From Hanstruepera ponticola (GTDB lineage Bacteria > Bacteroidota > Bacteroidia > Flavobacteriales > Flavobacteriaceae): a DNA stretch of 64,000 nt. Below are positions 1 to 64,000 of this stretch, in pieces. Location of the stretch: assembly GCF_012931685.1 (NCBI RefSeq), contig NZ_JABANC010000001.1:1178001-1242000 (forward strand), read 5' to 3'. A program made the position numbers and the translations under genes. The notes under the pieces are model-generated. The model searched no databases. It was not told the origin of the DNA and saw only the letters and a list, made by a program, of their open reading frames with translations. The stretch's first letter is position 1, and every line of letters starts with the position of its first letter.

Positions 1-22
1 GACCTTCAAACATTCATGAAAC

Positions 23-802
23 ATGTATAATGTTGTTGCTTATCAAGTAGCAGACACTATCAATATTAAACAAGTTAAAGAGCAACTGTCAATGCAGTTA
101 CTCTTTCAAGATAGTGATGAGATTTATTTTAAAAAATCTGATAATAAATTCTTGTATATCTTTCACTATGGTATGGTGAGTTTTTTCAACATGGATAATG
201 CTGAAATAGATATGGTTTTAAAACACATTAAACCGTTTTGTAAAAACTATACTTTTGATAGTAATTCGGAAGATATTGAAGTCGATATTATTCCAAATAA
301 AATGGCGGTAACCTTTGAAAAAGTTATTTTGCCTGAAATGAATGATGAAATGATTCGCTTGGTAATGCTTAATGCTTCCCAATCTGTGGCATTAAACCGT
401 TATTCTCAAATAACTGAAGATTTATTGATTGAAACAAATGAGCATACCTTGTATTTAGAAAATAAAGGCAAATTGGATATTTCTGGTAATAAACTCAAAC
501 GGTTTATTGGGAAAATCTTAAACATTAAGAACAAAATATCAGAGAACCTCTATATTTTTGACTCACCAGATAGTACTTGGGAAGATGAGCAATTAAATAA
601 ATTGAACTCTGAACTCAAGCAAACCTTTGATCTTAAAGATCGTTATCACTTAATTCATGATAGAATTGATATTATAAAAGAGAATCTAGAACTTTTTAAA
701 GATATCATGGATCACAAAGAAAGCAGTAAACTAGAGTGGATCATCATCATTCTTATTTTAGTAGAGGTAGTCGATATGTTTATAGCTAAGCTCTTTTTTT
801 AA
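23..802 (+). CDS. RMND1/SIF2 family (DUF155) membrane-anchored protein
   Basis: This 259-residue protein resembles the DUF155 family, known from yeast Rmd1 and human mitochondrial RMND1. The family-typical stretch around residues 45-56 (HYGMVSFFNMD) and a single C-terminal hydrophobic segment at about residues 238-256, preceded by the conserved-looking LEWIIII, are visible. No catalytic motif is seen. The C-terminal anchor suggests an inner-membrane protein with its bulk in the cytoplasm. It stands alone on the plus strand and converges end to end with the next gene at 802/803. The ATG at 23 is so close to the window edge that upstream context is missing. Biochemical role in bacteria is not established. 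Confidence 0.75.
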   Translation: MYNVVAYQVADTINIKQVKEQLSMQLLFQDSDEIYFKKSDNKFLYIFHYGMVSFFNMDNAEIDMVLKHIKPFCKNYTFDSNSEDIEVDIIPNKMAVTFEKVILPEMNDEMIRLVMLNASQSVALNRYSQITEDLLIETNEHTLYLENKGKLDISGNKLKRFIGKILNIKNKISENLYIFDSPDSTWEDEQLNKLNSELKQTFDLKDRYHLIHDRIDIIKENLELFKDIMDHKESSKLEWIIIILILVEVVDMFIAKLFF

Positions 803-1627
803 CTACAGAATTTTCTTTAGCTCGTCGTAATATTGTTTAGTGATGTGTAAGCCGTTATGACCTCCTTCACGAATGGGATGTAAACTAATATTTTCAGGTT
901 GAATAAGTTGTAACTTTTTAGCGTTGGTGTCTGGATGAATCAAAAAATCACGAGTCCCATAATAAATGTTTATAGGGCAGGTAACTGATTTAATATACTC
1001 ATATGTCGGAATATCATACTTAATTAAAAACTCTGGAATGGGTGGTGCAATTTCTTCAGTAATGAGTGTTTTCCACGAGTAGTATGGCGCATTTAAAATA
1101 AGCATTTTAGGATTGTTTTTTGAAGCTACATAAGTAGCCAAACCAGAACCCAAGGAATAACCTAATACTACAATTTGGTCTTCTGAATACCGTTTTTTCA
1201 CGAAGTCGTAGACTGTTTCAGAATCATGTAATAATTCTTCTGTATTGCAATATTCGCCATCACTTTTTCCATAGTTTCTGTAATCAAAAAACAGAATGTC
1301 GTAACCGTTATCTAAATACAATGGCGCACGTGTTCCCCATTCGTGAATGGCACCAGCATTGCCGTGATAATATATAATAACACCTTTTTCAGGTTGTTGT
1401 GTTTTAAAAAGTAGGGCGTTTAAGCTTACACCTTCAGCAACGGGAATGTCATATTCTTCAAACTCCTGTTCAAAAGTGTAAACATAATCCTTATCTAAAT
1501 GCTTGGGATTAAAAAAGAACCGTTCCTGTTTAAAGTACATAAATACTAAAGACAGGACATACAACACTACCAAAGTGGCAATGATTCTTAAGAGTCTTCT
1601 AAAGAGCTTTGGAAAATTAATTTTCAA
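803..1627 (-). CDS. Membrane-anchored alpha/beta hydrolase, BEM46/ABHD13 type
   Basis: A 274-residue serine hydrolase of the alpha/beta fold. An N-terminal hydrophobic segment (about residues 12-31) should anchor it in the membrane. The oxyanion-type HGNAG is at about 88-92, the nucleophile elbow GYSLGSG places Ser158, and the other triad members are probably Asp227 (GTRD) and His257 (EGGHNG). The arrangement fits the BEM46/ABHD13 group, whose substrates are poorly known. It is the last gene of a minus-strand run; its start overlaps the upstream GT-C gene by 11 bases, so translational coupling with a glycan operon is likely. Substrate could be an acylated lipid or glycan, which is inference. 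Confidence 0.8.
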   Translation of the reverse strand: MKINFPKLFRRLLRIIATLVVLYVLSLVFMYFKQERFFFNPKHLDKDYVYTFEQEFEEYDIPVAEGVSLNALLFKTQQPEKGVIIYYHGNAGAIHEWGTRAPLYLDNGYDILFFDYRNYGKSDGEYCNTEELLHDSETVYDFVKKRYSEDQIVVLGYSLGSGLATYVASKNNPKMLILNAPYYSWKTLITEEIAPPIPEFLIKYDIPTYEYIKSVTCPINIYYGTRDFLIHPDTNAKKLQLIQPENISLHPIREGGHNGLHITKQYYDELKKIL

Positions 1628-2951
1628 GTGGCTTGGTTTTTTTCAAGTCCCACAAAAATACTATAAAAACCACCACATATTCAAATGCAATAATCCAGAG
1701 ATTTTCGGAGTAGTCTGTATGACTGTATGCTAGATAGCTTAACACAATCATAAAGCTCCATACTAAAGGGAATTTGTAATGCGTGAAAACAGACAGTAAT
1801 AACAAGGTAACCAGATACCAAGGATGAACCGTTGTAGATAAAAATAAGTACACTGTTAAAGCCAATAGCATACTTGAAACGACATTTTTTGTATTTGTGT
1901 TATTTCTTATTAGACCTAACATAATAACACTGATAAAGACTGTACAAGCCATCAATTTGCCAATAATAGCAATTTGGTTATAACCGGAAATCCAAAAGCC
2001 TATTTCACGAAATACATAATATAGACTAGCATTAAATTCAAAATTTTGAAACCATAATCCCACGGTTTCTGTGTAGTTGTTTAGGAATTGTGGATTGTAG
2101 AACGGGACAAACGATAATAGAGTTAAACCAACAACAATCGCGCAAAACCAAAACCCTGTTTTGAGTTTGAGATGTTTCCAAATAAGGGGCAAGAACAACA
2201 AGGGGATTAATTTAACCGAAACCGAACAGGCAAATACCACTGCTGCCCATTGCCATTTGTGTTTGTGGAACAGGTAGAGACTCCAAACCAAGAAAAAGAC
2301 CATGACACCTTCAAAATGAAGGTTGCCTGTGAGTTCAATAATAATAAACGGATTGAGGATATACCAATACAAATTATAGGTTGGTAGGTTTAGGGCTTGT
2401 AAGAGTTTTTTACCAAACATTAGTGTGCCAAAGTCTGCTGCAATAATAATGAGACGCAATACTAGAACAGAACCCCAAATACTTTTGCCAGCAAATAGCC
2501 CAGCTAATATAAAACATAATTGATTTAGAGGCGGATAGTTAGTAAAATGCCCAGCGCTTAAGCTACCCATGCCATTGAACAATTCTTGAGCTTGAGCTAT
2601 GGGAAACAGGTTTTGATTAATAAAACTTTGCGGTGTATACAGGTAGGGATTAAAGCCCTCCAAAATCATGCGGCCATCCCAGATAAACCGGTAAAAATCT
2701 TGTGATAGGTTTGGAATTGCCAAAATAAACAGTGCCCGAAAGCCAAATGCCAAGCCTACTGCGAGTTTTGGGTGGTATTTTAACAGCGATACCAGCTTAT
2801 AGAAGGACCAAAAGAGTCCAGCGTATAACAGGACTAATTTAAGGCTTTGGGTACGCTCCAAGGTATAGGCAAACACGAGATATAATACTATGGATACTAG
2901 TACATAAAGCCCAAGCCATGCGATTTGTTTGATAGCCCATTTGTTTTGCAT
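1617..2951 (-). CDS. GT-C fold mannosyltransferase-like integral membrane protein
   Basis: A 444-residue protein made almost entirely of hydrophobic helices (roughly ten to twelve segments). After the second or third helix lies a loop with SQDFYRFIWDGRMI and GFNPYLYTP; the acidic residue in this first large loop, followed by NPY, is typical of GT-C glycosyltransferases that use polyprenyl-phosphate sugars, such as PIG-M and the DUF2029 mannosyltransferases. Such enzymes take the sugar from a lipid carrier on the outer face of the inner membrane. It sits next to a DPM1-like GT2 that could supply the lipid-linked sugar. The sugar and acceptor are inferred only from family. Confidence 0.72.
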   Translation of the reverse strand: MQNKWAIKQIAWLGLYVLVSIVLYLVFAYTLERTQSLKLVLLYAGLFWSFYKLVSLLKYHPKLAVGLAFGFRALFILAIPNLSQDFYRFIWDGRMILEGFNPYLYTPQSFINQNLFPIAQAQELFNGMGSLSAGHFTNYPPLNQLCFILAGLFAGKSIWGSVLVLRLIIIAADFGTLMFGKKLLQALNLPTYNLYWYILNPFIIIELTGNLHFEGVMVFFLVWSLYLFHKHKWQWAAVVFACSVSVKLIPLLFLPLIWKHLKLKTGFWFCAIVVGLTLLSFVPFYNPQFLNNYTETVGLWFQNFEFNASLYYVFREIGFWISGYNQIAIIGKLMACTVFISVIMLGLIRNNTNTKNVVSSMLLALTVYLFLSTTVHPWYLVTLLLLSVFTHYKFPLVWSFMIVLSYLAYSHTDYSENLWIIAFEYVVVFIVFLWDLKKTKPLEN

Positions 2952-2985
2952 AGTTTAAATATAGCTTATAATTGTATGAAATGAT

Positions 2986-4470
2986 TTAAGCCTTTATAAA
3001 CAGCGACTTAACAAACACATATCCAAAGCCTAAAAAGAGCATGAGGTGGAAGGGGAAGAGCCCAAAATCGCCGTTGCCTACCACAAATGCCGAGTACATA
3101 CCAAAGGCAAAGTAACCCATGAGCAGGCCTTCCAAAATGACTTTAAATGAAAAAGTGCTTTTAAGGTATTTGTTGTTTTTATAAGAATCCTGCGTGGTGT
3201 TAATATTGAATTTTGGTGTACGAATAAAGTCGCTGCGTTTACCAAAATGACCTTCTATTACAGCCAAGGTATTGTGTAATGAAAAGCCCATAGCAACTGA
3301 AAAGAATGTGAAAAACATAGCTATATATTTTACGAAATCCTTGAGGCTAGAACCATAAATACGCCTATACATGACCCAATAACAGCTAAAGAAAATCAGC
3401 GTGCTTAACACAAAGAAACTCATTATGATAAAGTAAGGTTTTAGGCTCGTGTGCTGGTTTTTAATATACAGCATAGGGATACTCAATACGGCTACTATTA
3501 AGATGTTTAAAAACATGGTACTATTGAGCAAGTGTAATATACCATGTGCTTTGGTTTTTGTACTTATTTGTTTGTTTCTTAAAATTTTAAACAGCAATTT
3601 TTGGAAGTTTTCGGCACCACCTTTGTTCCACCTGAATTGTTGTGATTTTGCCGCACTGATTACTACAGGCAATTCGGCAGGTGTTTCAACATGTTCCAAA
3701 TATTTGAATTTCCAGTTTTTAAGTTGTGCACGATAGCTTAAATCTAAATCTTCGGTAAGGGTGTCGCCTTCCCAATTTCCAGCATTAATTATACAGGTTT
3801 TTCGCCAAACACCAGCTGTTCCATTAAAGTTAATAAAATGACCTTTACTACTGCGTCCTGTTTGTTCTAAAGTGAAATGAGCATCTAGTGCAAATGCCTG
3901 AACTTTGGTTAACAACGAATAATCACGGTTGATATGTCCCCAACGGGTTTGTACAACACCAATGGCTTCATCTTTAAAATAAGGAATGGTTTGTTTAAGC
4001 CAGTTGGGTTTTGGTAGGAAGTCGGCATCAAAAATAGCGATGAATTCGCCTTGAGCCGTTTTCAATCCTTCTTTAAGAGCACCAGCTTTAAATCCTTCTC
4101 GATTTTTTCTATGAAGATGTTTTATATTTAAACCTGTTCGTTGTAGTTTTTGAACTTGTAGTTTTGTTGTTTTTAAGGACTCATCGGTTGAGTCGTCTAG
4201 AACTTGAATTTCCAATTTATGTTTGGGGTAGTCTATTTTTGCGATGTTATTGAGTAGGCGTTCTATTACATACAATTCGTTATAAACGGGTAACTGAATA
4301 GTTACATAAGGCACTTGTTCTGGATTTGATAAATCAAACTGTGGAGATTGGTGGTTTGTTTTGGAGGCTCTTAAATAATTGGTTAACAGATTTAGCTGGG
4401 CCAAAGCATACACAAAAATCATGAGTATGGCTAGGGTATATATGCTTATGACAATGGTTTCTATTATCAT
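2986..4470 (-). CDS. Processive family 2 glycosyltransferase, CslA/cellulose synthase-like
   Basis: A 494-residue inverting GT-A enzyme in the membrane. Hydrophobic helices lie at residues 4-27 and in the C-terminal third (about 315-335, 343-362, 383-402 and 455-490). The catalytic set is complete: Asp92/Asp93 (LDDSTD), the FDAD motif at 147-150, the TED base motif at 239-241 and the QxxRW motif at 277-281, which marks processive enzymes. The pattern resembles plant CslA and related bacterial glucomannan or glucan synthases. It makes a beta-linked polysaccharide or glycolipid from a nucleotide sugar. Its start overlaps the stop of the upstream GT2 gene by four bases (ATGA), so both are probably translated together. 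Confidence 0.8.
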   Translation of the reverse strand: MIIETIVISIYTLAILMIFVYALAQLNLLTNYLRASKTNHQSPQFDLSNPEQVPYVTIQLPVYNELYVIERLLNNIAKIDYPKHKLEIQVLDDSTDESLKTTKLQVQKLQRTGLNIKHLHRKNREGFKAGALKEGLKTAQGEFIAIFDADFLPKPNWLKQTIPYFKDEAIGVVQTRWGHINRDYSLLTKVQAFALDAHFTLEQTGRSSKGHFINFNGTAGVWRKTCIINAGNWEGDTLTEDLDLSYRAQLKNWKFKYLEHVETPAELPVVISAAKSQQFRWNKGGAENFQKLLFKILRNKQISTKTKAHGILHLLNSTMFLNILIVAVLSIPMLYIKNQHTSLKPYFIIMSFFVLSTLIFFSCYWVMYRRIYGSSLKDFVKYIAMFFTFFSVAMGFSLHNTLAVIEGHFGKRSDFIRTPKFNINTTQDSYKNNKYLKSTFSFKVILEGLLMGYFAFGMYSAFVVGNGDFGLFPFHLMLFLGFGYVFVKSLFIKA

Positions 4471-5159
4471 TTTTTAAGTCCGTATTTAAAAATCCAACCC
4501 AAAATCTTTATGCCAGCCATAACAGCTCCCTTAAATGTTCCAGACACTTTAGAGACACCAATGCGGTTGCGATACCTGACAGGGATTTCGGTATAAGTCA
4601 TATTTTGTTTGAGTGCTTTTAACTGCATTTCTACAGTCCAACCATAGGTTTTGTCCTCCATATTTAAAGCTAAAAGTTTATCATACTTAATAGCGCGAAA
4701 TGGTCCTAAATCTGTAAACGTTGAACCAAACATGAAACGCATGAGGGTTGTGGCTAGCCAATTGCCAAATATTTGAGGTCTTGTCATAGAACCTTTTTCT
4801 CGTAGTCGTTTCACACGTGCACCAATTACAAAATCGATATTGTTTTCGGTCATGGGTTGAATAAGTTTGGTTAATTCTTCCGGATAGTCACTATAGTCGC
4901 CATCTAAAAATACCACGATATCTGGTTTGATATTTTGTTCTGAAATATAAGTTATACCTTTTAAACACGCATAACCATAGCCTTTGCGGTTTTCGGTTAA
5001 AACCGTTGCACCAGCTTGTTTGGCGTTGACTTCAGTATTATCGGTTGAACCGTTGCTGACTACAATTACCTCATTAACACCATCAGGGATCTCATTAATA
5101 ACATGAGTAATGGAGTCTGCTTCGTTGAAAGCTGGAATGATGACTTTTATGTTGGGCAT
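4467..5159 (-). CDS. DPM1-like family 2 glycosyltransferase
   Basis: A 230-residue GT2 enzyme resembling dolichyl/polyprenyl-phosphate mannose or glucose synthases. Visible motifs are PAFNEAD (9-15), NGSTDNT (36-42), the metal-binding DGD (86-88) and a late basic RYRNRIGVSK. No long transmembrane region follows, so it is like the soluble eukaryotic DPM1 form rather than the GtrB form. It is the first gene of the glycan operon 5159-803; a polyprenyl-phosphate sugar made here could feed the GT-C protein two genes downstream (inference). Upstream of its start begins the hairpin repeat array. Confidence 0.8.
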   Translation of the reverse strand: MPNIKVIIPAFNEADSITHVINEIPDGVNEVIVVSNGSTDNTEVNAKQAGATVLTENRKGYGYACLKGITYISEQNIKPDIVVFLDGDYSDYPEELTKLIQPMTENNIDFVIGARVKRLREKGSMTRPQIFGNWLATTLMRFMFGSTFTDLGPFRAIKYDKLLALNMEDKTYGWTVEMQLKALKQNMTYTEIPVRYRNRIGVSKVSGTFKGAVMAGIKILGWIFKYGLKK

Positions 5160-5207
5160 TAGCTGTTTGTTTCGATTGGCAAAAGTACAAATGTTTTAGG
5201 GTTTATA

Positions 5208-5428
5208 GCGCTTCGACCTTTCGACAAGCTCAAGGTAAACTTGCTCAGCGTGACAAGGGCTCTATGTTTTTGTTGTTTAGGTTTTTATGCGCTTCGACAA
5301 GTTCAGCGTGACAAGGTGCTCTATATTTTTGTTATTTAGGTTTTTATACGCTTCGACAGGCTCAGCGTGACAAGGGGCTTATTATTTATAATATTTATAA
5401 CGATGTCAGTCCGAGCTTGTCGAGGACT
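5208..5428. repeat. Array of four hairpin repeats downstream of the GIY-YIG gene
   Basis: Each element has the form stem - TCGACARGCTC - stem' - TGACA. Element E1 (5209-5255) has outer stem CGCT/AGCG and contains a second hairpin CCTT/AAGG (5217-5235) inside its loop. E2 (5290-5313) and E3 (5349-5372) have stem CGCT/AGCG. E4 (5404-5427) lies in the opposite orientation with stem GTCC/GGAC. E1-E2-E3 are joined by near-identical AT-rich linkers of about 35 bases. The loop is constant while the stems change in both arms, so the hairpin itself appears to be kept. E4 ends five bases from the GIY-YIG stop codon. Confidence 0.85.
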
Positions 5429-5432
5429 CATT

Positions 5433-5741
5433 TCATTTATAAGGATGATTATACTCTGAATAATTTTTAGAGAACGTAATTAAATCATTCCAGTTTTCAT
5501 TTATCAATGCTTCCTTTTTTCTATGTGACCATCCTTTGATTTGTTTTTCTATTTTAATAGCTTCAGTTGGATTAGTACATTGTAAATGCCATACCAATTT
5601 CACAGGTCTTCGGGAATATGTGTAGGTGTCTTTTCTGTGCCCTGCTTTATGCTGTAAAATACGCTTTTCTAAATCGTTCGTCATACCTGTGTAGTAGGTG
5701 TTGTCTGAACAGAGAAGTATGTAGACGTAATAAAATTTCAT
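5433..5741 (-). CDS. Small GIY-YIG nuclease family protein
   Basis: A 102-residue single-domain GIY-YIG protein of the UvrC-N-like/YhbQ-type group. The two short strands YVYI (5-8) and YYTGMT (16-21), the conserved Arg27 and the metal-binding Glu65 in the IEKQIKG helix are all present, so the catalytic centre looks intact. There is no DNA-binding or partner domain. The gene is isolated: it sits alone between hairpin repeats E1-E4 on one side and E5-E6 on the other, with no operon partner. Families of such stand-alone proteins have no firm function; the repeat context suggests a role in spreading or cutting those repeats (inference). Confidence 0.85.
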   Translation of the reverse strand: MKFYYVYILLCSDNTYYTGMTNDLEKRILQHKAGHRKDTYTYSRRPVKLVWHLQCTNPTEAIKIEKQIKGWSHRKKEALINENWNDLITFSKNYSEYNHPYK

Positions 5742-5758
5742 ATTTGATTGTTTTGATT

Positions 5759-5866
5759 GCGCTTCGACCTTTCGACAAGCTCAAGGTAAACTTGCTCAGC
5801 GTGACAAGGGGCTCTATGTTTTTGTTATTTAGGTTTTTATGCGCTTCGACAGGCTCAGCGTGACAA
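5759..5866. repeat. Two hairpin repeats upstream of the GIY-YIG gene
   Basis: E5 (5760-5806) is a near copy of the nested element E1: outer stem CGCT/AGCG, inner hairpin CCTT/AAGG at 5768-5786. E6 (5842-5865) is the short form with stem CGCT/AGCG. E5 plus linker plus E6 matches E1 plus linker plus E2 over about 108 bases with only a few differences, so the GIY-YIG gene lies between long direct repeats. The block begins 18 bases upstream of the GIY-YIG start codon and ends 13 bases from the polyferredoxin stop. Confidence 0.85.
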
Positions 5867-5878
5867 AGGGCTGTTCAT

Positions 5879-7471
5879 TTATTTCTGATTTACTAAATCC
5901 ATTAAATCCACATCATTTCCTAAAAGAATCTCCTTTGAGTTTATGCGTCCTTTCATACTATCGTTTTCTAGTTTTAAAACACCACGTGGGCAAACAGCAG
6001 AACAGATGCCGCAACCTACACAACTAGATCGCACTATGTTTTCACCTTTTTGGGCATAGGCTCTAACATCAATTCCCATTTCACAATATGTTGAACAATT
6101 TCCACAGGAAATGCATTGTCCGCCATTTGTGGTGATTCTAAATTTTGAAAATAGACGTTGCTGAAATCCTAAAATAGCAGCCATAGGACACCCAAAACGG
6201 CACCAAACGCGACTTCCGAAAATAGGATAAAAGCCAGTGCCAATGACACCTGAAAATATAGAGCCAATTAAAAAACCATATGTTGAACGCAAGGTTTCCG
6301 CTTGAAACAGAAAGATATTACTGTTAGAAACGTAATGCATAGCGAATAACACCATAATTATTATAAAATACCCAATAGCACCATAGCGTGCATCTTTGCC
6401 TAGCTCATGACGTTTAAAAATCATAGTTAGAACAAAAATTAAAGTGAGAAAAGAAGCTACCAGAATTAAGAACACATCTTTAGTTAACCAATATTTACTG
6501 GTGTCAGCTTCTAAATAGGAATGCACAACTGCAGTGGTCATTAAAACAACAAAAACAAGGACGCTATGTATTACCCATCGTTCAATTTTCCAGGCAAATT
6601 GACGTTTATCACTTAAATGTCTAAAAGGGTCTCCTGCAGTTTCTGCTAGTCCGCCACAACCACAAACCCAAGAGCAATACCATCGTTTCCCGTATTTGTA
6701 AGTTAGAATTGGTGTAATTATAAAAATAGAAGCAATTCCAAAAATTAAGATGGCTAGACCAACATCACCTGCGCTTATCATCGAGTCTACGCGATACTGC
6801 TCAAAATTATAATAATTTAATGGCCAAATGTTTTTTAAATCGTAATAAGGTAGACTAAAGGTGTCAGAGTTCAGCCGTGCCATAAACTCTGGAATTAAAA
6901 AGGCAAAGGCAAGCTGAAAAAACATTACCGAATAGGTGCGTAATTGTTCGTAACGATTATGTCGATACTTCAATAAGAACTTAAACCCAAATGCTAAAAT
7001 AGCGATTGTATATAGCGTTCCATAAACAAACCACTGGCTTGCTGGATTTCCACTTAACAGTCTGCTCAACGGATCGAAGAAAGCAATTAATCCGGTATTG
7101 GCTCCACCATTTAAATTAAGTCCTAAATATTGCGGATAAAAATACAATACGATGTAAAAAAGTGTTAAAACAACGCCTGTTAACCAGCCATAAAGACCTC
7201 TTGAAGAAATAGACTTGAACCAGACACCATTGTTTTTTATCCCTTCTGGTTTGGATACATATAAATCTATAGCATAGCTGGAAATACTTAAACAAATTAA
7301 AGATAAAGACGTGTAGAGTGCTAAACCTGAAAATGTATCTAAATTAAAAAGTGTTAAAACTAGAACGAAGAGGCCAACCACACCTGTTAAAATAATGGCT
7401 TTTTGTCTAGGCGTATTTTTATATCCATCAGGCGTAGCAATTGACAAACTATAATTTAACTTATTGCTCAT
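5879..7471 (-). CDS. Polyferredoxin-type 4Fe-4S membrane protein (NapH/YccM/NosR-C-like)
   Basis: A 530-residue membrane protein with many hydrophobic helices. It carries the double cytoplasmic cysteine motifs typical of NapH/NosR-like proteins (WYCSWVCGCGG and VWCRFGCPM) and, near the C-terminus, two ferredoxin clusters (CISCGNCSTYC and CVGCGICSAVCPRG). Such proteins pass electrons across or along the inner membrane between quinol or flavin and a partner. Its start lies two bases after the stop of the FAD oxidoreductase gene, so the two form one operon and probably one electron-transfer module. No nap, nos or nif gene is nearby, so the final acceptor is unknown. Confidence 0.85.
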   Translation of the reverse strand: MSNKLNYSLSIATPDGYKNTPRQKAIILTGVVGLFVLVLTLFNLDTFSGLALYTSLSLICLSISSYAIDLYVSKPEGIKNNGVWFKSISSRGLYGWLTGVVLTLFYIVLYFYPQYLGLNLNGGANTGLIAFFDPLSRLLSGNPASQWFVYGTLYTIAILAFGFKFLLKYRHNRYEQLRTYSVMFFQLAFAFLIPEFMARLNSDTFSLPYYDLKNIWPLNYYNFEQYRVDSMISAGDVGLAILIFGIASIFIITPILTYKYGKRWYCSWVCGCGGLAETAGDPFRHLSDKRQFAWKIERWVIHSVLVFVVLMTTAVVHSYLEADTSKYWLTKDVFLILVASFLTLIFVLTMIFKRHELGKDARYGAIGYFIIIMVLFAMHYVSNSNIFLFQAETLRSTYGFLIGSIFSGVIGTGFYPIFGSRVWCRFGCPMAAILGFQQRLFSKFRITTNGGQCISCGNCSTYCEMGIDVRAYAQKGENIVRSSCVGCGICSAVCPRGVLKLENDSMKGRINSKEILLGNDVDLMDLVNQK

Positions 7472-7473
7472 GG

Positions 7474-8778
7474 TTATGCTGTTTGATAGAAATTATTACA
7501 TGTTTTCAAAATATCGGCTTCGTGATGTGTATAAAACTCGGGATCAAAATTAGCTTCCTTTAGGTGACTTAAAACAAAATCTACTGATCGCTTTTCAGTT
7601 AGCCATTTATCAAAAACTTCATGGCGCATTCGAATACCAAACGTGTTTATACCTAAAAACTCATTGTTATCTTTATGATAAGCAATCGTAATGCATTTAT
7701 TGTCGTCTTGATGTTTCCAATGGTATTGTTCTTCATACTCTGGTTTAGCTTTTTTGCCATGTACCCATCCGTAAGTTTGAAATTCAATATCAAAGAATTT
7801 AGCAGAATTAAACCAATGACCTGGTTTATACGGGATGCGATTACCACAAACGCTTTGTGCAATAGTTTCTCCCATCATCCGACCTGTGTACCAAACGGCT
7901 TCAATAGGTCTGCGATTTCCAATGGCTTCGCGTTGTTCGGCACAGTCACCAATTGCAAATACATCAGAAATATTGGTTTCTAAAAATCGATTGACTAAAA
8001 CACCTTTATGGGTTTCAATCGTAGAGTTTTTTAGAAAGTTTATATTAGGAGAAACACCTGCGGTTAAACCTACAAAATCGCAAGCAATTTCTTCTCCAGT
8101 TTCTTCTATGATTACCGATTTCACTTTGTCATTTTCATCTGAAACTATTTCTTTTAGATTTGTTGATAAACGTAAGTCAATTCCGTTTCGTTCAATTTCG
8201 CGATTAATCATAGCAGAATCGCTTTCAGGTAAAACACCGTTCCAAAAACTACTTTCACGTACTAAAAAGGTTACTGGTATGTTACGAGAATGGAGCATTT
8301 CGGCTAATTCAATGCCGATCAATCCACCCCCAACAATTACGGCACGTTTACAGGTGTTATTGTCTGGAGCATAAACCTCGAGGTTTTCTAAATCTTGTTT
8401 ACTATATAAGCCTTGAACGCCATTTAAGTCCTGTCCTGGCCATCCAAATTTGTTTGGTTTACTTCCCGCTGCAATTATGAGTTTGTCGTATTTAAGGCTT
8501 TCTTTATTTTCAAAATGAAGTGTTTTTGTGTCTGTATCAATGAGATTGACAAAACCTTTTTTAAGATCAATCCTATTTTTTTTCCAAAACCAATCTTCGT
8601 AGGGTTTTGTGTTTTCAAATGTCATATGTCCCATGTAAATATACATAAGAGCAGTGCGAGAAAAGAAATAATCAGATTCAGCTGAAACGATTGTTATTTT
8701 ATGGTCAGACAGTTTTCGGATATGCCTAGCGGCTGTAACACCAGAAATTCCATTGCCAATAATAACGATATGCTCCAT
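7474..8778 (-). CDS. NAD(P)/FAD-dependent oxidoreductase, rubredoxin-reductase/NirB-N-like
   Basis: A 434-residue flavoprotein of the pyridine nucleotide-disulphide family. The N-terminal FAD Rossmann motif is IGNGISG (about residues 7-13), the NAD(P) Rossmann motif is VGGGLIG (about 149-155), and the FAIGDCAE motif closing the FAD site is near 272. The extra C-terminal region of about 100 residues and the missing redox CxxC resemble rubredoxin reductases and the N-terminal half of nitrite reductase NirB. It is first in the operon with the polyferredoxin and most likely feeds it electrons from NAD(P)H, or runs in reverse (inference). Confidence 0.82.
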   Translation of the reverse strand: MEHIVIIGNGISGVTAARHIRKLSDHKITIVSAESDYFFSRTALMYIYMGHMTFENTKPYEDWFWKKNRIDLKKGFVNLIDTDTKTLHFENKESLKYDKLIIAAGSKPNKFGWPGQDLNGVQGLYSKQDLENLEVYAPDNNTCKRAVIVGGGLIGIELAEMLHSRNIPVTFLVRESSFWNGVLPESDSAMINREIERNGIDLRLSTNLKEIVSDENDKVKSVIIEETGEEIACDFVGLTAGVSPNINFLKNSTIETHKGVLVNRFLETNISDVFAIGDCAEQREAIGNRRPIEAVWYTGRMMGETIAQSVCGNRIPYKPGHWFNSAKFFDIEFQTYGWVHGKKAKPEYEEQYHWKHQDDNKCITIAYHKDNNEFLGINTFGIRMRHEVFDKWLTEKRSVDFVLSHLKEANFDPEFYTHHEADILKTCNNFYQTA

Positions 8779-8874
8779 ATATAGTTTTAGTTAGTTGTCT
8801 TTAGGTCGAAGGAAATGTTAAAACCTTATTCCCTAAACTTGAGTTTGTTTAAATTTAGGGATAAATTAACACTT

Positions 8875-9882
8875 ATGCGATTTCTTTTTGGATTGGTTTT
8901 GCTTTCCATTTTTGGTTGCTCCATGAAGTCAGTGGATAGCCAGAAAATTAATGGTGTAAGTTTTGTTGCTTCAGGTATAGCTATTGATTCGTCTCATACA
9001 AAACCAGTGGCCTCCATACATGCGAATTACGCAGCGATAATGCCTTTTGGGTTTATTCAAGATTTAGAACACCCTGAGCTATTTTTTAATTCACAAAGAC
9101 AATGGTTTGGGGAAACACGAGCAGGAGTTAAACAATATATTGAGTCGCTTCGTAAGCAGAATATAAAGATTATGCTCAAGCCACAAATATGGGTCTCGCA
9201 TGGTGCTTATACAGGGCATATAGATATGGAGTCTGATGTGGATTGGCAAACATTTGAAAATACCTATTCAAGATTTATTTTAGAGTTCGCTGAATTGGCT
9301 GAAGAACTTCAAGTTGAATTGTTTTGTATTGGTACAGAATTGGATTACTTCATTAAAAATAGGCCAGAATATTGGCATAATTTAATTGAAACTATAAAAG
9401 AGGTTTATAAAGGAAAACTCACTTATGCCGCCAATTGGGATGAATTTAAACGCACGCCGTTTTGGAATGATATAGATTATATAGGTATTGATGCTTACTT
9501 TCCGTTAAGCGATTTGCAAACGCCAACCATTGAAGACTGTAAGAACGGTTGGCTAATGCATAAACCGATTATTAATAAATATGCCGATTCATTAAACAAA
9601 CCAGTTCTGTTTACAGAATTTGGTTACCGCAGTGTTGACTATACAGCCAAAGAACCATGGAAATCCGATAGATCAATGACTCAAGTCAATTTAAGTGCTC
9701 AAGCAAATGCTACCCAGGCTTTATTTGAAACGTTTTGGGAAGAGCCTTGGTTTTCAGGTGGTTTTGTTTGGAAATGGTTTCATAATCATGATGACATAGG
9801 AGGTGAAACAAATAGTCAGTTTACGCCTCAAAACAAACCTGTTGAGTCGATTATAAAATCACATTACCAATTACACAATTAA
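8875..9882 (+). CDS. GH113-like glycoside hydrolase lipoprotein
   Basis: A TIM-barrel glycosidase resembling GH113 beta-mannanases. The start at 8875 is chosen over the in-frame ATG at 8815 because it gives a compact lipoprotein signal peptide ending in IFGC (Cys15). The two catalytic glutamates expected for GH113 are visible: Glu155 in CIGTEL (acid/base) and Glu248 in LFTEFG (nucleophile). The length, about 335 residues, is normal. The enzyme should be anchored in the envelope and cut beta-mannan or a related beta-linked glycan. It is monocistronic, converging with the next gene by four bases (shared TTAA). Substrate is family inference. Confidence 0.75.
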   Translation: MRFLFGLVLLSIFGCSMKSVDSQKINGVSFVASGIAIDSSHTKPVASIHANYAAIMPFGFIQDLEHPELFFNSQRQWFGETRAGVKQYIESLRKQNIKIMLKPQIWVSHGAYTGHIDMESDVDWQTFENTYSRFILEFAELAEELQVELFCIGTELDYFIKNRPEYWHNLIETIKEVYKGKLTYAANWDEFKRTPFWNDIDYIGIDAYFPLSDLQTPTIEDCKNGWLMHKPIINKYADSLNKPVLFTEFGYRSVDYTAKEPWKSDRSMTQVNLSAQANATQALFETFWEEPWFSGGFVWKWFHNHDDIGGETNSQFTPQNKPVESIIKSHYQLHN

Positions 9883-11405
9883 TCTTCAGTTTCAATTATT
9901 TTAAAATCTTTAATAGCTTGATTTGGTTCAATGATGTTATAACCTTTCCAGAATTCAGGGTCATATTGTGGTAAGTAAGTAGGCGTCACATCGGCTATTT
10001 CTTTAAAACTGTCGAAATCGGCATCCGTAATGGGATTAGATTCGAAAACAATAAGTTCACGCTTATCAATGTTTTTCACAATAAAATGAATATCTCCAGC
10101 CACTTCATTTTGTTTACGCCTACCTTTTACGTTTTTATTTTTTTCAATAATTTTTATGGGCCTTTTAATGCCAACGCGTTGTCCAAAAGACGCATCGGCA
10201 TATTTTAGCGTGTATTTTTCGTTAGTATTTTTTTGATAAATGATGGTGCCCTCTTTTAAAAATTCATTGAGCGATATACCTAGTAACCCAAAAGTTCTTA
10301 ATGGTTTTACGTTTTTATAATCTACACGTACAATTGCAAAGTCATCAGTGTTTACGTACATGGTGCCTTCAAAGTCTGCACCTCGTTTTGGTTTGAAACT
10401 TATGGTATAAACAAACGCGTTGTTTAAATAAGCAAAATCTAATAATTCGAATTCGTATTTTCTTGATTTTTCTATGAAGTTTAAATCGGTGTCTTCAGCT
10501 AAAAAACCATTGTTTTCAAAATTATGAATTGTGTTTTTTCGCCAATTTAAAAAGTTAGCTTTTCGTTTTTCCTCTTGCTCTTTTTTCTGTTCAATAAATT
10601 CAGCAGTCTCTTCATCTACCTGTTTATCTTCAAAGAATGTGGAATCTATTTCTTCTTTAGTGCCAAACCAACCTGATTTTATTTTAAAATAGGAATCGCG
10701 CTTCACATGTTTTCTGACTATTTGATTGAAACGATCTTCATAGTTTTCAAAAGTCACCTCATTTTTCTTATCGTACAAGCGGGAAGCCTTTAGGATATCC
10801 ATTTTTTGCGGTTGACCGTTTTCGATCTTGCCATACAGTTCGGCAAGAACTTCTGTATGACTATCTGTGTTTTTTGGAACGGCAGACAAAACACTATCTA
10901 TAAACGCTTGATTGAATTCGGGAATAGTTGATTTTTTAATGTCGATATCTGTTTTTAGCATAGTCGTGTAATACGATTCTCGGTAGAATAATTTCCGTTT
11001 GGTTAATCCAAAATCGTAGTTATTTTCTAGCCCTGCTTTTACTTTATCCATTATTTCATCAATGGTGTAATTTTTATTTGTGATAAAAACTTCACTTAAA
11101 TCAATAGATTTAGCATTTAAGGTAATAATACTATCTGTAAAATTTTGGACTGCTATATGTTTCTGCTCATAGCCCAAACAACTAATAAAAAGCGAGTCTT
11201 GAGACGTTATTTTTTTATTATAGGTAATGTTAAATTCTCCTTTATCGTTACTTATGACACCTGTATAATCGTCAATTGAAATGGTTGCATATGGAATAGG
11301 TGCTTGATTTGTTGCATCTATAAGTTTTGCAGATATTGTTTGCTGGGCATGTGCAGCAGATACAAACATTCCAAAACATAAAATGATTAGTTTGGTTAGT
11401 CTCAT
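9879..11405 (-). CDS. Secreted carboxypeptidase-regulatory-like domain protein
   Basis: A 508-residue exported protein. The ATG at 11405 is preferred to the upstream ATG at 11453 because it directly precedes a clean signal peptide (MRLTKLIILCFG..., cleaved after AHA). The mature N-terminus is a CarboxypepD_reg-like beta domain of about 80 residues, common at the front of Bacteroidota surface proteins. The remainder, about 400 residues, has beta-rich and charged segments (a Glu/Lys-rich helix midway) and is seen in flavobacterial proteins of unknown function. It is likely periplasmic or outer-membrane associated. It is separated from the arsenosugar operon by 114 bases and may be its own unit. 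Confidence 0.68.
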   Translation of the reverse strand: MRLTKLIILCFGMFVSAAHAQQTISAKLIDATNQAPIPYATISIDDYTGVISNDKGEFNITYNKKITSQDSLFISCLGYEQKHIAVQNFTDSIITLNAKSIDLSEVFITNKNYTIDEIMDKVKAGLENNYDFGLTKRKLFYRESYYTTMLKTDIDIKKSTIPEFNQAFIDSVLSAVPKNTDSHTEVLAELYGKIENGQPQKMDILKASRLYDKKNEVTFENYEDRFNQIVRKHVKRDSYFKIKSGWFGTKEEIDSTFFEDKQVDEETAEFIEQKKEQEEKRKANFLNWRKNTIHNFENNGFLAEDTDLNFIEKSRKYEFELLDFAYLNNAFVYTISFKPKRGADFEGTMYVNTDDFAIVRVDYKNVKPLRTFGLLGISLNEFLKEGTIIYQKNTNEKYTLKYADASFGQRVGIKRPIKIIEKNKNVKGRRKQNEVAGDIHFIVKNIDKRELIVFESNPITDADFDSFKEIADVTPTYLPQYDPEFWKGYNIIEPNQAIKDFKIIETED

Positions 11406-11519
11406 GGTAATTAATTTGTTATCGAAAGTATTGTTTTCTGAATTACAGAACATACATTTTATAGATTTTTTAAGTAAGATTTATCTTATTTTTAACAGAC
11501 GAGCGTAGCCTAGGTTTTG

Positions 11520-12245
11520 TTACACTGCTATATGTTTTTTGTAGTATCTGTATAGTTCATCGGCCGAAGCACCTAACCACTTTTTTACATAGATGGTCCA
11601 GAAATGATATTGTAATTTCCAGACACCATGTTTTTCATATAGTCGAGCCGAAGTTTTAATTTTCTCTTGAATAACAACAAATTGCTTTTTAGCATACAAT
11701 TCGTTAATCAATATATTATCCTCATAAATAATATAGTTTTCATTGTAGCCTCCTATTTCTTCAAATAGGGATTTGGTAACAAACTGACTTTGATCACCTC
11801 CTCTGCAAGCACGCCATGAAAATTGCGTGAGCCAACTTGCTAAACGTAACCACCAATGACTATTATTAAATTGCATTCTAAAACAACCGGCTTCTTTTCC
11901 TTTGGTGACTTCATTAATAATAAAGCGGTCAAAGTTTTTAGGCGGAAAGGAATCGGCATGTAGAAAATAGAGTATGTTTCCAGTTGCCTTTTTAGCACCT
12001 AAATTCATTTGTTTAGCTCTACCTTTCTCGGAACGCAATAACTTAATGTCAGTTCGAGTGAAATTTGCATGTGCAAATTTTGTGTTTAGAACTTTTTCTG
12101 GAGTACCATCTGTACTACCTCCATCAACTACAAGAATTTCAGCGATATTTTCAGGGGAAGCATTTTCATTGAGATGATTTAATAATGAAACGATGTTTTC
12201 AGCTTCATTTAAAACTGGAATTATTATGGAAAGTTTATTAGTCAT
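11520..12245 (-). CDS. TIGR04283-type glycosyltransferase of the arsenosugar cluster
   Basis: A 241-residue GT2 enzyme of the group repeatedly found in arsenosugar gene clusters. It shows PVLNEAEN (10-17), the nucleotide-binding DGGSTDGT (41-48), the metal motif HAD (96-98), and a late EDN motif. No membrane helices are seen. In the proposed pathway it would transfer the dimethylarsinoyl-ribose unit to an aglycone such as glycerol or a glycerol phosphate; this is inference from clustering. It is the last gene of the eight-gene operon, and its start overlaps the DUF547 gene by eight bases. Confidence 0.8.
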   Translation of the reverse strand: MTNKLSIIIPVLNEAENIVSLLNHLNENASPENIAEILVVDGGSTDGTPEKVLNTKFAHANFTRTDIKLLRSEKGRAKQMNLGAKKATGNILYFLHADSFPPKNFDRFIINEVTKGKEAGCFRMQFNNSHWWLRLASWLTQFSWRACRGGDQSQFVTKSLFEEIGGYNENYIIYEDNILINELYAKKQFVVIQEKIKTSARLYEKHGVWKLQYHFWTIYVKKWLGASADELYRYYKKHIAV

Positions 12246-12948
12246 TCAGCTCCCAACTATAATCCAAGTAATTGATTTTAGCATCTTCTGAAATTTGCAC
12301 TTCTGAATATTGATTCAGAAAATCAATTAGACTGCCCTTTTGTTTGAAATCTTTAGAAAACCATTTGAAAATTTTAGAAAGCTCTAATTCATTTTTCGTA
12401 ATTCTATTTTTTGTGTTATCGTCTAAAAATTCCTTGGTTGCATTAGTTAATTGTTGTTCTAATTTATCAGCAACAAAGGCTTTATTCTGAAGTTTAGGGC
12501 AGGATTCCGAAGCACAAACAATGGCGAAATGAATTCTAGGTTCATCCATTTTTCTTAAAATCTCATGTTCAATATCATTTAAAGAAATCAGTTCGCCATT
12601 AATTGGAATAAATTTTTGATCCCAAGGATCTTTAATGTCTTTTATACTTTGTACAGGATAGTTGTCTATAATCAACTTAACGGTAAAGGCATTATATGCG
12701 TTAATCCAGTAGGCTAGTATTTCATTTTTTTTCCAAGTTTTGCTTGGAGATATTTCAACAAATTGGTTGAGATAATTAGTTAATTCTGCGTTATTTACCT
12801 TGATGTTTTTGTAATGGACGTGACCATCTTTACTTACATGGTTTTGTAAAAATGTTGACCAAATTGTATGATCAACCTGTTGCGCCATTGATAATTGATG
12901 TGTGGCTATTATTATAGTGATAAGGATTAAAACTTTTTTCATACTCAT
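12238..12948 (-). CDS. Exported DUF547 domain protein
   Basis: A 236-residue protein with a signal peptide at residues 1-22 (MSMKKVLILITIII..., ending SMAQ). The DUF547 core is visible as AYWINAYNAFTV and HFAIVCASESCP; DUF547 is distantly related to papain/transglutaminase-like folds, and the Cys and His residues of these segments could form an active site, which I cannot prove. It should act in the periplasm. It lies inside the arsenosugar operon, 31 bases after arsM and overlapping the TIGR04283 gene, which suggests a part in export or attachment of the arsenic product; no function is known. Confidence 0.75.
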   Translation of the reverse strand: MSMKKVLILITIIIATHQLSMAQQVDHTIWSTFLQNHVSKDGHVHYKNIKVNNAELTNYLNQFVEISPSKTWKKNEILAYWINAYNAFTVKLIIDNYPVQSIKDIKDPWDQKFIPINGELISLNDIEHEILRKMDEPRIHFAIVCASESCPKLQNKAFVADKLEQQLTNATKEFLDDNTKNRITKNELELSKIFKWFSKDFKQKGSLIDFLNQYSEVQISEDAKINYLDYSWELND

Positions 12949-12979
12949 CTAAATTCAATAACTATTCCAATATTGTTAA

Positions 12980-13951
12980 TTAGCAACAGCCACCACCATC
13001 ATAATGGTATGTTGACTCGCTAATAAATAAATCATGTCTATTTAAAGAAGCTAGCGCAAGCGCCGTTTTATCACATATAGCTAAAGGTTGATTCTTTAAT
13101 AAAACATGACCTGCCTGATCATCAAAAAAATCGTCTTCGCCATAATAAATAGCAGCTTTTCCTGTAAAGATACAAGGCCCATCAACAGGCATTGGATCTT
13201 TAATTGCTGCTACTTCAATAGATTCAATATAAATTATTTCGTCTGTTGGATAATGCAATGGATCTAAAATACGATACGGTTTTCTAGCGCGAATTTCAAT
13301 CGTTCCAAAACCAGCATCAGTTAACATTTTTACATAATCAGCAATAGGCAAACTACCGCTTAAACACAAAGCTCTTAATCTATCGTCATTTCGCAATTCA
13401 TCATTCATTTGTTGTTCACATGTTGGATCACTCATAACTAAACGTCCATGGGGTTTTAAAACCCTATACATTTCAGCAATAGCCTTTTTTAAATCGTCTG
13501 CTTTAAAAATGTTAAATAAACAATTTTGTGCAGCAACATCAATACTATTATCTGCTACAGGCAAATTCATGGCATCACCCTTTTTTAATTCTATAAACTC
13601 ACTTTTAAACCATGGATTTAGTTCTTCAGCTTCCTTAAAGTTTTTTCGTGAAGCTTCTAACATTTCATCAACAACATCAATCCCAATGACACCATTTTTT
13701 TCACGATTGAAATAGGCAAATTGTAATAATTCCATACCTCCACCAACACCAACATAAAGCATTTTTGGATTATTGGTTAAATCACGTGCATGCACAGTAC
13801 TACCACAACCATAATTCATTTCTTGCATGATTCTTGGAATTTTTAATCCAGGTAGTTCCCAAATAGGATTAGTCGTACAACATAACCCAACATCTGGTGT
13901 TAGCGCTGCTTCTTTATAAACATCATGTGTAGTGTCTAGGTAATTGCTCAT
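12980..13951 (-). CDS. arsM: Arsenite S-adenosylmethionine methyltransferase, arsenosugar type
   Basis: A 323-residue class I methyltransferase of the arsenosugar-associated ArsM subgroup. The AdoMet motif is YVGVGGG (66-72), with the acidic GIDVVDEM and the later VMSDPTCEQQ. Cysteines typical of As(III) binding are Cys24/Cys25, Cys49 (NYGCG), the NCLF cysteine and a C-terminal GGGCC pair (Cys322-323). It adds methyl groups to trivalent arsenic to give mono- and dimethylarsenite in the cytoplasm. It follows the PNP gene by four bases. The product is the expected substrate for ArsS encoded upstream in the same operon. Confidence 0.93.
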   Translation of the reverse strand: MSNYLDTTHDVYKEAALTPDVGLCCTTNPIWELPGLKIPRIMQEMNYGCGSTVHARDLTNNPKMLYVGVGGGMELLQFAYFNREKNGVIGIDVVDEMLEASRKNFKEAEELNPWFKSEFIELKKGDAMNLPVADNSIDVAAQNCLFNIFKADDLKKAIAEMYRVLKPHGRLVMSDPTCEQQMNDELRNDDRLRALCLSGSLPIADYVKMLTDAGFGTIEIRARKPYRILDPLHYPTDEIIYIESIEVAAIKDPMPVDGPCIFTGKAAIYYGEDDFFDDQAGHVLLKNQPLAICDKTALALASLNRHDLFISESTYHYDGGGCC

Positions 13952-13955
13952 GTAT

Positions 13956-14768
13956 TTAGAGTGATTTAATTAATTCTTTAAAGAGCGTAATCATTTGCGG
14001 TTCTGCTTTTCCAGCCATTTCAATTATTTCTGAAATATCAACAGGTTTTAGATTATCTGGGTCGCATTCATCGGTTAAAACTGACACTGCTGCAGTTTTT
14101 AAATTTAAATGATTAGCGACAATAATTTCAGGAACCGTACTCATACCAACCGCATCTGCACCAATTATTTTTAACATTCGGTATTCAGCTTTTGTTTCTA
14201 ATTGCGGACCAACAACACTGGCGTAAACACCTTTGTGAAGGTTAATACCTTTGTCATTAGCAATGGATTCGATTTTAGAATTTATTTCAGCGTCATAAGG
14301 TTCACTCATATCAGTAAAGCGTTCGCCTAAAAACTCAACACCTTTAAAGGCTAATGGTGAACTGCCTTGAAGATTTATATGGTCATCAATTAGCATGAGC
14401 TCCCCTTTTTTGAAATTCAGATTTATTGCTCCTGATGCATTCGAAACCAATAAGGTTTTTATACCTAGTTTTTCCATTATGCGAACAGGGTAGGTGACGT
14501 CCTGAAGCGTGTAACCTTCATAAACATGAAAGCGTCCTTGCATAACCACAACTTTTTTGCCTTCAATTAACCCATAAATCAATTTGCCTTTATGAAACTC
14601 AACTGTTGCTGTGGGAAAATTAGGAATATGATTATAACTCACTTCGGCAATGATTTCTACTTCATCTAAAAGTTTACCTAAACCGGTTCCTAGTATAATT
14701 CCAATTTCGGGGTTGTCAAATCCTTTGCTTTGTAAATATTCTGTTGTTTCAGTTATTAATTTTATCAT
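13956..14768 (-). CDS. Purine nucleoside phosphorylase in the arsenosugar operon
   Basis: A 270-residue trimeric-type purine nucleoside phosphorylase. Start 14768 (MIKLITET) fits family length; the in-frame ATG at 14825 lies deep inside the upstream gene. Motifs seen are GIILGTGLG near the N-terminus, the phosphate and ribose region GRFHVYEGY, SNASGAINL, GPQLETKAEY and GMSTVPE. The enzyme cleaves purine nucleosides with phosphate to base plus ribose-1-phosphate. In this operon the likely substrate is the dimethylarsinoyl-5'-deoxyadenosine made by ArsS, releasing adenine (inference). The gene overlaps the preceding TIGR04282 gene by 20 bases. Confidence 0.88.
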   Translation of the reverse strand: MIKLITETTEYLQSKGFDNPEIGIILGTGLGKLLDEVEIIAEVSYNHIPNFPTATVEFHKGKLIYGLIEGKKVVVMQGRFHVYEGYTLQDVTYPVRIMEKLGIKTLLVSNASGAINLNFKKGELMLIDDHINLQGSSPLAFKGVEFLGERFTDMSEPYDAEINSKIESIANDKGINLHKGVYASVVGPQLETKAEYRMLKIIGADAVGMSTVPEIIVANHLNLKTAAVSVLTDECDPDNLKPVDISEIIEMAGKAEPQMITLFKELIKSL

Positions 14769-15363
14769 GTAAATAAGTCTTGTAAATTGTTGATGTTTTA
14801 AAGTCTTCAAAAGTATCAATGTCATTTAGCATTTCTAACAATTCAAATGAATTATTTTCAGATTTCAACTCTTGAATAGTGTCATGCAATAAACTTGCTG
14901 TACTCCAAGCTTTATTATCAAAAACACAGTTATATAGTTGTTTCATACCAACTAAATAGTAGCCACCATCTTCAGCTGGACCAAAAACAGTGTCATTAGT
15001 TTTAAGAATTTCAAATGCGTTAGTTAAAATAGATTCAGAAATATCGGGTAAATCCGAACCAATAAGAATGATGTTTATATAACCTTTATCGAATCCATCT
15101 TTAAAAGCATTTTTCATGCGTTCGCCTAAATCAACACCTTTCTGAACAGTTTTAAAATCGTTTGGCCATTTCGTTGAAATGATTTCATCTGAAAAATAGA
15201 TATGCTTGTCAACTGGCAAGTATTTCGTGGCTTCTTCGGTTTTATCTACAAGTATTTTGTAAATGGCAAATGCTTCTTGATTTCCAATGGTTTTAGCCAG
15301 GCGTGTTTTTACTTTACCAAGTTTGATGTTTTTTGCAAAAACGATGAGGAGGTTTTTATTCAT
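14749..15363 (-). CDS. TIGR04282/DUF2064 glycosyltransferase-like protein of the arsenosugar cluster
   Basis: A 204-residue GT-A/nucleotidyltransferase-like protein (DUF2064). Start at 15363 is chosen because its ATG overlaps the stop of the rhodanese gene (ATGAATAA); an in-frame ATG at 15375 exists. The N-terminal LLIVFAKNIKLGKVKTRLA resembles the sugar nucleotidyltransferase entry motif, with GSDLPDI and GPAEDGGYYLVGM forming the metal site. Family members are annotated as glycosyltransferases but the fold is close to CofC-type nucleotidyltransferases. I infer that it could activate the sugar-1-phosphate left by the phosphorylase. Confidence 0.82.
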   Translation of the reverse strand: MNKNLLIVFAKNIKLGKVKTRLAKTIGNQEAFAIYKILVDKTEEATKYLPVDKHIYFSDEIISTKWPNDFKTVQKGVDLGERMKNAFKDGFDKGYINIILIGSDLPDISESILTNAFEILKTNDTVFGPAEDGGYYLVGMKQLYNCVFDNKAWSTASLLHDTIQELKSENNSFELLEMLNDIDTFEDFKTSTIYKTYLHDKINN

Positions 15364-15850
15364 AAACACATTCACCTTTAATTAACCACTTGCTCCATTC
15401 CTTTGAAAAGCCATGTATTTTAGAGGTTTCTCCATCATTGTTATAAACTTTAAAACCGTTATTCTTCCATTCAAAAATGCCGCCATACAAATTGTAAACA
15501 TTGGTATACCCTGCCTTTTTAAATTGTTCAGCAATGTCTTCAGAACGTATGCCTAAAGAACAGTACACAACTACTAATTCATTTTTATCAGTCAGTTTAT
15601 TTTCTAAAATTTTAATATCAAAGCTATCATAACCAACATGAATAGCATCTTTTAAATGACTTACTTCATATTCTGGTAGTTCTCTTGCATCTAAAATTAT
15701 AGCTTGTGTTTTAGGCATAGCTAGTTCCTGAACAGATATGTAGGGAACTGAATTGGTATTGTACTGCTTAAGTAAATTCGATAATGTTTCTTGTGAAAAA
15801 CCGGATAATACAACACAAAAAAGAGCGATATGTAAAAAAATTGTTTTCAT
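15356..15850 (-). CDS. Exported single-domain rhodanese
   Basis: A 164-residue protein with a signal peptide (residues 1-19, ending GFSQ) and one rhodanese domain. The active-site cysteine is Cys97 in VVVYCSLGIRSED, so the protein should be a functional sulfur carrier or a thiol-dependent reductase. It should work in the periplasm. Its start shares bases with the arsS stop (TGATG), so the two are translationally coupled. Its position inside the arsenosugar operon suggests thiol or arsenic redox handling outside the cytoplasm, which is inference. Confidence 0.85.
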   Translation of the reverse strand: MKTIFLHIALFCVVLSGFSQETLSNLLKQYNTNSVPYISVQELAMPKTQAIILDARELPEYEVSHLKDAIHVGYDSFDIKILENKLTDKNELVVVYCSLGIRSEDIAEQFKKAGYTNVYNLYGGIFEWKNNGFKVYNNDGETSKIHGFSKEWSKWLIKGECVYE

Positions 15851-16902
15851 CAGGTTACACTTCCTTGGCAGCTACTTCCTGCACCTGCTGTGCAGCCATA
15901 GCAATGTTGCGAAATGACAATAGAACGACCTTCTAGTAATTCAGAGTTATATTCTGAAATATGTTTGGCTTTACTTTTTACAGGTAAATTTAGCATTTGA
16001 TTAAAATCACAATCATACAAATAGCCATCCCAACTCACCGAAATAGTATTCGTACACATAACATTTTTAACAGCTTCTGGATTAAAGGCTTCTACTAACG
16101 AATACATATAATCTTCGTAATTTTCTGAAGCAATTAAATAATCTAAAAATCGACTGATAGGTAAATTAGTTATAGCGAATAAATTATGAAATTGAATATT
16201 AAAATCGTCTAATAAAGCTTTTTTGAAATCCTTTTCCAATGCCATTTGATTCCCAGGTAAAAAAGCTCCAGAAGGATTATAAACTAAATCCAAACGCAAA
16301 TCACTTCCTGGCAAACCGTAACCAATAGCATTTAAATCTTTTAATGCTTGGATTGATTTATCAAAAACACCATTACCACGTTGCTTATCTGTTTTACCTT
16401 TGGTCCAATGTGGCATAGAACTGACAACATGAACATTATGCTTTTTGAAAAATTCTGGTAAATCGTGATATTTTTTATTGGCTCTAATAATGGTCAAGTT
16501 AGAGCGTACAATAAAGTCTTTAATTCCAGCTTTTGAGGCTTCTTCAACAAACCATCTAAAGTTTGGATTCATTTCTGGTGCACCTCCTGTTAAATCTAAT
16601 GTATGTGCTTCAGTTTTTTTAATAACATCAAGACATTGTAACATGGTTTCTTTGGTCATAATTTCTTTGCGATCAGGACCTGCATCTACATGACAATGTG
16701 CACAAACTTGATTGCACATATATCCGACATTTATTTGCAATATTTCAAGTTTGTTTGCTTTTAAAGGGAATTGATTGCTTTCTGCTATTTTATCTTTAAA
16801 TTTTGGCAAGTCACCACTCTGGAAAATACCGTTGGATAATATTTCTACTTGACGTTTACTTTTAGCTAGTTCACTATGACGTTTATGGAGCGATTTCAGC
16901 AT
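15850..16902 (-). CDS. arsS: Arsenosugar biosynthesis radical SAM protein ArsS
   Basis: A 350-residue radical SAM enzyme. The cluster motif CNQVCAHC gives Cys63, Cys67 and Cys70, and the AdoMet-contacting LTGGAPEMNP follows. The C-terminal extension has CTNTISVSWDG-YDCDFNQ and HCYGCTAGAGSSC (Cys334, Cys337, Cys345), the Cys-rich tail that defines this family. ArsS joins a 5'-deoxyadenosyl group to dimethylated arsenic, giving dimethylarsinoyl-5'-deoxyadenosine. It follows the AhpD-like gene with no gap (16903/16902). The identification is strong because both halves and the gene context match. Confidence 0.94.
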   Translation of the reverse strand: MLKSLHKRHSELAKSKRQVEILSNGIFQSGDLPKFKDKIAESNQFPLKANKLEILQINVGYMCNQVCAHCHVDAGPDRKEIMTKETMLQCLDVIKKTEAHTLDLTGGAPEMNPNFRWFVEEASKAGIKDFIVRSNLTIIRANKKYHDLPEFFKKHNVHVVSSMPHWTKGKTDKQRGNGVFDKSIQALKDLNAIGYGLPGSDLRLDLVYNPSGAFLPGNQMALEKDFKKALLDDFNIQFHNLFAITNLPISRFLDYLIASENYEDYMYSLVEAFNPEAVKNVMCTNTISVSWDGYLYDCDFNQMLNLPVKSKAKHISEYNSELLEGRSIVISQHCYGCTAGAGSSCQGSVT

Positions 16903-17238
16903 TTATAAATCTAATTTATTGACTTTATTCATCATCTGCACACCATGTACAAGGGATGCGCCACCTCTTATAGCTCCGGCAACATGAAGTGCTTCCATCA
17001 TTTCTTCTTTAGTAATACCACGTTGCAGACCATCACCAGTGTAAGCATCTATACAATAAGGGCATTGTATGGTATGAGCTACCGCTAACGCAATAAGTGA
17101 TTTTTCTCGTTCCGTAAGGCTTCCTTCTTTAAATACCGAATTATAATATTCGAAAAATTTAGAGCCCAATTCTTCATTCCAGTCTGAAATTTTACCGAAC
17201 TTTCTCAAATCAGCTGGATCGTAATAAGTTTTTTGCAT
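16903..17238 (-). CDS. AhpD/carboxymuconolactone decarboxylase-like protein of the arsenosugar cluster
   Basis: A 111-residue all-helical AhpD-fold protein. The redox pair is Cys59-Pro-Tyr-Cys62 followed by IDAYT, close to the CxxC-x3-H/Y pattern of alkylhydroperoxidase AhpD. Proteins of this group travel with ArsS-type radical SAM proteins, and in some organisms the first cysteine is selenocysteine; here it is an ordinary Cys codon. It is the first gene of the arsenosugar operon and may keep trivalent arsenic or thiols reduced (inference). The 152-base gap upstream is shared with the divergent antiporter gene; I see no clear operator in it. Confidence 0.88.
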   Translation of the reverse strand: MQKTYYDPADLRKFGKISDWNEELGSKFFEYYNSVFKEGSLTEREKSLIALAVAHTIQCPYCIDAYTGDGLQRGITKEEMMEALHVAGAIRGGASLVHGVQMMNKVNKLDL

Positions 17239-17390
17239 TTTTTCTTTTTAGGCGATTAATATTTCTACGAAAAAAATGAATATACGGTTTTAAGTCGAAG
17301 TAATTTATTAATGATTACATAAAATTGTGAGGTTTTTCAACTTTTAAAAAAAGTGAAAATAGTATATTGCATATTCAATAAAATTTATTC

Positions 17391-18647
17391 ATGGATTACT
17401 TTCATATCATTACAATACTTGTTGTTTTATCAGCCCTTTTTGGTTATGTAAATGTGCGATTTTTGAAGCTTCCTAACACCATTGGTTTAATGTTTATAAC
17501 TATTGTATTTACAATGGTCGTTTTTGCATTAAGCTATTTTGATTCAACATTATTGGATGCCGAAAAGTATATCATTACGCAAATTGATTTTAAGGAAGTC
17601 TTACTCGATATTATGTTGAGTTTTATGCTATTTGCTGGTGCACTTCATACTAATTTTGAACAGTTGCGCGTGCAACGATGGCCAGTTTTGGTGTTTGCAA
17701 CATTAGGGGTTTTGGCTTCAACTTTTCTTGTGGGTTATGGGATGTATTTTGTTTTACCATTGTTTGGGTTAGAAATCAAACTTATTTATTGTCTCTTATT
17801 TGGTGCGTTAATTTCCCCAACCGATCCCATTGCGGTTTTGGGAATACTTAAAAATGTTGGTGCGCCTAAACAATTAGAAGCAAAAATTGTTGGTGAATCG
17901 TTATTTAATGATGGTGTTGGAGTGGTAATATTTTTAACCATTTTTAAAGTTGCCCAAATAGGACATGGTGAAATTGAAGTTTCTGAGATATTCGAGTTGT
18001 TTGCTGTTGAGGTAATTGGTGGAATTACTTTAGGTCTCGCAATAGGCTGGATTACATACCGATTAATGAGGTCAATAGACGATTATGATATTGAGGTAAT
18101 TATTACTCTCGCCGCTGTTATGGGAGGAACTGTTATTGCACAAGCTTATCATTTATCTGCACCATTAGCAATGGTAACGGCAGGATTGGTTATTGGTAAT
18201 GATACCGTTAGGAATTCTGCCATGTCTGAAATAACAGAAAGTTATGTCGACAAATTTTGGGAACTTATAGATATATTATTGAACACTATTCTGTTTGTTT
18301 TAATAGGAATGGAAATCCTAGTTTTAACATTTGAAACGAATTATATTTCTGCAGGATTAATTGCTATCCCTTTGGTATTATTATGTCGTTATTTGTCTTT
18401 ACTAATTCCAGTTCGATTTTTTGAAAAACGATTAAATTTTGCACCAAAAACCAATTTAATTATGACTTGGGGAGGATTGCGAGGAGGTATTTCAATTGCT
18501 TTAGCATTAGGATTAACCGTTGATATGGAACGTGATTTGTTTTTGGTGATAACCTATTTTATAGTTGTGTTTTCAATATTGATTCAGGGTCTATCACTCG
18601 GAAAATTGGTGAAACGATATGCTTTAACAGAAACTAAATCAGAATGA
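17391..18647 (+). CDS. CPA1-family Na+(K+)/H+ antiporter, NhaP type
   Basis: A 418-residue transporter with about twelve hydrophobic helices. The ion-binding region ALISPTDPIAV (about 138-148) and ESLFNDGVGVVIF (about 168-180) are diagnostic for CPA1 exchangers, and GGLRGGISIALAL near residue 370 is the conserved late helix. It exchanges sodium or potassium for protons over the inner membrane. Its stop overlaps the start of the Crp/Fnr gene by four bases (ATGA), so the regulator is translated from the same message. The coupling suggests ion or pH balance linked to sulfur stress, which is inference. Confidence 0.88.
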   Translation: MDYFHIITILVVLSALFGYVNVRFLKLPNTIGLMFITIVFTMVVFALSYFDSTLLDAEKYIITQIDFKEVLLDIMLSFMLFAGALHTNFEQLRVQRWPVLVFATLGVLASTFLVGYGMYFVLPLFGLEIKLIYCLLFGALISPTDPIAVLGILKNVGAPKQLEAKIVGESLFNDGVGVVIFLTIFKVAQIGHGEIEVSEIFELFAVEVIGGITLGLAIGWITYRLMRSIDDYDIEVIITLAAVMGGTVIAQAYHLSAPLAMVTAGLVIGNDTVRNSAMSEITESYVDKFWELIDILLNTILFVLIGMEILVLTFETNYISAGLIAIPLVLLCRYLSLLIPVRFFEKRLNFAPKTNLIMTWGGLRGGISIALALGLTVDMERDLFLVITYFIVVFSILIQGLSLGKLVKRYALTETKSE

Positions 18648-19270
18648 TTCAAGAACTCATACATAACTACTCACATCTTTTTGAAAAAGAACTTTTAAAT
18701 GAGATTAATCAAGTTGGCACATTTAAAGAAGTTCCTGAAGGTGATAAATTGATTGAGATTGGCCAATATGTAAGATCAATGCCTTTATTAGTTTCTGGTG
18801 CTGTTAAAATATTGCGTGAGGATAATGATGGTGATGAATTACTCCTGTATTTTCTTGAAAAAGGAGATACCTGTGCTATGACATTAACTTGTTGTTTAGG
18901 ACAAACTAAAAGTGAAATACGTGCCATTGCTGAAACTGATGCTAAATTAATCATGATTCCTATCGAAAAAATGGAAGAATGGTCAGCAAAATATAAAAGC
19001 TGGAGAAATTTTGTTTTTGAGAGTTATCATAATCGCCTGAATGAATTACTAGAAACAATCGATAGTATAGCTTTTTTGAAAATGGATGAACGCTTATTGA
19101 AGTATTTGAATGAGAAAGCTCGTATTTCAAACGATAATATTATAAATAGTACACATCAAGAAATAGCTTATGAGTTGCATACTTCACGCGTAGTGATTTC
19201 TAGATTACTCAAAAAACTAGAAAATTTAGGAAAAGTCGAGTTACATAGAAATCATATTGTTCTAAAGTAA
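18644..19270 (+). CDS. Crp/Fnr family regulator with cysteine-rich sensor and NtcA-like helix
   Basis: A 208-residue regulator. Residues 15-110 form the cyclic-nucleotide-like beta roll; in place of the cAMP phosphate cassette it has DTCAMTLTCCLGQTKS, with Cys77, Cys83 and Cys84. The long dimer helix runs from about 111 to 140. The winged HTH is at 168-200 with recognition helix T180-S-R-V-V-I-S-R187. Arg182, Val183 and Arg187 match NtcA rather than CRP (R-E-R), and NtcA binds GTA-N8-TAC. Four such sites lie at downstream promoters, so this protein is the best candidate activator. The ligand is probably not a cyclic nucleotide; thiol chemistry is plausible (inference). Confidence 0.88.
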   Translation: MIQELIHNYSHLFEKELLNEINQVGTFKEVPEGDKLIEIGQYVRSMPLLVSGAVKILREDNDGDELLLYFLEKGDTCAMTLTCCLGQTKSEIRAIAETDAKLIMIPIEKMEEWSAKYKSWRNFVFESYHNRLNELLETIDSIAFLKMDERLLKYLNEKARISNDNIINSTHQEIAYELHTSRVVISRLLKKLENLGKVELHRNHIVLK

Positions 19271-19279
19271 ATATGACAT

Positions 19280-19323
19280 GTAACTATTGTTACTTATTGC
19301 CTATTTATCAATCTGTATCTTTG
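19280..19323 (+). promoter_or_regulatory. Palindromic operator and promoter of the TauE gene
   Basis: The palindrome GTAAC-TATT-GTTAC is at 19280-19293. A TAnnTTTG -7 box (TATCTTTG) is at 19316-19323, leaving exactly 22 bases between. If transcription starts about five bases after the -7 box, the operator is centred near -41.5, the class II activator position. A TTG at 19297-19299 could be a weak -33 element. Confidence 0.8.
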
Positions 19324-19346
19324 CACACATATTTCATTAACGAATT

Positions 19347-20150
19347 ATGGATTTATTAGAAATTTTCGGATATATAAGTGCTTTAATTATTGGCATATCA
19401 TTAGGTCTTATTGGAGGTGGAGGTTCTATATTAGCTGTGCCTGTGTTGGCTTATTTGTTTATGGTAAATGAAAAAGTTGCAACAGCATACTCATTGTTTG
19501 TGGTTGGCTTAAGTGCGCTAATTGGAGGAATAAAACAACATTTCAAGGGTTATGTTGATTGGCGTACGGCTTTTGTATTTGGCGTGCCAGCCATCATAGG
19601 TGTAACTTTGGTGAGGCATTATGTTGTACCAGCACTTCCAGATGTTTTATTTCATATAGGTGAGTTCGAATTTACACGCCGAATGGGCATGTTTGGACTT
19701 TTCGCTCTTTTAATGATTCCTGCAGCTTTTTCTATGTTAAAAAAACGAGAAGAAAAAGCCGATAATAAAGAAATTAAATATAACTATCCATTAATTCTTC
19801 TAGAAGGTTTAGTTGTTGGAGCCATAACAGGTTTTATTGGAGCGGGAGGCGGTTTCTTAATCATTCCAGCCCTGGTAATACTAGCTAATGTGAAAATGAA
19901 AGTTGCCGTAGGCACATCATTAATCATTATAGCCTTTAAATCCTTATTAGGTTTTTTTCTGGGAGATGCTCTGACCATGGAAATAGATTGGGTATTTCTT
20001 TTAACATTTACTGCTCTGTCATTAATTGGTATCTTTATAGGGAGTTATTTAGGGAATTTTATCGATGGTAATAAACTGAAAAAAGGATTTGGTTACTTTA
20101 TTTTTGTGATGGCTATATTTATTTTCTATATGGAGTTTTTCGTGAAATAG
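19347..20150 (+). CDS. TauE/SafE (TSUP) sulfur-compound exporter
   Basis: A 267-residue membrane protein with seven or eight hydrophobic helices in two homologous halves, each opening with a glycine-rich motif (GLIGGGGSILAVPVLAY near residue 21, GFIGAGGGFLIIPALV near 157). TSUP proteins move sulfite, sulfoacetate, thiosulfate or other organosulfur anions. It lies between the Crp/Fnr gene and the persulfide dioxygenase gene and has its own operator-promoter. The likely role is export of sulfite formed by persulfide oxidation (inference). Confidence 0.88.
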   Translation: MDLLEIFGYISALIIGISLGLIGGGGSILAVPVLAYLFMVNEKVATAYSLFVVGLSALIGGIKQHFKGYVDWRTAFVFGVPAIIGVTLVRHYVVPALPDVLFHIGEFEFTRRMGMFGLFALLMIPAAFSMLKKREEKADNKEIKYNYPLILLEGLVVGAITGFIGAGGGFLIIPALVILANVKMKVAVGTSLIIIAFKSLLGFFLGDALTMEIDWVFLLTFTALSLIGIFIGSYLGNFIDGNKLKKGFGYFIFVMAIFIFYMEFFVK

Positions 20151-20154
20151 ATAT

Positions 20155-20198
20155 GTAACTTTAGTTACTGTCAAACTTTAATTAAGGCTTTAAATTTG
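20155..20198 (+). promoter_or_regulatory. Palindromic operator and promoter of the CstB-like gene
   Basis: The palindrome GTAAC-TTTA-GTTAC is at 20155-20168, just after the TauE stop codon. The -7 box TAAATTTG is at 20191-20198, again 22 bases from the palindrome. The start codon at 20221 then gives a leader of about 18 bases. Spacing identical to the TauE promoter argues for one shared activator. Confidence 0.8.
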
Positions 20199-20220
20199 TA
20201 AAAAATTAAAAAACAGAATT

Positions 20221-21633
20221 ATGAAAATTGAACAAATATATACAGGATGTTTAGCGCAAGGCGCTTATTATATTGAAAGTAAAGGCGAAGTGGCCATTAT
20301 AGATCCATTACGGGAAGTAAAGCCGTATATAGATCGAGCCAAAAAAGATCATGCTAAAATCAAATTCATTTTTGAAACGCATTTTCATGCAGATTTTGTA
20401 AGTGGTCATGTAACCCTAGCAAAAGAAACTGGAGCAACCATCATTTATGGGCCAACTGCAAATCCTTCCTTTGAAGCGCATATAGCTAAAGATAACGAAG
20501 AATTCAAACTCGGTGATATCACTATCATAGCTTTGCACACACCGGGGCACACCATGGAGAGTACAACGTATTTGTTACGCGATGAAAATGGTAAAGATCA
20601 TGCTATATTTAGTGGAGACACCTTGTTTTTAGGTGATGTTGGTCGTCCAGATTTAGCTCAAAAGGCGGCTGATATGACACAAGAAGAATTAGCAGGAATG
20701 TTGTTTGATAGTTTGCGTTCTAAAATTATGCCTTTAGCCGATGATGTTATCGTTTATCCAGCACATGGCGCAGGTTCGGCGTGTGGCAAAAATATGATGA
20801 AGGAAACGGTTGATACGCTAGGAAACCAAAAGAACATGAATTATGCCTTAAGAGCTAACATGACAAAAGAAGAATTTATTCAGGAAGTGACAGACGGATT
20901 ACAGGCGCCGCCTAAATATTTTCCTTTAAATGTAAAAATGAATAAAGAAGGATATGATGATATTGATGAGGTTTTGAAACGAGGTACTCAAGCCTTGTCA
21001 CCAGACGCATTTGAAGCTGCAGCCAATGAAACGGAAGCCATTGTTTTAGATGTGCGTCATCAAAACGATTTTGTAAAAGGACATATTCCAAGATCAATTT
21101 TTATTGGAATTGATGGTGGTTTTGCTCCATGGGTTGGAGCACTAATTGCCGATGTAAAACAACCTATTTTATTGGTTACGCCAAAAGGACGTGAAGAAGA
21201 AACTGTAACACGTTTATCACGTGTTGGATTTGATAATACCCTGGGGTATTTAGAAGGTGGTTTTGAAGCTTGGAAAGCGGCTTCTAAAGATTATGATACG
21301 ATCTCATCGATATCTGCAGAAACATTTAAAGCAGCATTAGAAAAAGACGATATTCCAGTTTTTGATGTAAGAAAAGAAGGTGAGTATGCGAGTTCCCATA
21401 TAAAATATGCACATCTTACGCCATTAGATTTTTTGAATGATCATTTAAGTGAGTTTCCAGAAAACGAAACATTTTATGTGCACTGCGCAGGAGGCTATCG
21501 AAGTGTCATAGCCGCTTCTATTTTAAAAAGTCGTGGCATTCATAATTTAGTTGATGTTGCAGGCGGATTTGGAGCCATTAAAAAAGCAGGTATACCAGTA
21601 ACTGAACATGTTTGCCCATCAACTTTAAAATAA
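20221..21633 (+). CDS. CstB-like persulfide dioxygenase with two rhodanese domains
   Basis: A 470-residue three-domain protein. Residues 1-250 are a metallo-beta-lactamase domain of the ETHE1 persulfide dioxygenase type, with THFHADFVSGH (53-63), HTPGHT and FSGDTLFLGDVGRPD. Residues 260-355 are a rhodanese homology domain that has lost its cysteine (VTPKGREEE in the active loop). Residues 360-470 are a rhodanese with Cys422 in FYVHCAGGYRS. The order and the dead middle domain match Staphylococcus CstB, which turns persulfides into thiosulfate. Cytoplasmic. It has its own operator and a strong terminator downstream. Confidence 0.9.
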   Translation: MKIEQIYTGCLAQGAYYIESKGEVAIIDPLREVKPYIDRAKKDHAKIKFIFETHFHADFVSGHVTLAKETGATIIYGPTANPSFEAHIAKDNEEFKLGDITIIALHTPGHTMESTTYLLRDENGKDHAIFSGDTLFLGDVGRPDLAQKAADMTQEELAGMLFDSLRSKIMPLADDVIVYPAHGAGSACGKNMMKETVDTLGNQKNMNYALRANMTKEEFIQEVTDGLQAPPKYFPLNVKMNKEGYDDIDEVLKRGTQALSPDAFEAAANETEAIVLDVRHQNDFVKGHIPRSIFIGIDGGFAPWVGALIADVKQPILLVTPKGREEETVTRLSRVGFDNTLGYLEGGFEAWKAASKDYDTISSISAETFKAALEKDDIPVFDVRKEGEYASSHIKYAHLTPLDFLNDHLSEFPENETFYVHCAGGYRSVIAASILKSRGIHNLVDVAGGFGAIKKAGIPVTEHVCPSTLK

Positions 21634-21654
21634 TTAGATTTTATATTTTCAATT

Positions 21655-21686
21655 AAAAAAAGAGCGTCTACAGACGCTCTTTTTTT
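21655..21686 (+). terminator. Rho-independent terminator after the CstB-like gene
   Basis: Perfect eight-base stem AGAGCGTC/GACGCTCT at 21661-21668 and 21673-21680 with loop TACA, flanked by an A tract before and a T tract after (21681-21686). Works on either strand; here it ends the CstB-like transcript. Confidence 0.93.
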
Positions 21687-21730
21687 GTATCAAATGTTAC
21701 ATTAAAATTTAACCTCTTTTATTAATTTTA
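21687..21730 (+). promoter_or_regulatory. Palindromic operator and promoter of the HMA-cytochrome operon
   Basis: GTATC-AAAT-GTTAC at 21687-21700 matches the palindrome with one mismatch, starting directly after the terminator T tract. At 21723-21730 lies TAATTTTA, a seven-of-eight-like -7 box, 22 bases downstream of the operator, as at the other three promoters. The predicted start site near 21735 leaves a very short leader and favours the ATG at 21749. Confidence 0.68.
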
Positions 21731-21748
21731 TACTTTAAAATGTTACTT

Positions 21749-22027
21749 ATGAAAAAGACAATAAAAATTCAAAATCTAAAATGTGGTGGCTGCGCGCATA
21801 CTATAAAAACAAAACTTTTAGAATTAAAAGGCGTCAAAAACGTAGATGTCATAGTTAATAAAGATGAGGTTGTTTTTAACTACGATTTAGAACCAATAGT
21901 TTTGGAGTTAAAACAGAAACTAAAGGCACTTGGATATCCAGAAATGAATGACGACAATTCGTTAGTTACTAAAGCCAAATCATTCGTGAGTTGTGCAACA
22001 GGAAAACTATCAAATCATGAGAAATAA
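21749..22027 (+). CDS. Heavy-metal-associated (HMA) domain protein
   Basis: A 92-residue cytoplasmic protein with a ferredoxin-like HMA domain at residues 1-66; the metal-binding pair is Cys12 and Cys15 in LKCGGCAHT. A lone cysteine (Cys82) is in the C-terminal tail. The ATG at 21749 is preferred over 21740 because the predicted promoter lies just upstream. Such proteins bind Cu(I) or other soft metals, or persulfide-reactive thiols. Its last 11 bases overlap the cytochrome gene. Role in sulfur handling, perhaps copper supply, is inference. Confidence 0.85.
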   Translation: MKKTIKIQNLKCGGCAHTIKTKLLELKGVKNVDVIVNKDEVVFNYDLEPIVLELKQKLKALGYPEMNDDNSLVTKAKSFVSCATGKLSNHEK

Positions 22028-23024
22028 GTTAATATTCATTTTAATTTTAAGTATAGTAGTTATCAGTTGTAATAACGGTTCCGAAAAGAAAAATGACTAT
22101 ACAGTGGCAACTTCATTAACAAATGAGAAAGAACATCCTGGTAAAAAACTATTAGAAATTAATTGTAATGTATGTCATAGTCCAACTGCAGGACATGATG
22201 AGCGCATTGCGCCACCGATGATAGCTGTGAAAAAGCATTACTTAACAGACGGAATTTCGAAAGAAGACTTTATAAAGAGTATTCAGGACTTCATGAAAAA
22301 TCCTAATGCTCAGGATTCAAAAATGCCTGCTGCAGTTAGACGTTTTGGTGTTATGCCTAAAGCTTCCTATCCAGAATCAACCATTACTTTAATAGCAGAA
22401 TATCTTTATGAATTTGATATTGAACAGCCAGAATGGTTTGAAGATCATTTTCAGCAAGGTCATGAAAGCGAATCTAGAAAAGGAAATGGTATGGGTAAAG
22501 GAAAGATGAAAGATATACAGCAGGCAACAAGATTAGATTCTAATCTTTCATATAAAGACATTGGGATGAAGTACGCTATGGGAACAAAAGCCGAGCTCGG
22601 AAAAAGCTTGATGATGTCTATTCAGAAAAAGGGAATTATAGAAGCTGTTGAATTTTGTAATGAAAAGGCATATCCAATTACTGATAGTATGGCTTTATAT
22701 TATAATGCCACAATAAAACGCGTATCAGATAAGCCAAGAAATCCGAAAAATGCCGCAAAATCAAAAGAAAAATACTATTTGAAGAAATTTGAAAAGGTTA
22801 TAAGTAATAATCAAGAGCCACAACCTATTGTTGAACATTTATCAGATAAAGTAAACTTTTATTATCCTATTACTACTAATTCTATGTGTTTACAATGTCA
22901 TGGTAAAAGTATAGACCATAATGTTTATAGTACTATAAAACGCTTGTATCCAAATGATATGGCCATTGGATATACTGAAAATGAGGTTCGTGGTATGTGG
23001 AGTATTTCGTTTGATAAAAAATAA
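22017..23024 (+). CDS. Di-heme cytochrome c lipoprotein with DUF3365 domain
   Basis: A 335-residue lipoprotein. Start 22017 is chosen because it gives a signal peptide with lipobox VVISC (Cys18). The N-terminal mono-heme domain has CNVCH (50-54) and a later Met-containing region that may give the second axial ligand. The C-terminal part is DUF3365-like with a second heme site CLQCH (291-295). It should sit in the periplasm attached to a membrane and carry electrons. It is second in the HMA-cytochrome-thioredoxin-TPMT operon, two bases before the thioredoxin start. A role as electron acceptor in sulfur oxidation is inference. Confidence 0.85.
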   Translation: MRNKLIFILILSIVVISCNNGSEKKNDYTVATSLTNEKEHPGKKLLEINCNVCHSPTAGHDERIAPPMIAVKKHYLTDGISKEDFIKSIQDFMKNPNAQDSKMPAAVRRFGVMPKASYPESTITLIAEYLYEFDIEQPEWFEDHFQQGHESESRKGNGMGKGKMKDIQQATRLDSNLSYKDIGMKYAMGTKAELGKSLMMSIQKKGIIEAVEFCNEKAYPITDSMALYYNATIKRVSDKPRNPKNAAKSKEKYYLKKFEKVISNNQEPQPIVEHLSDKVNFYYPITTNSMCLQCHGKSIDHNVYSTIKRLYPNDMAIGYTENEVRGMWSISFDKK

Positions 23025-23026
23025 TT

Positions 23027-23323
23027 ATGAGCAATTTTTTAAGTATTATTAATAAAGATAAACCTGTTTTAATCGATTTTTTTGCAGAATGGTGCGGACC
23101 TTGCAAAATGATGAGCCCAATTCTGAAAGAAGTCAAAGATATAATAGGAGATAAGGTGAGTGTTATTAAAATAGATGTTGATAAGAATCAAGAATTAGCA
23201 GCTCAGCTTCAAGTTCGTGGTGTACCAACACTTATTTTGTATAAAAATGGAAAACAATTGTGGAGACAATCTGGAGTGGTTCAAAAAATTGACTTAATAA
23301 AACTTATAGAATCACATGTCTGA
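23027..23323 (+). CDS. Thioredoxin
   Basis: A 98-residue cytoplasmic thioredoxin with the canonical active site WCGPC (Cys23, Cys26), the buried acidic residue in VLIDFFA and the cis-proline RGVPTL. There is no signal peptide. Length is slightly short of the usual 105-110 because the N-terminal helix is trimmed. It overlaps the TPMT-like gene by eight bases. In this operon it may release persulfides from protein or low-molecular thiols (inference). Confidence 0.92.
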   Translation: MSNFLSIINKDKPVLIDFFAEWCGPCKMMSPILKEVKDIIGDKVSVIKIDVDKNQELAAQLQVRGVPTLILYKNGKQLWRQSGVVQKIDLIKLIESHV

Positions 23324-23909
23324 AATTATCGATTTATCTGAAGAGTTTTGGGATAGACGTTATCAAACTAACGACCTAGGTTGGGATATTGGTACAGTTT
23401 CTAGACCCTTAAAAACCTATATTGATCAATTAACAAATAAGGATCTAAAAATTTTAATCCCAGGTGCTGGAAATGCGTATGAAGCAGAATATTTATGGTT
23501 AAATGGTTTTGAAAACGTTTATGTTATAGACTTATCTCAAACAGCTTTAAATAATTTAAAAAAGCGTTTACCTAAAATGCCCAATAATCAATTAATTAAC
23601 GGTAATTTTTTTGATCTAGAAGAATCTTTTGATTTGATTTTAGAGCAAACATTTTTCTGTGCACTTCATCCTAATTTGCGCTCCAATTATGCCGTTAAAA
23701 TGCATGAATTATTAGAGACAGATGGAAAATTAGTTGGTCTTCTTTTTGATGATCCTTTAAACACTACGCATCCACCGTTTGGAGGTTCTAAAAACGAGTA
23801 TATAAAATACTTCGAGCTCTATTTTAAGATTGAAACATTGGAAACCTGTTACAACTCGATTGATAGCAGAAAAGGAAGAGAACTCTTTATAAAGTTACTT
23901 AATAAATAG
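23316..23909 (+). CDS. TPMT-like thiol S-methyltransferase
   Basis: A 197-residue class I methyltransferase of the thiopurine methyltransferase family. Visible are the N-terminal FWDRRYQTNDLGWD helix typical of TPMT, the AdoMet loop IPGAGNAYEAEYL and VIDLSQTAL, and the late FDDPLN segment. Bacterial TPMTs methylate thiols and selenium compounds. Placed last in a sulfur-regulon operon, it could methylate sulfide or persulfide-derived thiols to less reactive products (inference). It converges with the fatty acid hydroxylase gene with a three-base gap. Confidence 0.85.
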   Translation: MSEIIDLSEEFWDRRYQTNDLGWDIGTVSRPLKTYIDQLTNKDLKILIPGAGNAYEAEYLWLNGFENVYVIDLSQTALNNLKKRLPKMPNNQLINGNFFDLEESFDLILEQTFFCALHPNLRSNYAVKMHELLETDGKLVGLLFDDPLNTTHPPFGGSKNEYIKYFELYFKIETLETCYNSIDSRKGRELFIKLLNK

Positions 23910-23912
23910 TCA

Positions 23913-24791
23913 TTACTTTTTACTAGAAAAGAAACCATAGGTTAATTGTCTCCAGAAATTTTTAGGCATTTGTTCATCACCTTTATAACCTAATTCTATA
24001 GTGCCACTTTCTTCAGGAATGTAGTTGGTTTTAAACAAGTAGTCCCAAACACTCAAACTAATCCCAAAATTCACACCGTAATTTCTGTCTTTTGGTAAGG
24101 CATAAGCATGGTGGTATAAATGCATAACTGGATTGTTGAAAATGTATTTTAGTGGCCCCCAAGTTATTTTAATGTTTGAATGATTGAAATGACCAATAGC
24201 TATGGCTGTAAAATGTACAATGTATGCTTGTTCAGGTTCAAAACCACCTAATATCATGACGCCAAAAACTTTCAGAGGTTTATATAGAATATTTTCCATC
24301 CAATGATAGCGCAAGTGTGCGGCAAACCCCATTTCTTTTACACTATGATGTACTTGATGAAAACGCCATAATACTTCAAACCTATGAAGCATGACATGAG
24401 TAAGCCACTGTACAAAATCTAGAACAATAAAAAAGGTTAATAATTGCAACCACATTGGCCAAACAGATATATCTATTAGGGCTAAACTTTTCATTGAAAT
24501 GCCCAAGTCTTTAAAACCTAATTGCATTACAGTATATACACCACTGATTACAATTGAAAAAATGAAGAAATTAAAGAACATATAAAAGGCATCAAGCCAG
24601 AAGTCTTTTCTAAATATTGCTTGGTTTTTACGCCATGGAAAAGCTATTTCCAAAAACCAAACAACCAAAGAAATAACAATTAATCCCCAAAAGTAATTCG
24701 TGTACCAGGGTATTTCAAAAACAATAGAATTCCAAGTCCAATTTAAAGTGTTTATGAAGGAATCGTAAAATGCTTGTATGTATTTATTCAT
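23913..24791 (-). CDS. Fatty acid hydroxylase/sterol desaturase superfamily protein
   Basis: A 292-residue membrane protein with about five hydrophobic segments and the histidine clusters of the di-iron superfamily: HVMLH, HQVHHS and HLYHH, with one more conserved histidine (HFNHSN). The enzymes hydroxylate or desaturate lipids with O2. It is divergent from the YeeE gene, and the operator at 24872-24885 lies in their shared 139-base gap, so co-regulation is possible. The lipid substrate is unknown. Confidence 0.85.
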   Translation of the reverse strand: MNKYIQAFYDSFINTLNWTWNSIVFEIPWYTNYFWGLIVISLVVWFLEIAFPWRKNQAIFRKDFWLDAFYMFFNFFIFSIVISGVYTVMQLGFKDLGISMKSLALIDISVWPMWLQLLTFFIVLDFVQWLTHVMLHRFEVLWRFHQVHHSVKEMGFAAHLRYHWMENILYKPLKVFGVMILGGFEPEQAYIVHFTAIAIGHFNHSNIKITWGPLKYIFNNPVMHLYHHAYALPKDRNYGVNFGISLSVWDYLFKTNYIPEESGTIELGYKGDEQMPKNFWRQLTYGFFSSKK

Positions 24792-24871
24792 TTTTCTCTC
24801 TCAATGCTTTTGCAAATTTACGGAACATTTCTTTTACAAGTTAAAACTACTGTTAATCGAAGATAAATTTC

Positions 24872-24915
24872 GTAACAAATGTTACATTGCAAATAATTAG
24901 TATTTGTTTTATTTG
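24872..24915 (+). promoter_or_regulatory. Palindromic operator and promoter of the YeeE/YedE pair
   Basis: GTAAC-AAAT-GTTAC is at 24872-24885. TTTATTTG at 24908-24915 is the -7 box (one base off TAnnTTTG) and again starts after exactly 22 bases. The predicted start site near 24920 lies downstream of an ATG at 24904, so that ATG cannot be used from this promoter and the one at 24931 is the real start. Confidence 0.78.
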
Positions 24916-24930
24916 CAAAAAAAAGTTAGT

Positions 24931-25488
24931 ATGGAATATATATTACAACCTTGGCCATGGTGTGTTTCTGGACCAATGATAGCTTTAATTATGTTTTTAT
25001 TAATTATGGTTGATAGGCGATTTGGGATGTCTTCCAATTTAAGAACCATGTGCAGTATCGCTGGAGCAGGAAAGAAGGCCGATTTTTTTAATTTCGACTG
25101 GAAGTCTCAACGTTGGAATCTTATAGTTGTTCTTGGAGCTGTTATTGGAGGATTCATAGCTTCAAATTTTTTAACACCTAATGATGCTGTGCTCATAAGT
25201 GAAAGTACTATTTCAGATTTAAATAGTTTAGGGTTTAAAAGTGCTGGACAAGCGTATTTACCAACTGAGCTATTTAGTATTTCGGCTTTGAGTAATATAA
25301 AATCGTTAGCTATTTTAATAATTGGAGGTTTTCTGGTAGGTTTTGGAGCAAGATACGCTGGAGGTTGTACTTCAGGACATGCGATTTCAGGGTTAAGTAA
25401 TTTACAATTACCTTCTTTAATAGCTGTAGTTGGTTTTTTTATTGGTGGATTGGTTATGATTCACTTTTTATTCCCTTTAATATTTTAA
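24931..25488 (+). CDS. YeeE/YedE family sulfur transporter, first half
   Basis: A 185-residue membrane protein with four or five helices. The conserved helix GARYAGGCTSGHAISG carries the cysteine that in TsuA-type proteins handles thiosulfate, and PWPWCVSGP near the N-terminus has another. The start at 24931 is set by the promoter just upstream. Paired with the gene three bases downstream it forms a split YeeE/YedE importer. Substrate thiosulfate or another sulfur anion is family inference. Confidence 0.87.
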   Translation: MEYILQPWPWCVSGPMIALIMFLLIMVDRRFGMSSNLRTMCSIAGAGKKADFFNFDWKSQRWNLIVVLGAVIGGFIASNFLTPNDAVLISESTISDLNSLGFKSAGQAYLPTELFSISALSNIKSLAILIIGGFLVGFGARYAGGCTSGHAISGLSNLQLPSLIAVVGFFIGGLVMIHFLFPLIF

Positions 25489-25491
25489 GAT

Positions 25492-25905
25492 ATGAAGACA
25501 CTAGTTTATTTAGCAATCGGGATTTTGTTTGGAATTACCATGTTTAAATCTGAAGCTGCATCATGGTTCAGAATTTATGAAATGTTTCAATTTCAAGCTT
25601 TTCACATGTATGGAATTATTGGTTCGGCATTAATTTTAGGCGTATTGATGACTTACGTTATAAAGCGTTTTAAAGTTAAATCCTTTTATAAAAACCCTAT
25701 TCATTTTGAAGCGAAGGACAAAAGTTTTTATAGGTATATAATTGGTGGTATTTTATTCGGTTTGGGTTGGGCTCTAGCTGGAGCTTGTCCAGGGCCCATG
25801 TATACACTGGTTGGTTCTGGATATGTTTCCATGATTATAGTGGTTTTAGCAGCAATGGCGGGAACTTTTGTTTATGGATTGATAAAGGATAAATTACCGC
25901 ATTAA
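25492..25905 (+). CDS. YeeE/YedE family sulfur transporter, second half
   Basis: A 137-residue membrane protein with about four helices, homologous to the C-terminal half of single-chain YeeE. It has the cysteine helix GWALAGACPGPMYTLVG. It follows the first half by three bases and is surely co-translated. Such split two-gene forms are frequent in Bacteroidota and Proteobacteria. Confidence 0.87.
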   Translation: MKTLVYLAIGILFGITMFKSEAASWFRIYEMFQFQAFHMYGIIGSALILGVLMTYVIKRFKVKSFYKNPIHFEAKDKSFYRYIIGGILFGLGWALAGACPGPMYTLVGSGYVSMIIVVLAAMAGTFVYGLIKDKLPH

Positions 25906-25954
25906 ATTTTTGTAAGGTAAATATTGAAGTTAAGACTCAATCAAAAACAAAATC

Positions 25955-26554
25955 ATGAAGACACTTACAATTATCCTTACCTTATTTTTATCTTTACCAG
26001 TATTAGCACAAGTTCCAGAACAAGCCGAAGATATTAGCCCACTATTAATTGGTGAGACTATTCCAGATGCAATGTTATTGGATTCAAAAGGCAATCAAGT
26101 TTCTGTAAATTCCCTGATAAAAAATAAGCCAACGGTGTTGGTGTTTTATCGAGGTGGCTGGTGTCCATATTGTAATGCTCAATTATCGGCATTAGGTGAA
26201 TCTGAACAAGAAATATTAGATTTAGGATTTCAAATTATAGCAGTGAGTCCCGATCATGTAGAATCCTTACAACCAACAATAGAAGGAGAACGTTTATCTT
26301 ACGGTGTGTTTGCAGATCCTCAAGCTGAATTTATTCAAGATGTAGGTATTGGTTTTAAAACACCAGAAAAAGCTAAAGGGTACATTTTTAAGAAAACGCA
26401 AAAAGAAGCTTCTGATATTTTACCAGTGCCAACAGTTATGATTGTAGATACCAAGGGTAAAATACTTTATGAATATATTAATCCTGATTATAGTACTAGA
26501 TTAAGTTCGGAATTATTATTGGCAAATCTAATAGCGTTAAAGAAAACACTTTAA
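25955..26554 (+). CDS. Exported AhpC/TSA-family thioredoxin-like protein
   Basis: A 199-residue peroxiredoxin-like protein. Residues 1-19 form a signal peptide (ending LAQ). The active site is GGWCPYC (Cys70, Cys73), a CxxC version of the peroxiredoxin-like fold, followed by the Pro-Thr cis-proline loop VPTVMIVD. It should act in the periplasm on peroxides or disulphides. No GTAAC palindrome precedes it. It converges with the barrel gene, sharing four bases (TTAA). Confidence 0.82.
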   Translation: MKTLTIILTLFLSLPVLAQVPEQAEDISPLLIGETIPDAMLLDSKGNQVSVNSLIKNKPTVLVFYRGGWCPYCNAQLSALGESEQEILDLGFQIIAVSPDHVESLQPTIEGERLSYGVFADPQAEFIQDVGIGFKTPEKAKGYIFKKTQKEASDILPVPTVMIVDTKGKILYEYINPDYSTRLSSELLLANLIALKKTL

Positions 26555-27282
26555 TTTTCCTTTAAATTCTTTTCTGCTAACTCATCAGTTATAAATGGTA
26601 GAGTTAGGTGTAAGGCTACAAAATTAGAGCTATTATTTTGAGAACTAATTTTATCAGTTAATATATCATTCAGTCCATGATAATATCTTAAATGAATGAT
26701 GATGCCTTTCCCTTTATGTGCTTTACCTAAAACATAAGCGAAGTCGGCCATTAATCCGTAGTCTATATCTTCTGTATAACCATCAAAGTTTTGAGTAAAA
26801 TCACCTTCGGGCCTTTTAAAAATAGCTCTTGACTTTTGTAAAAATGATATTTGAGGCCCCATTCCAAAACGATATTTTTTATTATTGGTTTGATAAGATA
26901 TAAATATAGGAACATCAATGTAATTTAATGTTACCTCTGTTGGGACATTTACAAATTGTGAGTCTAAATTCACATTGCCACTAGCTAAAGAGAAATTGTT
27001 TAATTGAATGTTTCGTTTCGCTAAAAAATAGATATTTGGACTTAAAAACCAATTTTCCGATAGTTTTAAGTTGCCTCCAATTCCAAAGTTTACGCCAATT
27101 TTTGATCTATCGTTATTGTCAAGATTAGAATAAAAAGGTTGATTAAAACCTAACTCTAAACTGACATTAAATTTTTCAGAAGCAACTTTGTCTCCAAATA
27201 ATAAGGCAAATAAAGCAGCTTGTGCTTGAATGGTAGAAACTGTAAAAAACAATCCCGTCAGTAATAAAAAGGTTTTTTTCAT
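26551..27282 (-). CDS. PorT-like outer-membrane beta-barrel protein
   Basis: A 243-residue exported protein with signal peptide at residues 1-20 (ending IQAQA). The rest alternates short hydrophobic strands with turns (GVNFGIGGNL, FLSPNIYFLA, IDVPIFISYQ, YRFGMGPQISFL), the pattern of a small outer-membrane barrel of eight to ten strands, as in porin-family and PorT proteins. It is followed in the same direction by no other gene and preceded by a second barrel gene 33 bases upstream. No specific cargo can be given. Confidence 0.68.
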   Translation of the reverse strand: MKKTFLLLTGLFFTVSTIQAQAALFALLFGDKVASEKFNVSLELGFNQPFYSNLDNNDRSKIGVNFGIGGNLKLSENWFLSPNIYFLAKRNIQLNNFSLASGNVNLDSQFVNVPTEVTLNYIDVPIFISYQTNNKKYRFGMGPQISFLQKSRAIFKRPEGDFTQNFDGYTEDIDYGLMADFAYVLGKAHKGKGIIIHLRYYHGLNDILTDKISSQNNSSNFVALHLTLPFITDELAEKNLKEN

Positions 27283-27315
27283 AATTGAAATCTATTCGTC
27301 ATTCTTTTAAAATTT

Positions 27316-28416
27316 CTATAAGCCAAAGCGATATTGCAATCCTCCAAAAAACTGCTCTCTACCTGATGAATAGCCATATTCAGCACGAATCATCCAATGC
27401 TTGTTTAGCTGAAACTGACTACCTACAATGAAATTCCACATGGTTTCTTGTTTTTTATCTAGGGTGTATTGCAAACTTGAGTTTTCAGCTGTACCTAAAG
27501 CACTTTCAGCTCCATTTAAAACTCGTGAGGCTGCGTTAAGTTTGAGTTGATTTGCCTCTCGTTTGGCAACATTCACTGGATTGGATTGTTGAATAGGACT
27601 TAAGTTATCCCACCAATCATCAAGTTCTATCTGTGCTTCACCAACTTTTACTTGCCCATTTGTAATTTTTTCTTCCCATTCTTCAATAGGCAGAACTTCA
27701 CCAAAATCTAAACTGCCACGTGTGTCCCGACTTACTTTAACCCGAAATCCACCAACCCATAATGAAATATTACGATGAGGTTTCTTAAAGTTAAAAGTTT
27801 TACCAATTCTCGGATCGAATACAAAGGCATAAACAGGGTTTTCTTGTGCATCAACATCAGTCCATGTAAAATTCATGTCAAGAGCAATCCAACCACCAAA
27901 AAAACCAGCTGTAGGTGTTAATCCAAAACCAACAGTAGTCGTATTAAATTCAGGACTGGTTTGAATTCTAAATAATTCTTCAGAACCACTAATTCTCGGA
28001 ATAACTACACTAACATCAACATTTGTGTTGGTTGTAGCTTGAGCAAATATTCCGTAAACATTTAAAAAAGGGAATATCCATAAATCGGGTCTTATATTTA
28101 AGCCATTTGAGGTAGCTGTAGTTTTGTTAAATCGTATAAGGTCATCTACATTATATAATTCACTATTATTAAATCCTACACTTACATTAGAAATTACAAT
28201 ATTTGATTTTTGAGTGAGGTAATTGATACTTATCCCAGCAGAATAAGGTAAATCAAATCCTAAAGCATGTGTTTTTTTTCCAAATATGGGGAGGATATAT
28301 TTATATTCGGTGGTGTCCTTCTTTTTATTGTTTAGCTCTGAATAAACTTGAGAAAAAGATTGAGAGGTGATGCTTAATAATATTAAAAACCAAGCGATTT
28401 TATTTGTAAGATTCAT
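27316..28416 (-). CDS. Outer-membrane beta-barrel protein of unknown function
   Basis: A 366-residue exported protein. Start 28416 (MNLTNKIAWF) is preferred to the ATG at 28440 because it begins directly with a signal peptide ending SFSQ. Beta strands with aromatic belts follow, and the last residues (GGLQYRFGL) end in an aromatic-x-Leu pattern common to BamA-inserted barrels. A polar helical insert (about residues 225-305) may be a loop or plug. The family resembles uncharacterised Bacteroidota proteins; function not recognised. Confidence 0.65.
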   Translation of the reverse strand: MNLTNKIAWFLILLSITSQSFSQVYSELNNKKKDTTEYKYILPIFGKKTHALGFDLPYSAGISINYLTQKSNIVISNVSVGFNNSELYNVDDLIRFNKTTATSNGLNIRPDLWIFPFLNVYGIFAQATTNTNVDVSVVIPRISGSEELFRIQTSPEFNTTTVGFGLTPTAGFFGGWIALDMNFTWTDVDAQENPVYAFVFDPRIGKTFNFKKPHRNISLWVGGFRVKVSRDTRGSLDFGEVLPIEEWEEKITNGQVKVGEAQIELDDWWDNLSPIQQSNPVNVAKREANQLKLNAASRVLNGAESALGTAENSSLQYTLDKKQETMWNFIVGSQFQLNKHWMIRAEYGYSSGREQFFGGLQYRFGL

Positions 28417-28650
28417 TCTAGGTAACTTAAATAAGAGCAAGTTAAAAAATATATGATTGTGAATTAAAATAATTGATAATTAAGTAAATTAATCAAATAA
28501 TGAGTACTTAAAAATAATTCTTAATTTTAAATATTTGCTAAAGAAGACGGAAGAATAGCAATCATTAATTTAACCCTAAATTAAAATGATGATTGTTGTT
28601 ATATTGCCAATATCATTTTATCCTCCTATAAAAAGGAGAAATCAAACTAT

Positions 28651-29733
28651 TTATGATTTAATTGGAATAATCATTTGAGTAATAACTCCAATTTTGTCTT
28701 TTCTGTTTTCAATACTGAAAATAAAATTGTTTTCATATAATGTGATGAGCCTATCGACGGTGTTTTTAAGGCCAGTGCCATATTTTATATTTTCTGAAAG
28801 AGGCTCGCCATTATTTATCACTTCAATATGGAGGTTAGATTCTTTTTGAAAAATGTCTATATCAATTTTTAGGTCAGTTGAATCGTAAGAGTAACCATGC
28901 TTGATACTGTTTTCTAAAATGGGTTGTAAAATAAGACTTGGTATTAAAACGTCACCTAAATTGTCTTCTACGTGAATAGATACTTTTAAATGATCAGAAA
29001 AACGTATAGACATTATATCGATATAGCGTTTTAAGATTTTCATTTCTACAGAAAGCGGCATTAAGTTGGTGTCTTTTAAAAAAAGAATATCGCGTAACAG
29101 ATTACTGAAATCGGCTAAAGTGTTTTGTGCTAATTTGGCATCTGTTTCAATTAAGGTAGAAATACTATTTAATGTATTAAAAAAAAAATGAGGGTGAAGT
29201 TGATATTTAAGTACATTAACCTGGACATTGGTTAATTGCTGTTTTAATTGAGCCTTTTGTAATTCAATTTGGGATGATTTATTAATGTAAAAATATGTGT
29301 AAATGATAAAGACATTAACAAAATAAAACATGAAATGTCGGTCAGAATAATTAACAATGTTGAACACGGCTTCATTCCAATTAAAATTATCGAAATTTAG
29401 TTCAAGTATGGTGAAGCGATATAAGTAATATATGACATAAGCTAGAACCCAAGTTACTGCAGCAAAAAATAAGTGAACACTTAAAATAGCATATCTAGAA
29501 AAATCTTTGTGAATCATTTTTTTTGTAAGAAATAAAATGAGTGCCAAAAGCATTGTCATAATCAATATATCTGTAAGATAATATTCTATAAAAAAATTGG
29601 TCCAACTTATATCATCTAGAGCGTAGCCTTTAAATTTAAAATAACTTTGTTTAGCTATTTTTATGTTACTGTAAACTAAAGTGAAAATAAAAAGTATGCT
29701 AAATAATTTCTTATCGTTTTTTTCTTTCATCAT
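28651..29733 (-). CDS. LytS/YehU-type sensor histidine kinase
   Basis: A 360-residue kinase with four hydrophobic helices in its first 155 residues and no obvious external domain. The His_kinase motif LHPHFFFNTLNS places the phosphorylated His near 182; the late NGEPL and GTGLKN segments form the ATPase lobe. Its start overlaps the response regulator stop by four bases, so they are partners. The pair stands divergent from the SusCD operon and may control it, which is inference. About 210 bases lie downstream before the next gene. Confidence 0.9.
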   Translation of the reverse strand: MMKEKNDKKLFSILFIFTLVYSNIKIAKQSYFKFKGYALDDISWTNFFIEYYLTDILIMTMLLALILFLTKKMIHKDFSRYAILSVHLFFAAVTWVLAYVIYYLYRFTILELNFDNFNWNEAVFNIVNYSDRHFMFYFVNVFIIYTYFYINKSSQIELQKAQLKQQLTNVQVNVLKYQLHPHFFFNTLNSISTLIETDAKLAQNTLADFSNLLRDILFLKDTNLMPLSVEMKILKRYIDIMSIRFSDHLKVSIHVEDNLGDVLIPSLILQPILENSIKHGYSYDSTDLKIDIDIFQKESNLHIEVINNGEPLSENIKYGTGLKNTVDRLITLYENNFIFSIENRKDKIGVITQMIIPIKS

Positions 29734-30500
29734 AGCCCCATTTTATTTAGAAACTCTTTTTTGAAGCTTCTACTAATTCTAAATAGATTGTTGTCATTCA
29801 TTTTTACATCAATCTCACCATAGTTCGAGTGTATGAGCTCTTTTATAAAATCTAGATTTATTATAGTAGAACGATGAATTCTAACAAATTTTGAAGCATT
29901 CAATTCTTCTGTTAAATTATTTAATGATTCTCGCAACAGATGCTTTTTGTTTTCAGTGTGTATTTCAGCATAATAACCTGAGGCAATTATATATTTTATT
30001 TCTGAACTGTCAATAAACACAACCTTATTTCCAAGTTTAATAGGGAATTTAGTTGTTTTGTTTTGTTTTTCATTTCTAGAATAAACAAAATTCAATAAAC
30101 CTTCTATCTTGTCTTCAAATTTTAAATTATTGCGTTGTTTTACCTGTTCAATTGCTTTTTTTGTTGAAGTAAAGAAACGATCATCTTTAAATGGTTTTTG
30201 AAGATAATCAAACGCAAAAAACTCAAAAGCTTTTAGAGCATACTCATTGTAGGCTGTTATAAATACAACAATGGGCTTTAAAGCATTGTCAATTTTTTCG
30301 AGCACATTGAAACCGGTCATGTCCTTTAGTTGGATGTCTAAAAAAATTAAATCAGGTTTGTTTGACTCAATAGCCTTTATTGCTTTTTTGCCTGTTGCGC
30401 ACTCGTCCAATATCTCAATCTCAACAATATCTGTTAGCAAGTTTCTAATGCGTTGTCTTGCAAGAGGTTCGTCGTCAATAATTAAGGTTGTAATTTTCAT
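29730..30500 (-). CDS. LytTR-family response regulator
   Basis: A 256-residue regulator. Residues 1-125 are a receiver domain with DD at 9-10, phosphoacceptor Asp55 (LIFLD), Thr and Lys in FITAYN and QKPF. Residues 150-256 are a LytTR DNA-binding domain (FVRIHRSTIINL). LytTR proteins bind pairs of nine-base direct repeats. A candidate pair is at 30610-30639 in the gap upstream. It is the first gene of the two-component operon. Confidence 0.92.
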   Translation of the reverse strand: MKITTLIIDDEPLARQRIRNLLTDIVEIEILDECATGKKAIKAIESNKPDLIFLDIQLKDMTGFNVLEKIDNALKPIVVFITAYNEYALKAFEFFAFDYLQKPFKDDRFFTSTKKAIEQVKQRNNLKFEDKIEGLLNFVYSRNEKQNKTTKFPIKLGNKVVFIDSSEIKYIIASGYYAEIHTENKKHLLRESLNNLTEELNASKFVRIHRSTIINLDFIKELIHSNYGEIDVKMNDNNLFRISRSFKKEFLNKMGL

Positions 30501-30892
30501 CGGAAATAATAAAAACTAGTATAAAAAAGGTATTAGCTATATGCAAATTAAACTTTTAATTTTATTTGACTCTTACCTAAAGTTTTTTTAAGAATAATAT
30601 AACAACTTCTCACTGCAAGATATAAGCTGTTCACTTCAAATAATCAACAGTTTAAATATTTTTAAAGATCAGGTATTATTAGTAAAAAATGGTCTTGAAT
30701 GGGCTTAATTTAATTTTGAACAACCAAATTTGCTATATATGTGACATTTTTCATGAAAATCATCAAATATTCCTAGTGGTAAAGCTAAAGACTCGTTATT
30801 CACATCAAAATAATGACTGTATGCTTCAACAGTAAAATAATGGAGTATGTAACCAATTAGATTAGCATATTATTAACATTAAAATAATATCA
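30501..30892. other. Intergenic gap between the LytTR operon and susC
   Basis: This 392-base AT-rich gap separates two divergent operons. It contains a direct repeat pair at 30610-30639 listed separately and a TAATTTTG at 30711-30718 that could be a -7 box for susC with a long leader. No open reading frame, hairpin or tRNA is evident in it. Confidence 0.6.
30610..30639. promoter_or_regulatory. Candidate LytTR binding site (direct repeat pair)
   Basis: Two nine-base copies, TCACTGCAA (30610-30618) and TCACTTCAA (30631-30639), match in eight of nine positions and start 21 bases apart, i.e. two helical turns with a 12-base spacer. That geometry is the known one for LytTR regulators such as AgrA. 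Reading on the minus strand they are TTGAAGTGA and TTGCAGTGA. Confidence 0.5.
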
Positions 30893-33800
30893 ATGAATCA
30901 AGGTTACAAACTATTTTTCTTATTCGTATTTTTTTCAATTTGTTCATACGCACAAGAAAAATCAATAACAGGAACGGTTTCTGATGAATCAGGATTGCCA
31001 CTTCCTGGGGTAAATATTATTGTCAAAGGAACAACTAATGGTACCCAAACAGATTTTGACGGAAATTATACTTTAACTGTCAATCAAGGAGATGTGTTAC
31101 AAATTTCATATCTCGGTTATACATCATTAGAACAAACGGTAGGCACCAACAATGTAATTAATGTTTCACTTGAACCTGATGTAACAGCGATTGACGAGGT
31201 TGTGATTACAGCATTAGGAATTAAGCGAAAGCCTAAAGAGCTTGCTTACGCTACTACTGAATTGAAGAAAGAGACCTTGGTTCAAGCGGCTCCAGTTGAT
31301 GTAGCTTCTGCGCTTTCAGGTAAATCTTCAGGTCTTAATATAAATACAAGTGATAATGGCGTTAATCCTACTTCTCAAGTAGTACTCCGTGGGTTTAGTT
31401 CTTTAACAGGTAATAACGGAGCACTTATAGTTGTAGATGGTGTGCCGCAATCTCAAGGAACACTTAATAATTTAAATGCAAATGACATTGAGTCTATAAA
31501 CATCCTGAAAGGAGCTTCTTCAGTAACACTCTATGGTTCTAAAGGAGCAAATGGCGCTATTATAGTAACTACAAAGAGAGGTGGTAATAATGAAAAAATT
31601 AATATCAACTTTAATTCGGTAGTGACTTTTGAAGAAGTTAAGTACTTTCCTGAAACACAAACTAAATTTGGTAGTGGATCAACACAGAACTTTGAATATG
31701 ATCCTATTGAAAACGAAAGTTGGGGACCACGATACGATGGATTACCTAGGCGCGTAGGGCCAATTTTGGCTGATGGAACTTATCAGGTATTACCTTATGC
31801 ACCAATAAAAAATAATAAAAAAGACTTTTTTGATACAGGTATTACCTTGCAAAATGCCATTTCTTTAAGTGGTGGTGGTGAGAACTCAAGTTATTTCTTT
31901 TCAGCACAAAGAGTTGATAGAACAGGTGTAACACCAGGCGATGAATATGTTCGGGATAATTTTAGATTTAATGCTACTAGAAAATCTGGTAAATTAGAAA
32001 CATCAACTTCAGTATCATTCTTCCAAGATAAAACAGACGTTGCGGGAGCCAGTCCTAATGATGGTAGTTACTATAGAATTTTATTAAATACACCAGGACA
32101 TATCCCTATTTCAAATTATAGAAACTGGCGTACCGATAAATTCTCAACGCCTGATACTTATTTTAATGCTTACTTTAAAAATCCGTATCAAATAATTGAT
32201 CAAAATAGAAATACAGCACGATCAAATAGATTACAAGGAATTGCTAGGTTGGATTATGAATTTAATGATTGGATAACTGCGACCTATACGTTAGGAGGTA
32301 CTTGGTTCAACAGCAGCTTTAAAAATACACAAGAAGCATGGCAATATGATCCAACGCTAACTTATACAAGACCTAGTGATGAGGTAAATGCCGTCCAAGA
32401 CGGGATGACTGACAACTTTAGGTTGAATTCAGATTTATTAGTCAATTTTGATAGGCAACTGACAGAAGATATTAGTGCTAGGTTAATTTTAGGAAATCAT
32501 GTTGAAACGTTTAGAAGTAAACAAGTTAATGTAGGTGGAAACAACTTATTTACAAATGTTATTTATAATGTAAATGTAAGAACAGGAGAATTAACAGGAG
32601 GAGAAGGAACCACTCAGAAACGATTATATTCTTATTTCGGTGATTTGACTCTAGGGTTTAGAGACTATCTATATTTGACAGGTTCTTACAGGCAAGATAT
32701 TTCTTCAACGCTACCAATAGACAATAATTCATATGGGTATTACAGTGCAGGTCTATCTTTTGTGCCTACAGATGCATTTACAAGTTTAAAAGAAGGTGCG
32801 TTAGATTACTTGAAATTTAACGTCAGTTATGCTCGAGTAGGTAATGATGCTGGAATAGGTCAAACTAATGAGAACTTTATTGTGCCAGGAGGATTTCCGT
32901 TTGGTACTACAACTGGATTAAGACCTACAACTATTGCTGTAGACCCTGAATTAAGTCCGGAGTTTTCAACATCTATTGAAGGTGGTTTTAATGTGGAGTT
33001 TTTCAAAAGAAGAATTACGTTAGGAGCTAACTATTATTTTGTAAAATCAGAAGACCAAATTAACTTTTCACAAGCATCAGCTGGTTCTGGAGCAAGATCC
33101 TATTTGACAAATATAGGTGAAATTCAAAATCAAGGATTTGAATTTGATCTTGGTTTAGTACCGTTAAAATATGAAAACTTCCAATGGGATTTAGGTGTTA
33201 CAGTAACTACTAATAAATCTGAAGTTATCTCATTGGCAGATGGAGCAGATCGTTTACAAGTAGGAACTGGATTCCAAAACACAGCAACATTATTTGCGCA
33301 AGTAGGAGAAGCTTATCCAGCTATTTTTGCACCAGGTTATGTTAGAGACCCAGAAGGACGTGTTGTAATTGATGCAAACACTGGAGATCCACTAGTGACT
33401 AACGAGTTTATAAATTTAGGTTCAACTGTCCCAGATTTAATTATAGGAGCAACAACAAGAATACGCTTTAAAGATTTTACGCTTTCTGCTGTAGCTGATT
33501 ATAAAACAGGTCATGTATTCTACAATACAGTTGTTGAGGCATTAGAATTTGCAGGTTTGACTGTGCATAGTGCTTCTACAAACAGACAGCCGTTTGTGTT
33601 TCCTAATTCATCTTATGAAACATCACCAGGATCTGGAGTTTATGTGGAAAATAATAACATAACCACTTCGGGAGGAAATAGAAATTTCTGGCAAACATCT
33701 TATAATAACATAAAGGAGAATTATGTAGTAGATGCTTCAGCTATCAAGATAAGAGAGATTGCATTAGACTATAATTTGCCTTCTAAATTTTTGGAAAAAA

Positions 33801-33988
33801 CACCTATTGAAGCCTTGTCGTTTGGAATAGTTGCTAATAATTTACTTATGTGGCGTGCTAAAGAAAACAAATATACTGATCCGGAATTTTCAATAAACAC
33901 AGGAGGTAATGGTGTTAGTGGTATTGGTTCAAGTGCGCAAACACCACCGACTGGGACTTACGGATTTAAAATGAATGTTAATTTTTAA
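30893..33988 (+). CDS. SusC/RagA family TonB-dependent outer-membrane receptor
   Basis: A 1031-residue TonB-linked receptor. A signal peptide (residues 1-20, ending SYAQ) is followed by a CarboxypepD_reg-like domain (about 24-100) with GTVSDESGLPLPGVNI, then the TonB box/plug domain (about 110-230: ALSGKSSGLN, VLRGFSSL, VVDGVPQ, SKGANGAIIVTTKR) and a 22-strand barrel ending in NVNF. Length is normal for SusC. It imports a glycan, peptide or other ligand through the outer membrane together with the SusD partner. No sugar hydrolase is in the operon, so the ligand is unknown. Confidence 0.95.
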   Translation: MNQGYKLFFLFVFFSICSYAQEKSITGTVSDESGLPLPGVNIIVKGTTNGTQTDFDGNYTLTVNQGDVLQISYLGYTSLEQTVGTNNVINVSLEPDVTAIDEVVITALGIKRKPKELAYATTELKKETLVQAAPVDVASALSGKSSGLNINTSDNGVNPTSQVVLRGFSSLTGNNGALIVVDGVPQSQGTLNNLNANDIESINILKGASSVTLYGSKGANGAIIVTTKRGGNNEKININFNSVVTFEEVKYFPETQTKFGSGSTQNFEYDPIENESWGPRYDGLPRRVGPILADGTYQVLPYAPIKNNKKDFFDTGITLQNAISLSGGGENSSYFFSAQRVDRTGVTPGDEYVRDNFRFNATRKSGKLETSTSVSFFQDKTDVAGASPNDGSYYRILLNTPGHIPISNYRNWRTDKFSTPDTYFNAYFKNPYQIIDQNRNTARSNRLQGIARLDYEFNDWITATYTLGGTWFNSSFKNTQEAWQYDPTLTYTRPSDEVNAVQDGMTDNFRLNSDLLVNFDRQLTEDISARLILGNHVETFRSKQVNVGGNNLFTNVIYNVNVRTGELTGGEGTTQKRLYSYFGDLTLGFRDYLYLTGSYRQDISSTLPIDNNSYGYYSAGLSFVPTDAFTSLKEGALDYLKFNVSYARVGNDAGIGQTNENFIVPGGFPFGTTTGLRPTTIAVDPELSPEFSTSIEGGFNVEFFKRRITLGANYYFVKSEDQINFSQASAGSGARSYLTNIGEIQNQGFEFDLGLVPLKYENFQWDLGVTVTTNKSEVISLADGADRLQVGTGFQNTATLFAQVGEAYPAIFAPGYVRDPEGRVVIDANTGDPLVTNEFINLGSTVPDLIIGATTRIRFKDFTLSAVADYKTGHVFYNTVVEALEFAGLTVHSASTNRQPFVFPNSSYETSPGSGVYVENNNITTSGGNRNFWQTSYNNIKENYVVDASAIKIREIALDYNLPSKFLEKTPIEALSFGIVANNLLMWRAKENKYTDPEFSINTGGNGVSGIGSSAQTPPTGTYGFKMNVNF

Positions 33989-33992
33989 AAAA

Positions 33993-35492
33993 ATGAAAAT
34001 GAAAAATATTAAAACAAACTTATTGCTCTTTTTGATGCTTGTTTCTTTAGCATCATGTAGTGATGAATTTTTAGACGTTAACGATAGTTCAACAAACCCA
34101 CCGTCGTCAACACCTGAACTCACGTTGCCTGCAGCACAAAAGTATAGTGCAGATATGATGTACAATGCTAACAATGCTAATAACTCCTTCAATTTGTTAG
34201 GAGGTATTTATGCTGGAGTAATCTCGGATTCTGGAGATAGAGTTTGGTATCAAACCGAACAATCATATATCATTAACAATGATACCTATCAGTCTTTATG
34301 GAACAATACTTATACACTTGCTTTATATAGTTATGATTATGTAGAAACTTTTCCAGAAGCAGGTTATGATTATTATAAAGCTATAGCCAAAATAATGAAA
34401 GCTTACCATTTTGCTGCCTTGGTAGATATGTATGGTGATATTATTTATAGTGAAGCATTTCAAAGAGGAGAGAACACTCAACCAGCTTATGACGATGATA
34501 GAGCTATTTATGATGCTATCTATGAACAATTAAATGTAGCAATCAATATGATATCCAACGCAGGAGCTAATACAAAGTCAGTGACTACTGATGTTATTCT
34601 TGGCGGTGATATGAATGCTTGGCAAAAATTCGCAAACACGTTGAAATTGAGAATGCTTTTACGTCAGATTAATACAGGTGAAGATTTAACAGCACAATAT
34701 AACGAGTTGATGAATAGTGGAATAGGTTTTATTGATAGCACAGTATCAGTAAATCCGGGTTATTTAGATGAAGCAGGAAAACAAAATCCGTTTTATGCTG
34801 TTCATGGATTTGCTCCTGGAGGGACAACTCCTGGGCCAAATGGAGGAGCAACCAGAGGTAGTGATACGTATATTGATTTCATGACAGATAACAATGATCC
34901 TCGAGTTGCAAGGCTATTTTTGCCTGTTGGAGGTGAGTATGTAGGTGTTCCTCAAAATGTTTATGATAATGCATATAATTCAAATCTGGTGTCAGATTTA
35001 GGACCTGGGATTATTAATTCCAGTTCTCAAGACGCTCAACTAATGTTACTTTCTGAAGCATTATTTCTTCAGGCTGAAGCAGCGCAAAGAAACTTAATTA
35101 CAGGGAATGCAGGAGATTTGTATAAAGCAGGTATTGCAGCATCATTTGCTGAACTTGGAGTTCCAAATCCAGTTGCTGCTGCTGCTGATTATGAATCAAA
35201 TAGTATTAACCCAATAATCAATTGGGAATCTGCTGATGGTATAGGGAATGAAATCGAAGCAATAATTACCCAAAAGTGGATAGCAGGAGGCTTCATTTCA
35301 GGTTTTGAAGTGTGGATGGATCGTGTTCGTACAGAATTTCCATCTTTTGTTCCTATACCAGTAGGCGCAGCTTCAGCTGTGTTTCCTTCTAATTTACTTT
35401 ATCCAACTGCAGAATTAGCATCAAACTCAGCTAATGTTCCGGCTCAAGGTGCTAACGCGGCATTTGATAGACACACATTTTGGATGCAATAA
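33993..35492 (+). CDS. SusD/RagB family outer-membrane lipoprotein
   Basis: A 499-residue lipoprotein, SusD-like_2 type. Start 33993 lies just after the susC stop and gives a lipobox SLASC (Cys22); an in-frame ATG at 33975 lies inside susC. The mature protein is helix-rich with the TPR-like N-terminal half (NNSFNLLGG, LWNNTYTLA, AYHFAALVDMYGDI) and the ligand cap domain after it. It binds the ligand as a lid on SusC. The TPR-like set and Ala/Gly rich C-terminus are normal for the family. Confidence 0.93.
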   Translation: MKMKNIKTNLLLFLMLVSLASCSDEFLDVNDSSTNPPSSTPELTLPAAQKYSADMMYNANNANNSFNLLGGIYAGVISDSGDRVWYQTEQSYIINNDTYQSLWNNTYTLALYSYDYVETFPEAGYDYYKAIAKIMKAYHFAALVDMYGDIIYSEAFQRGENTQPAYDDDRAIYDAIYEQLNVAINMISNAGANTKSVTTDVILGGDMNAWQKFANTLKLRMLLRQINTGEDLTAQYNELMNSGIGFIDSTVSVNPGYLDEAGKQNPFYAVHGFAPGGTTPGPNGGATRGSDTYIDFMTDNNDPRVARLFLPVGGEYVGVPQNVYDNAYNSNLVSDLGPGIINSSSQDAQLMLLSEALFLQAEAAQRNLITGNAGDLYKAGIAASFAELGVPNPVAAAADYESNSINPIINWESADGIGNEIEAIITQKWIAGGFISGFEVWMDRVRTEFPSFVPIPVGAASAVFPSNLLYPTAELASNSANVPAQGANAAFDRHTFWMQ

Positions 35493-35515
35493 CCATAAAA
35501 CAAATAAAAACAGAT

Positions 35516-36364
35516 ATGAAAACATTTAGATATATATTAGTATTGTTTGCAATGTCATTTGCAATAACATCTTGCGTTTTAGATGATGATGAGCAAACGT
35601 TCAATGAAGGACCCAATGTATTATTATTTCCTTCTTCACAAGTAACAGGATTTTTCTTAAATGATAATGCTGATGATTTTACTTATACTGTTCCTTTAAG
35701 TATTACTGGAGGTGACGGAAATCCACTTAATGCACCAACAAATGCAAATTTTGAATTGGATGCTTCTTCAACTGCTATAGAAGGTGTTGAATTCGATTTT
35801 GTGGACAATAGCGGCTCTGTGGTTATCCCTGCAGGCAACACATTTACTAATGTGCCTATAATTGTGCATTCAGGAGAATTGGATCCTGCAAACCCAACAA
35901 CAGTTGTATTAAATATAACAGGAGGTTCGTCTTCAGCATCAAATAATATTGTTGCTTCAGGAAACCGAGGTCAAGTAACTATTGTATTACAGGCAACATG
36001 CTCTTCTGATTTAGGTGGTATATATGAATTGTCAGTTACATCAAGTTCTGGATTAACCAATTTTCACCCAGCAGAATCAATTACAGAAATTAGTGAAGGT
36101 GTTTATTTGACAAATACATCCGGTACTTGGGATGTGGGTGTTCTCAATGGAGGGGTTAGAGAAGGCTTTATTTTTACTGAAGTCTGTGGAAGTATTGTCA
36201 TTGAACAGCAAAATTTAGCTGGTATCTATAGTAACCTCTTGGAAGGTACAGATGTTTTAGGAACTGTTGACCCTGCCACTGGTGATATAACTTTGGAATA
36301 CACAATAGGATTTAGTGGTAATACAGTGTTTAATACATATACGGCTACTTATGTTAAACTTTAA
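35516..36364 (+). CDS. Lipoprotein of the SusCD operon, Ig-like/DUF1735-type domain
   Basis: A 282-residue lipoprotein. The start at 35516 gives a lipobox AITSC (Cys20). The sequence after residue 30 looks like a beta-sandwich repeat found in DUF1735-type surface lipoproteins (VLLFPSSQV, TVPLSITGG, NFELDASS, GSVVIPAGNT), then a second domain from the cysteine in QATCSSDLGG. It is third in the SusCD operon and probably binds the substrate at the cell surface (inference). Its start overlaps nothing; the susD stop is 23 bases upstream. Confidence 0.68.
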   Translation: MKTFRYILVLFAMSFAITSCVLDDDEQTFNEGPNVLLFPSSQVTGFFLNDNADDFTYTVPLSITGGDGNPLNAPTNANFELDASSTAIEGVEFDFVDNSGSVVIPAGNTFTNVPIIVHSGELDPANPTTVVLNITGGSSSASNNIVASGNRGQVTIVLQATCSSDLGGIYELSVTSSSGLTNFHPAESITEISEGVYLTNTSGTWDVGVLNGGVREGFIFTEVCGSIVIEQQNLAGIYSNLLEGTDVLGTVDPATGDITLEYTIGFSGNTVFNTYTATYVKL

Positions 36365-36374
36365 AAAAATAATT

Positions 36375-37277
36375 ATGAAAATAAATTTAGTAAATAAGTT
36401 GCATTACGTCTTTTTATCAGCATTACTAATTGGCTTAAGTGCCTGTGAGAATGATGATGTTGAAGATGTAGTAATTGATGGTAATCAACCAACTTTAACA
36501 GTTACGAGTTCTACTGGAAGTTTCAATTTTAATGAGGTAGAAAATGATCAGGTTATCACATTGACAGCAACACTTGATAAGCCTACTAATAAGCAAGTTC
36601 GAGTATATATTTTTCAAGAAAGTGGTACTGCTGATGGAAATGATATTTCATTGCCTGCCACAGGATATATAAATATACCGGCATATCAAACATCGGCAAC
36701 AGGAACAATCACTATTCATAAAGATATAGTTATTGAAGATACAGAAACCGCTGTGATTAACATAGGTGATTCGCGTACAACTGCAGCATTTTATCAGCCA
36801 TTTCAAATGAACATAGCAATTCAAAATTTTTCTAATGAAAATGCTACCATGTTACTTGAGTGGGATGATGATAATTTAGATGATCATTTATGTGATATGG
36901 ATTTTGATGTTTATTTAGATACATTTGAAGCATATGCATTTACTGGTGATTGTCCAGAAAATTTATTTGAGCCGTCAAACCCAAATAATTTGTGGACAGG
37001 AGAGTTGACAGAAGGTACACATAATATCATGGTTGACTTATGGGATACTAATGGCTTTATGCCAGATCCTGCAATAGCTATTCCTTTAAGATTAACATTT
37101 GGAAAGTTAGGATCATTTGCAGCATTTTTAGACTTAAATGGATTATATACATCAGAAAGTGAAGATTCCAACAATGGTGCAGGTGGTGTAATGATGGTAG
37201 GCTCTGTTGAAGTTGTGAATGGTCTTTATACTGTTTATGATAGAAATGGAGTTTTAATTGCTCAAGAATCAAACTAA
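36375..37277 (+). CDS. Lipoprotein of the SusCD operon, unknown function
   Basis: A 300-residue lipoprotein; the start at 36375 gives a lipobox GLSAC (Cys24), and the ATG at 36315 would lie inside the upstream gene. Residues 35-150 look like a Calx-beta-like sandwich (VITLTATLDKP, RVYIFQES, GTITIHKDIVIEDTETAVI). A C-terminal acidic domain with DDDNLDDHLCD and a lone disulphide candidate pair follows. Function is not recognised. It ends the operon, 45 bases before a strong terminator. Confidence 0.7.
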   Translation: MKINLVNKLHYVFLSALLIGLSACENDDVEDVVIDGNQPTLTVTSSTGSFNFNEVENDQVITLTATLDKPTNKQVRVYIFQESGTADGNDISLPATGYINIPAYQTSATGTITIHKDIVIEDTETAVINIGDSRTTAAFYQPFQMNIAIQNFSNENATMLLEWDDDNLDDHLCDMDFDVYLDTFEAYAFTGDCPENLFEPSNPNNLWTGELTEGTHNIMVDLWDTNGFMPDPAIAIPLRLTFGKLGSFAAFLDLNGLYTSESEDSNNGAGGVMMVGSVEVVNGLYTVYDRNGVLIAQESN

Positions 37278-37322
37278 CTTATAATTATGATTGGTTGAGA
37301 TGAATTTAATTCATCTTGCGAG

Positions 37323-37349
37323 AAAAGCCATTGATTTCAATGGCTTTTT
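37323..37349 (+). terminator. Terminator of the SusCD operon
   Basis: Twelve-base perfect stem AAAAGCCATTGA (37323-37334) with TCAATGGCTTTT (37337-37348), two-base loop, T tract included in the 3' arm. It lies 45 bases after the last lipoprotein gene. Confidence 0.9.
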
Positions 37350-37351
37350 CT

Positions 37352-37392
37352 TTGAAATTTGATTGTAGGTTTCCTTTTAAATCAAATTTCAA
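37352..37392. repeat. 13-base inverted repeat in the gap before tRNA-Phe
   Basis: TTGAAATTTGATT (37352-37364) and AATCAAATTTCAA (37380-37392) are perfect inverse copies with a 15-base loop. It starts three bases after the operon terminator. No T tract follows on the plus strand, so it is not an ordinary terminator. Function unknown. Confidence 0.75.
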
Positions 37393-37445
37393 GGCTTTCA
37401 TATCAAAACAATCTATTCAACAGATAAGATTGATACTTTTGAGTA

Positions 37446-37537
37446 AGTTATTCCACTAAACTTTGATAATAAAAAAAGGAATAAAATTTGGATTAGTCTC
37501 CTATAAAAAGGCTTGAGGTAACTCTAGCCTTTTTTTT
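37446..37537 (+). ncRNA. Candidate small RNA with its own promoter and terminator
   Basis: A -7 box TACTTTTG (TAnnTTTG) sits at 37434-37441, predicting a start near 37446, and a terminator ends at 37537, about 90 bases later. Near the 5' end a seven-base stem TTATTCC/GGAATAA pairs 37448-37454 with 37478-37484. There is no open reading frame. No good -33 element is seen. No known RNA family is recognised. Confidence 0.4.
37505..37537 (+). terminator. Second plus-strand terminator in the gap
   Basis: Stem AGGCT..AGCCT extended by A-T pairs, with an inner GAG/CTC stem around the loop GTAA and one T-T mismatch; T tract at 37530-37537. Since the SusCD operon is already ended at 37349, this terminator needs another plus-strand transcript, proposed as a small RNA. 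Confidence 0.85.
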
Positions 37538-37601
37538 GATTAAGATATATCAAAATGAAACCAAGGTAAAGCGTTGTCACTATTATAGTTCCATTAAAAC
37601 C

Positions 37602-37633
37602 AAAAAACTCGATTCATACGAATCGAGTTTTTT
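37602..37633 (-). terminator. Terminator of tRNA-Phe
   Basis: Eight-base stem CTCGATTC/GAATCGAG (37608-37615 and 37620-37627), loop ATAC, A tract before and T tract after, so it works on both strands. It begins two bases downstream of the tRNA 3' end on the minus strand. Confidence 0.9.
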
Positions 37634-37634
37634 C

Positions 37635-37710
37635 TGGTGGTGCCTCCAGGAATCGAACCAGGGACACAAGGATTTTCAGTCCTTTGCTCTACCAACTGAG
37701 CTAAGGCACC
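37635..37710 (-). tRNA. tRNA-Phe (GAA)
   Basis: A 76-base tRNA on the minus strand. The acceptor arms GGTGCCT and AGGCACC pair, the D arm TAGCTCAGTTGGTAGAGC, the anticodon loop CTGAAAATC (anticodon GAA) and the T arm with GGTTCGATTCC are all complete, and the 3' ACCA is encoded. It is a single gene, not part of an array, with a hairpin terminator right behind it. Confidence 0.97.
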
Positions 37711-37811
37711 AGTCGCATAATTGCGGATGCAAATATAAAGTTGTTTTTATTATTCACCAAAAGAAAATTTATAAAAAATGGTTTTGTAAATTTACCACCT
37801 TAATTTTGCCT

Positions 37812-38543
37812 ATGAATTTAATTGTAGATGTTGGAAATACTTTCGTAAAGTTAGCTGTTTTCAAGGATGATAAACTATTAGTAAGTAGAAGTATAGAGGT
37901 TATTGGTTTTGAAGCAGAGTTTAAAGTTTTAAATAAAAAATTCCCCAATATTCAAAGCTGTATAATATCTTCAGTAGGAAATTTGCCTGTTGAAAATATA
38001 AAATTAGTTAGAGAAAGATTACATGTAATTTACCTTGACTCGTCAACCCCTCTTCCTTTTGAGAATTTATACAAAACACCCACAACACTTGGTGTAGATA
38101 GATTGGCTTTGGTTAGTGCATCTGCAATTCAATATCCAGATAAAAATGTGCTGATAATAGATGCTGGTACGTGTATTACTTTTGATTTTATAAACAACAA
38201 AAACCAATATTTGGGTGGAGCAATATCACCAGGTGTTCAAATGCGATACAAATCACTAAATAATTTAACTGCAAATCTTCCGTTATTAGAAATTAAAGAG
38301 CCAAAAAACTTGATAGGTAATACAACCAGTGAGGCCATTCATTCTGGTGTAATCAATGGCGTTTTACATGAAATTGATGGCGTAATTGAAGCATATAAAC
38401 TAAAATATGCAGATTTAACAGTTATTTTAACAGGAGGAAATGCTAATTTTTTGTCTAAACAATTAAAAAGTAGCATATTTGCGAACTCTAATTTCCTTTT
38501 AGAGGGCTTAAACTATATTTTACAATTTAATTCAAAAGAATGA
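37812..38543 (+). CDS. coaX: Type III pantothenate kinase
   Basis: A 243-residue CoaX, which phosphorylates pantothenate in the first step of coenzyme A synthesis. The ATG at 37812 is chosen because MNLIVDVGNTFVK is the normal CoaX N-terminus with Asp6 in the phosphate loop; the frame is open further upstream but only across the tRNA gene. Later motifs are TPTTLGVDRLALV and LIIDAGTCITFD, with GGAISPG. Its stop overlaps the next gene by four bases (ATGA). CoaX needs a monovalent cation and is not feedback inhibited in known members. Confidence 0.93.
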   Translation: MNLIVDVGNTFVKLAVFKDDKLLVSRSIEVIGFEAEFKVLNKKFPNIQSCIISSVGNLPVENIKLVRERLHVIYLDSSTPLPFENLYKTPTTLGVDRLALVSASAIQYPDKNVLIIDAGTCITFDFINNKNQYLGGAISPGVQMRYKSLNNLTANLPLLEIKEPKNLIGNTTSEAIHSGVINGVLHEIDGVIEAYKLKYADLTVILTGGNANFLSKQLKSSIFANSNFLLEGLNYILQFNSKE

Positions 38544-39856
38544 TTAAAAAACTTGTATTAGTTTTCATCGTATTATTTACCATTAAAAGTTTTGCCCAAA
38601 ATGGTACTTCGTCACCTTATTCATTTTACGGAATAGGTAGCCTTAAATTCAAAGGAACTGTTGAAAACAGGAGTATGGGAGGTTTAAGCATCTATACGGA
38701 CAGTATCCACATTAACTTAAGAAACCCTGCTTCATATGCTGGAAAGAATTTAGCATTATACGGTAACGAGGGTAGGCCAATCAAGTTTTCTGTTGCAGGA
38801 TCTCATACCAATTTAAAATTATCAAGTGATTCAGGAGAAGATAAATTATCATCTTCTACATTTGACTATATATCGCTAGCAATTCCTGTAGGAAAATTGG
38901 GAGTTGGTGTTGGATTAATACCTTATACATCAGTTGGATATAAGCTAGAGACATTAGATGACAGCAATCGATTAAATGAGCGTTTCAGTGGTGATGGTGG
39001 CTTAAATCGTACATACTTGTCGCTTGGATATCTTATTAATGACAATTTCAGTGTAGGTGTCGATTTAAGCTATAATTTTGGAAATATTCAAAATAGCACA
39101 ATTGTGTTTGATTATAATGATGATGGTGATTTGATTCAATTCCAATCACGTGAAACAAACCGATCAGACTTAAGCGGCTTGAGTTTAAATATAGGATTAA
39201 CTTACAGGGCTAAAATATCTGATAAGTTAGAACTCAAATCAGGATTTACATTCACTCCCGAAACTAATTTAAAATCAGTTAATGAGCGCGATTTTAGTAC
39301 AATAGTTATTAATGCATCTACAAACAGGGAGATTGTTGTAAACACAATTGAAGCTGATTTAAGATCTCAAGGATTAGACGAAACAAATTTTTTATTGCCT
39401 TCCAAATTTTCGTTAGGAGCGGGAGTTGGTCAACCAAGAATTTGGTTTGTAGGTGCTGAATATACGTTTCAAAACACATCAAAATTTGTGAATGAATTAC
39501 ACGGATCAAACGGAACGGAATATTCCAATGGGTCAACATTTGCACTTGGTGGGTTTTTTATACCTAAATATAATTCCTTCTCAAGTTACTTTAGTAGAAT
39601 GGTTTACAGGGCTGGAATACGTTTTGAAGACACGGGTCTAAATATTAATAATACTAATATAAATGAGTTTGGCATATCTTTTGGAGTAGGATTACCTATA
39701 GGTAGTGCTAGAGACTTTTTCTCCAATGCCAACCTAGGTTTTGAAATTGGTAAACGTGGAACAACCAGAAATAATTTAATACAAGAAAACTTTATTAATT
39801 TTAATTTGAGTTTGTCTTTAAATGATAGATGGTTCCAAAAAAGAAGATATGAATAA
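38540..39856 (+). CDS. FadL-like outer-membrane beta-barrel protein
   Basis: A 438-residue exported protein (signal peptide 1-19, ending SFAQ). The mature start NGTSSPYSFYGIGSL and the later SMGGLSIY and INLRNPASYAG are typical of flavobacterial FadL-like barrels (also grouped as outer-membrane transport proteins), followed by many amphipathic strands. It likely passes hydrophobic compounds or is a structural barrel. Always found between coaX and a TPR protein in flavobacteria in my recollection, so the linkage could be old. Cargo unknown. Confidence 0.72.
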   Translation: MIKKLVLVFIVLFTIKSFAQNGTSSPYSFYGIGSLKFKGTVENRSMGGLSIYTDSIHINLRNPASYAGKNLALYGNEGRPIKFSVAGSHTNLKLSSDSGEDKLSSSTFDYISLAIPVGKLGVGVGLIPYTSVGYKLETLDDSNRLNERFSGDGGLNRTYLSLGYLINDNFSVGVDLSYNFGNIQNSTIVFDYNDDGDLIQFQSRETNRSDLSGLSLNIGLTYRAKISDKLELKSGFTFTPETNLKSVNERDFSTIVINASTNREIVVNTIEADLRSQGLDETNFLLPSKFSLGAGVGQPRIWFVGAEYTFQNTSKFVNELHGSNGTEYSNGSTFALGGFFIPKYNSFSSYFSRMVYRAGIRFEDTGLNINNTNINEFGISFGVGLPIGSARDFFSNANLGFEIGKRGTTRNNLIQENFINFNLSLSLNDRWFQKRRYE

Positions 39857-39875
39857 ACACAATAAATTTGATATT

Positions 39876-41261
39876 ATGAAAACGAGAATTACATTATTAA
39901 CTCTAATGCTATTGTTTTTAGGTTTTAATGGTATGCAAGCACAACAGGATGAAGAATGTATGACTAATCTGTCGATATTTTCTGAATATGCTAAAGCAAA
40001 AAATTACGATGCTGCATTTGAGCCTTGGATGAAAGTTAGAAATAAGTGCCCAAAATTAAATTTAAACATATACTCTGCAGGTGAAGATATTTTAGAACAC
40101 AAGATTGACAAATCCAACGGAGCTGAAAAGGTTGCTTTTATCAATGACTTAAAGAAGCTTTGGGATGAGCGTGCAATGCATTATGCGAGTAAAACAAAAA
40201 AAGGTGAATATGGTGCCAAGTCTTGTCAGTTAATGTATGATAACCGTGAGTTGTTAAAGATGACGGATGAAGAATTGTATAACTGTTTTGATGCTGCTTA
40301 CAAAGCAGATCCAGACTCCTTTACTAATCCAAAATCATTATACACATATTTCTCTTTGATGGTTGACTTATATGATGCTGGTAAGAAATCTGCAGCAGAA
40401 TTATTTGACAAATATGATGATATCACTGAAAAGGTAGAAACTGAAGTAGGTAATTATTCTGAAGATTTAAATAAATTGGTTGCAAAGGAAGATGCTGGAA
40501 CAGCCCTTACAAGTAAGGAAGGTAGATATAAAAGATTTTACGAAAGTTATTTGAATGCTTTTGATCAAATATCTAGTGGAATTGATAAGAAGTTGGGTGA
40601 TCGTGCTAATTGCGAAAACTTAATCCCTCTTTATACTAAAGACTTTGAAAAGAATAAAGACAATGCATTATGGTTGCAACGTGCAGCTGGTAAAATGTCG
40701 GAAAAAGAATGTACTGATGACCCTTTGTTCTTTAAATTGGTAAATGCATACCATGCTTTGAGTCCTTCAGCTAATTCTGCTTATTATTTAGGTATTTTAA
40801 AGGATAAAGAAGGTAAGTCTAGTGAAGCTGTTAAGTTCTATGAGCAAGCTATTAGTTTAGAAACTGATAATTTTAAGAAAGCCAAGCTTAACGAAAAAAT
40901 AGGTGACAAATTAAGAAAAAGAGGTAGCTTTGGTAGTGCAAGAAATTATTATTCTAAAGCATTGCAGTTAAATCCATCTAATGGTCGTCCGCACTTAAAA
41001 ATAGCAGATATGTATAATCGTAGTGCTAATGATTGTGGTGACACAAACTTTAACAAGCGTGCGGTGTTTTGGTTAGCTGCTGATGAAGCTGAAAAAGCTG
41101 GTCGTGTTGACCCAACATTAAAAAGTTCTGCAGCACAATCTGCAGCAAGTTATAGAGCAAAAGCTCCAACTAAGAGTGAAATTTTTAGTGAGGATAAAGC
41201 AGGTAAATCTATAAGCATAGGTTGTTGGATTGGTAAAACCATTACAGTTCCTAAAATCTAA
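39876..41261 (+). CDS. Exported TPR-repeat protein
   Basis: A 461-residue protein with signal peptide (MKTRITLLTLMLL..., ending MQAQ); start 39876 gives it directly, and ATGs at 39849 and 39822 are less likely. Tetratricopeptide-like helices are most clear at residues 300-400 (SANSAYYLGILKDKEGK, AVKFYEQAISLE, YYSKALQLNP, PHLKIADMYN). Such proteins scaffold envelope complexes. Its last base overlaps the first base of the lptC start, so the two are coupled. Confidence 0.8.
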   Translation: MKTRITLLTLMLLFLGFNGMQAQQDEECMTNLSIFSEYAKAKNYDAAFEPWMKVRNKCPKLNLNIYSAGEDILEHKIDKSNGAEKVAFINDLKKLWDERAMHYASKTKKGEYGAKSCQLMYDNRELLKMTDEELYNCFDAAYKADPDSFTNPKSLYTYFSLMVDLYDAGKKSAAELFDKYDDITEKVETEVGNYSEDLNKLVAKEDAGTALTSKEGRYKRFYESYLNAFDQISSGIDKKLGDRANCENLIPLYTKDFEKNKDNALWLQRAAGKMSEKECTDDPLFFKLVNAYHALSPSANSAYYLGILKDKEGKSSEAVKFYEQAISLETDNFKKAKLNEKIGDKLRKRGSFGSARNYYSKALQLNPSNGRPHLKIADMYNRSANDCGDTNFNKRAVFWLAADEAEKAGRVDPTLKSSAAQSAASYRAKAPTKSEIFSEDKAGKSISIGCWIGKTITVPKI

Positions 41262-41815
41262 TGACTACAGCAAAATATCAAATATTTTCTAGCATAGTCA
41301 TGGTAACAGCCATGACTATGTTTTTTTCATGTAAAAGTAATTTAGATGAAGTTAATAAAATTGGTATTTCTGAAAATGAACCTATTGGTGTCGCTGAAAA
41401 TATTGACTTAAAATACACAGATTCAGGTCGTGTTACAGCTAACCTGTTAAGCCCTAAAATGTTGGATTTTTCCAATAGAGCTTTTGCTTATAATGAATTT
41501 CCAAATGGAGCCCATTTAGACCTTTTTGGTGAGAATAACGAAAAAAGTACTGTAATAGCTGATTATGCTATTGTGTATGACAAAACAGGGATTATTGATA
41601 TGCAAGGAAACGTTATATTGGCATCAGCTGAACAAGATACCTTATTTGCAGAGCAATTGTATTATGACCAAAACCGCGAATGGTTATTTACAAATAAACC
41701 AGTAACCTTTAGAAGAGGTCAGGACATTATTAATGGTAAGGGTTTTGATTCAGATGCAGAGTTTAATCAGGCCGAGGTTTTAGAGATTGATGGCATCATA
41801 ACCCTTGATGAATAA
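41261..41815 (+). CDS. lptC: LptC-family LPS export protein (lipoprotein)
   Basis: A 184-residue protein with N-terminal membrane or lipoprotein signal (lipobox-like FFSC near residue 24) and an LptC/OstA-like beta-jellyroll (about 40-180): repeated turns such as DSGRVTANLLSP, FPNGAHLDLF, TGIIDMQGNVILAS and FRRGQDIINGKGF. LptC bridges the LptB2FG transporter and LptA for LPS transport across the periplasm. Bacteroidota LptC are known to sit beside coaX in this order. Confidence 0.85.
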   Translation: MTTAKYQIFSSIVMVTAMTMFFSCKSNLDEVNKIGISENEPIGVAENIDLKYTDSGRVTANLLSPKMLDFSNRAFAYNEFPNGAHLDLFGENNEKSTVIADYAIVYDKTGIIDMQGNVILASAEQDTLFAEQLYYDQNREWLFTNKPVTFRRGQDIINGKGFDSDAEFNQAEVLEIDGIITLDE

Positions 41816-41882
41816 CGAACCCAAATTACCATTAACATCTTTTTTTAAGTATCTTTACATCAAATTAGTTAAAACTCATTTA

Positions 41883-42068
41883 ATGAAAATATTTAAGTTT
41901 TTTCAATATGCTTATTTAGTATTTGCTGCACTGTTCATTTATGTAGCAATTGAGAAGTATATGAAATCGGAAACTGTAGACTATATTTCTATTTTACTAG
42001 CTGCTACAGCAGTGTTTATGTTTTTCTTTCGACGAAAATTCAACAAACGTTTCGAAAATAAAAAGTAA
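41883..42068 (+). CDS. Small two-helix membrane protein
   Basis: A 61-residue protein with two hydrophobic helices (about residues 6-22 and 33-49) and a basic end (RRKFNKRFENKK). The start at 41883 is preferred; the open frame begins at 41805 inside lptC. No motif known. It sits between lptC and the CNNM gene and is probably co-transcribed, nine bases before the next start. Confidence 0.65.
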   Translation: MKIFKFFQYAYLVFAALFIYVAIEKYMKSETVDYISILLAATAVFMFFFRRKFNKRFENKK

Positions 42069-42077
42069 CTTTAGCTT

Positions 42078-43367
42078 ATGCCAGCAGAAGTTATCATTAT
42101 AATTTCGTCACTTATACTTTCAGCTTTTTTTTCTGGAATGGAGATTGCCTATGTGTCTTCAAATAAAATTCATATAGAAATCGAAAAAAAGCAAGACGGT
42201 CTTTTAGCAAAAATACTATCAAAACTTACTGAAAGTCCTTCAAAGTTTATTGCCACCATGCTTATTGGAAACAATATTGCTTTAGTAGTTTATGGCTTTT
42301 TTATGGGTGACCTGTTGGTAGATTGGTTTCAATCTATGCTGCCTTCAAGTATTGCTATTGTAAATACACTGTTGGTAGAGTTGAGTTTGCTTACTCAAAC
42401 GATTATTTCGACACTTATTATACTTATTACTGCCGAGTTTTTACCAAAAGTATTTTTTCAAATTTATGCCAATTCATTACTCAAAATATTGGCAGTTCCG
42501 GCGTATATTTTTTATGTGATATTTACCTGGATTTCAGATTTTGTTATTTGGATTTCAGATTTTGTACTCAAGAAATTTTTTAAAACAGAAGGAGACCAGG
42601 TTCAGTTAGCCTTTACAAAAGTAGAATTAGGAAACTATATTAGTGAGCAAATGGAAAGTGTTGAGGCGCATGATGATTTAGATTCTGAAATTCAGATTTT
42701 TCAAAACGCACTCGAGTTTTCTGAAGTGAAGGCAAGAGAAGTTATGGTGCCTAGAACCGAAATAATAGCGGTTGATGTGAGCGAGTCTGTAAAAGCTATC
42801 AATGCTTTATTTACAGAAACAGGTATTTCAAAGATTATTGTTTATAAGGATAACATTGATGATATTTTAGGGTATGTTCATTCTTTTGAACTTTTTAAGA
42901 AACCAAAAGCCATTAAATCTGTTATCATGCCAGTTGAGTTTGTGCCAGAAACCATGTTGGTAAAAGATATTTTGAACGCATTGATTAAAAAACGAAAAAG
43001 TATTGCGGTTGTGTTGGATGAATATGGCGGAACATCAGGAATTATGACAGTTGAAGATATTGTAGAAGAATTATTTGGCGAAATTGAAGATGAGCACGAT
43101 ACAGTTGTTTTAAAAGAAGAAAAAATTGATCATAAGAATTTTGTCTTTTCTGCTAGGTTAGAAGTTGATTATCTCAATGAAACCTATAAATTGGAACTAC
43201 CCGAAAGTGAAAATTTCGAAACCTTGGGTGGTTTAATAGTTGACCGAACAGAAGGTATTCCGCAACAAAACGAAGTAGTGGTTATAGATGATTTTCAATT
43301 CACGGTTTTAGAAGTATCAAATACTAAAATTGACCTGGTAAAACTGAAAATTCTACAAGAAGACTAA
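42078..43367 (+). CDS. CNNM/CorC-type transporter with CBS pair (GldE-like)
   Basis: A 429-residue protein with a DUF21 (CNNM) membrane domain in residues 1-180 (helices AEVIIIISSLILSAFFSG, IATMLIGNNIALVVYGF, LTQTIISTLIILIT), a CBS pair (about 205-330: VMVPRTEIIAVD, VVLDEYGGTSGIMTVEDI) and a C-terminal CorC_HlyC domain (about 345-429). Family members transport Mg2+ or other divalent metals; in gliding flavobacteria the related GldE is near gldD. Its position here next to lptC and ppiD is the conserved one. Which of the two roles applies is not decided by sequence. Confidence 0.82.
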   Translation: MPAEVIIIISSLILSAFFSGMEIAYVSSNKIHIEIEKKQDGLLAKILSKLTESPSKFIATMLIGNNIALVVYGFFMGDLLVDWFQSMLPSSIAIVNTLLVELSLLTQTIISTLIILITAEFLPKVFFQIYANSLLKILAVPAYIFYVIFTWISDFVIWISDFVLKKFFKTEGDQVQLAFTKVELGNYISEQMESVEAHDDLDSEIQIFQNALEFSEVKAREVMVPRTEIIAVDVSESVKAINALFTETGISKIIVYKDNIDDILGYVHSFELFKKPKAIKSVIMPVEFVPETMLVKDILNALIKKRKSIAVVLDEYGGTSGIMTVEDIVEELFGEIEDEHDTVVLKEEKIDHKNFVFSARLEVDYLNETYKLELPESENFETLGGLIVDRTEGIPQQNEVVVIDDFQFTVLEVSNTKIDLVKLKILQED

Positions 43368-43466
43368 TTTACTGTACATTATATCAATTAAAGCGATATT
43401 CTACTTTTATTATTAAATAGAAAATGGTATTTTCGCGCACTATATCGTAAAAAATTTAAATGACAG

Positions 43467-45590
43467 ATGGCAGTTTTAAATAAAATTAGAAAACAATCAA
43501 TTGTACTAATAGCTGTAATTGCGTTAGCCTTATTCGCTTTTATAATTGGAGATTTGTTTAGAAATAGTGATGCACTATCGGCTAAATCCCAAAATGTAGT
43601 CGCAACTATAAACGGTAAGGATATTACCCGTGAAGATTTTCTTCAAAAAGTTGAAGCAGCACAAAGACAGTTAGGGCCAAATGGCACAGCGACTCAAGCC
43701 ATGAATCGTGTTTGGGATCAGGAAGTAAGAAATGCTGTAATGGAAAGTCAATATGAAGCTTTGGGAATTACAGTTGAAAAAGATCAAATGCGCGATTTAT
43801 TAAAAAGTGCATTAGCCAATAATCCAGACTTTCAAAATGAAGCAGGAATTTTTGATGAAAATAAACTGTCAGAATATATTCAAAATTTAAAATCTAGTTC
43901 AGAAGTTGCTTACCAACAATGGGTGGATTATGAAAAAGCACTTGCCAACAATGCGCTTCAGCAAAATTATATGAACATGGTAAAGGCAGGCATGATTGGT
44001 ACCCTAGCTGAAGGTAAGATGGCTTATCATTTAGAAGGAGATAAAGTAGATTTAAAGTTTATTCAAATCCCGTATTCTTCAATTCCTGATAGTACTATTA
44101 CAGTTTCAAAAGCAGAAATTACCAATTACATAAAAGAACACGAAGAACAATACAAGGTTGACGCTTCTAGAGATATTCAATTTGTTGAATTTAAAGAAGT
44201 GGCATCGGTTGAAGATGAAGAAGAAATAAAAAAAGAGTTGATTTCTTTTAAAGACGGTAAAGTAGAGTATAATAATGGTAGAACAGATACAATTAAGCCG
44301 TTTTCGCAAGTAAAAGACCATGCAAACTATATCAATTTTGTTGCAAGTTCAGATATTAAATTTGATAATCGTTTTTTGAAGAAATCTCAATTGCCAACCG
44401 CATTTGCTGATAGTATTTATAATTTGAATGTTGGTGAGGTTTTTGGTCCTTATAAGGATAACGGACATTTTAAATTAAGTAAAGTTATTGCTGATACTCA
44501 AATGCCAGACTCCGTTAAAGCGCGTCATATTTTAATTCCATTTATTGGTTCACGTTCTGCAACGGACTCCACGACCCAAACTGAAGCACAAGCAAAAACG
44601 ACAGCTGATAGTTTAATGCGTATTGTAAAAGCGGATACTACAAAATTCAAATCTTTATTAGATTTTTCTGCTGATAAAGTAAGTAATGAAAAGGATGGTG
44701 TTCTAGATTGGTACACATACAATGCTATGGTTCCAGAATTCAGGGATTACACCTTTGAAAATGAAACAGGCGATATAGGTGTTGTTAAATCGGCATTTGG
44801 ATTCCATGTAATTGAAATATTGGGACAAAAGAATAAGCAACGAGCTGTTAAAGTTGCTACTATTGCTAGAAAAATTGAGCCATCTGAAGCGACTGTCAAT
44901 AAAGTGTTTAGAGATGCATCTAATTTTGAAATTGCTCTTGAAAAAGGAGATTTCCAGACTTTAGCTGAAGAAAATGATTATGTTGTTCGTCCTGTAAATA
45001 CTATAAAAGAATTGGAAGAAAACATACCTGGATTGGGCAGTCAACGTCAAATAGTAAGATGGGCTTTTGAGGAAGAAACAGAAGTAGGTGATTATAAGCG
45101 TTTCAATGTGCCTGGTGGTTATGCTATTGTGCAATTAGTAGCAAAGAACAAAGAAGGTTTAATGGGAACCGAAGAAGCATCGGTAACCGCATTACCAAAA
45201 ATAAGAAAAGAAAAAAAGGCAGCGCAAATTAAATCTAGAATCACAGCAACAACTGTTGAGGATTTAGGTAAAGCTGAAAACATTACACCAAGAACATCTT
45301 TAGCATTAACTATGAAGAACCCAACGATTTCAGGTGCTGGAAGAGAACCATTAGTAATAGGTACAGCTTTCGGTATGGAACAAGGTGAAACATCTGGATT
45401 AATTGAAGGTGAAACAGGTGTTTTTATGATTCATGTTGTAAAGAAAGAATTGGCTCCTGAAATGGATAACTATCAAGGATTTGCCAATCAAGTGCAAACG
45501 GCTAAAGTTAATGGCGTTACAACTAAATTGTACAATGCATTAAAAGAAGCTGCAGAGATTGAAGATAATAGAGCTAAAACGGTTCAATAA
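43467..45590 (+). CDS. ppiD: PpiD-like peptidyl-prolyl isomerase, periplasmic chaperone
   Basis: A 707-residue protein anchored by one N-terminal helix (about 12-29: VLIAVIALALFAFII), with a SurA_N-type chaperone part (about 40-200) and a parvulin isomerase domain (about 345-455: VKARHILIPF, GVLDWYTYNAMVPEF, FGFHVIEIL). The C-terminal part repeats a chaperone arm. It folds outer-membrane proteins leaving the Sec channel. A 99-base gap separates it from the CNNM gene. A strong terminator follows. Confidence 0.88.
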   Translation: MAVLNKIRKQSIVLIAVIALALFAFIIGDLFRNSDALSAKSQNVVATINGKDITREDFLQKVEAAQRQLGPNGTATQAMNRVWDQEVRNAVMESQYEALGITVEKDQMRDLLKSALANNPDFQNEAGIFDENKLSEYIQNLKSSSEVAYQQWVDYEKALANNALQQNYMNMVKAGMIGTLAEGKMAYHLEGDKVDLKFIQIPYSSIPDSTITVSKAEITNYIKEHEEQYKVDASRDIQFVEFKEVASVEDEEEIKKELISFKDGKVEYNNGRTDTIKPFSQVKDHANYINFVASSDIKFDNRFLKKSQLPTAFADSIYNLNVGEVFGPYKDNGHFKLSKVIADTQMPDSVKARHILIPFIGSRSATDSTTQTEAQAKTTADSLMRIVKADTTKFKSLLDFSADKVSNEKDGVLDWYTYNAMVPEFRDYTFENETGDIGVVKSAFGFHVIEILGQKNKQRAVKVATIARKIEPSEATVNKVFRDASNFEIALEKGDFQTLAEENDYVVRPVNTIKELEENIPGLGSQRQIVRWAFEEETEVGDYKRFNVPGGYAIVQLVAKNKEGLMGTEEASVTALPKIRKEKKAAQIKSRITATTVEDLGKAENITPRTSLALTMKNPTISGAGREPLVIGTAFGMEQGETSGLIEGETGVFMIHVVKKELAPEMDNYQGFANQVQTAKVNGVTTKLYNALKEAAEIEDNRAKTVQ

Positions 45591-45608
45591 TCGTTTTGAA
45601 ATATAATT

Positions 45609-45638
45609 AAAAAGCCTTTCTAAAAAGAAAGGCTTTTT
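45609..45638. terminator. Bidirectional terminator between ppiD and the GHMP kinase gene
   Basis: Perfect thirteen-base stem AAAAAGCCTTTCT (45609-45621) and AGAAAGGCTTTTT (45626-45638) with loop AAAA. It lies between two convergent genes and can end transcription from both sides. Confidence 0.95.
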
Positions 45639-45642
45639 CGTT

Positions 45643-46545
45643 TTAGAGTATTAAATCATTATAGGAAATAACTGTTTCAAACCCTTTGGCTTTAAAATAG
45701 GCTGAAGGATTTTCGGTAGCTGTTGCTAAAATAAAGTCGCCTCCCCAAGCGCCTAAACTTTTTGCCGAACCTTGAAAATCTGAAAATAGACGTTCTTTAA
45801 TCGGTTTTTGGTTTAGAATAGAACTCAATATTTGCTCATGTGTATTAATTAGGTTCTCGAAATCAGAAAGTGTTTTACAGGTAATTATGTTTTCCGTTAC
45901 GGTATTTATGGTTTCAATGTCTTTGGTTAAGTCAGTTGTGTTTTGTCTGTAAGACTCAATCGCATCGCGACTGTTTTGCTTTTTGTTTAAATACACAAAA
46001 TACAAGCAGTCTTTAAAACTTGGATTAAAATTAACCGTTTGAATATCTCGTACTGCTTCAATTAATCTATATGTTATTGCTGTGTTATGTTGCGCGCAAG
46101 CAATATCGTAACCACTACCACCAAAGGTTTTTTTAAGTAATTCGTATGGATCAACTTGAGCCCATTGGGCTATATTGTTTATTAGGGTTGATGAGGTGCC
46201 TAATCCCCAATCTTTAGGGAAAGTCAATTTTGTTTTAACGGAACAACCTGTTTCTAAAAAATCAGGATTTAATTGTAGGGCTGCTTTTAAAATTTGAAGG
46301 AGTCTTTTAGTTAAATCATCAGAAGAATCTTTAGAATCTAAATCATTTAGTTCTAAAATTGTCTTAAACCAAACTTCACCATTCTGGTCATAGCTTTTCC
46401 AGTTAATGAAATTGGAATCATTAGTTTCAACATTTAAGTATTGACCATATTTTGTAGGAAGCGCGAGTCCTAAAGCACCATCTAAAACCAGATATTCTCC
46501 TGTGAGTAATAATTTACCGTTACTGTAGTATTCAGAATTCTCCAC
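45643..46545 (-). CDS. GHMP kinase, mevalonate-pathway type
   Basis: A 300-residue GHMP kinase. Visible are the N-terminal GKLLLTGEYLVLDG, the ATP loop (LTFPKDWGLGTSST) and a late GGSGYDIACAQH segment. Together with the HMG-CoA reductase overlapping its start by 14 bases, it fits the mevalonate route; whether it is mevalonate kinase or phosphomevalonate kinase cannot be settled here. It phosphorylates with ATP in the cytoplasm. Confidence 0.82.
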   Translation of the reverse strand: MENSEYYSNGKLLLTGEYLVLDGALGLALPTKYGQYLNVETNDSNFINWKSYDQNGEVWFKTILELNDLDSKDSSDDLTKRLLQILKAALQLNPDFLETGCSVKTKLTFPKDWGLGTSSTLINNIAQWAQVDPYELLKKTFGGSGYDIACAQHNTAITYRLIEAVRDIQTVNFNPSFKDCLYFVYLNKKQNSRDAIESYRQNTTDLTKDIETINTVTENIITCKTLSDFENLINTHEQILSSILNQKPIKERLFSDFQGSAKSLGAWGGDFILATATENPSAYFKAKGFETVISYNDLIL

Positions 46546-47857
46546 TGCGCATTTTATTTATAGCTTCAACTACAGCACTATGAGTAACAACATGTGTTTT
46601 AAAATGTTCGATGAGTTTGTTTTTTTCCGCATCAGTAGCTTCAAATTGATTTAAAATATTCATAAGGTGCATTTTCATATGACCTTCTTGAATCCCTGTG
46701 GTTGTAAGTGAGCGTAGGGCTGCGAAATTTTGTGCCAACCCAGCAACAGCTACAATTTCCATGAGTTCACTTGCTGATGGATGATGGAGTAGTTCAAGAG
46801 ATAGCTTAACTAATGGATGTAATCCTGTCAATCCGCCTACAGTTCCTAATGCTAAAGGTAGTTCTATCCAAAAATAAAAAATACTATTTTCAATTTTAGC
46901 ATGTGTTAAACTACTGTAATTTCCATTTCTAGAAGCGTAAGCATGTACACCAGCTTCAACAGCTCTAAAATCATTTCCTGTAGCTAGCACAACAGCATCA
47001 ACACCATTCATGATACCTTTGTTATGTGTTACAGCTCTATAAGGTTCTATTTCTGCTATTTTTACAGCTTGTACAAACTTTTTTGCGAAGGCTTCAGGAT
47101 CAATGTCATCTGAATCACTTAATTTGTCAATAGGGCAAGAAACCTCTGCACGCACTAGACAATTAGGGACATAATTAGATAGAATGCTCATGATGATTTC
47201 TATCGCTTTTTCTTCATTTGAAAATTCTTCAAAATTTAAAGCTTCGCTTTTAAGGGTTTTGGCAAACTGTTCCAAACAACTATTTATAAAATTGGCTCCC
47301 ATGGCATCCTTTGTTTCAAAGGTGGCGTGCAATTGATAGTAGTTCGGCAAAGCGCTGGTCTTGTCCTTTAGTTCAATATCTAAAATGCCACCACCACGTT
47401 TTTCCATATTTTTTGTTATGGGTTTGGCATCTTCAATAAGTTTGGGTTTGACCTCGTTAAAAAATCGCTGTAGTTTCTCAATATTACCAGAGAAAATAAA
47501 GTGTACATGACCTACTTTAGTAGTAGAAATAACCGTGGCTTTAAATCCACCTCTATCTAACCAGAATTTGGCAGCTTTACTCGCTGCTGCCACAACAGAA
47601 CTCTCCTCAATAGCCATTGGGATAGTATGTAATTTATCATTAATCAGAAAATTAGGTGCTACCCCTAAAGGTAAATAGTAATTTGTTATAGTGTTTTCAA
47701 TAAATTCGTCATGTAATTGTTGTAATTTTTCGTTGGAATTCCAATATTGCTTTAGAATATTTTTGGCATCTTCTTTATTTGAAAAGTACGTATTAACAAT
47801 CCAATCTATCTTGTTGGATTTTGATAATTTTGAAAAGCCAGTAATTTGTTTGCTCAT
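46532..47857 (-). CDS. Class II hydroxymethylglutaryl-CoA reductase
   Basis: A 441-residue enzyme of the class II (bacterial) HMG-CoA reductases. The catalytic glutamate region is MAIEESSVVAAASK (about 81-94), the substrate lysine and catalytic aspartate are in THNKGIMNGVDAVVLATGND (about 265-285), and the catalytic histidine is in EGHMKMH near residue 380. It reduces HMG-CoA to mevalonate, or works in reverse in catabolic members. In Bacteroidota this is the biosynthetic gene of the isoprenoid pathway, paired with the GHMP kinase downstream. Confidence 0.93.
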   Translation of the reverse strand: MSKQITGFSKLSKSNKIDWIVNTYFSNKEDAKNILKQYWNSNEKLQQLHDEFIENTITNYYLPLGVAPNFLINDKLHTIPMAIEESSVVAAASKAAKFWLDRGGFKATVISTTKVGHVHFIFSGNIEKLQRFFNEVKPKLIEDAKPITKNMEKRGGGILDIELKDKTSALPNYYQLHATFETKDAMGANFINSCLEQFAKTLKSEALNFEEFSNEEKAIEIIMSILSNYVPNCLVRAEVSCPIDKLSDSDDIDPEAFAKKFVQAVKIAEIEPYRAVTHNKGIMNGVDAVVLATGNDFRAVEAGVHAYASRNGNYSSLTHAKIENSIFYFWIELPLALGTVGGLTGLHPLVKLSLELLHHPSASELMEIVAVAGLAQNFAALRSLTTTGIQEGHMKMHLMNILNQFEATDAEKNKLIEHFKTHVVTHSAVVEAINKMRSGEF

Positions 47858-48072
47858 CTACCTAAAATTGAAAATGTAAAGATAGTATTATTGGATGATT
47901 TGCGTTTCAATTGCCCATTTAACTGTTAATAAATACGGTTTTTTGCTTTATTTTTAGTAAACTTGGCATTATTTTAAAATTACTTTTTCAACATGAAACA
48001 TGTCTTCGTTTTAAATTTTAAAGTTAAGCATACTCCACAACCTAATAAAAGAAACTAACTAATATATACTAT

Positions 48073-49590
48073 ATGGCAGATCAATTAGACCATTTTAAAG
48101 AAGAGCCAGAATTATTTGGACATCCAAAAGGATTATTCTATTTGTTTTTTGCAGAACTGTGGGAGCGATTTAGTTTCTATGGCATGCGCGCCTTACTAAC
48201 ACTCTATATGATAGATGTTGTTTTTGAAGCGTTATCAACTAGAGATTATGCAGCAGCAGCAGTATATGCATCATATGGGTCATTGGTTTATGCCTCAACA
48301 GTTGTTGGAGGTAAAATTTCAGATAGTATTTTGGGAATGCGCCATTCAATATTTTTGGGTGGTATTCTAATGGCAATAGGTCATTTTGTTTTGGCTGTTG
48401 AAAATGATATGGCATTCTTTTTAGCTTTAGCCTTTATTGTTGTTGGAAATGGTTTTTTTAAACCAAATATATCCACATTTGTTGGGTCGTTGTATAAAGA
48501 TGGTGATGCTAGAAAAGATTCAGGATTTACCATTTTTTATATGGGAATAAACATTGGTGCTTTTGCTTCACCATTACTTTGTGGTTGGTTAGGACGTGAG
48601 TACGGTTGGCATTATGGCTTTGCACTTGCCGGATTTGGTATGTTATTGGGATTAGCATTCTTTTGGAGTGGAATCAAGAAAAATGTTTTTGGAAATCAAG
48701 GTATGCCTAGTGATGAAAAAGCTTATAATAAACCAGTTCTAGGAATTAAGAACAGTAAATTGGTGACTATTTTATCTTTACTTTCTGTTCCATTAATCGC
48801 TTTCCTGCTATCATCTTATCAGCCAGTTTTTGGCGATCAGAATATTGTGAATATTATTTTTAAAGGAATAGGATTTGCGGTATTAGCTTACCTAATTTAC
48901 ATATTGGCTAATGTTTCACCAGAGGAAAGGAAGAAGTTGATTGTAGCTATATTTATAACCATTTTTATGACTATTTTTTGGGGTTTTCACGAACTTTCAG
49001 GAAGTGTAATTACTTTATTTGCTGATAGAAATGTAAACTTATCGGTCATTGATGCTGCTCAAACAAATTCAATTAATGCCATGTATATCATTATCTTGGC
49101 TATTCCTGTTTCTCTGTTATGGCAGTTTTTATCAAAGAAAAAAATCAATCCAAGAACGCCCTTTAAGTTTGCTATGGGATTAGCCTTTGCTGCCATTAGT
49201 TTTTATGTGTTGGCCATTAGTGGTGAAAGTGCAGATGCCAATGGAAAAGTGCCTTTTGCTTATTTAATGATTATGTACTTTATTTTATCAGTTGGCGAAC
49301 TATTTATGTCTCCTGTTGGGCTATCTAAAATAACTGATTTGTCACCTAAAAGAATTGTCGCATTTATGATGGGTGTTTGGTTTTTATCATCAGCATTTGC
49401 ATTTCAAATAGTAGGATTCATTGGTAAGGAATTATCAATTGAAAGTACAGATAAAAATGTTGGTGGTTTTGACTCATTAGGAGTTTATACTGACGGGTTC
49501 CATATGATTGCTATGTATGCTGGTGGAGCCGCAATAATAACCTTAATTTTAGCACCATTTTTAAAGCGATTAATGGGTAACGTTCACTAA
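48073..49590 (+). CDS. POT-family proton-dependent oligopeptide transporter
   Basis: A 505-residue transporter of the PTR2/POT family with twelve or more helices. The signature ELWERFSFYGMRALL near residue 30 contains the ExxER motif that couples protons, and FFKPNISTFVGSLY and FTIFYMGINIGAF are the family signatures. It imports di- and tripeptides. A 215-base gap separates it from the divergent HMG-CoA reductase. It is followed 26 bases later by a paralogue. Confidence 0.92.
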   Translation: MADQLDHFKEEPELFGHPKGLFYLFFAELWERFSFYGMRALLTLYMIDVVFEALSTRDYAAAAVYASYGSLVYASTVVGGKISDSILGMRHSIFLGGILMAIGHFVLAVENDMAFFLALAFIVVGNGFFKPNISTFVGSLYKDGDARKDSGFTIFYMGINIGAFASPLLCGWLGREYGWHYGFALAGFGMLLGLAFFWSGIKKNVFGNQGMPSDEKAYNKPVLGIKNSKLVTILSLLSVPLIAFLLSSYQPVFGDQNIVNIIFKGIGFAVLAYLIYILANVSPEERKKLIVAIFITIFMTIFWGFHELSGSVITLFADRNVNLSVIDAAQTNSINAMYIIILAIPVSLLWQFLSKKKINPRTPFKFAMGLAFAAISFYVLAISGESADANGKVPFAYLMIMYFILSVGELFMSPVGLSKITDLSPKRIVAFMMGVWFLSSAFAFQIVGFIGKELSIESTDKNVGGFDSLGVYTDGFHMIAMYAGGAAIITLILAPFLKRLMGNVH

Positions 49591-49616
49591 ATGTAAATTA
49601 ACTAAACTAACTATAT

Positions 49617-51398
49617 ATGAATACGGATATTGAAAATCTATTTAAGGACAAAGTCATTGGACATCCAGCTGGACTGTTTGTGCTATTTTTTACTGAAATG
49701 TGGGAGCGTTTTTCGTTCTATGGGATGCGTATTTTGTTGGTACTGTTTTTAACAGCTCCAATTTTAAGCGATAACCCAGGGTGGGAATGGCCACGAGAGC
49801 ACGCTTTAGCATTAATTGGAACGTATGCGTCTTTACTATACTTAACACCAATTATTGGTGGTTGGATAGCCGATAAGATTACAGGATACCGAATAGCTGT
49901 TGTAATTGGATGTGTCATTATGACTTTAGGTCATGCTGCAATGGCTCTTGAAACAACAATGTCTTTTTATCTTGGATTAGCCTTATTGGTGATTGGTACA
50001 GGTTTTTTTAAACCAAATATTACGTCTATTATTTCAACCATGTATAAGGGTAAAGAGTCCAAAAAAGATGGTGCTTATACCATTTTTTACATGGGTGTAA
50101 ATGCTGGTGCCTTTTTCGGGATGATGCTTTGCGGTTATTTAGCAGAAAACTTTGGATGGTCATGGGGCTTTGGATTAGCTGGTATTTTTATGTTATTAGG
50201 GATGCTTCAATTCTGGTTAGCTGGAAGTTTGTTTGGAAGTATAGGAGCAAAACCGTCTAAAATACATGAAGTTGAATTGCCTCAAAACATTAATGAAGAA
50301 GCACCCAAAGAACATGATGCTGAATCTGATGAGAAGCTCAATCCGTTTACTATGTTTGATAAAGTGCTAATGGTGCTTTCGGCAATTGGTGGATTGTTGT
50401 ATTTGTTTAATGACCCAATGGAGAAGATAGGTGATATCAACATGTTGCCATTTGAAATTGGAGGGTTATCTGGATCTAACGTTGTCGTTTTAACTGCCTT
50501 GGCCTTATTCTTAATTTTGCTGATTACACGTATTTCTAGATACATTCCATTGGTAAGAGATCGTATTATTGCCGTATCTATATTTGGTGTGTTTACGGTT
50601 TTCTTTTTTGCATTCTTCGAACAATCTCTGGGATCCATGACGTTATTCGCTCGTGATTATACCGATAGAATGTTAGTGGGTAACTCTGCAATGGTTTTTA
50701 AAGTAGTAGATGCATTATTAACAACAGTTCCGTTGATTATTATCACCTGGGTTTTAATTTTATTAGCCAAAAAAACATTTTCTAGAATTGGTTTGTCTAA
50801 CATTATTTTAGCCATTGCATTCATTGGATTATGGTTTTTAGTATTGTATAGATTAAATGATAAGTTTTCACAAGAAGGTAACGAGGTTGAAGCAACATGG
50901 TTTGGTATTCTAAATTCCTTCTTCATTATTACACTTGCACCTTTGTTTTCACGCTGGTGGGAGAGTAAATACAATCCGAGTGCTGCTATGAAATATGGCA
51001 TAGGCCTTATATTACTTGGATTAGGTTTTGCATTTTTATCGTATGGAGCTGGTGAGATACCATCAGGAGCAAAAACGGCTTCAGTAAGTATGATTTTCTT
51101 AATTATGGCTTATTTATTTCATACTATGGGTGAATTATGCATTTCTCCAGTAGGTTTATCATACTTAAGTAAATTAGTTCCAGCTAGAATGATAGGTTTT
51201 ATGTTTGGAATATGGTATTTAGCCATTGCTGTTGGACAAAAGGCTGCAGGAACCATGGGTGGAATGATAGATAAAATATCAGAAGAATACTCAATGAGTA
51301 CCTTCTTTTTGATATTCACCTTAATACCAATTGGTGTTGGTTTTGTGTCAATATTGCTAAATCCATTATTAAAACGTTTAATGCACGGTGTTCGTTAA
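49617..51398 (+). CDS. POT-family oligopeptide transporter, second copy
   Basis: A 593-residue paralogue of the preceding protein, with the same EMWERFSFYGMRILL and FTIFYMG-type (YTIFYMGVNAGAF) signatures. It is about 90 residues longer, with an acidic cytoplasmic insert near residues 210-245 (HEVELPQNINEEAPKEHDAE) and two extra hydrophobic segments, close to the fourteen-helix form. It transports peptides by proton symport. The two copies are probably one transcription unit. A terminator follows 25 bases on. Confidence 0.92.
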   Translation: MNTDIENLFKDKVIGHPAGLFVLFFTEMWERFSFYGMRILLVLFLTAPILSDNPGWEWPREHALALIGTYASLLYLTPIIGGWIADKITGYRIAVVIGCVIMTLGHAAMALETTMSFYLGLALLVIGTGFFKPNITSIISTMYKGKESKKDGAYTIFYMGVNAGAFFGMMLCGYLAENFGWSWGFGLAGIFMLLGMLQFWLAGSLFGSIGAKPSKIHEVELPQNINEEAPKEHDAESDEKLNPFTMFDKVLMVLSAIGGLLYLFNDPMEKIGDINMLPFEIGGLSGSNVVVLTALALFLILLITRISRYIPLVRDRIIAVSIFGVFTVFFFAFFEQSLGSMTLFARDYTDRMLVGNSAMVFKVVDALLTTVPLIIITWVLILLAKKTFSRIGLSNIILAIAFIGLWFLVLYRLNDKFSQEGNEVEATWFGILNSFFIITLAPLFSRWWESKYNPSAAMKYGIGLILLGLGFAFLSYGAGEIPSGAKTASVSMIFLIMAYLFHTMGELCISPVGLSYLSKLVPARMIGFMFGIWYLAIAVGQKAAGTMGGMIDKISEEYSMSTFFLIFTLIPIGVGFVSILLNPLLKRLMHGVR

Positions 51399-51423
51399 TC
51401 GAAGAAATCGTTAAAATATCTAC

Positions 51424-51452
51424 AAAACACGTCTTACTTGGCGTGTTTTTTT
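51424..51452 (+). terminator. Terminator after the POT pair
   Basis: Eight-base stem AAAACACG (51424-51431) with CGTGTTTT (51442-51449), ten-base loop, then a T tract to 51452. Confidence 0.88.
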
Positions 51453-51515
51453 TACTTTAGGAACAGTTTTTGAAATGATTTAAGTTCAAAAACGACTTTA
51501 TAAAAAACATTAGAA

Positions 51516-52061
51516 ATGAAAAGAATACTATTTATAGCATCTGTGTTGTTTTTTACAATACAAGTAAATGCACAAGAAATTAATTGGGTGACACTTGAAG
51601 AAGCTGTAGAGCTTCAGAAAAAGAAGCCAAAAAAAATAATGATGGATGTTTACACCAATTGGTGTGGCCCTTGTAAAATGTTAGACAGAAATACGTTTCA
51701 CAACAAAGATGTAGTAGATTATGTCAACAAAAATTACTATGCCGTAAAATTTAATGCTGAAGGGAATGAAACCGTAAATTTTAGTGGTAAAACGTTTGAT
51801 AATCCACAATACGACCCTGCCAAAGCGAATAGACGTAATAGTGTGCATGAACTAGCGCGCCATTTTAGTATTAGGTCTTATCCTACAATTGTATTTTTGG
51901 GAGAAACTGGTGAGTTTTTAACACCAGTTATTGGTTACAAAACACCGAGACAATTAGAATTGTATTTAAAGTTATTTAAGAATGATGATCACAAAGACTT
52001 TAAATCTCAAGAAGATTTTACAACTTACTACAACGCTTTTAAACCTGAATTTTCAGAATAA
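51516..52061 (+). CDS. Exported thioredoxin-like protein
   Basis: A 181-residue thioredoxin-fold protein with signal peptide (residues 1-19, ending NAQ). The active site is NWCGPCKM (Cys50, Cys53). The fold has an insert between the second and third strands (ETVNFSGKTFDNPQYDPAK) as in the thioredoxin_7/DUF255 group. It should work in the periplasm on disulphide reduction or cytochrome c maturation. It converges with the ComEC gene. Confidence 0.85.
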   Translation: MKRILFIASVLFFTIQVNAQEINWVTLEEAVELQKKKPKKIMMDVYTNWCGPCKMLDRNTFHNKDVVDYVNKNYYAVKFNAEGNETVNFSGKTFDNPQYDPAKANRRNSVHELARHFSIRSYPTIVFLGETGEFLTPVIGYKTPRQLELYLKLFKNDDHKDFKSQEDFTTYYNAFKPEFSE

Positions 52062-52062
52062 A

Positions 52063-54108
52063 TTATTTTAAATTTAAAATATAAGCTCCCTTTTCACGAG
52101 TTGCGTGGAAAGGGAGTTTTCGTTTGAAAGCAGTTTCTTTCCATCTTTGTACATAACTTTTGTAATTACTGCCATCAGCTATTATCATACGTGGCTGTAA
52201 TGAGTCTATAACCCTATTCAGATTGACTTTAGGAGAATTTCGTAATAGAACATAATGAGGTTTAAAACGATTCAGATTATAAACACCTAAACTGTCAATG
52301 ATTAAAAGTTTGTTGCTTTTAAACTGATAAATATCCTTTAAGCTATCTTCTTCAGTTGAATTAATAAATTCGCCAATTCTGTAACTTGCTATTATCTTAT
52401 CATTAGATTTAGTTAGACTATCTAAATCATGAAATACTTGTAAATCCTTCCCGTTCTTAAACCCAATAATACTGTGTTTGGTTTTGTTGAAAATCACTAA
52501 TTCATCTTTTGTTTCTACCTGCCATTTGTTATAAAATAGTAGTGATTGAAGTATCAGTATGGAACATAAAACTGAAACGATACCTATATTAGAATGTCTT
52601 TTAAAGTAGTTTAAGGATGTCATGATTACAAGATAAATTCCAATAGCCAAATACCAGTTCATGGAAATATCAGTGAAAAGAAATGACTCTTGTTTAGCAA
52701 TCCATTTAAATAGTAAGTTCATCCAATGGATAATTAATTCATAAAAATCAAAAAGGAAAAATTTTGGTACCTGAAACACAGCTAGAATTATAATGATAAA
52801 ACCATAACCTAAAATGATTCCTAGAAATGGAATGATTACTACATTGGCAATAAAAAATAACCCAGGAAACTGATGAAAATAATATAAACATAACGGAAAA
52901 ATACCGACTTGAGCAGCAATAGAAACGGTTATCAATTCCCAAATTTTATCAATTAACCAAACATTACTCCTCATTAGAGCATATAGCATGGGTTGCACAC
53001 TTACAATACCAATAACTGCTAAATAACTCAACTGAAAACCAACTTCAAAAAGTAAAAAGGGGTTCCAAAGTAAAAGTAAAAATGCTGATATGGCTAATGT
53101 ATTGTATATGTTATGAGGACGTTTGAGGTTCATGCCTACAGCAAGTGCACTGAACATGGTAGCCGCTCTTAAAATTGAAGGTGATAATCCTGCGATGGTA
53201 GCAAAACTCCATAATAGTATAAGAATAATAACTGTTTTTGTAATCAGACCATATTTAAACCTTTTTAAAAATCCCAATATGAAATTTAACATGAGTAATA
53301 TGATGCCAATATGTAATCCAGAAATGGCTAGTATATGAACAGCACCAGAGTTGATGTAATCATCATATAAATCTTTTTTAATATCTAACCTGTAGCCAAG
53401 CAGTAAAGCTTTTATTACAGACATTTCATCAGGCTTAAAATTGTAAGATTCCAATTGTTGTATTACTTTCTGCCTGATTTTATGGGCATAACCTTTTAGG
53501 CTATGAGTATCATTTTTTGCTAAAAATAATGATTGATAATCTGAATAAACCTGCGCGTAAACATTGTGGTTTTCTAAATAGGTTTTGTAGTTAAACTGAT
53601 GAGGATTTAATGGTGATTTCAAAGGTTGAAAATGTGTGAATACAATTAATTTATCATCAACCTGAAACATTTCATTTAGGGAGTCTTTTGTAATATTAAG
53701 TTGTACTTTGCCACGTACACGTTTAGAATCAACTTGAATGACTTCAGCAAAATAACGGTCGTGAAATGAACTTGGTTTTAGAACTTCTCTAATACTTAAT
53801 ACGATTTTTGAATCTGTACGCTCTTGAAAAACGCTAGTATGTGTATAATGGTTTTTGAAGTTTCTTTCATTATGCAATGTCAAAACCAGAATACCAATAG
53901 AAAGGGTAGTTAGAATAGCAAATAGCCCAAACCAAATGTTTTTTGTAAATCGTCTTTTAGATGTTAAATAAATAATGAATGTAGTAAATAGTAACAAGCA
54001 AGAAATACACAAGGCAATTATGACAGAAACAGTAATGTAATGGCCTATGATTATACCATTAACCAAACATAGTACAAGTTTAACAATCGGGAAATCAAGT
54101 AACTTCAT
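52063..54108 (-). CDS. ComEC/Rec2 family DNA uptake channel
   Basis: A 681-residue membrane protein. It has an N-terminal DUF4131-like OB domain (about 30-175), the competence domain with HILAISGLHIGII (about 257-269) and eight to ten hydrophobic helices. The C-terminal 150 residues keep only short fragments of the metallo-beta-lactamase domain and have no HxHxDH, so any nuclease activity is absent. The protein may import single-stranded DNA. Bacteroidota members commonly look like this. It is monocistronic or leads the NlpC/P60 gene, which ends 22 bases upstream in the same direction. Confidence 0.88.
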   Translation of the reverse strand: MKLLDFPIVKLVLCLVNGIIIGHYITVSVIIALCISCLLLFTTFIIYLTSKRRFTKNIWFGLFAILTTLSIGILVLTLHNERNFKNHYTHTSVFQERTDSKIVLSIREVLKPSSFHDRYFAEVIQVDSKRVRGKVQLNITKDSLNEMFQVDDKLIVFTHFQPLKSPLNPHQFNYKTYLENHNVYAQVYSDYQSLFLAKNDTHSLKGYAHKIRQKVIQQLESYNFKPDEMSVIKALLLGYRLDIKKDLYDDYINSGAVHILAISGLHIGIILLMLNFILGFLKRFKYGLITKTVIILILLWSFATIAGLSPSILRAATMFSALAVGMNLKRPHNIYNTLAISAFLLLLWNPFLLFEVGFQLSYLAVIGIVSVQPMLYALMRSNVWLIDKIWELITVSIAAQVGIFPLCLYYFHQFPGLFFIANVVIIPFLGIILGYGFIIIILAVFQVPKFFLFDFYELIIHWMNLLFKWIAKQESFLFTDISMNWYLAIGIYLVIMTSLNYFKRHSNIGIVSVLCSILILQSLLFYNKWQVETKDELVIFNKTKHSIIGFKNGKDLQVFHDLDSLTKSNDKIIASYRIGEFINSTEEDSLKDIYQFKSNKLLIIDSLGVYNLNRFKPHYVLLRNSPKVNLNRVIDSLQPRMIIADGSNYKSYVQRWKETAFKRKLPFHATREKGAYILNLK

Positions 54109-54130
54109 ATAAGAAAGTTACTAAAAAAAA

Positions 54131-54655
54131 TTATAAAATGCGCCTAGCTTGAACAAAGGCAAAGTACCAATATTTTTCTGATAATTCAGAAGTTATAACA
54201 CCTTTGCTTGTTGTGGAATGAATGAATTCCACATAGCCAGGTCTTGTGTTAGTAACAATACCAACATGATTTACAGTTCTGCTATTTTTTCTGGTAGCAA
54301 AAAAAAGCAAATCTCCTTTTTGAACTTCTTTTACATCTATCCATTCTCCAGATACAGCGAGTTGCGATGTGGTTCTTGGTAAAAGAATGTCTTCCTTTTT
54401 AAAAGCTGTGGTTACTAAGCCGGAGCAGTCCATGCCTTTTTTTGTAGTACCACCATATTTGTAGCGCACACCGTTAAAGGTTTGAGCGTAATCAATTATA
54501 GCATCAGCTTTTTCATTGTAGTTTGAGTTGTTACTGTAGGTGTTTTTTTTGGTTTCGGTTTTATGAGATTTATGTGATGAAGCTGTTGCTGTCTTTTTGG
54601 ATTTGCAAGACATCAAAACGAACAAACAACAAATAAGTAGGGCTATTTTATGCAT
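54131..54655 (-). CDS. NlpC/P60 (C40) cell-wall hydrolase lipoprotein
   Basis: A 174-residue lipoprotein: the ATG at 54655 gives the lipobox VLMSC (Cys17), while ATGs at 54670 and 54727 would add a non-signal stretch. A Lys/Ser/Thr-rich linker (18-48) leads to an NlpC/P60 domain with catalytic Cys77 (GMDCSGL) and His130 (VNHVGIV). It cuts peptide crosslinks of peptidoglycan, gamma-D-Glu-diaminopimelate type in family members. It lies divergent from the DNA methyltransferase, 106 bases apart. Confidence 0.85.
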   Translation of the reverse strand: MHKIALLICCLFVLMSCKSKKTATASSHKSHKTETKKNTYSNNSNYNEKADAIIDYAQTFNGVRYKYGGTTKKGMDCSGLVTTAFKKEDILLPRTTSQLAVSGEWIDVKEVQKGDLLFFATRKNSRTVNHVGIVTNTRPGYVEFIHSTTSKGVITSELSEKYWYFAFVQARRIL

Positions 54656-54761
54656 GCTTCGAAAATACATAATTTTGTTATTAAAAAAATAATAACCTTT
54701 CAAAAAGTTGATTTGTTCAAACTTCAAATTCTCTTATTTTTAGCGTTCAATAAGTAGATTT

Positions 54762-55928
54762 ATGAATGTAATTGATTTGTTTTCTGGATGTGGTGGTTTG
54801 GCATTAGGCTTTAAATGGGCTGGTTTTAATACACTACTGGCAAGTGATGTGGATGAAAATTGTGAAAAAACCTATAAGTTTAATTTTCCAAGGGTGCCAT
54901 TCATTAGAGAAGACTTAAGGAATATTTCAACAAATCAAATAAAAAGTCAAGTTACTGAATCGGTTGATGTTGTAATAGGAGGGCCGCCTTGTCAGGGCTT
55001 TTCTTTAGCAAATAAAAACAGAAACAAAGTAAAGCATGATCCAAGAAACGAATTGTTCTATGAATTCGTTCGTGTGGTAACGGACTTACAACCTAAAGCC
55101 TTTGTTATGGAAAATGTCAGAGGTTTACTTTCAATGCAGAAAGGAAAAGTTATTCAGCTTATGAAAGAAGAGTTTGAAAATGCTGGATTCGGTTATGATG
55201 TTGATTATAAAGTGCTTTTAGCCTCAGATTATGGAGTGCCACAAAACAGGCAACGGGTTATTATGATTGGTATTAGAAAAGATTTAAATATAAAGCCTGA
55301 ATTCCCTATCCAAAGTCATGATAGACCAATTACAGTTTGGGAAGCTATTTCAGATTTACCTCAAATAAAGGCTTCGGAAGGCGATGAAAAAATGACGTAT
55401 AAATCTCATGCAGAAAACAAATATCAAGCGTTTATGCGCCAGTCTAGCTCGGCAGTTTTCAATCATGTTGCCATGAGGCATACAAAAAGACTTATTGATA
55501 GATTTCAAGTTATAAAAGCAGGTCAATCATTGGCACATGTACCACAAGAACATGCTGCTGTAAAACGTGGTAAGCCAAAGGAGAAATCTAAAATTGTGTT
55601 TTCACAAAACAATCAGCGTTTGCATGCAGATAGACCTGCACCAACCATTGCAGCATCATTTCAAAGTAATTTTATTCACCCTTTTTTACACAGGAATTTT
55701 ACAGCCCGTGAAGGTGCGCGCTTGCAATCGTTTCCAGATGATTTTATTTTTCAAGGTATGCGAACTAAAATGAGTTGGGAGAAGGGGTTAAGTCAATATC
55801 AACAGATTGGGAATGCTGTTCCGCCGTTATTGGGTTACGCAATCGCTAATAAAATCAATGAAATTTTAAAGGGTGTTAATAAAAATGATGAGACCAAATT
55901 ATTTGATGTAACCAAGTTGGTTAACTAA
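54762..55928 (+). CDS. C5 cytosine DNA methyltransferase, orphan
   Basis: A 388-residue m5C methyltransferase. Motif I DLFSGCGGL (5-13), motif IV GGPPCQGFS with catalytic Cys77, motif VI ENV (117-119), motif VIII QNRQRV (161-166), and motif X near GNAVPPLLG are present, so the enzyme should be active. The target-recognition region lies at about 170-285. No restriction endonuclease, Vsr or S subunit lies next to it. The last eight bases overlap the lpxB stop on the opposite strand. The gene sits within otherwise housekeeping genes, a sign of later insertion. Target sequence cannot be read from the protein. Confidence 0.9.
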   Translation: MNVIDLFSGCGGLALGFKWAGFNTLLASDVDENCEKTYKFNFPRVPFIREDLRNISTNQIKSQVTESVDVVIGGPPCQGFSLANKNRNKVKHDPRNELFYEFVRVVTDLQPKAFVMENVRGLLSMQKGKVIQLMKEEFENAGFGYDVDYKVLLASDYGVPQNRQRVIMIGIRKDLNIKPEFPIQSHDRPITVWEAISDLPQIKASEGDEKMTYKSHAENKYQAFMRQSSSAVFNHVAMRHTKRLIDRFQVIKAGQSLAHVPQEHAAVKRGKPKEKSKIVFSQNNQRLHADRPAPTIAASFQSNFIHPFLHRNFTAREGARLQSFPDDFIFQGMRTKMSWEKGLSQYQQIGNAVPPLLGYAIANKINEILKGVNKNDETKLFDVTKLVN

Positions 55929-57036
55929 TCGCTTTGTAAATAAGTTTCGCAGTTTTTTCACTAGCACCTCTACCACCTAACTTTTTTTCAAGCTCATAAT
56001 AAGCCATAAAGAATTTTGTGCGTTCATATTTGTCCAAAATTCTGTCTAATTCTTTTTTGAGTTTATTCGTATTAAAATCGCTTTGAATAAGTTCGGTTAC
56101 GACTTCTTTGTCCATGATTAAATTGACTAGTGAAATGAATTTAATATGTTTTACCAAACGCTTACCAATTTGATAGGATAGCCAGCTACCTTTATAACAG
56201 ACTACTTCTGGTACTTTAAATAAAGCTGTTTCAAGAGTGGCAGTTCCAGATGTAACTAGTGCAGCTGTTGAAACACTTAAAAGATCATAGGTTCTGTTTG
56301 AAATAAAATGAACATTTGTATTTTTAATAAATTGCTTGTAAAACGAATATTCTTGACTTGGAGCACCAGCAATCACAAATTGATGGTCAGGATATTGATT
56401 GACAATACTCAACATAACCGAAAGCATTTTGGTTATTTCTTGTTTTCTACTGCCAGGCAATAGTGCTATTATGGGCTTTTCATTCAACTCATGTTCAGCT
56501 CTAAAAGTATATTCGTCAACTTGATTTCTATTGGCAATGGCATCAATTAAAGGGTGTCCAACAAATTCAACCGTATAGTTGTGTTTTTTTTCATAAAAAT
56601 CCTTTTCAAAAGGTAGAATAACATACATACTGTCAACATCACGTTTTATGGCATTGATCCGGTTTTCCTTCCAAGCCCAAATTTGTGGTGAAATATAATA
56701 GTGAGTCTTAAAACCTTCTTGCTTTGCCCATTTGGCAATGCGTAAATTAAACCCTGGATAATCTATAAAAATAATGACATCAGGATTAAAGGATTCAATG
56801 TCTTTTTTACAAAATGATAGATTTCTTGTTATGGTTCGTAAGTTCATGATAACTTCTGCAAAACCCATAAATGCTAAATCTCTGTAATGTTTAATTAAAT
56901 TATTGCTAACAGCTTCCATCAGGTCACCACCCCAAAACCTGAATGAGGCATTAACATCTTCTTTTAGTAAGGCCTTCATTAAGTTGGAACCGTGTAAGTC
57001 ACCTGATGCTTCTCCAGCAATAATGTAATATTTCAT
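55921..57036 (-). CDS. lpxB: Lipid-A-disaccharide synthase
   Basis: A 371-residue GT19 enzyme that condenses UDP-2,3-diacylglucosamine with lipid X to the lipid A disaccharide. The N-terminal AGEASGDLHGSNLM, the FIDYPGFNLRIAKWAK motif, QIWAWKENR, GHPLID, ALLPGSRKQEI and the late SGTATLETAL donor-binding motif are all present. Peripheral inner-membrane protein. It is third in the surE-DUF-lpxB minus-strand operon. The length is normal. Confidence 0.95.
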   Translation of the reverse strand: MKYYIIAGEASGDLHGSNLMKALLKEDVNASFRFWGGDLMEAVSNNLIKHYRDLAFMGFAEVIMNLRTITRNLSFCKKDIESFNPDVIIFIDYPGFNLRIAKWAKQEGFKTHYYISPQIWAWKENRINAIKRDVDSMYVILPFEKDFYEKKHNYTVEFVGHPLIDAIANRNQVDEYTFRAEHELNEKPIIALLPGSRKQEITKMLSVMLSIVNQYPDHQFVIAGAPSQEYSFYKQFIKNTNVHFISNRTYDLLSVSTAALVTSGTATLETALFKVPEVVCYKGSWLSYQIGKRLVKHIKFISLVNLIMDKEVVTELIQSDFNTNKLKKELDRILDKYERTKFFMAYYELEKKLGGRGASEKTAKLIYKAIS

Positions 57037-57038
57037 GG

Positions 57039-57323
57039 TTACATGAATTTAAAAATAAACGTGAAAATAGCTATTAAAACAGTTGCTAGTAAAACACCTC
57101 TAGCTCTATAATCTTGTTTTTTCTTTATAAAAACGAAAAAGGCTATTAAATTTAGTATTGAACCCAAACTTATAAGTTTTCCTAAAAAACCTTCGGCTGA
57201 AGCAGATTTGAGTACTGTAATAAACTCATCGCCATTGCCTAGTATGATTGTGGCTAGATAAAGACCAATAATATTTGCTATGAGTCCTACCAATAATCCT
57301 TTAAAAACTTCTTTTTTAATCAT
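57039..57323 (-). CDS. Small four-helix membrane protein between surE and lpxB
   Basis: A 94-residue protein with three or four hydrophobic helices (about 9-27, 47-66, 75-93). No signature is known. It overlaps the surE stop by eight bases and is two bases from lpxB, so it is part of the operon. In flavobacteria a small protein at this place is usual in my recollection; function unknown. Confidence 0.68.
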   Translation of the reverse strand: MIKKEVFKGLLVGLIANIIGLYLATIILGNGDEFITVLKSASAEGFLGKLISLGSILNLIAFFVFIKKKQDYRARGVLLATVLIAIFTFIFKFM

Positions 57324-58092
57324 TAAACTTCCATGTATTTAATTGTTGAATACAATGATGTGCAGTTAAATCAAACTGAACAGGAACAACAGAAACATAA
57401 CCATTTTCTAATGCCCATTCATCAGTATCTTCACCGTTATCTAAATTAACAAATTTTCCAGTTAACCAATAATAATCTTTGCCTTGAGGGGTTTTTCGCT
57501 TGTCAAATTCCTCTTCCCAATTTGCTTTTGCTTGTCTACAAATTTTCACACCTTTAATTTCAGATTGTGAAAGATTAGGGATATTGACATTTAGAACTAC
57601 ATTTTTTGGTATGCCATTATTAAGAACATTTTGAGCAATTTGCTTTACAAAACTTTTTGATGCTTCAAAATTAGCATTGTAGTTATAATCCAAAAGTGAG
57701 AAACCTATGGCGGGAATGCCTTCTATACCAGCTTCTAGAGCGGCACTCATAGTCCCAGAATATATCACATTGATCGATGAATTTGAACCGTGATTAATTC
57801 CAGACACACATAAATCTGGTCTCCTATCTAATATTTCATTCACTGCTAGTTTGACACAGTCAGCAGGAGTGCCAGAACAACTATATTCAGGTTGCGTGCC
57901 ATCATCAATCACCACCTTTTCAAGATGTAATGTAGAATTGATTGTTATAGCATGACCCATTCCGCTTTGAGGACTGTCTGGTGCCACAACAACAACATCT
58001 CCTAAATCTGACATAACTTCAATAAGAGTTCTTATCCCAGGAGCAGCTATACCATCATCATTAGTAACTAAAATTAAGGGTCTTTCTGACAT
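57316..58092 (-). CDS. surE: 5'/3'-nucleotidase SurE
   Basis: A 258-residue SurE. The metal site VTNDDG (9-14) and the region APDSPQSGMGHAI, CSGTPADCVKLAV, SGINHGSN and YSGTMSAALEA are all conserved. It removes phosphate from nucleoside monophosphates, in the cytoplasm. It is first in the minus-strand operon with lpxB. The 58093-58245 gap contains no clear promoter to me. Confidence 0.95.
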   Translation of the reverse strand: MSERPLILVTNDDGIAAPGIRTLIEVMSDLGDVVVVAPDSPQSGMGHAITINSTLHLEKVVIDDGTQPEYSCSGTPADCVKLAVNEILDRRPDLCVSGINHGSNSSINVIYSGTMSAALEAGIEGIPAIGFSLLDYNYNANFEASKSFVKQIAQNVLNNGIPKNVVLNVNIPNLSQSEIKGVKICRQAKANWEEEFDKRKTPQGKDYYWLTGKFVNLDNGEDTDEWALENGYVSVVPVQFDLTAHHCIQQLNTWKFND

Positions 58093-58245
58093 TTCTGAAG
58101 TTAATTTACAAGTTGCTAAAATACATAATTTAGAGTGCTTTTGTCGAATATTTGGTGTTTAACAAAAAATTAGTACCATTTGATTATATTGGCATAGTTT
58201 TTTCTTTAATTTAGTGAAAAATATATCATGCTTATTATGAGAATT

Positions 58246-60375
58246 ATGAAAAGGAATTATAACATTTTAATATTAATGCTTTTGTTGGCGTTTGCCTCAT
58301 GCAGCTTTACCACAAAAACATTTAGCGACCCTAATAAAGATAAGCTTTTAATTCAAGCAATTACATATGTTCTAGAGCGAGGTCATTTTGATCCTAAAGA
58401 AATTAATGATGAGTTTTCAATTGAAGTATATTCAGATTATTTGGAGCAGATAGATCCTTTAAAACAATATTTTTATGAATCTGACATCAAGGAATTTGAG
58501 CAATATAAGACGGAAATTGATGATCAATTAAAGGCTTTAGATATTTCGTTTTTTAATTTGACTCATGAACGACTTATGCAACGTATAGAAGAGGCAAAGG
58601 TTATTTATAAAGAAGTATTGGATACTCCTTTTGATTATTCAGTTGATGAGGTCTTTAATTCAGATTATGAAGCTTTAGATTTTGTAAGTTCTAAAAAGGA
58701 AATGAAGGAACGTTGGAGACAACGATTAAAGTATACCAATCTAGCGAATTATGATGATTTGATAAATGCGCAGGAATCAGCTGATGAAAATGACGACGTT
58801 GAAAAAAAATCATTAGAAGAGATTGAGGTTGCGTCCAGAAAGGAAACACTCAAAACCATAGATATCTATTATAATGATTATATAGATGATATGGAGCGTA
58901 AAGACTGGTTTGTAGTTTTTATAAATGCCATAACTCAAGAATTTGACCCACATACAACTTATTTTGCACCTGAAGATAAAGAGGTTTTTAATCAAGGGAT
59001 GTCTGGTAAATTAGAAGGAATTGGCGCTAGACTTCAAAAACGAATGGATAATATTAAAATTGTCGAGTTGATTTCTGGTGGTCCAGCTTGGAGAGGTAAG
59101 GAGTTGGAAGTTGGTGATATCATTCAAAAGGTAAGACAGGAAGACGAAAAAGAAGCTGTGAGTATTATTGGAATGCGCATTGATGATGCTATAAAATTGA
59201 TTAAAGGACCTAAAGGAACTAATGTTTACTTAACCGTAAAAAAAGTTGATGGAACAATTGAGGTTATAAAAATTACACGAGATATTGTTGAACTTGAAGA
59301 AACTCATGCAAAGAGTTCCATTGTAACCAAAAATGATAAACGTTTTGGCGTTATTAATTTACCCAAGTTTTACGCTGATTTTGAAGATTATCAGAAGTTA
59401 AATGCAGCATCTGACGTTAAGAAAGAAATTGAGCGTTTAAAAGAAGAAGGAATGGAAGGCTTGGTGCTTGATCTACGTGGCAATGGAGGTGGATCATTAC
59501 AAACCGTAGTTGAGATGGCTGGTTTGTTTATTGAACAAGGGCCAATCGTTCAAGTGCGTTCTACTGATGAACCTAAAGAAGTTTTAAAGGATACAGATAA
59601 ATCTATTGTTTGGGATGGTCCATTAGTTATTTTAGTGAATGAGTTTTCAGCATCTGCTTCTGAAATTTTGGCAGCAGCCATGCAAGATTATAAGCGTGCT
59701 ATTGTAATTGGAAGTAAGCAAACTTATGGTAAGGGAACTGTTCAATCATTTTTTGATTTAAACAGGATGGTAAGAAATTATAAAGATGGTGATTTAGGAG
59801 CCTTAAAAGTTACCAGACAAAAGTATTACCGAATCAATGGTGGATCGGTCCAACTTGAAGGAGTAAAAAGTGACGTTATTGTTCCGGATCGTTATAGCTT
59901 TATGGATATTGGTGAGAAAGATCAGGAAAACCCATTAGGTTGGGATGAAATTGATGCTGCTGAATTTTCTTTTTGGGAAGGTTACTTTGATTATGATACG
60001 ACCATAAAAAAGAGTATTGAAAGAATGAAGGATAATTCACAATTAAAATTAATTGAAGAAAACGCAAAATGGGTTAAAACGCGTATGGATGAAAAACAAC
60101 ATCCATTGAATTATAGTAAGTACAAATCGCAATTAGATTTAAATGAGGAAGAAGCTAAACAGTTTGATGAAATCTCAAATTACCAAACCAATCTAACATT
60201 TGAATCATTGCCATATGAAAAAAGACTTTTCGAAAAAGATACAGTTTTAAAAGATAAACGCATACGTTGGCATGAGAGTTTAAGTAAAGATGTATATATG
60301 GAAGAGGCATTAAATGTGCTTGAAGATTTAAAAATGTCGTACTCTATTAAAAAGGTAGCAACAGTAAAAGACTAA
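58246..60375 (+). CDS. Prc/tail-specific carboxy-terminal processing protease
   Basis: A 709-residue lipoprotein protease (start at 58246 gives lipobox AFASC; the ATG at 58228 is six codons upstream). The N-terminal part is the DUF3340-like helical domain, followed by a PDZ domain (about 240-330: GKLEGIGARLQ) and the S41 catalytic core with FSASASEILAAAMQDY (serine) and QTYGKGTVQ (lysine). The C-terminal DUF3340 portion completes the Prc shape. It degrades periplasmic proteins from the C-terminus. It is followed five bases later by the ABC permease gene. Confidence 0.92.
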   Translation: MKRNYNILILMLLLAFASCSFTTKTFSDPNKDKLLIQAITYVLERGHFDPKEINDEFSIEVYSDYLEQIDPLKQYFYESDIKEFEQYKTEIDDQLKALDISFFNLTHERLMQRIEEAKVIYKEVLDTPFDYSVDEVFNSDYEALDFVSSKKEMKERWRQRLKYTNLANYDDLINAQESADENDDVEKKSLEEIEVASRKETLKTIDIYYNDYIDDMERKDWFVVFINAITQEFDPHTTYFAPEDKEVFNQGMSGKLEGIGARLQKRMDNIKIVELISGGPAWRGKELEVGDIIQKVRQEDEKEAVSIIGMRIDDAIKLIKGPKGTNVYLTVKKVDGTIEVIKITRDIVELEETHAKSSIVTKNDKRFGVINLPKFYADFEDYQKLNAASDVKKEIERLKEEGMEGLVLDLRGNGGGSLQTVVEMAGLFIEQGPIVQVRSTDEPKEVLKDTDKSIVWDGPLVILVNEFSASASEILAAAMQDYKRAIVIGSKQTYGKGTVQSFFDLNRMVRNYKDGDLGALKVTRQKYYRINGGSVQLEGVKSDVIVPDRYSFMDIGEKDQENPLGWDEIDAAEFSFWEGYFDYDTTIKKSIERMKDNSQLKLIEENAKWVKTRMDEKQHPLNYSKYKSQLDLNEEEAKQFDEISNYQTNLTFESLPYEKRLFEKDTVLKDKRIRWHESLSKDVYMEEALNVLEDLKMSYSIKKVATVKD

Positions 60376-60380
60376 TTTAA

Positions 60381-61472
60381 ATGAGTCAAAGCTCAAGCTC
60401 ATTAAGCAAACTAGCGCTCCAGAAATTTAAAAAAGATTTCTGGGGCGTTTTTAGTTTGTTTTTAATTGTATTTGTAGGCTTCATCTCTGTCTTTGCATAT
60501 GTTATTGCTCCTGATAACTCGCAACATGCTAATCAAATGCATTTGTCTATTCACTCTAAAAAGCCAGGTTTTAAAGTTGCCATGTTGGTCATGCCCAATG
60601 ACAATCTTGGTAAACAAAGTGTTTTTGACAAATTATTTTTTGGTAGAAAAAATACCGAAAATGAAATCCCGATTTCAAGTCATACTCACAAAGAGAGTTT
60701 ATTGACTTATACTGAATATACAGCTGATGATTTGGAAGGTATAACAAAAACTATTGATTTAAATCATTTCACAGATAAGCAAAAACCTTATGTTGAAGAA
60801 AAAATATTTCTATTTGGTACTGATAAGTATGGAAGGGATTTATTAAGTAGAATCCTTGTGGGAGCAAGAATTTCATTTTTTATTGGTTTCATTGCGGTTT
60901 TTATATCACTTGTAGTAGGAATACTTATGGGTAGTTTGGCAGGTTATTTTGGTGGTAAGGTTGACGCGCTTATTATGTGGTTTATCAATGTATCATGGTC
61001 AATACCCACATTGTTATTGGTGATTGCTACAACCTTGGCTTTAGGTAAAGGTTTTTGGCAGGTTTTTATTGCTGTTGGCCTTACCATGTGGGTTGAAGTA
61101 GCTAGAGTAGTTAGAGGGCAGGTAATGAGTGTAAAGGAAATGCAATACGTAACTGCGGCACGAGCATTAGGTTTCAATGATTTCAGGATTATTACTAGAC
61201 ATATTTTGCCTAATATTATGGCACCTGTAATTGTAATTTCGGCTGCAAACTTTGCGGCAGCCATTTTAATTGAGAGTGGCTTGAGTTTTTTGGGCATTGG
61301 AGCTCAACCACCTATGTCTAGTTGGGGAGCTATGATAAAAGATCATTATAATTATATCATTCTTGGAAAACCATATCTGGCCTTAATTCCTGGTTTTTGT
61401 ATAATGATATTGGTCATGGCATTTATGCTTATGGGTAATGCTTTAAGAGACGCTTTGGATGTGAGAAGTTAG
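60381..61472 (+). CDS. ABC-transporter permease, DppC/OppC type
   Basis: A 363-residue inner-membrane permease. One helix near the N-terminus (about 21-43) precedes a periplasmic loop of about 110 residues, longer than in most OppC. The core from about 165 has six helices with the EAA-type loop EMQYVTAARALGFNDFRIITRHILPN. DppC family transporters import peptides or nickel. No ATPase, substrate-binding protein or partner permease is next to it, so it is alone here. Possible unusual insert between helix one and the core. Confidence 0.82.
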   Translation: MSQSSSSLSKLALQKFKKDFWGVFSLFLIVFVGFISVFAYVIAPDNSQHANQMHLSIHSKKPGFKVAMLVMPNDNLGKQSVFDKLFFGRKNTENEIPISSHTHKESLLTYTEYTADDLEGITKTIDLNHFTDKQKPYVEEKIFLFGTDKYGRDLLSRILVGARISFFIGFIAVFISLVVGILMGSLAGYFGGKVDALIMWFINVSWSIPTLLLVIATTLALGKGFWQVFIAVGLTMWVEVARVVRGQVMSVKEMQYVTAARALGFNDFRIITRHILPNIMAPVIVISAANFAAAILIESGLSFLGIGAQPPMSSWGAMIKDHYNYIILGKPYLALIPGFCIMILVMAFMLMGNALRDALDVRS

Positions 61473-61477
61473 TTAAT

Positions 61478-62080
61478 CTAAATATTCATAGAATTGTTAA
61501 TTGAATCAATATAATCCAAAACTTCCTCTTTACCAATAGATTTTGAAGACGATGTTATAAAATAGTTAGGCATTTCCTCCCAAGTCTCCAATAACTTATT
61601 TTTATAGGTTTCAACCTGTCTGGTTATGGCGTTGGGTTTCAATTTATCGGCTTTTGTGAATATGATAGAAAATGGAATGCTATTTTCTCCGAGCCATGCC
61701 ATAAATTCTAAATCTATGGGTTGCGCATCATGTCTAATATCTACCAAAACAAAAGCAGATACCAATTGCTCTCGCAAACTAAAATATTGTGTAATAAATT
61801 TTTGAAATGTTTTTTTTGCGCTTTTTGATACGCGTGCATATCCATATCCAGGTAAATCAACTAAATGCCAATTTTTATTAATTAGAAAATGATTGATTAA
61901 CTGTGTTTTACCAGGTCTTCCAGATGTTTTAGCCAAACTTTTTCTATTGGTTAACATATTGATTAAAGATGATTTTCCAACATTACTTCTGCCAATAAAA
62001 GCGTATTCTGGCAACATGCTTTTAGGGCATTTAGCCACATCAGAATTGCTCATTACGAATTCTGCCGATTTAATTTCCAT
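61478..62080 (-). CDS. EngB/YihA ribosome biogenesis GTPase
   Basis: A 200-residue small GTPase. The P-loop GRSNVGKSS (30-38), the switch region ([10 protein letters not shown]), G3 DLPGYGYA, G4 TKAD and the C-terminal SSKS are conserved, matching EngB (YihA/YsxC). It acts in 50S subunit assembly. It converges with the permease gene by a five-base gap and sits 13 bases downstream of the alpha/beta hydrolase gene. Confidence 0.93.
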
Positions 62081-62093
62081 AGCGAGATAAGGT

Positions 62094-62858
62094 TTAGAAA
62101 TTTCTTTTGTTCAACCAAGAATTAAGAATTTCATTAAACTCATCTGGATGCTCCATCATGGCAGCATGCCCACATTTGTCAATCCAGAATAATTCTGAAT
62201 CTGGTAAGAGTTCATCAAATTCTTCAGCTACTTCAGGAGGTGTAACTGTATCGTTTTTACCCCAAATAATACAGGTAGGGGTTTTCATGTTTGGTAAATC
62301 TTTTGCCATATTGTGTCTAATGGCACTTTTGGCAATGGCAAGTGTTTTTATGAGCTTGTTACGATCATTTACAGTTTCATAAACTTCGTCAACTATCTCT
62401 TTTGTAGCAACTTCAGGATCATAGAAAACGTCTTGCGCTTTTTTCTTTATTACTTCATAATCACTGCGCTTGGTGTAACCACCACCCATAGCGCTTTCGT
62501 ATAAACCAGAACTACCTGTTATAATCAGTGCCTTTACTTTTTTTGGGTATAATTTTGTGTGATATAAACCGATGTGTCCGCCAAGAGAATTTCCTAAAAG
62601 AATAACATCGTCGAACCCTTTAAATTCAATAAAATCATGTAAGTATTTTGCAAAACTTTTAACATTGGTTTTAAGTAGAGACATGGTGTAAATAGGTAGT
62701 TCAGGAATAATAACAGAATACCCTTTTTTACTAAAATAACTTGTGACAGAATCAAAATTACTCAAACCACCCATAAGCCCATGAAGAACAATAATGGGAG
62801 TGCCTTCGCCTACCTCTATATAACTGTAACTTTTCTCTTTTTTTAATCGGTGCGCCAT
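62094..62858 (-). CDS. Alpha/beta hydrolase
   Basis: A 254-residue alpha/beta hydrolase. [10 protein letters not shown] is the oxyanion loop, the nucleophile elbow GNSLGGH contains the catalytic serine (about 93), the acid is near WGKNDTVTP and the histidine is in [10 protein letters not shown]. Compared with cytoplasmic esterases or MhpC-like C-C hydrolases, no substrate clue is present. It precedes engB in one minus-strand unit. Divergent from mraZ. Confidence 0.88.
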
Positions 62859-62989
62859 TATCTGGTTTAGCTATTCTAAAAGCAAATATAGTTAAATCAT
62901 TCACAATATATGGATAATTATTGTTGACATGTAATACGCCATATTCCAAGATATTAACATTATAAAGTCAATATTTTTAGCGACTCTGT

Positions 62990-63010
62990 AACTCTCTGAA
63001 ATAAAGAGTT
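62990..63010. repeat. Short inverted repeat upstream of the MraZ box
   Basis: AACTCT (62990-62995) and AGAGTT (63005-63010) form a six-base hairpin with a nine-base loop in the divergent gap 62859-63151. No T tract follows, so it is not a terminator. Otherwise this 293-base gap holds only the MraZ repeats and the predicted mraZ promoter. Confidence 0.45.
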
Positions 63011-63072
63011 TAAGATGTTTTAAGCAATTTTAATATCGACATAATTCCACTTTTAATCGAAAAATTATCAAC

Positions 63073-63119
63073 AAAGTGGTAAAATGTGGTAAAATGTGGT
63101 ATATTTTTCAATATATTTG
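63073..63119 (+). promoter_or_regulatory. MraZ box and mraZ promoter
   Basis: Three direct copies of a ten-base unit, GTGG(T)AAAAT-type, occur at 63073-63100 (AAAGTGGTAA, AATGTGGTAA, AATGTGGTA). The known MraZ site is three or more direct repeats with a ten-base period and a GTGG/TGGG core. A -7 box TATATTTG is at 63112-63119. The repeats cover the -24 to -52 zone, so MraZ should compete with or contact RNA polymerase and regulate its own operon. Confidence 0.75.
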
Positions 63120-63151
63120 AAACTTAATCTCAAGAATCTGTAAATAGCGTT

Positions 63152-63622
63152 TTGAATTCATTAATAGGGACATACGAATGCAAGGTAGATGCCAAAGGGC
63201 GTTTAATGCTTCCGGCTGCTTTAAAAAAGCAGTTGTCACCTGTATTGCAAAACGGTTTTGTTTTAAAACGTGCTGTTTTTCAGCCTTGTTTGGAATTGTA
63301 TCCCATGTATGAATGGGAATCGCTCATGCAGAAGGTTAATAAACTAAACAGATTTAAGAAGAAAAATAATGATTTCATCCGTCGGTTCACTGCTGGTGTG
63401 AAAATGATTGAAGTGGATTCAACCGGTCGATTGTTAATACCTAAAGACTTGGTTGGTTTTGCAAATATTTCCAAAGAAATCGTTGTGTCTTCCGCTATAA
63501 ACATTGTGGAAATTTGGGATAAGGATAAATATGAGCAGGCTATTGATGATGCAACTGGTGATTTTGCAGATTTGGCTGAAGAAGTAATGGGACAAGATGA
63601 TGACGACCATGGAATATCATAA
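63152..63622 (+). CDS. mraZ: MraZ, division and cell-wall cluster regulator
   Basis: A 156-residue MraZ with the double AbrB-like fold: the first half GTYECKVDAKGRLMLPA (about 5-21) and the second half VEVDSTGRLLIPKDL (about 90-104). The start codon is TTG at 63152, confirmed because no ATG is found before the conserved N-terminus MNSLIGTYE. It represses or tunes the dcw operon from the boxes upstream. Its end overlaps the rsmH start by 23 bases. Confidence 0.93.
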   Translation: MNSLIGTYECKVDAKGRLMLPAALKKQLSPVLQNGFVLKRAVFQPCLELYPMYEWESLMQKVNKLNRFKKKNNDFIRRFTAGVKMIEVDSTGRLLIPKDLVGFANISKEIVVSSAINIVEIWDKDKYEQAIDDATGDFADLAEEVMGQDDDDHGIS

Positions 63623-64000
63623 TCCCGTTTTATTAAAGGAAACAGTTGATGGTTTAGATATAATTGAAGATGGCGTCTATGTTGATGTCACTTTTGGAGG
63701 AGGAGGTCATAGCAAGGAAATATTAAAAAGGCTGGGTGAAAATGGGAAGTTGTATGCTTTTGATCAAGATCCAGACGCTCTTAAAAATAAGATTGATGAT
63801 AATCGCTTTACGCTGATACATGAGAATTTTAGATATCTCAAACGTTTTTTGCGATTCTATGGTGTTAAGCAGGTAAATGGAGTTTTGGCTGATTTTGGAG
63901 TTTCTTCACATCAGTTTGATGTTGCCGAAAGGGGTTTTTCAACACGATTTGAAGCTGATTTAGATATGAGAATGAATCAAAAGAATCAACTGTCAGCTTA
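63600..64000 (+). CDS. rsmH: 16S rRNA m4C1402 methyltransferase RsmH, partial
   Basis: The first 133 residues of RsmH (MraW); the gene runs beyond the window end. The N-terminus MEYHNPVLLKETVDGL, the AdoMet motif VDVTFGGGGHSKEIL and the late DFGVSSHQFD are exactly those of the family. Starts at 63600 or 63609 are both in frame; the ATG at 63609 is the more conserved. It methylates C1402 of 16S rRNA. It is the second gene of the division cluster. Confidence 0.93.
   Translation, partial: MTTMEYHNPVLLKETVDGLDIIEDGVYVDVTFGGGGHSKEILKRLGENGKLYAFDQDPDALKNKIDDNRFTLIHENFRYLKRFLRFYGVKQVNGVLADFGVSSHQFDVAERGFSTRFEADLDMRMNQKNQLSA

Follow-up and report, generated by a model that had tools for sequence, protein, structure and literature searches.

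A GTAAC-N4-GTTAC operator and a candidate Crp/Fnr-family activator of sulfur handling in Hanstruepera ponticola and other Bacteroidia

Genes, operators and promoter boxes of the locus

The window (the whole stretch of DNA analysed, 64,000 nucleotides of a Hanstruepera ponticola contig) contains a group of genes, on the plus strand except where stated, beginning with a Crp/Fnr-family regulator of 208 aa (18644..19270; PF00027 and PF13545 above cut-off). It is followed by a TauE/SafE-family transporter (19347..20150; PF01925) and an MBL-fold protein with the architecture of a CstB-like persulfide dioxygenase (PDO) (20221..21633; PF00753, plus PF00581 in two rhodanese stretches). The latter has near full-length matches to 3tp9 and to 3r2u, which we take to be the CstB structure. 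It has in common with CstB of S. aureus the MBL domain and two rhodanese stretches, but is distant from it in sequence, and its activity is putative. An operon then starts with an HMA-domain protein (21740..22027; PF00403) and continues with a cytochrome-like protein with a Tll0287-like domain (22008..23024; PF11845 and weak c-type cytochrome matches), a thioredoxin (23027..23323; TIGR01068 above cut-off) and a TPMT-family methyltransferase (23316..23909; PF05724). On the minus strand, 23913..24791 encodes a predicted membrane protein, labelled by eye, which we take to be desaturase/hydroxylase-like. Beyond it lie the two halves of a YeeE/YedE transporter: the first (24931..25488, ATG start; PF04143) has a distant match, below cut-off, to the thiosulfate transporter TsuA, and the second (25492..25905; DUF6691) matches PF20398/PF04143. 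The AhpC/TSA-type peroxiredoxin that follows (25955..26554; PF00578) is possibly part of the YeeE operon; none of its three orthologues in the 80 loci described below has a site of its own.

The first-pass annotation had reported four palindromes of the form GTAAC-N4-GTTAC, each exactly 22 nt from a -7 box, and all four were recovered at those positions and that spacing. Operator 1 (GTAACTATTGTTAC, 19280..19293, plus strand) is perfect and is the candidate operator of the TauE/SafE gene; its box (TATCTTTG, 19316..19323) matches TAnnTTTG exactly, as does the box (TAAATTTG, 20191..20198) past operator 2 (GTAACTTTAGTTAC, 20155..20168, plus strand), a perfect palindrome with the PDO-rhodanese gene downstream. 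Operator 3 (GTATCAAATGTTAC, 21687..21700, plus strand), upstream of the HMA gene, has one mismatch, and so does its box (TAATTTTA, 21723..21730). Operator 4 (GTAACAAATGTTAC, 24872..24885) is perfect and unstranded, having boxes on either strand, each at spacing 22 and with one mismatch: one on the plus strand (TTTATTTG, 24908..24915) and one on the minus strand (TAGTTTTA, 24842..24849), directed toward the divergent gene 24791-23913, a candidate second target. A site was found on 6 of the 17 orthologues of this gene in the 80 loci. Outside the window, the genome has another site, a perfect palindrome with an exact box, upstream of a Thioredoxin_9 protein.

In F. psychrophilum sigma-A promoters, TAnnTTTG lies at -12 to -5 (PMC9723704). 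With the boxes of the window set at the same position, the palindrome would span -48 to -35, centred at -41.5, in agreement with the placement proposed earlier. The spacing is fixed, as expected of a class II site centred at -41.5, with the start taken from the F. psychrophilum box.

The palindrome alone, allowing at most one mismatch, occurs four times in the window, a count reached by 11 out of 100 shuffles, and the genome contains 4 perfect palindromes versus 5 for the reversed control. Palindrome counts were therefore dropped as a measure, being non-significant in both window and genome. When the palindrome (at most one mismatch) was combined with a spacing of 22 and a box with at most two mismatches, the window gave 5 matches, including one site counted on both strands. 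Dinucleotide shuffles reached 5 in 0 of 200 cases (mean 0.235, maximum 3), and the remaining spacings between 10 and 34 each gave 0-3 matches in the window.

Operator and targets across relatives

In 80 loci from named relatives, the palindrome gave 472 matches over both strands versus 8 for the reversed control, and the spacing of 22 was found in 118 cases, with at most 4 for every other spacing. Of 199 family genomes, 126 contained the exact pattern of site and box, with 248 sites in all versus 2 in the reversed control. This comparative evidence is far stronger than the shuffle test in the window, and together the 0/200 shuffles and the 248 versus 2 sites refute an origin by chance, whose probability is negligible despite the uninformative counts of the palindrome alone.

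The pattern also follows the regulator. It was found in 125 of the 167 family genomes with a regulator homologue and in 1 of the 32 without (p 5e-15) and, at phylum level, in 28 of 34 genomes with a close homologue versus 5 of 341 others (p 2e-31); the genome lists for these counts were compiled by hand from scan listings, and the p values overstate independence because the genomes are related. The exact pattern is missing in 42 of the 167 genomes with a homologue, 31 of which have a strong one. In many genomes, among them G105, G111 and G119, sites adjoin the gene of the regulator. In an alignment of 335 sites, a TG past the operator was partly conserved (T 54% at +14 and G 56% at +15); the sites had been selected to carry a perfect palindrome and no more than one mismatch in the box, which fixes the conservation of those columns in advance. 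ATGA-N6-TCAT sites ahead of other genes use the same 22-nt layout, which therefore represents a wider Crp/Fnr arrangement.

Site occupancy in the 80 loci was assessed with the window's own TauE, PDO, YeeE, HMA and cytochrome proteins as references. Among the well-covered families, a site was present on 41 of 48 TauE genes (85%) and 69 of 92 PDO-rhodanese genes (75%); for the first YeeE half, the figure was 15 of 27 (56%), none exact in both parts. Occupancy was 15/16 for SQR-like proteins, 14/14 for Prx, 21/27 for DUF983 and 10/19 for SulP, values that lean upwards because the references for these labels, like those for FAD2, CydA1, CydA2, YgaP-like TM, LipoL111 and rhodL134, were proteins first found behind a site; the TolC reference came from a site-bearing locus of the genus, with the same upward bias on its occupancy. 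Unlabelled genes had a site in 9 of 867 cases. Few or no sites were found on TPMT (0/19), the second YeeE half (0/25), HMA (1/21), Trx (1/7) and the rhodanese of the 15356 type (2/28). Some of these low-occupancy genes are operon-internal. Of the window's four promoters, that of HMA is the weakest; in a member of the genus (G003), a perfect palindrome with the TAATTTTA box, 1.5 kb past another site of that genome, is presumably its counterpart.

In relatives, a SoxB-like operon and cytochrome bd are further targets. Among 94 mixed site rows, a TolC-type efflux protein was the most frequent target class (23 rows). The rows derive from 90 loci, mostly chosen for distance from the regulator, of which 30 were selected automatically, some adjoining the regulator, and 60 were hand-picked from among the matches listed; at least two sites were read twice via overlapping loci. 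The labels OsmC, DoxX, azurin-like, RND neighbour, CcoN, Usp, HPF and desaturase were read by eye. A sulfur role of the TolC-type efflux protein is not obvious. Two observations had been named in advance as speaking against a sulfur regulon. The absence of the palindrome from homologous promoters of relatives did not materialise. Within the 80 loci, unrelated genes did not carry the site equally often; outside them, however, TolC-type efflux genes are frequent targets, which makes the regulon wider than sulfur.

The regulator and residue 183

The regulator belongs to the Crp/Fnr superfamily, with a cNMP-binding fold and a Crp-type HTH. Its AlphaFold model has a mean pLDDT of 87.9, and the best Foldseek matches are CRP/NtcA-type proteins; the NtcA equivalog score is 36.8 bits, below the cut-off of 244.95. 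In phmmer alignments, Cys77, Cys83 and Cys84 fall at the phosphate-binding cassette of CRP, exactly where model confidence is minimal (63-71), and the recognition helix SRVVISR aligns with TRVTVTR of NtcA and SRETVGR of CRP. CRP contacts cAMP through Glu72, Arg82 and Ser83; the regulator has Met79 and Lys89 at the first two positions and keeps only the serine (Ser90). An N-terminal FNR-type cysteine motif, the [4Fe-4S] O2 sensor, is absent, since no cysteine precedes residue 77. Cys77 is present in 149 of 149 homologues, Cys83 in 137 and Cys84 in 131; the regulator has the conserved cysteines expected of a persulfide sensor, in the sense of conservation only.

Val183, at the position of CRP E181, is found in 122 of 123 homologues with at least 50% identity. 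For the Glu183-type homologues, GTGA-N6-TCAC was found at spacing 22 in 43 places versus 10 for the reversed control (375 genomes), with sulfur-type genes downstream in 8 of 16 loci read. The enrichment of GTGA in the earlier Glu183 loci is circular because those loci were selected largely for carrying GTGA sites. In 15 Glu183 loci chosen regardless of sites (from a set, L312-L331, selected by homologue alone, with smaller numbers than in the site-selected loci), there were 4 matches among 8 GTGA palindromes and 1 among 97 palindromes of 11 other half-sites, each palindrome being counted once but its matches separately for each orientation, and with five Val183 loci excluded. Those five distant Val183 homologues, of the Cys-Gly-Gly type, gave 1 match among 6 palindromes for GTAA, 1 among 3 for TTAA and none for ten other half-sites. 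Two of them have a perfect GTAAC palindrome directly behind the gene, with a box at 22 carrying one and two mismatches, respectively; the other three loci have no GTAAC palindrome. Furthermore, locus L104 retains GTAAC sites despite Glu183 at 83% identity, and three Glu183 loci from one genus have neither a GTAAC nor a GTGA site. A clean one-residue operator code thus held only partly, and residue 183 alone does not fix the operator.

A proposed sulfur switch, rival readings and known systems

The operator, its spacing, the phyletic coupling, the target set and the cysteine conservation are computed here. We propose, with a probability of roughly 0.75, that the 18644-19270 protein, a member of a Crp/Fnr subfamily common in Bacteroidia, is a class II activator of sulfur handling acting through GTAAC-N4-GTTAC. 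It would bind this operator as a dimer at -41.5 and activate sigma-A promoters in class II fashion, the promoter-proximal half-site sitting roughly at the position that a -33 element would have. The target programme would be sulfide, persulfide and thiosulfate handling by PDO-rhodanese, export through TauE, transport through YeeE and SulP, and the SQR-like oxidoreductases, thioredoxin and peroxiredoxin. Control of persulfide and thiosulfate handling by a single class II activator, as the first-pass annotation had suggested, is strongly supported by comparison (the 22-nt spacing, the co-occurrence with the regulator, the occupancy of TauE, PDO and YeeE1 relative to unlabelled genes and the NtcA-like helix), with binding and activation predicted from sequence. 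Sulfane sulfur is perhaps sensed through an invariant cysteine in a remodelled cNMP pocket; most likely it would react with Cys77, assisted in most members by Cys83, where CRP holds cAMP. A bolder version, which we hold tentatively and at somewhat less than even odds, has the subfamily sense sulfane sulfur directly and turn transcription on in response, with the cAMP pocket rebuilt around the invariant cysteine; the operator would have changed between GTGA-N6-TCAC and GTAAC-N4-GTTAC along with the Glu/Val change in the recognition helix, the kinds of sulfur targets and the -41.5 placement being kept.

The same regulator and operator could instead answer to oxygen, redox or other thiol stress, the sulfur genes being part of a wider respiratory or thiol response. 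Such a signal agrees with the presence of cytochrome bd, thioredoxin, peroxiredoxin and TolC efflux in the target set, oxidants as well as persulfides could attack the conserved cysteines, and the related 22-nt layout precedes genes that look by eye like cbb3, Usp and HPF. However, the cbb3/HPF-like set has the ATGA half-site, the protein lacks the FNR-type N-terminal motif (its first cysteine being residue 77), and the best-covered targets in the 80 loci include persulfide dioxygenase, TauE, YeeE, SQR-like and SulP proteins, so we regard a redox signal as unlikely, if a serious contender. Repression, with the -48 to -35 site blocking polymerase until relieved by sulfide, would match the known sulfide regulators BigR/SqrR, which are repressors (PMC5823870), but appears improbable: steric blocking would not need one exact distance between site and box, -41.5 is a class II position, and the half-site occupies the region of a -33 element, with a TG past it that is only partly conserved.

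Binding by another Crp/Fnr protein, the neighbouring gene being incidental, is very improbable. The genome has four Crp/Fnr-type genes, and one of them, located on C10, has Arg-Pro at CRP positions 180-181; co-occurrence was computed for this paralogue and the window regulator. The Arg-Pro paralogue has an orthologue in 55 of 199 genomes, and the motif is present in 30 of the 55 with it versus 96 of the 144 without (p 0.14); it was rejected as the binder for this lack of positive co-occurrence, whereas the window regulator is positively associated with the motif and sites adjoin its gene in many genomes. Hardly tenable, finally, is a nitrosative-stress regulon of the HcpR2 type, with an NO signal and hcp as target. 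HcpR2 is also a Crp/Fnr protein, is present in Bacteroides and recognises GTAACnnnnGTTAC, the operator of the window (Rodionov et al. 2005, PMC1274295); the GTAAC-N4-GTTAC operator is accordingly not new. Its main target is hcp, linked to nitrogen oxides (PMC1274295), but hcp (PF03063) is unmatched in 198 of the 199 family genomes, H. ponticola included, while the motif is present in 126, and the sole match, in another genome, lies in a 48-residue frame. The missing hcp largely refutes the NO reading. The HcpR2 operator change has been attributed to replacement of CRP Glu181, typically by Pro and in some species by Ser or Gln (PMC1274295), whereas the family of the window regulator has Val.

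The recognition code put forward in 2005 finds a natural test case in the pairing of Val or Glu with A or G in the operator. The regulon represents a single testable switch that ties in the poorly known DUF983, YgaP-like TM, DUF6691 and TolC-type efflux genes, and any genome or metagenome can be screened for its promoter signature. Thiosulfate oxidation has been reported for flavobacteria, and a rise of sqr and pdo transcripts with sulfide for Bacteroidota (PMC12345210); we found no named regulator of either in the open-licence literature. The first-pass annotation had called a Crp/Fnr regulon of this shape unfamiliar. A sulfur switch of this kind was indeed not found described, but the shape has precedents because the palindrome is common to HcpR2 and the layout to NtcA.

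NtcA of cyanobacteria has Arg-Val at CRP positions 180-181, like the window regulator, with which it shares about 21-25% identity in structure alignments. It acts in class II fashion from GTAN8TAC at about -41.5, as we infer here, with 22 nt between site and -10 box in the cited cases; it differs in its 2-oxoglutarate signal, nitrogen genes, phylum and -10 element (PMC3898017). RedB, another Crp/Fnr subgroup described only recently, has a redox role, but comes from Rhodobacter and has a non-palindromic recognition sequence, with no link to sulfur genes in the excerpted text (PMC9603854). The window regulator differs in family from the established persulfide regulators. FisR is a sigma54 activator, BigR and SqrR are ArsR-type repressors and CstR is a CsoR-type repressor; none is a Crp/Fnr protein. 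Their regulons likewise contain SQR, persulfide dioxygenase, TauE or YeeE/YedE genes (PMC7315123, PMC5823870, PMC11211675), and BigR- and SqrR-type regulators sense via cysteines (PMC5823870). If the cysteine sensor is confirmed, a Crp/Fnr activator would join the FisR, SqrR/BigR and CstR types.

A palindrome at a fixed distance from the −7 box

Re-reading of the window sequence bore out the four palindromes and boxes reported in the first-pass annotation, with GTAAC-N4-GTTAC perfect at 19280, 20155 and 24872 and carrying one mismatch at 21687. The palindromes alone did not exceed chance in the window (an equal count in 11 of 100 shuffles at one mismatch), and the whole genome holds four perfect copies versus five of the reversed pattern. 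What exceeded chance was the 44-nt composite, in which a TAnnTTTG-like box follows the palindrome after a gap of exactly 22 nt. With up to one palindrome mismatch and two box mismatches allowed, it matched five times in the window (24872 being counted once per strand), more than in any of 200 dinucleotide shuffles (mean 0.235, maximum 3); every other spacing from 10 to 34 gave 0–3 matches. At one mismatch or fewer, the composite was present in all five genomes of the genus. The candidate operator at 24872 is double-faced, with a second box on the minus strand (24842–24849; box and operator together span 24842–24885) toward the divergent gene at 23913–24791.

A profile search of named genomes retrieved at least 80 loci of the regulator, the Crp/Fnr-family protein encoded at 18644–19270 (+); the nearest among the matches listed is from Hanstruepera flava (94% identity), and the 80 loci taken comprise 1.49 Mb. 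They contain 472 perfect palindromes over both strands, whereas the reversed control gives 8. An exact box follows at 22 nt in 118 cases, and no other distance from 0 to 59 occurs more than four times, so the fixed spacing initially proposed holds across relatives. A set of 335 distinct sites was selected to have perfect palindromes and no more than one box mismatch; in the columns left free by this choice, T stands at −1 in 79% of sites and G at +15 in 56%, with little other conservation upstream of the box. Sigma-A boxes of F. psychrophilum are placed at −12 to −5 in PMC9723704, which would put the operator centre at −41.5.

Loci L093–L172 also contain ATGA-N6-TCAT palindromes at 22 nt from a −7 box (10 exact boxes, 32 with at most one mismatch; for example L140:236, L126:783 and L166:13130). 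Genes downstream, labelled by eye, include those resembling cbb3 oxidase, universal stress protein and ribosome hibernation factor, and this set is perhaps a second Crp/Fnr regulon with the same layout.

Coupling to the regulator gene and target genes

The exact pattern was found at 248 sites in 126 of 199 genomes of the family (reversed control, 2), and its presence is coupled to that of the regulator gene: 125 of 167 genomes with a homologue (E≤1e-20, same 199 genomes) have it, versus 1 of 32 without. Genome size may explain part of this coupling, since 23 of the 32 homologue-free genomes are smaller than 2.5 Mb. Within the family, the pattern occurs in 3 of the 14 genomes whose best homologue is weak (E between 1e-20 and 1e-55) and in 122 of the 153 that have a stronger one. 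Across the phylum it was detected in 33 of 375 genomes, all of the window's class and none listed solely as same phylum; it is present in 28 of the 34 whose homologue reaches E≤1e-60 and in 5 of the remaining 341. Because the genomes are related, p values for the family and phylum comparisons overstate independence.

Target families were named from Pfam and NCBIfam (among them DUF983, Sulfate_transp, 1-Cys peroxiredoxin, cytochrome bd subunit I, YgaP-like TM, DsrE, Thioredoxin_9 and OEP); matches to the type III SQR and SoxB models lay below their cut-offs. With at most one mismatch in palindrome and in box, sites in the 80 loci lie upstream of genes for peroxiredoxin (14/14), a second SQR-like flavoprotein (5/5), SQR-like proteins (15/16), TauE (41/48), DUF983 (21/27), PDO-rhodanese (69/92), TolC (3/4), a lipoprotein (2/3), YeeE1 (15/27), SulP (10/19), desaturase-like proteins (6/17), YgaP-like TM (6/18), cytochrome/Tll0287 (10/31), CydA of two types (2/9 and 1/6), thioredoxin (1/7), two other rhodanese types (2/28 and 2/9) and HMA (1/21). 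No upstream site was found for TPMT (0/19), YeeE2 (0/25), the window-type Prx (0/3), NhaP, ArsS or CMD (0/2 each). Set against 9 of 867 unlabelled genes, the sulfur targets originally assigned to the regulon are upheld for TauE, PDO-rhodanese and YeeE1, and HMA is the weakest of the four. The regulator gene has its own site in 11 of 88 cases; DUF983 directly precedes it in locus L292 and others, so that a DUF983 site would make the regulator self-controlled. In the window, a neighbouring cluster at 15356–17238 (−) contains rhodanese-like, ArsS-resembling radical SAM and CMD-like genes, labelled by eye.

A wider set comprised 94 site rows in 90 loci, 60 of them chosen for their position away from the regulator. 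Its commonest target class is TolC-type (23 rows; for example loci L005 and L047–L049), followed by PDO-rhodanese (10), TauE (8), SulP (6), thioredoxin, YgaP-like TM and Thioredoxin_9 (4 each), peroxiredoxin and cytochrome bd (3 each) and others; 17 rows are unlabelled and three have no ORF. In three unlabelled rows (L185, L191 and L220), a SoxB-like protein closes the operon behind the site, that of L185 scoring 256 bits against a SoxB cut-off of 550. Ahead of it stand a small secreted-looking protein and DoxX-like and DsrE-like proteins, labelled by eye.

Residue 183 and the operator half-site

If Val183 of the regulator, at the position of CRP Glu181, reads the A of GTAAC, then GTGA-N6-TCAC would be expected for homologues with Glu183. 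At the 22-nt spacing, this palindrome occurs in 43 places in 34 of 375 genomes (reversed control, 10). Ten of these places are no more than 10 kb from a listed regulator homologue; among them is one in genome G429, where the homologue carries Val183 and the site precedes no labelled sulfur gene. In 8 of 16 fetched loci with GTGA sites, a TauE, PDO/rhodanese, YeeE, SulP or peroxiredoxin gene directly follows the site, and L292 holds both regulator types and both site types. Because these 16 were picked for their sites, 20 further loci were taken by homologue alone. The 15 with Glu183 gave four box matches (at most one mismatch, at 22 nt) among 8 GTGA palindromes, versus one among 97 for 11 other half-sites, with GTAA giving none among 9. 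Two perfect GTAAC palindromes were found in the five Val183 loci, each just behind the regulator gene, with boxes at 22 nt carrying one and two mismatches; the palindrome is absent from the other three. Counter to this code, L104 combines Glu183 with GTAAC sites, and neither site type occurs in L302, L308 and L309, three loci with Glu183 from a single genus.

A GTGATAATTATCAC site with its box at 22 nt is conserved in G278, G429 and G528, genomes of one genus; the single one read (L296:6068) has no labelled sulfur gene behind it. The window's own genome contains one GTGAC-N4-GTCAC site with an exact box at 22 nt (C6:1076972; L304:1473), preceding a thioredoxin-reductase-like and ferredoxin-like pair labelled by eye; despite this site, no second homologue of the regulator was found there at E≤1e-20.

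Activation, signal and known systems

The comparisons show the operator, its fixed geometry, its coupling to the regulator gene and the target genes. They agree with the single class II activator of the first-pass annotation, activation itself being suggested by the geometry: the regulator would act as a class II activator at −41.5. It has a Crp/Fnr fold, and in an alignment to CRP its CAMTLTCC overlies the phosphate-binding cassette, where Met and Lys take the places of Glu72 and Arg82, two cAMP contacts of CRP. All 149 distinct homologues have Cys77, 137 have Cys83 and 131 have Cys84, and the regulator has no cysteine N-terminal to residue 77. These cysteines and the targets point to sulfane sulfur as the probable signal. 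The strongest rival is that this protein responds to a broader redox or oxygen signal. The TolC-type group speaks against a regulon confined to sulfur.

Operator and layout each have precedents. NtcA is described as binding GTAN8TAC at about −41.5 (PMC3898017), and a 2005 study linked the HcpR2 operator GTAACnnnnGTTAC to the loss of Glu181 (PMC1274295). The sulfane-sulfur regulators listed in a 2024 review on MarR proteins and sulfane sulfur include FisR, SqrR, CstR, OxyR and CsoR, the words Crp and Fnr being absent from its main text (PMC11211675). We found no precedent in the open-licence literature searched for this operator and layout together with the regulator subfamily, the phylum and sulfur targets. 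In the aligned recognition helices, the regulator's SRVVISR stands beside the Arg-Val helix of NtcA, TRVTVTR, and the SRETVGR of CRP.
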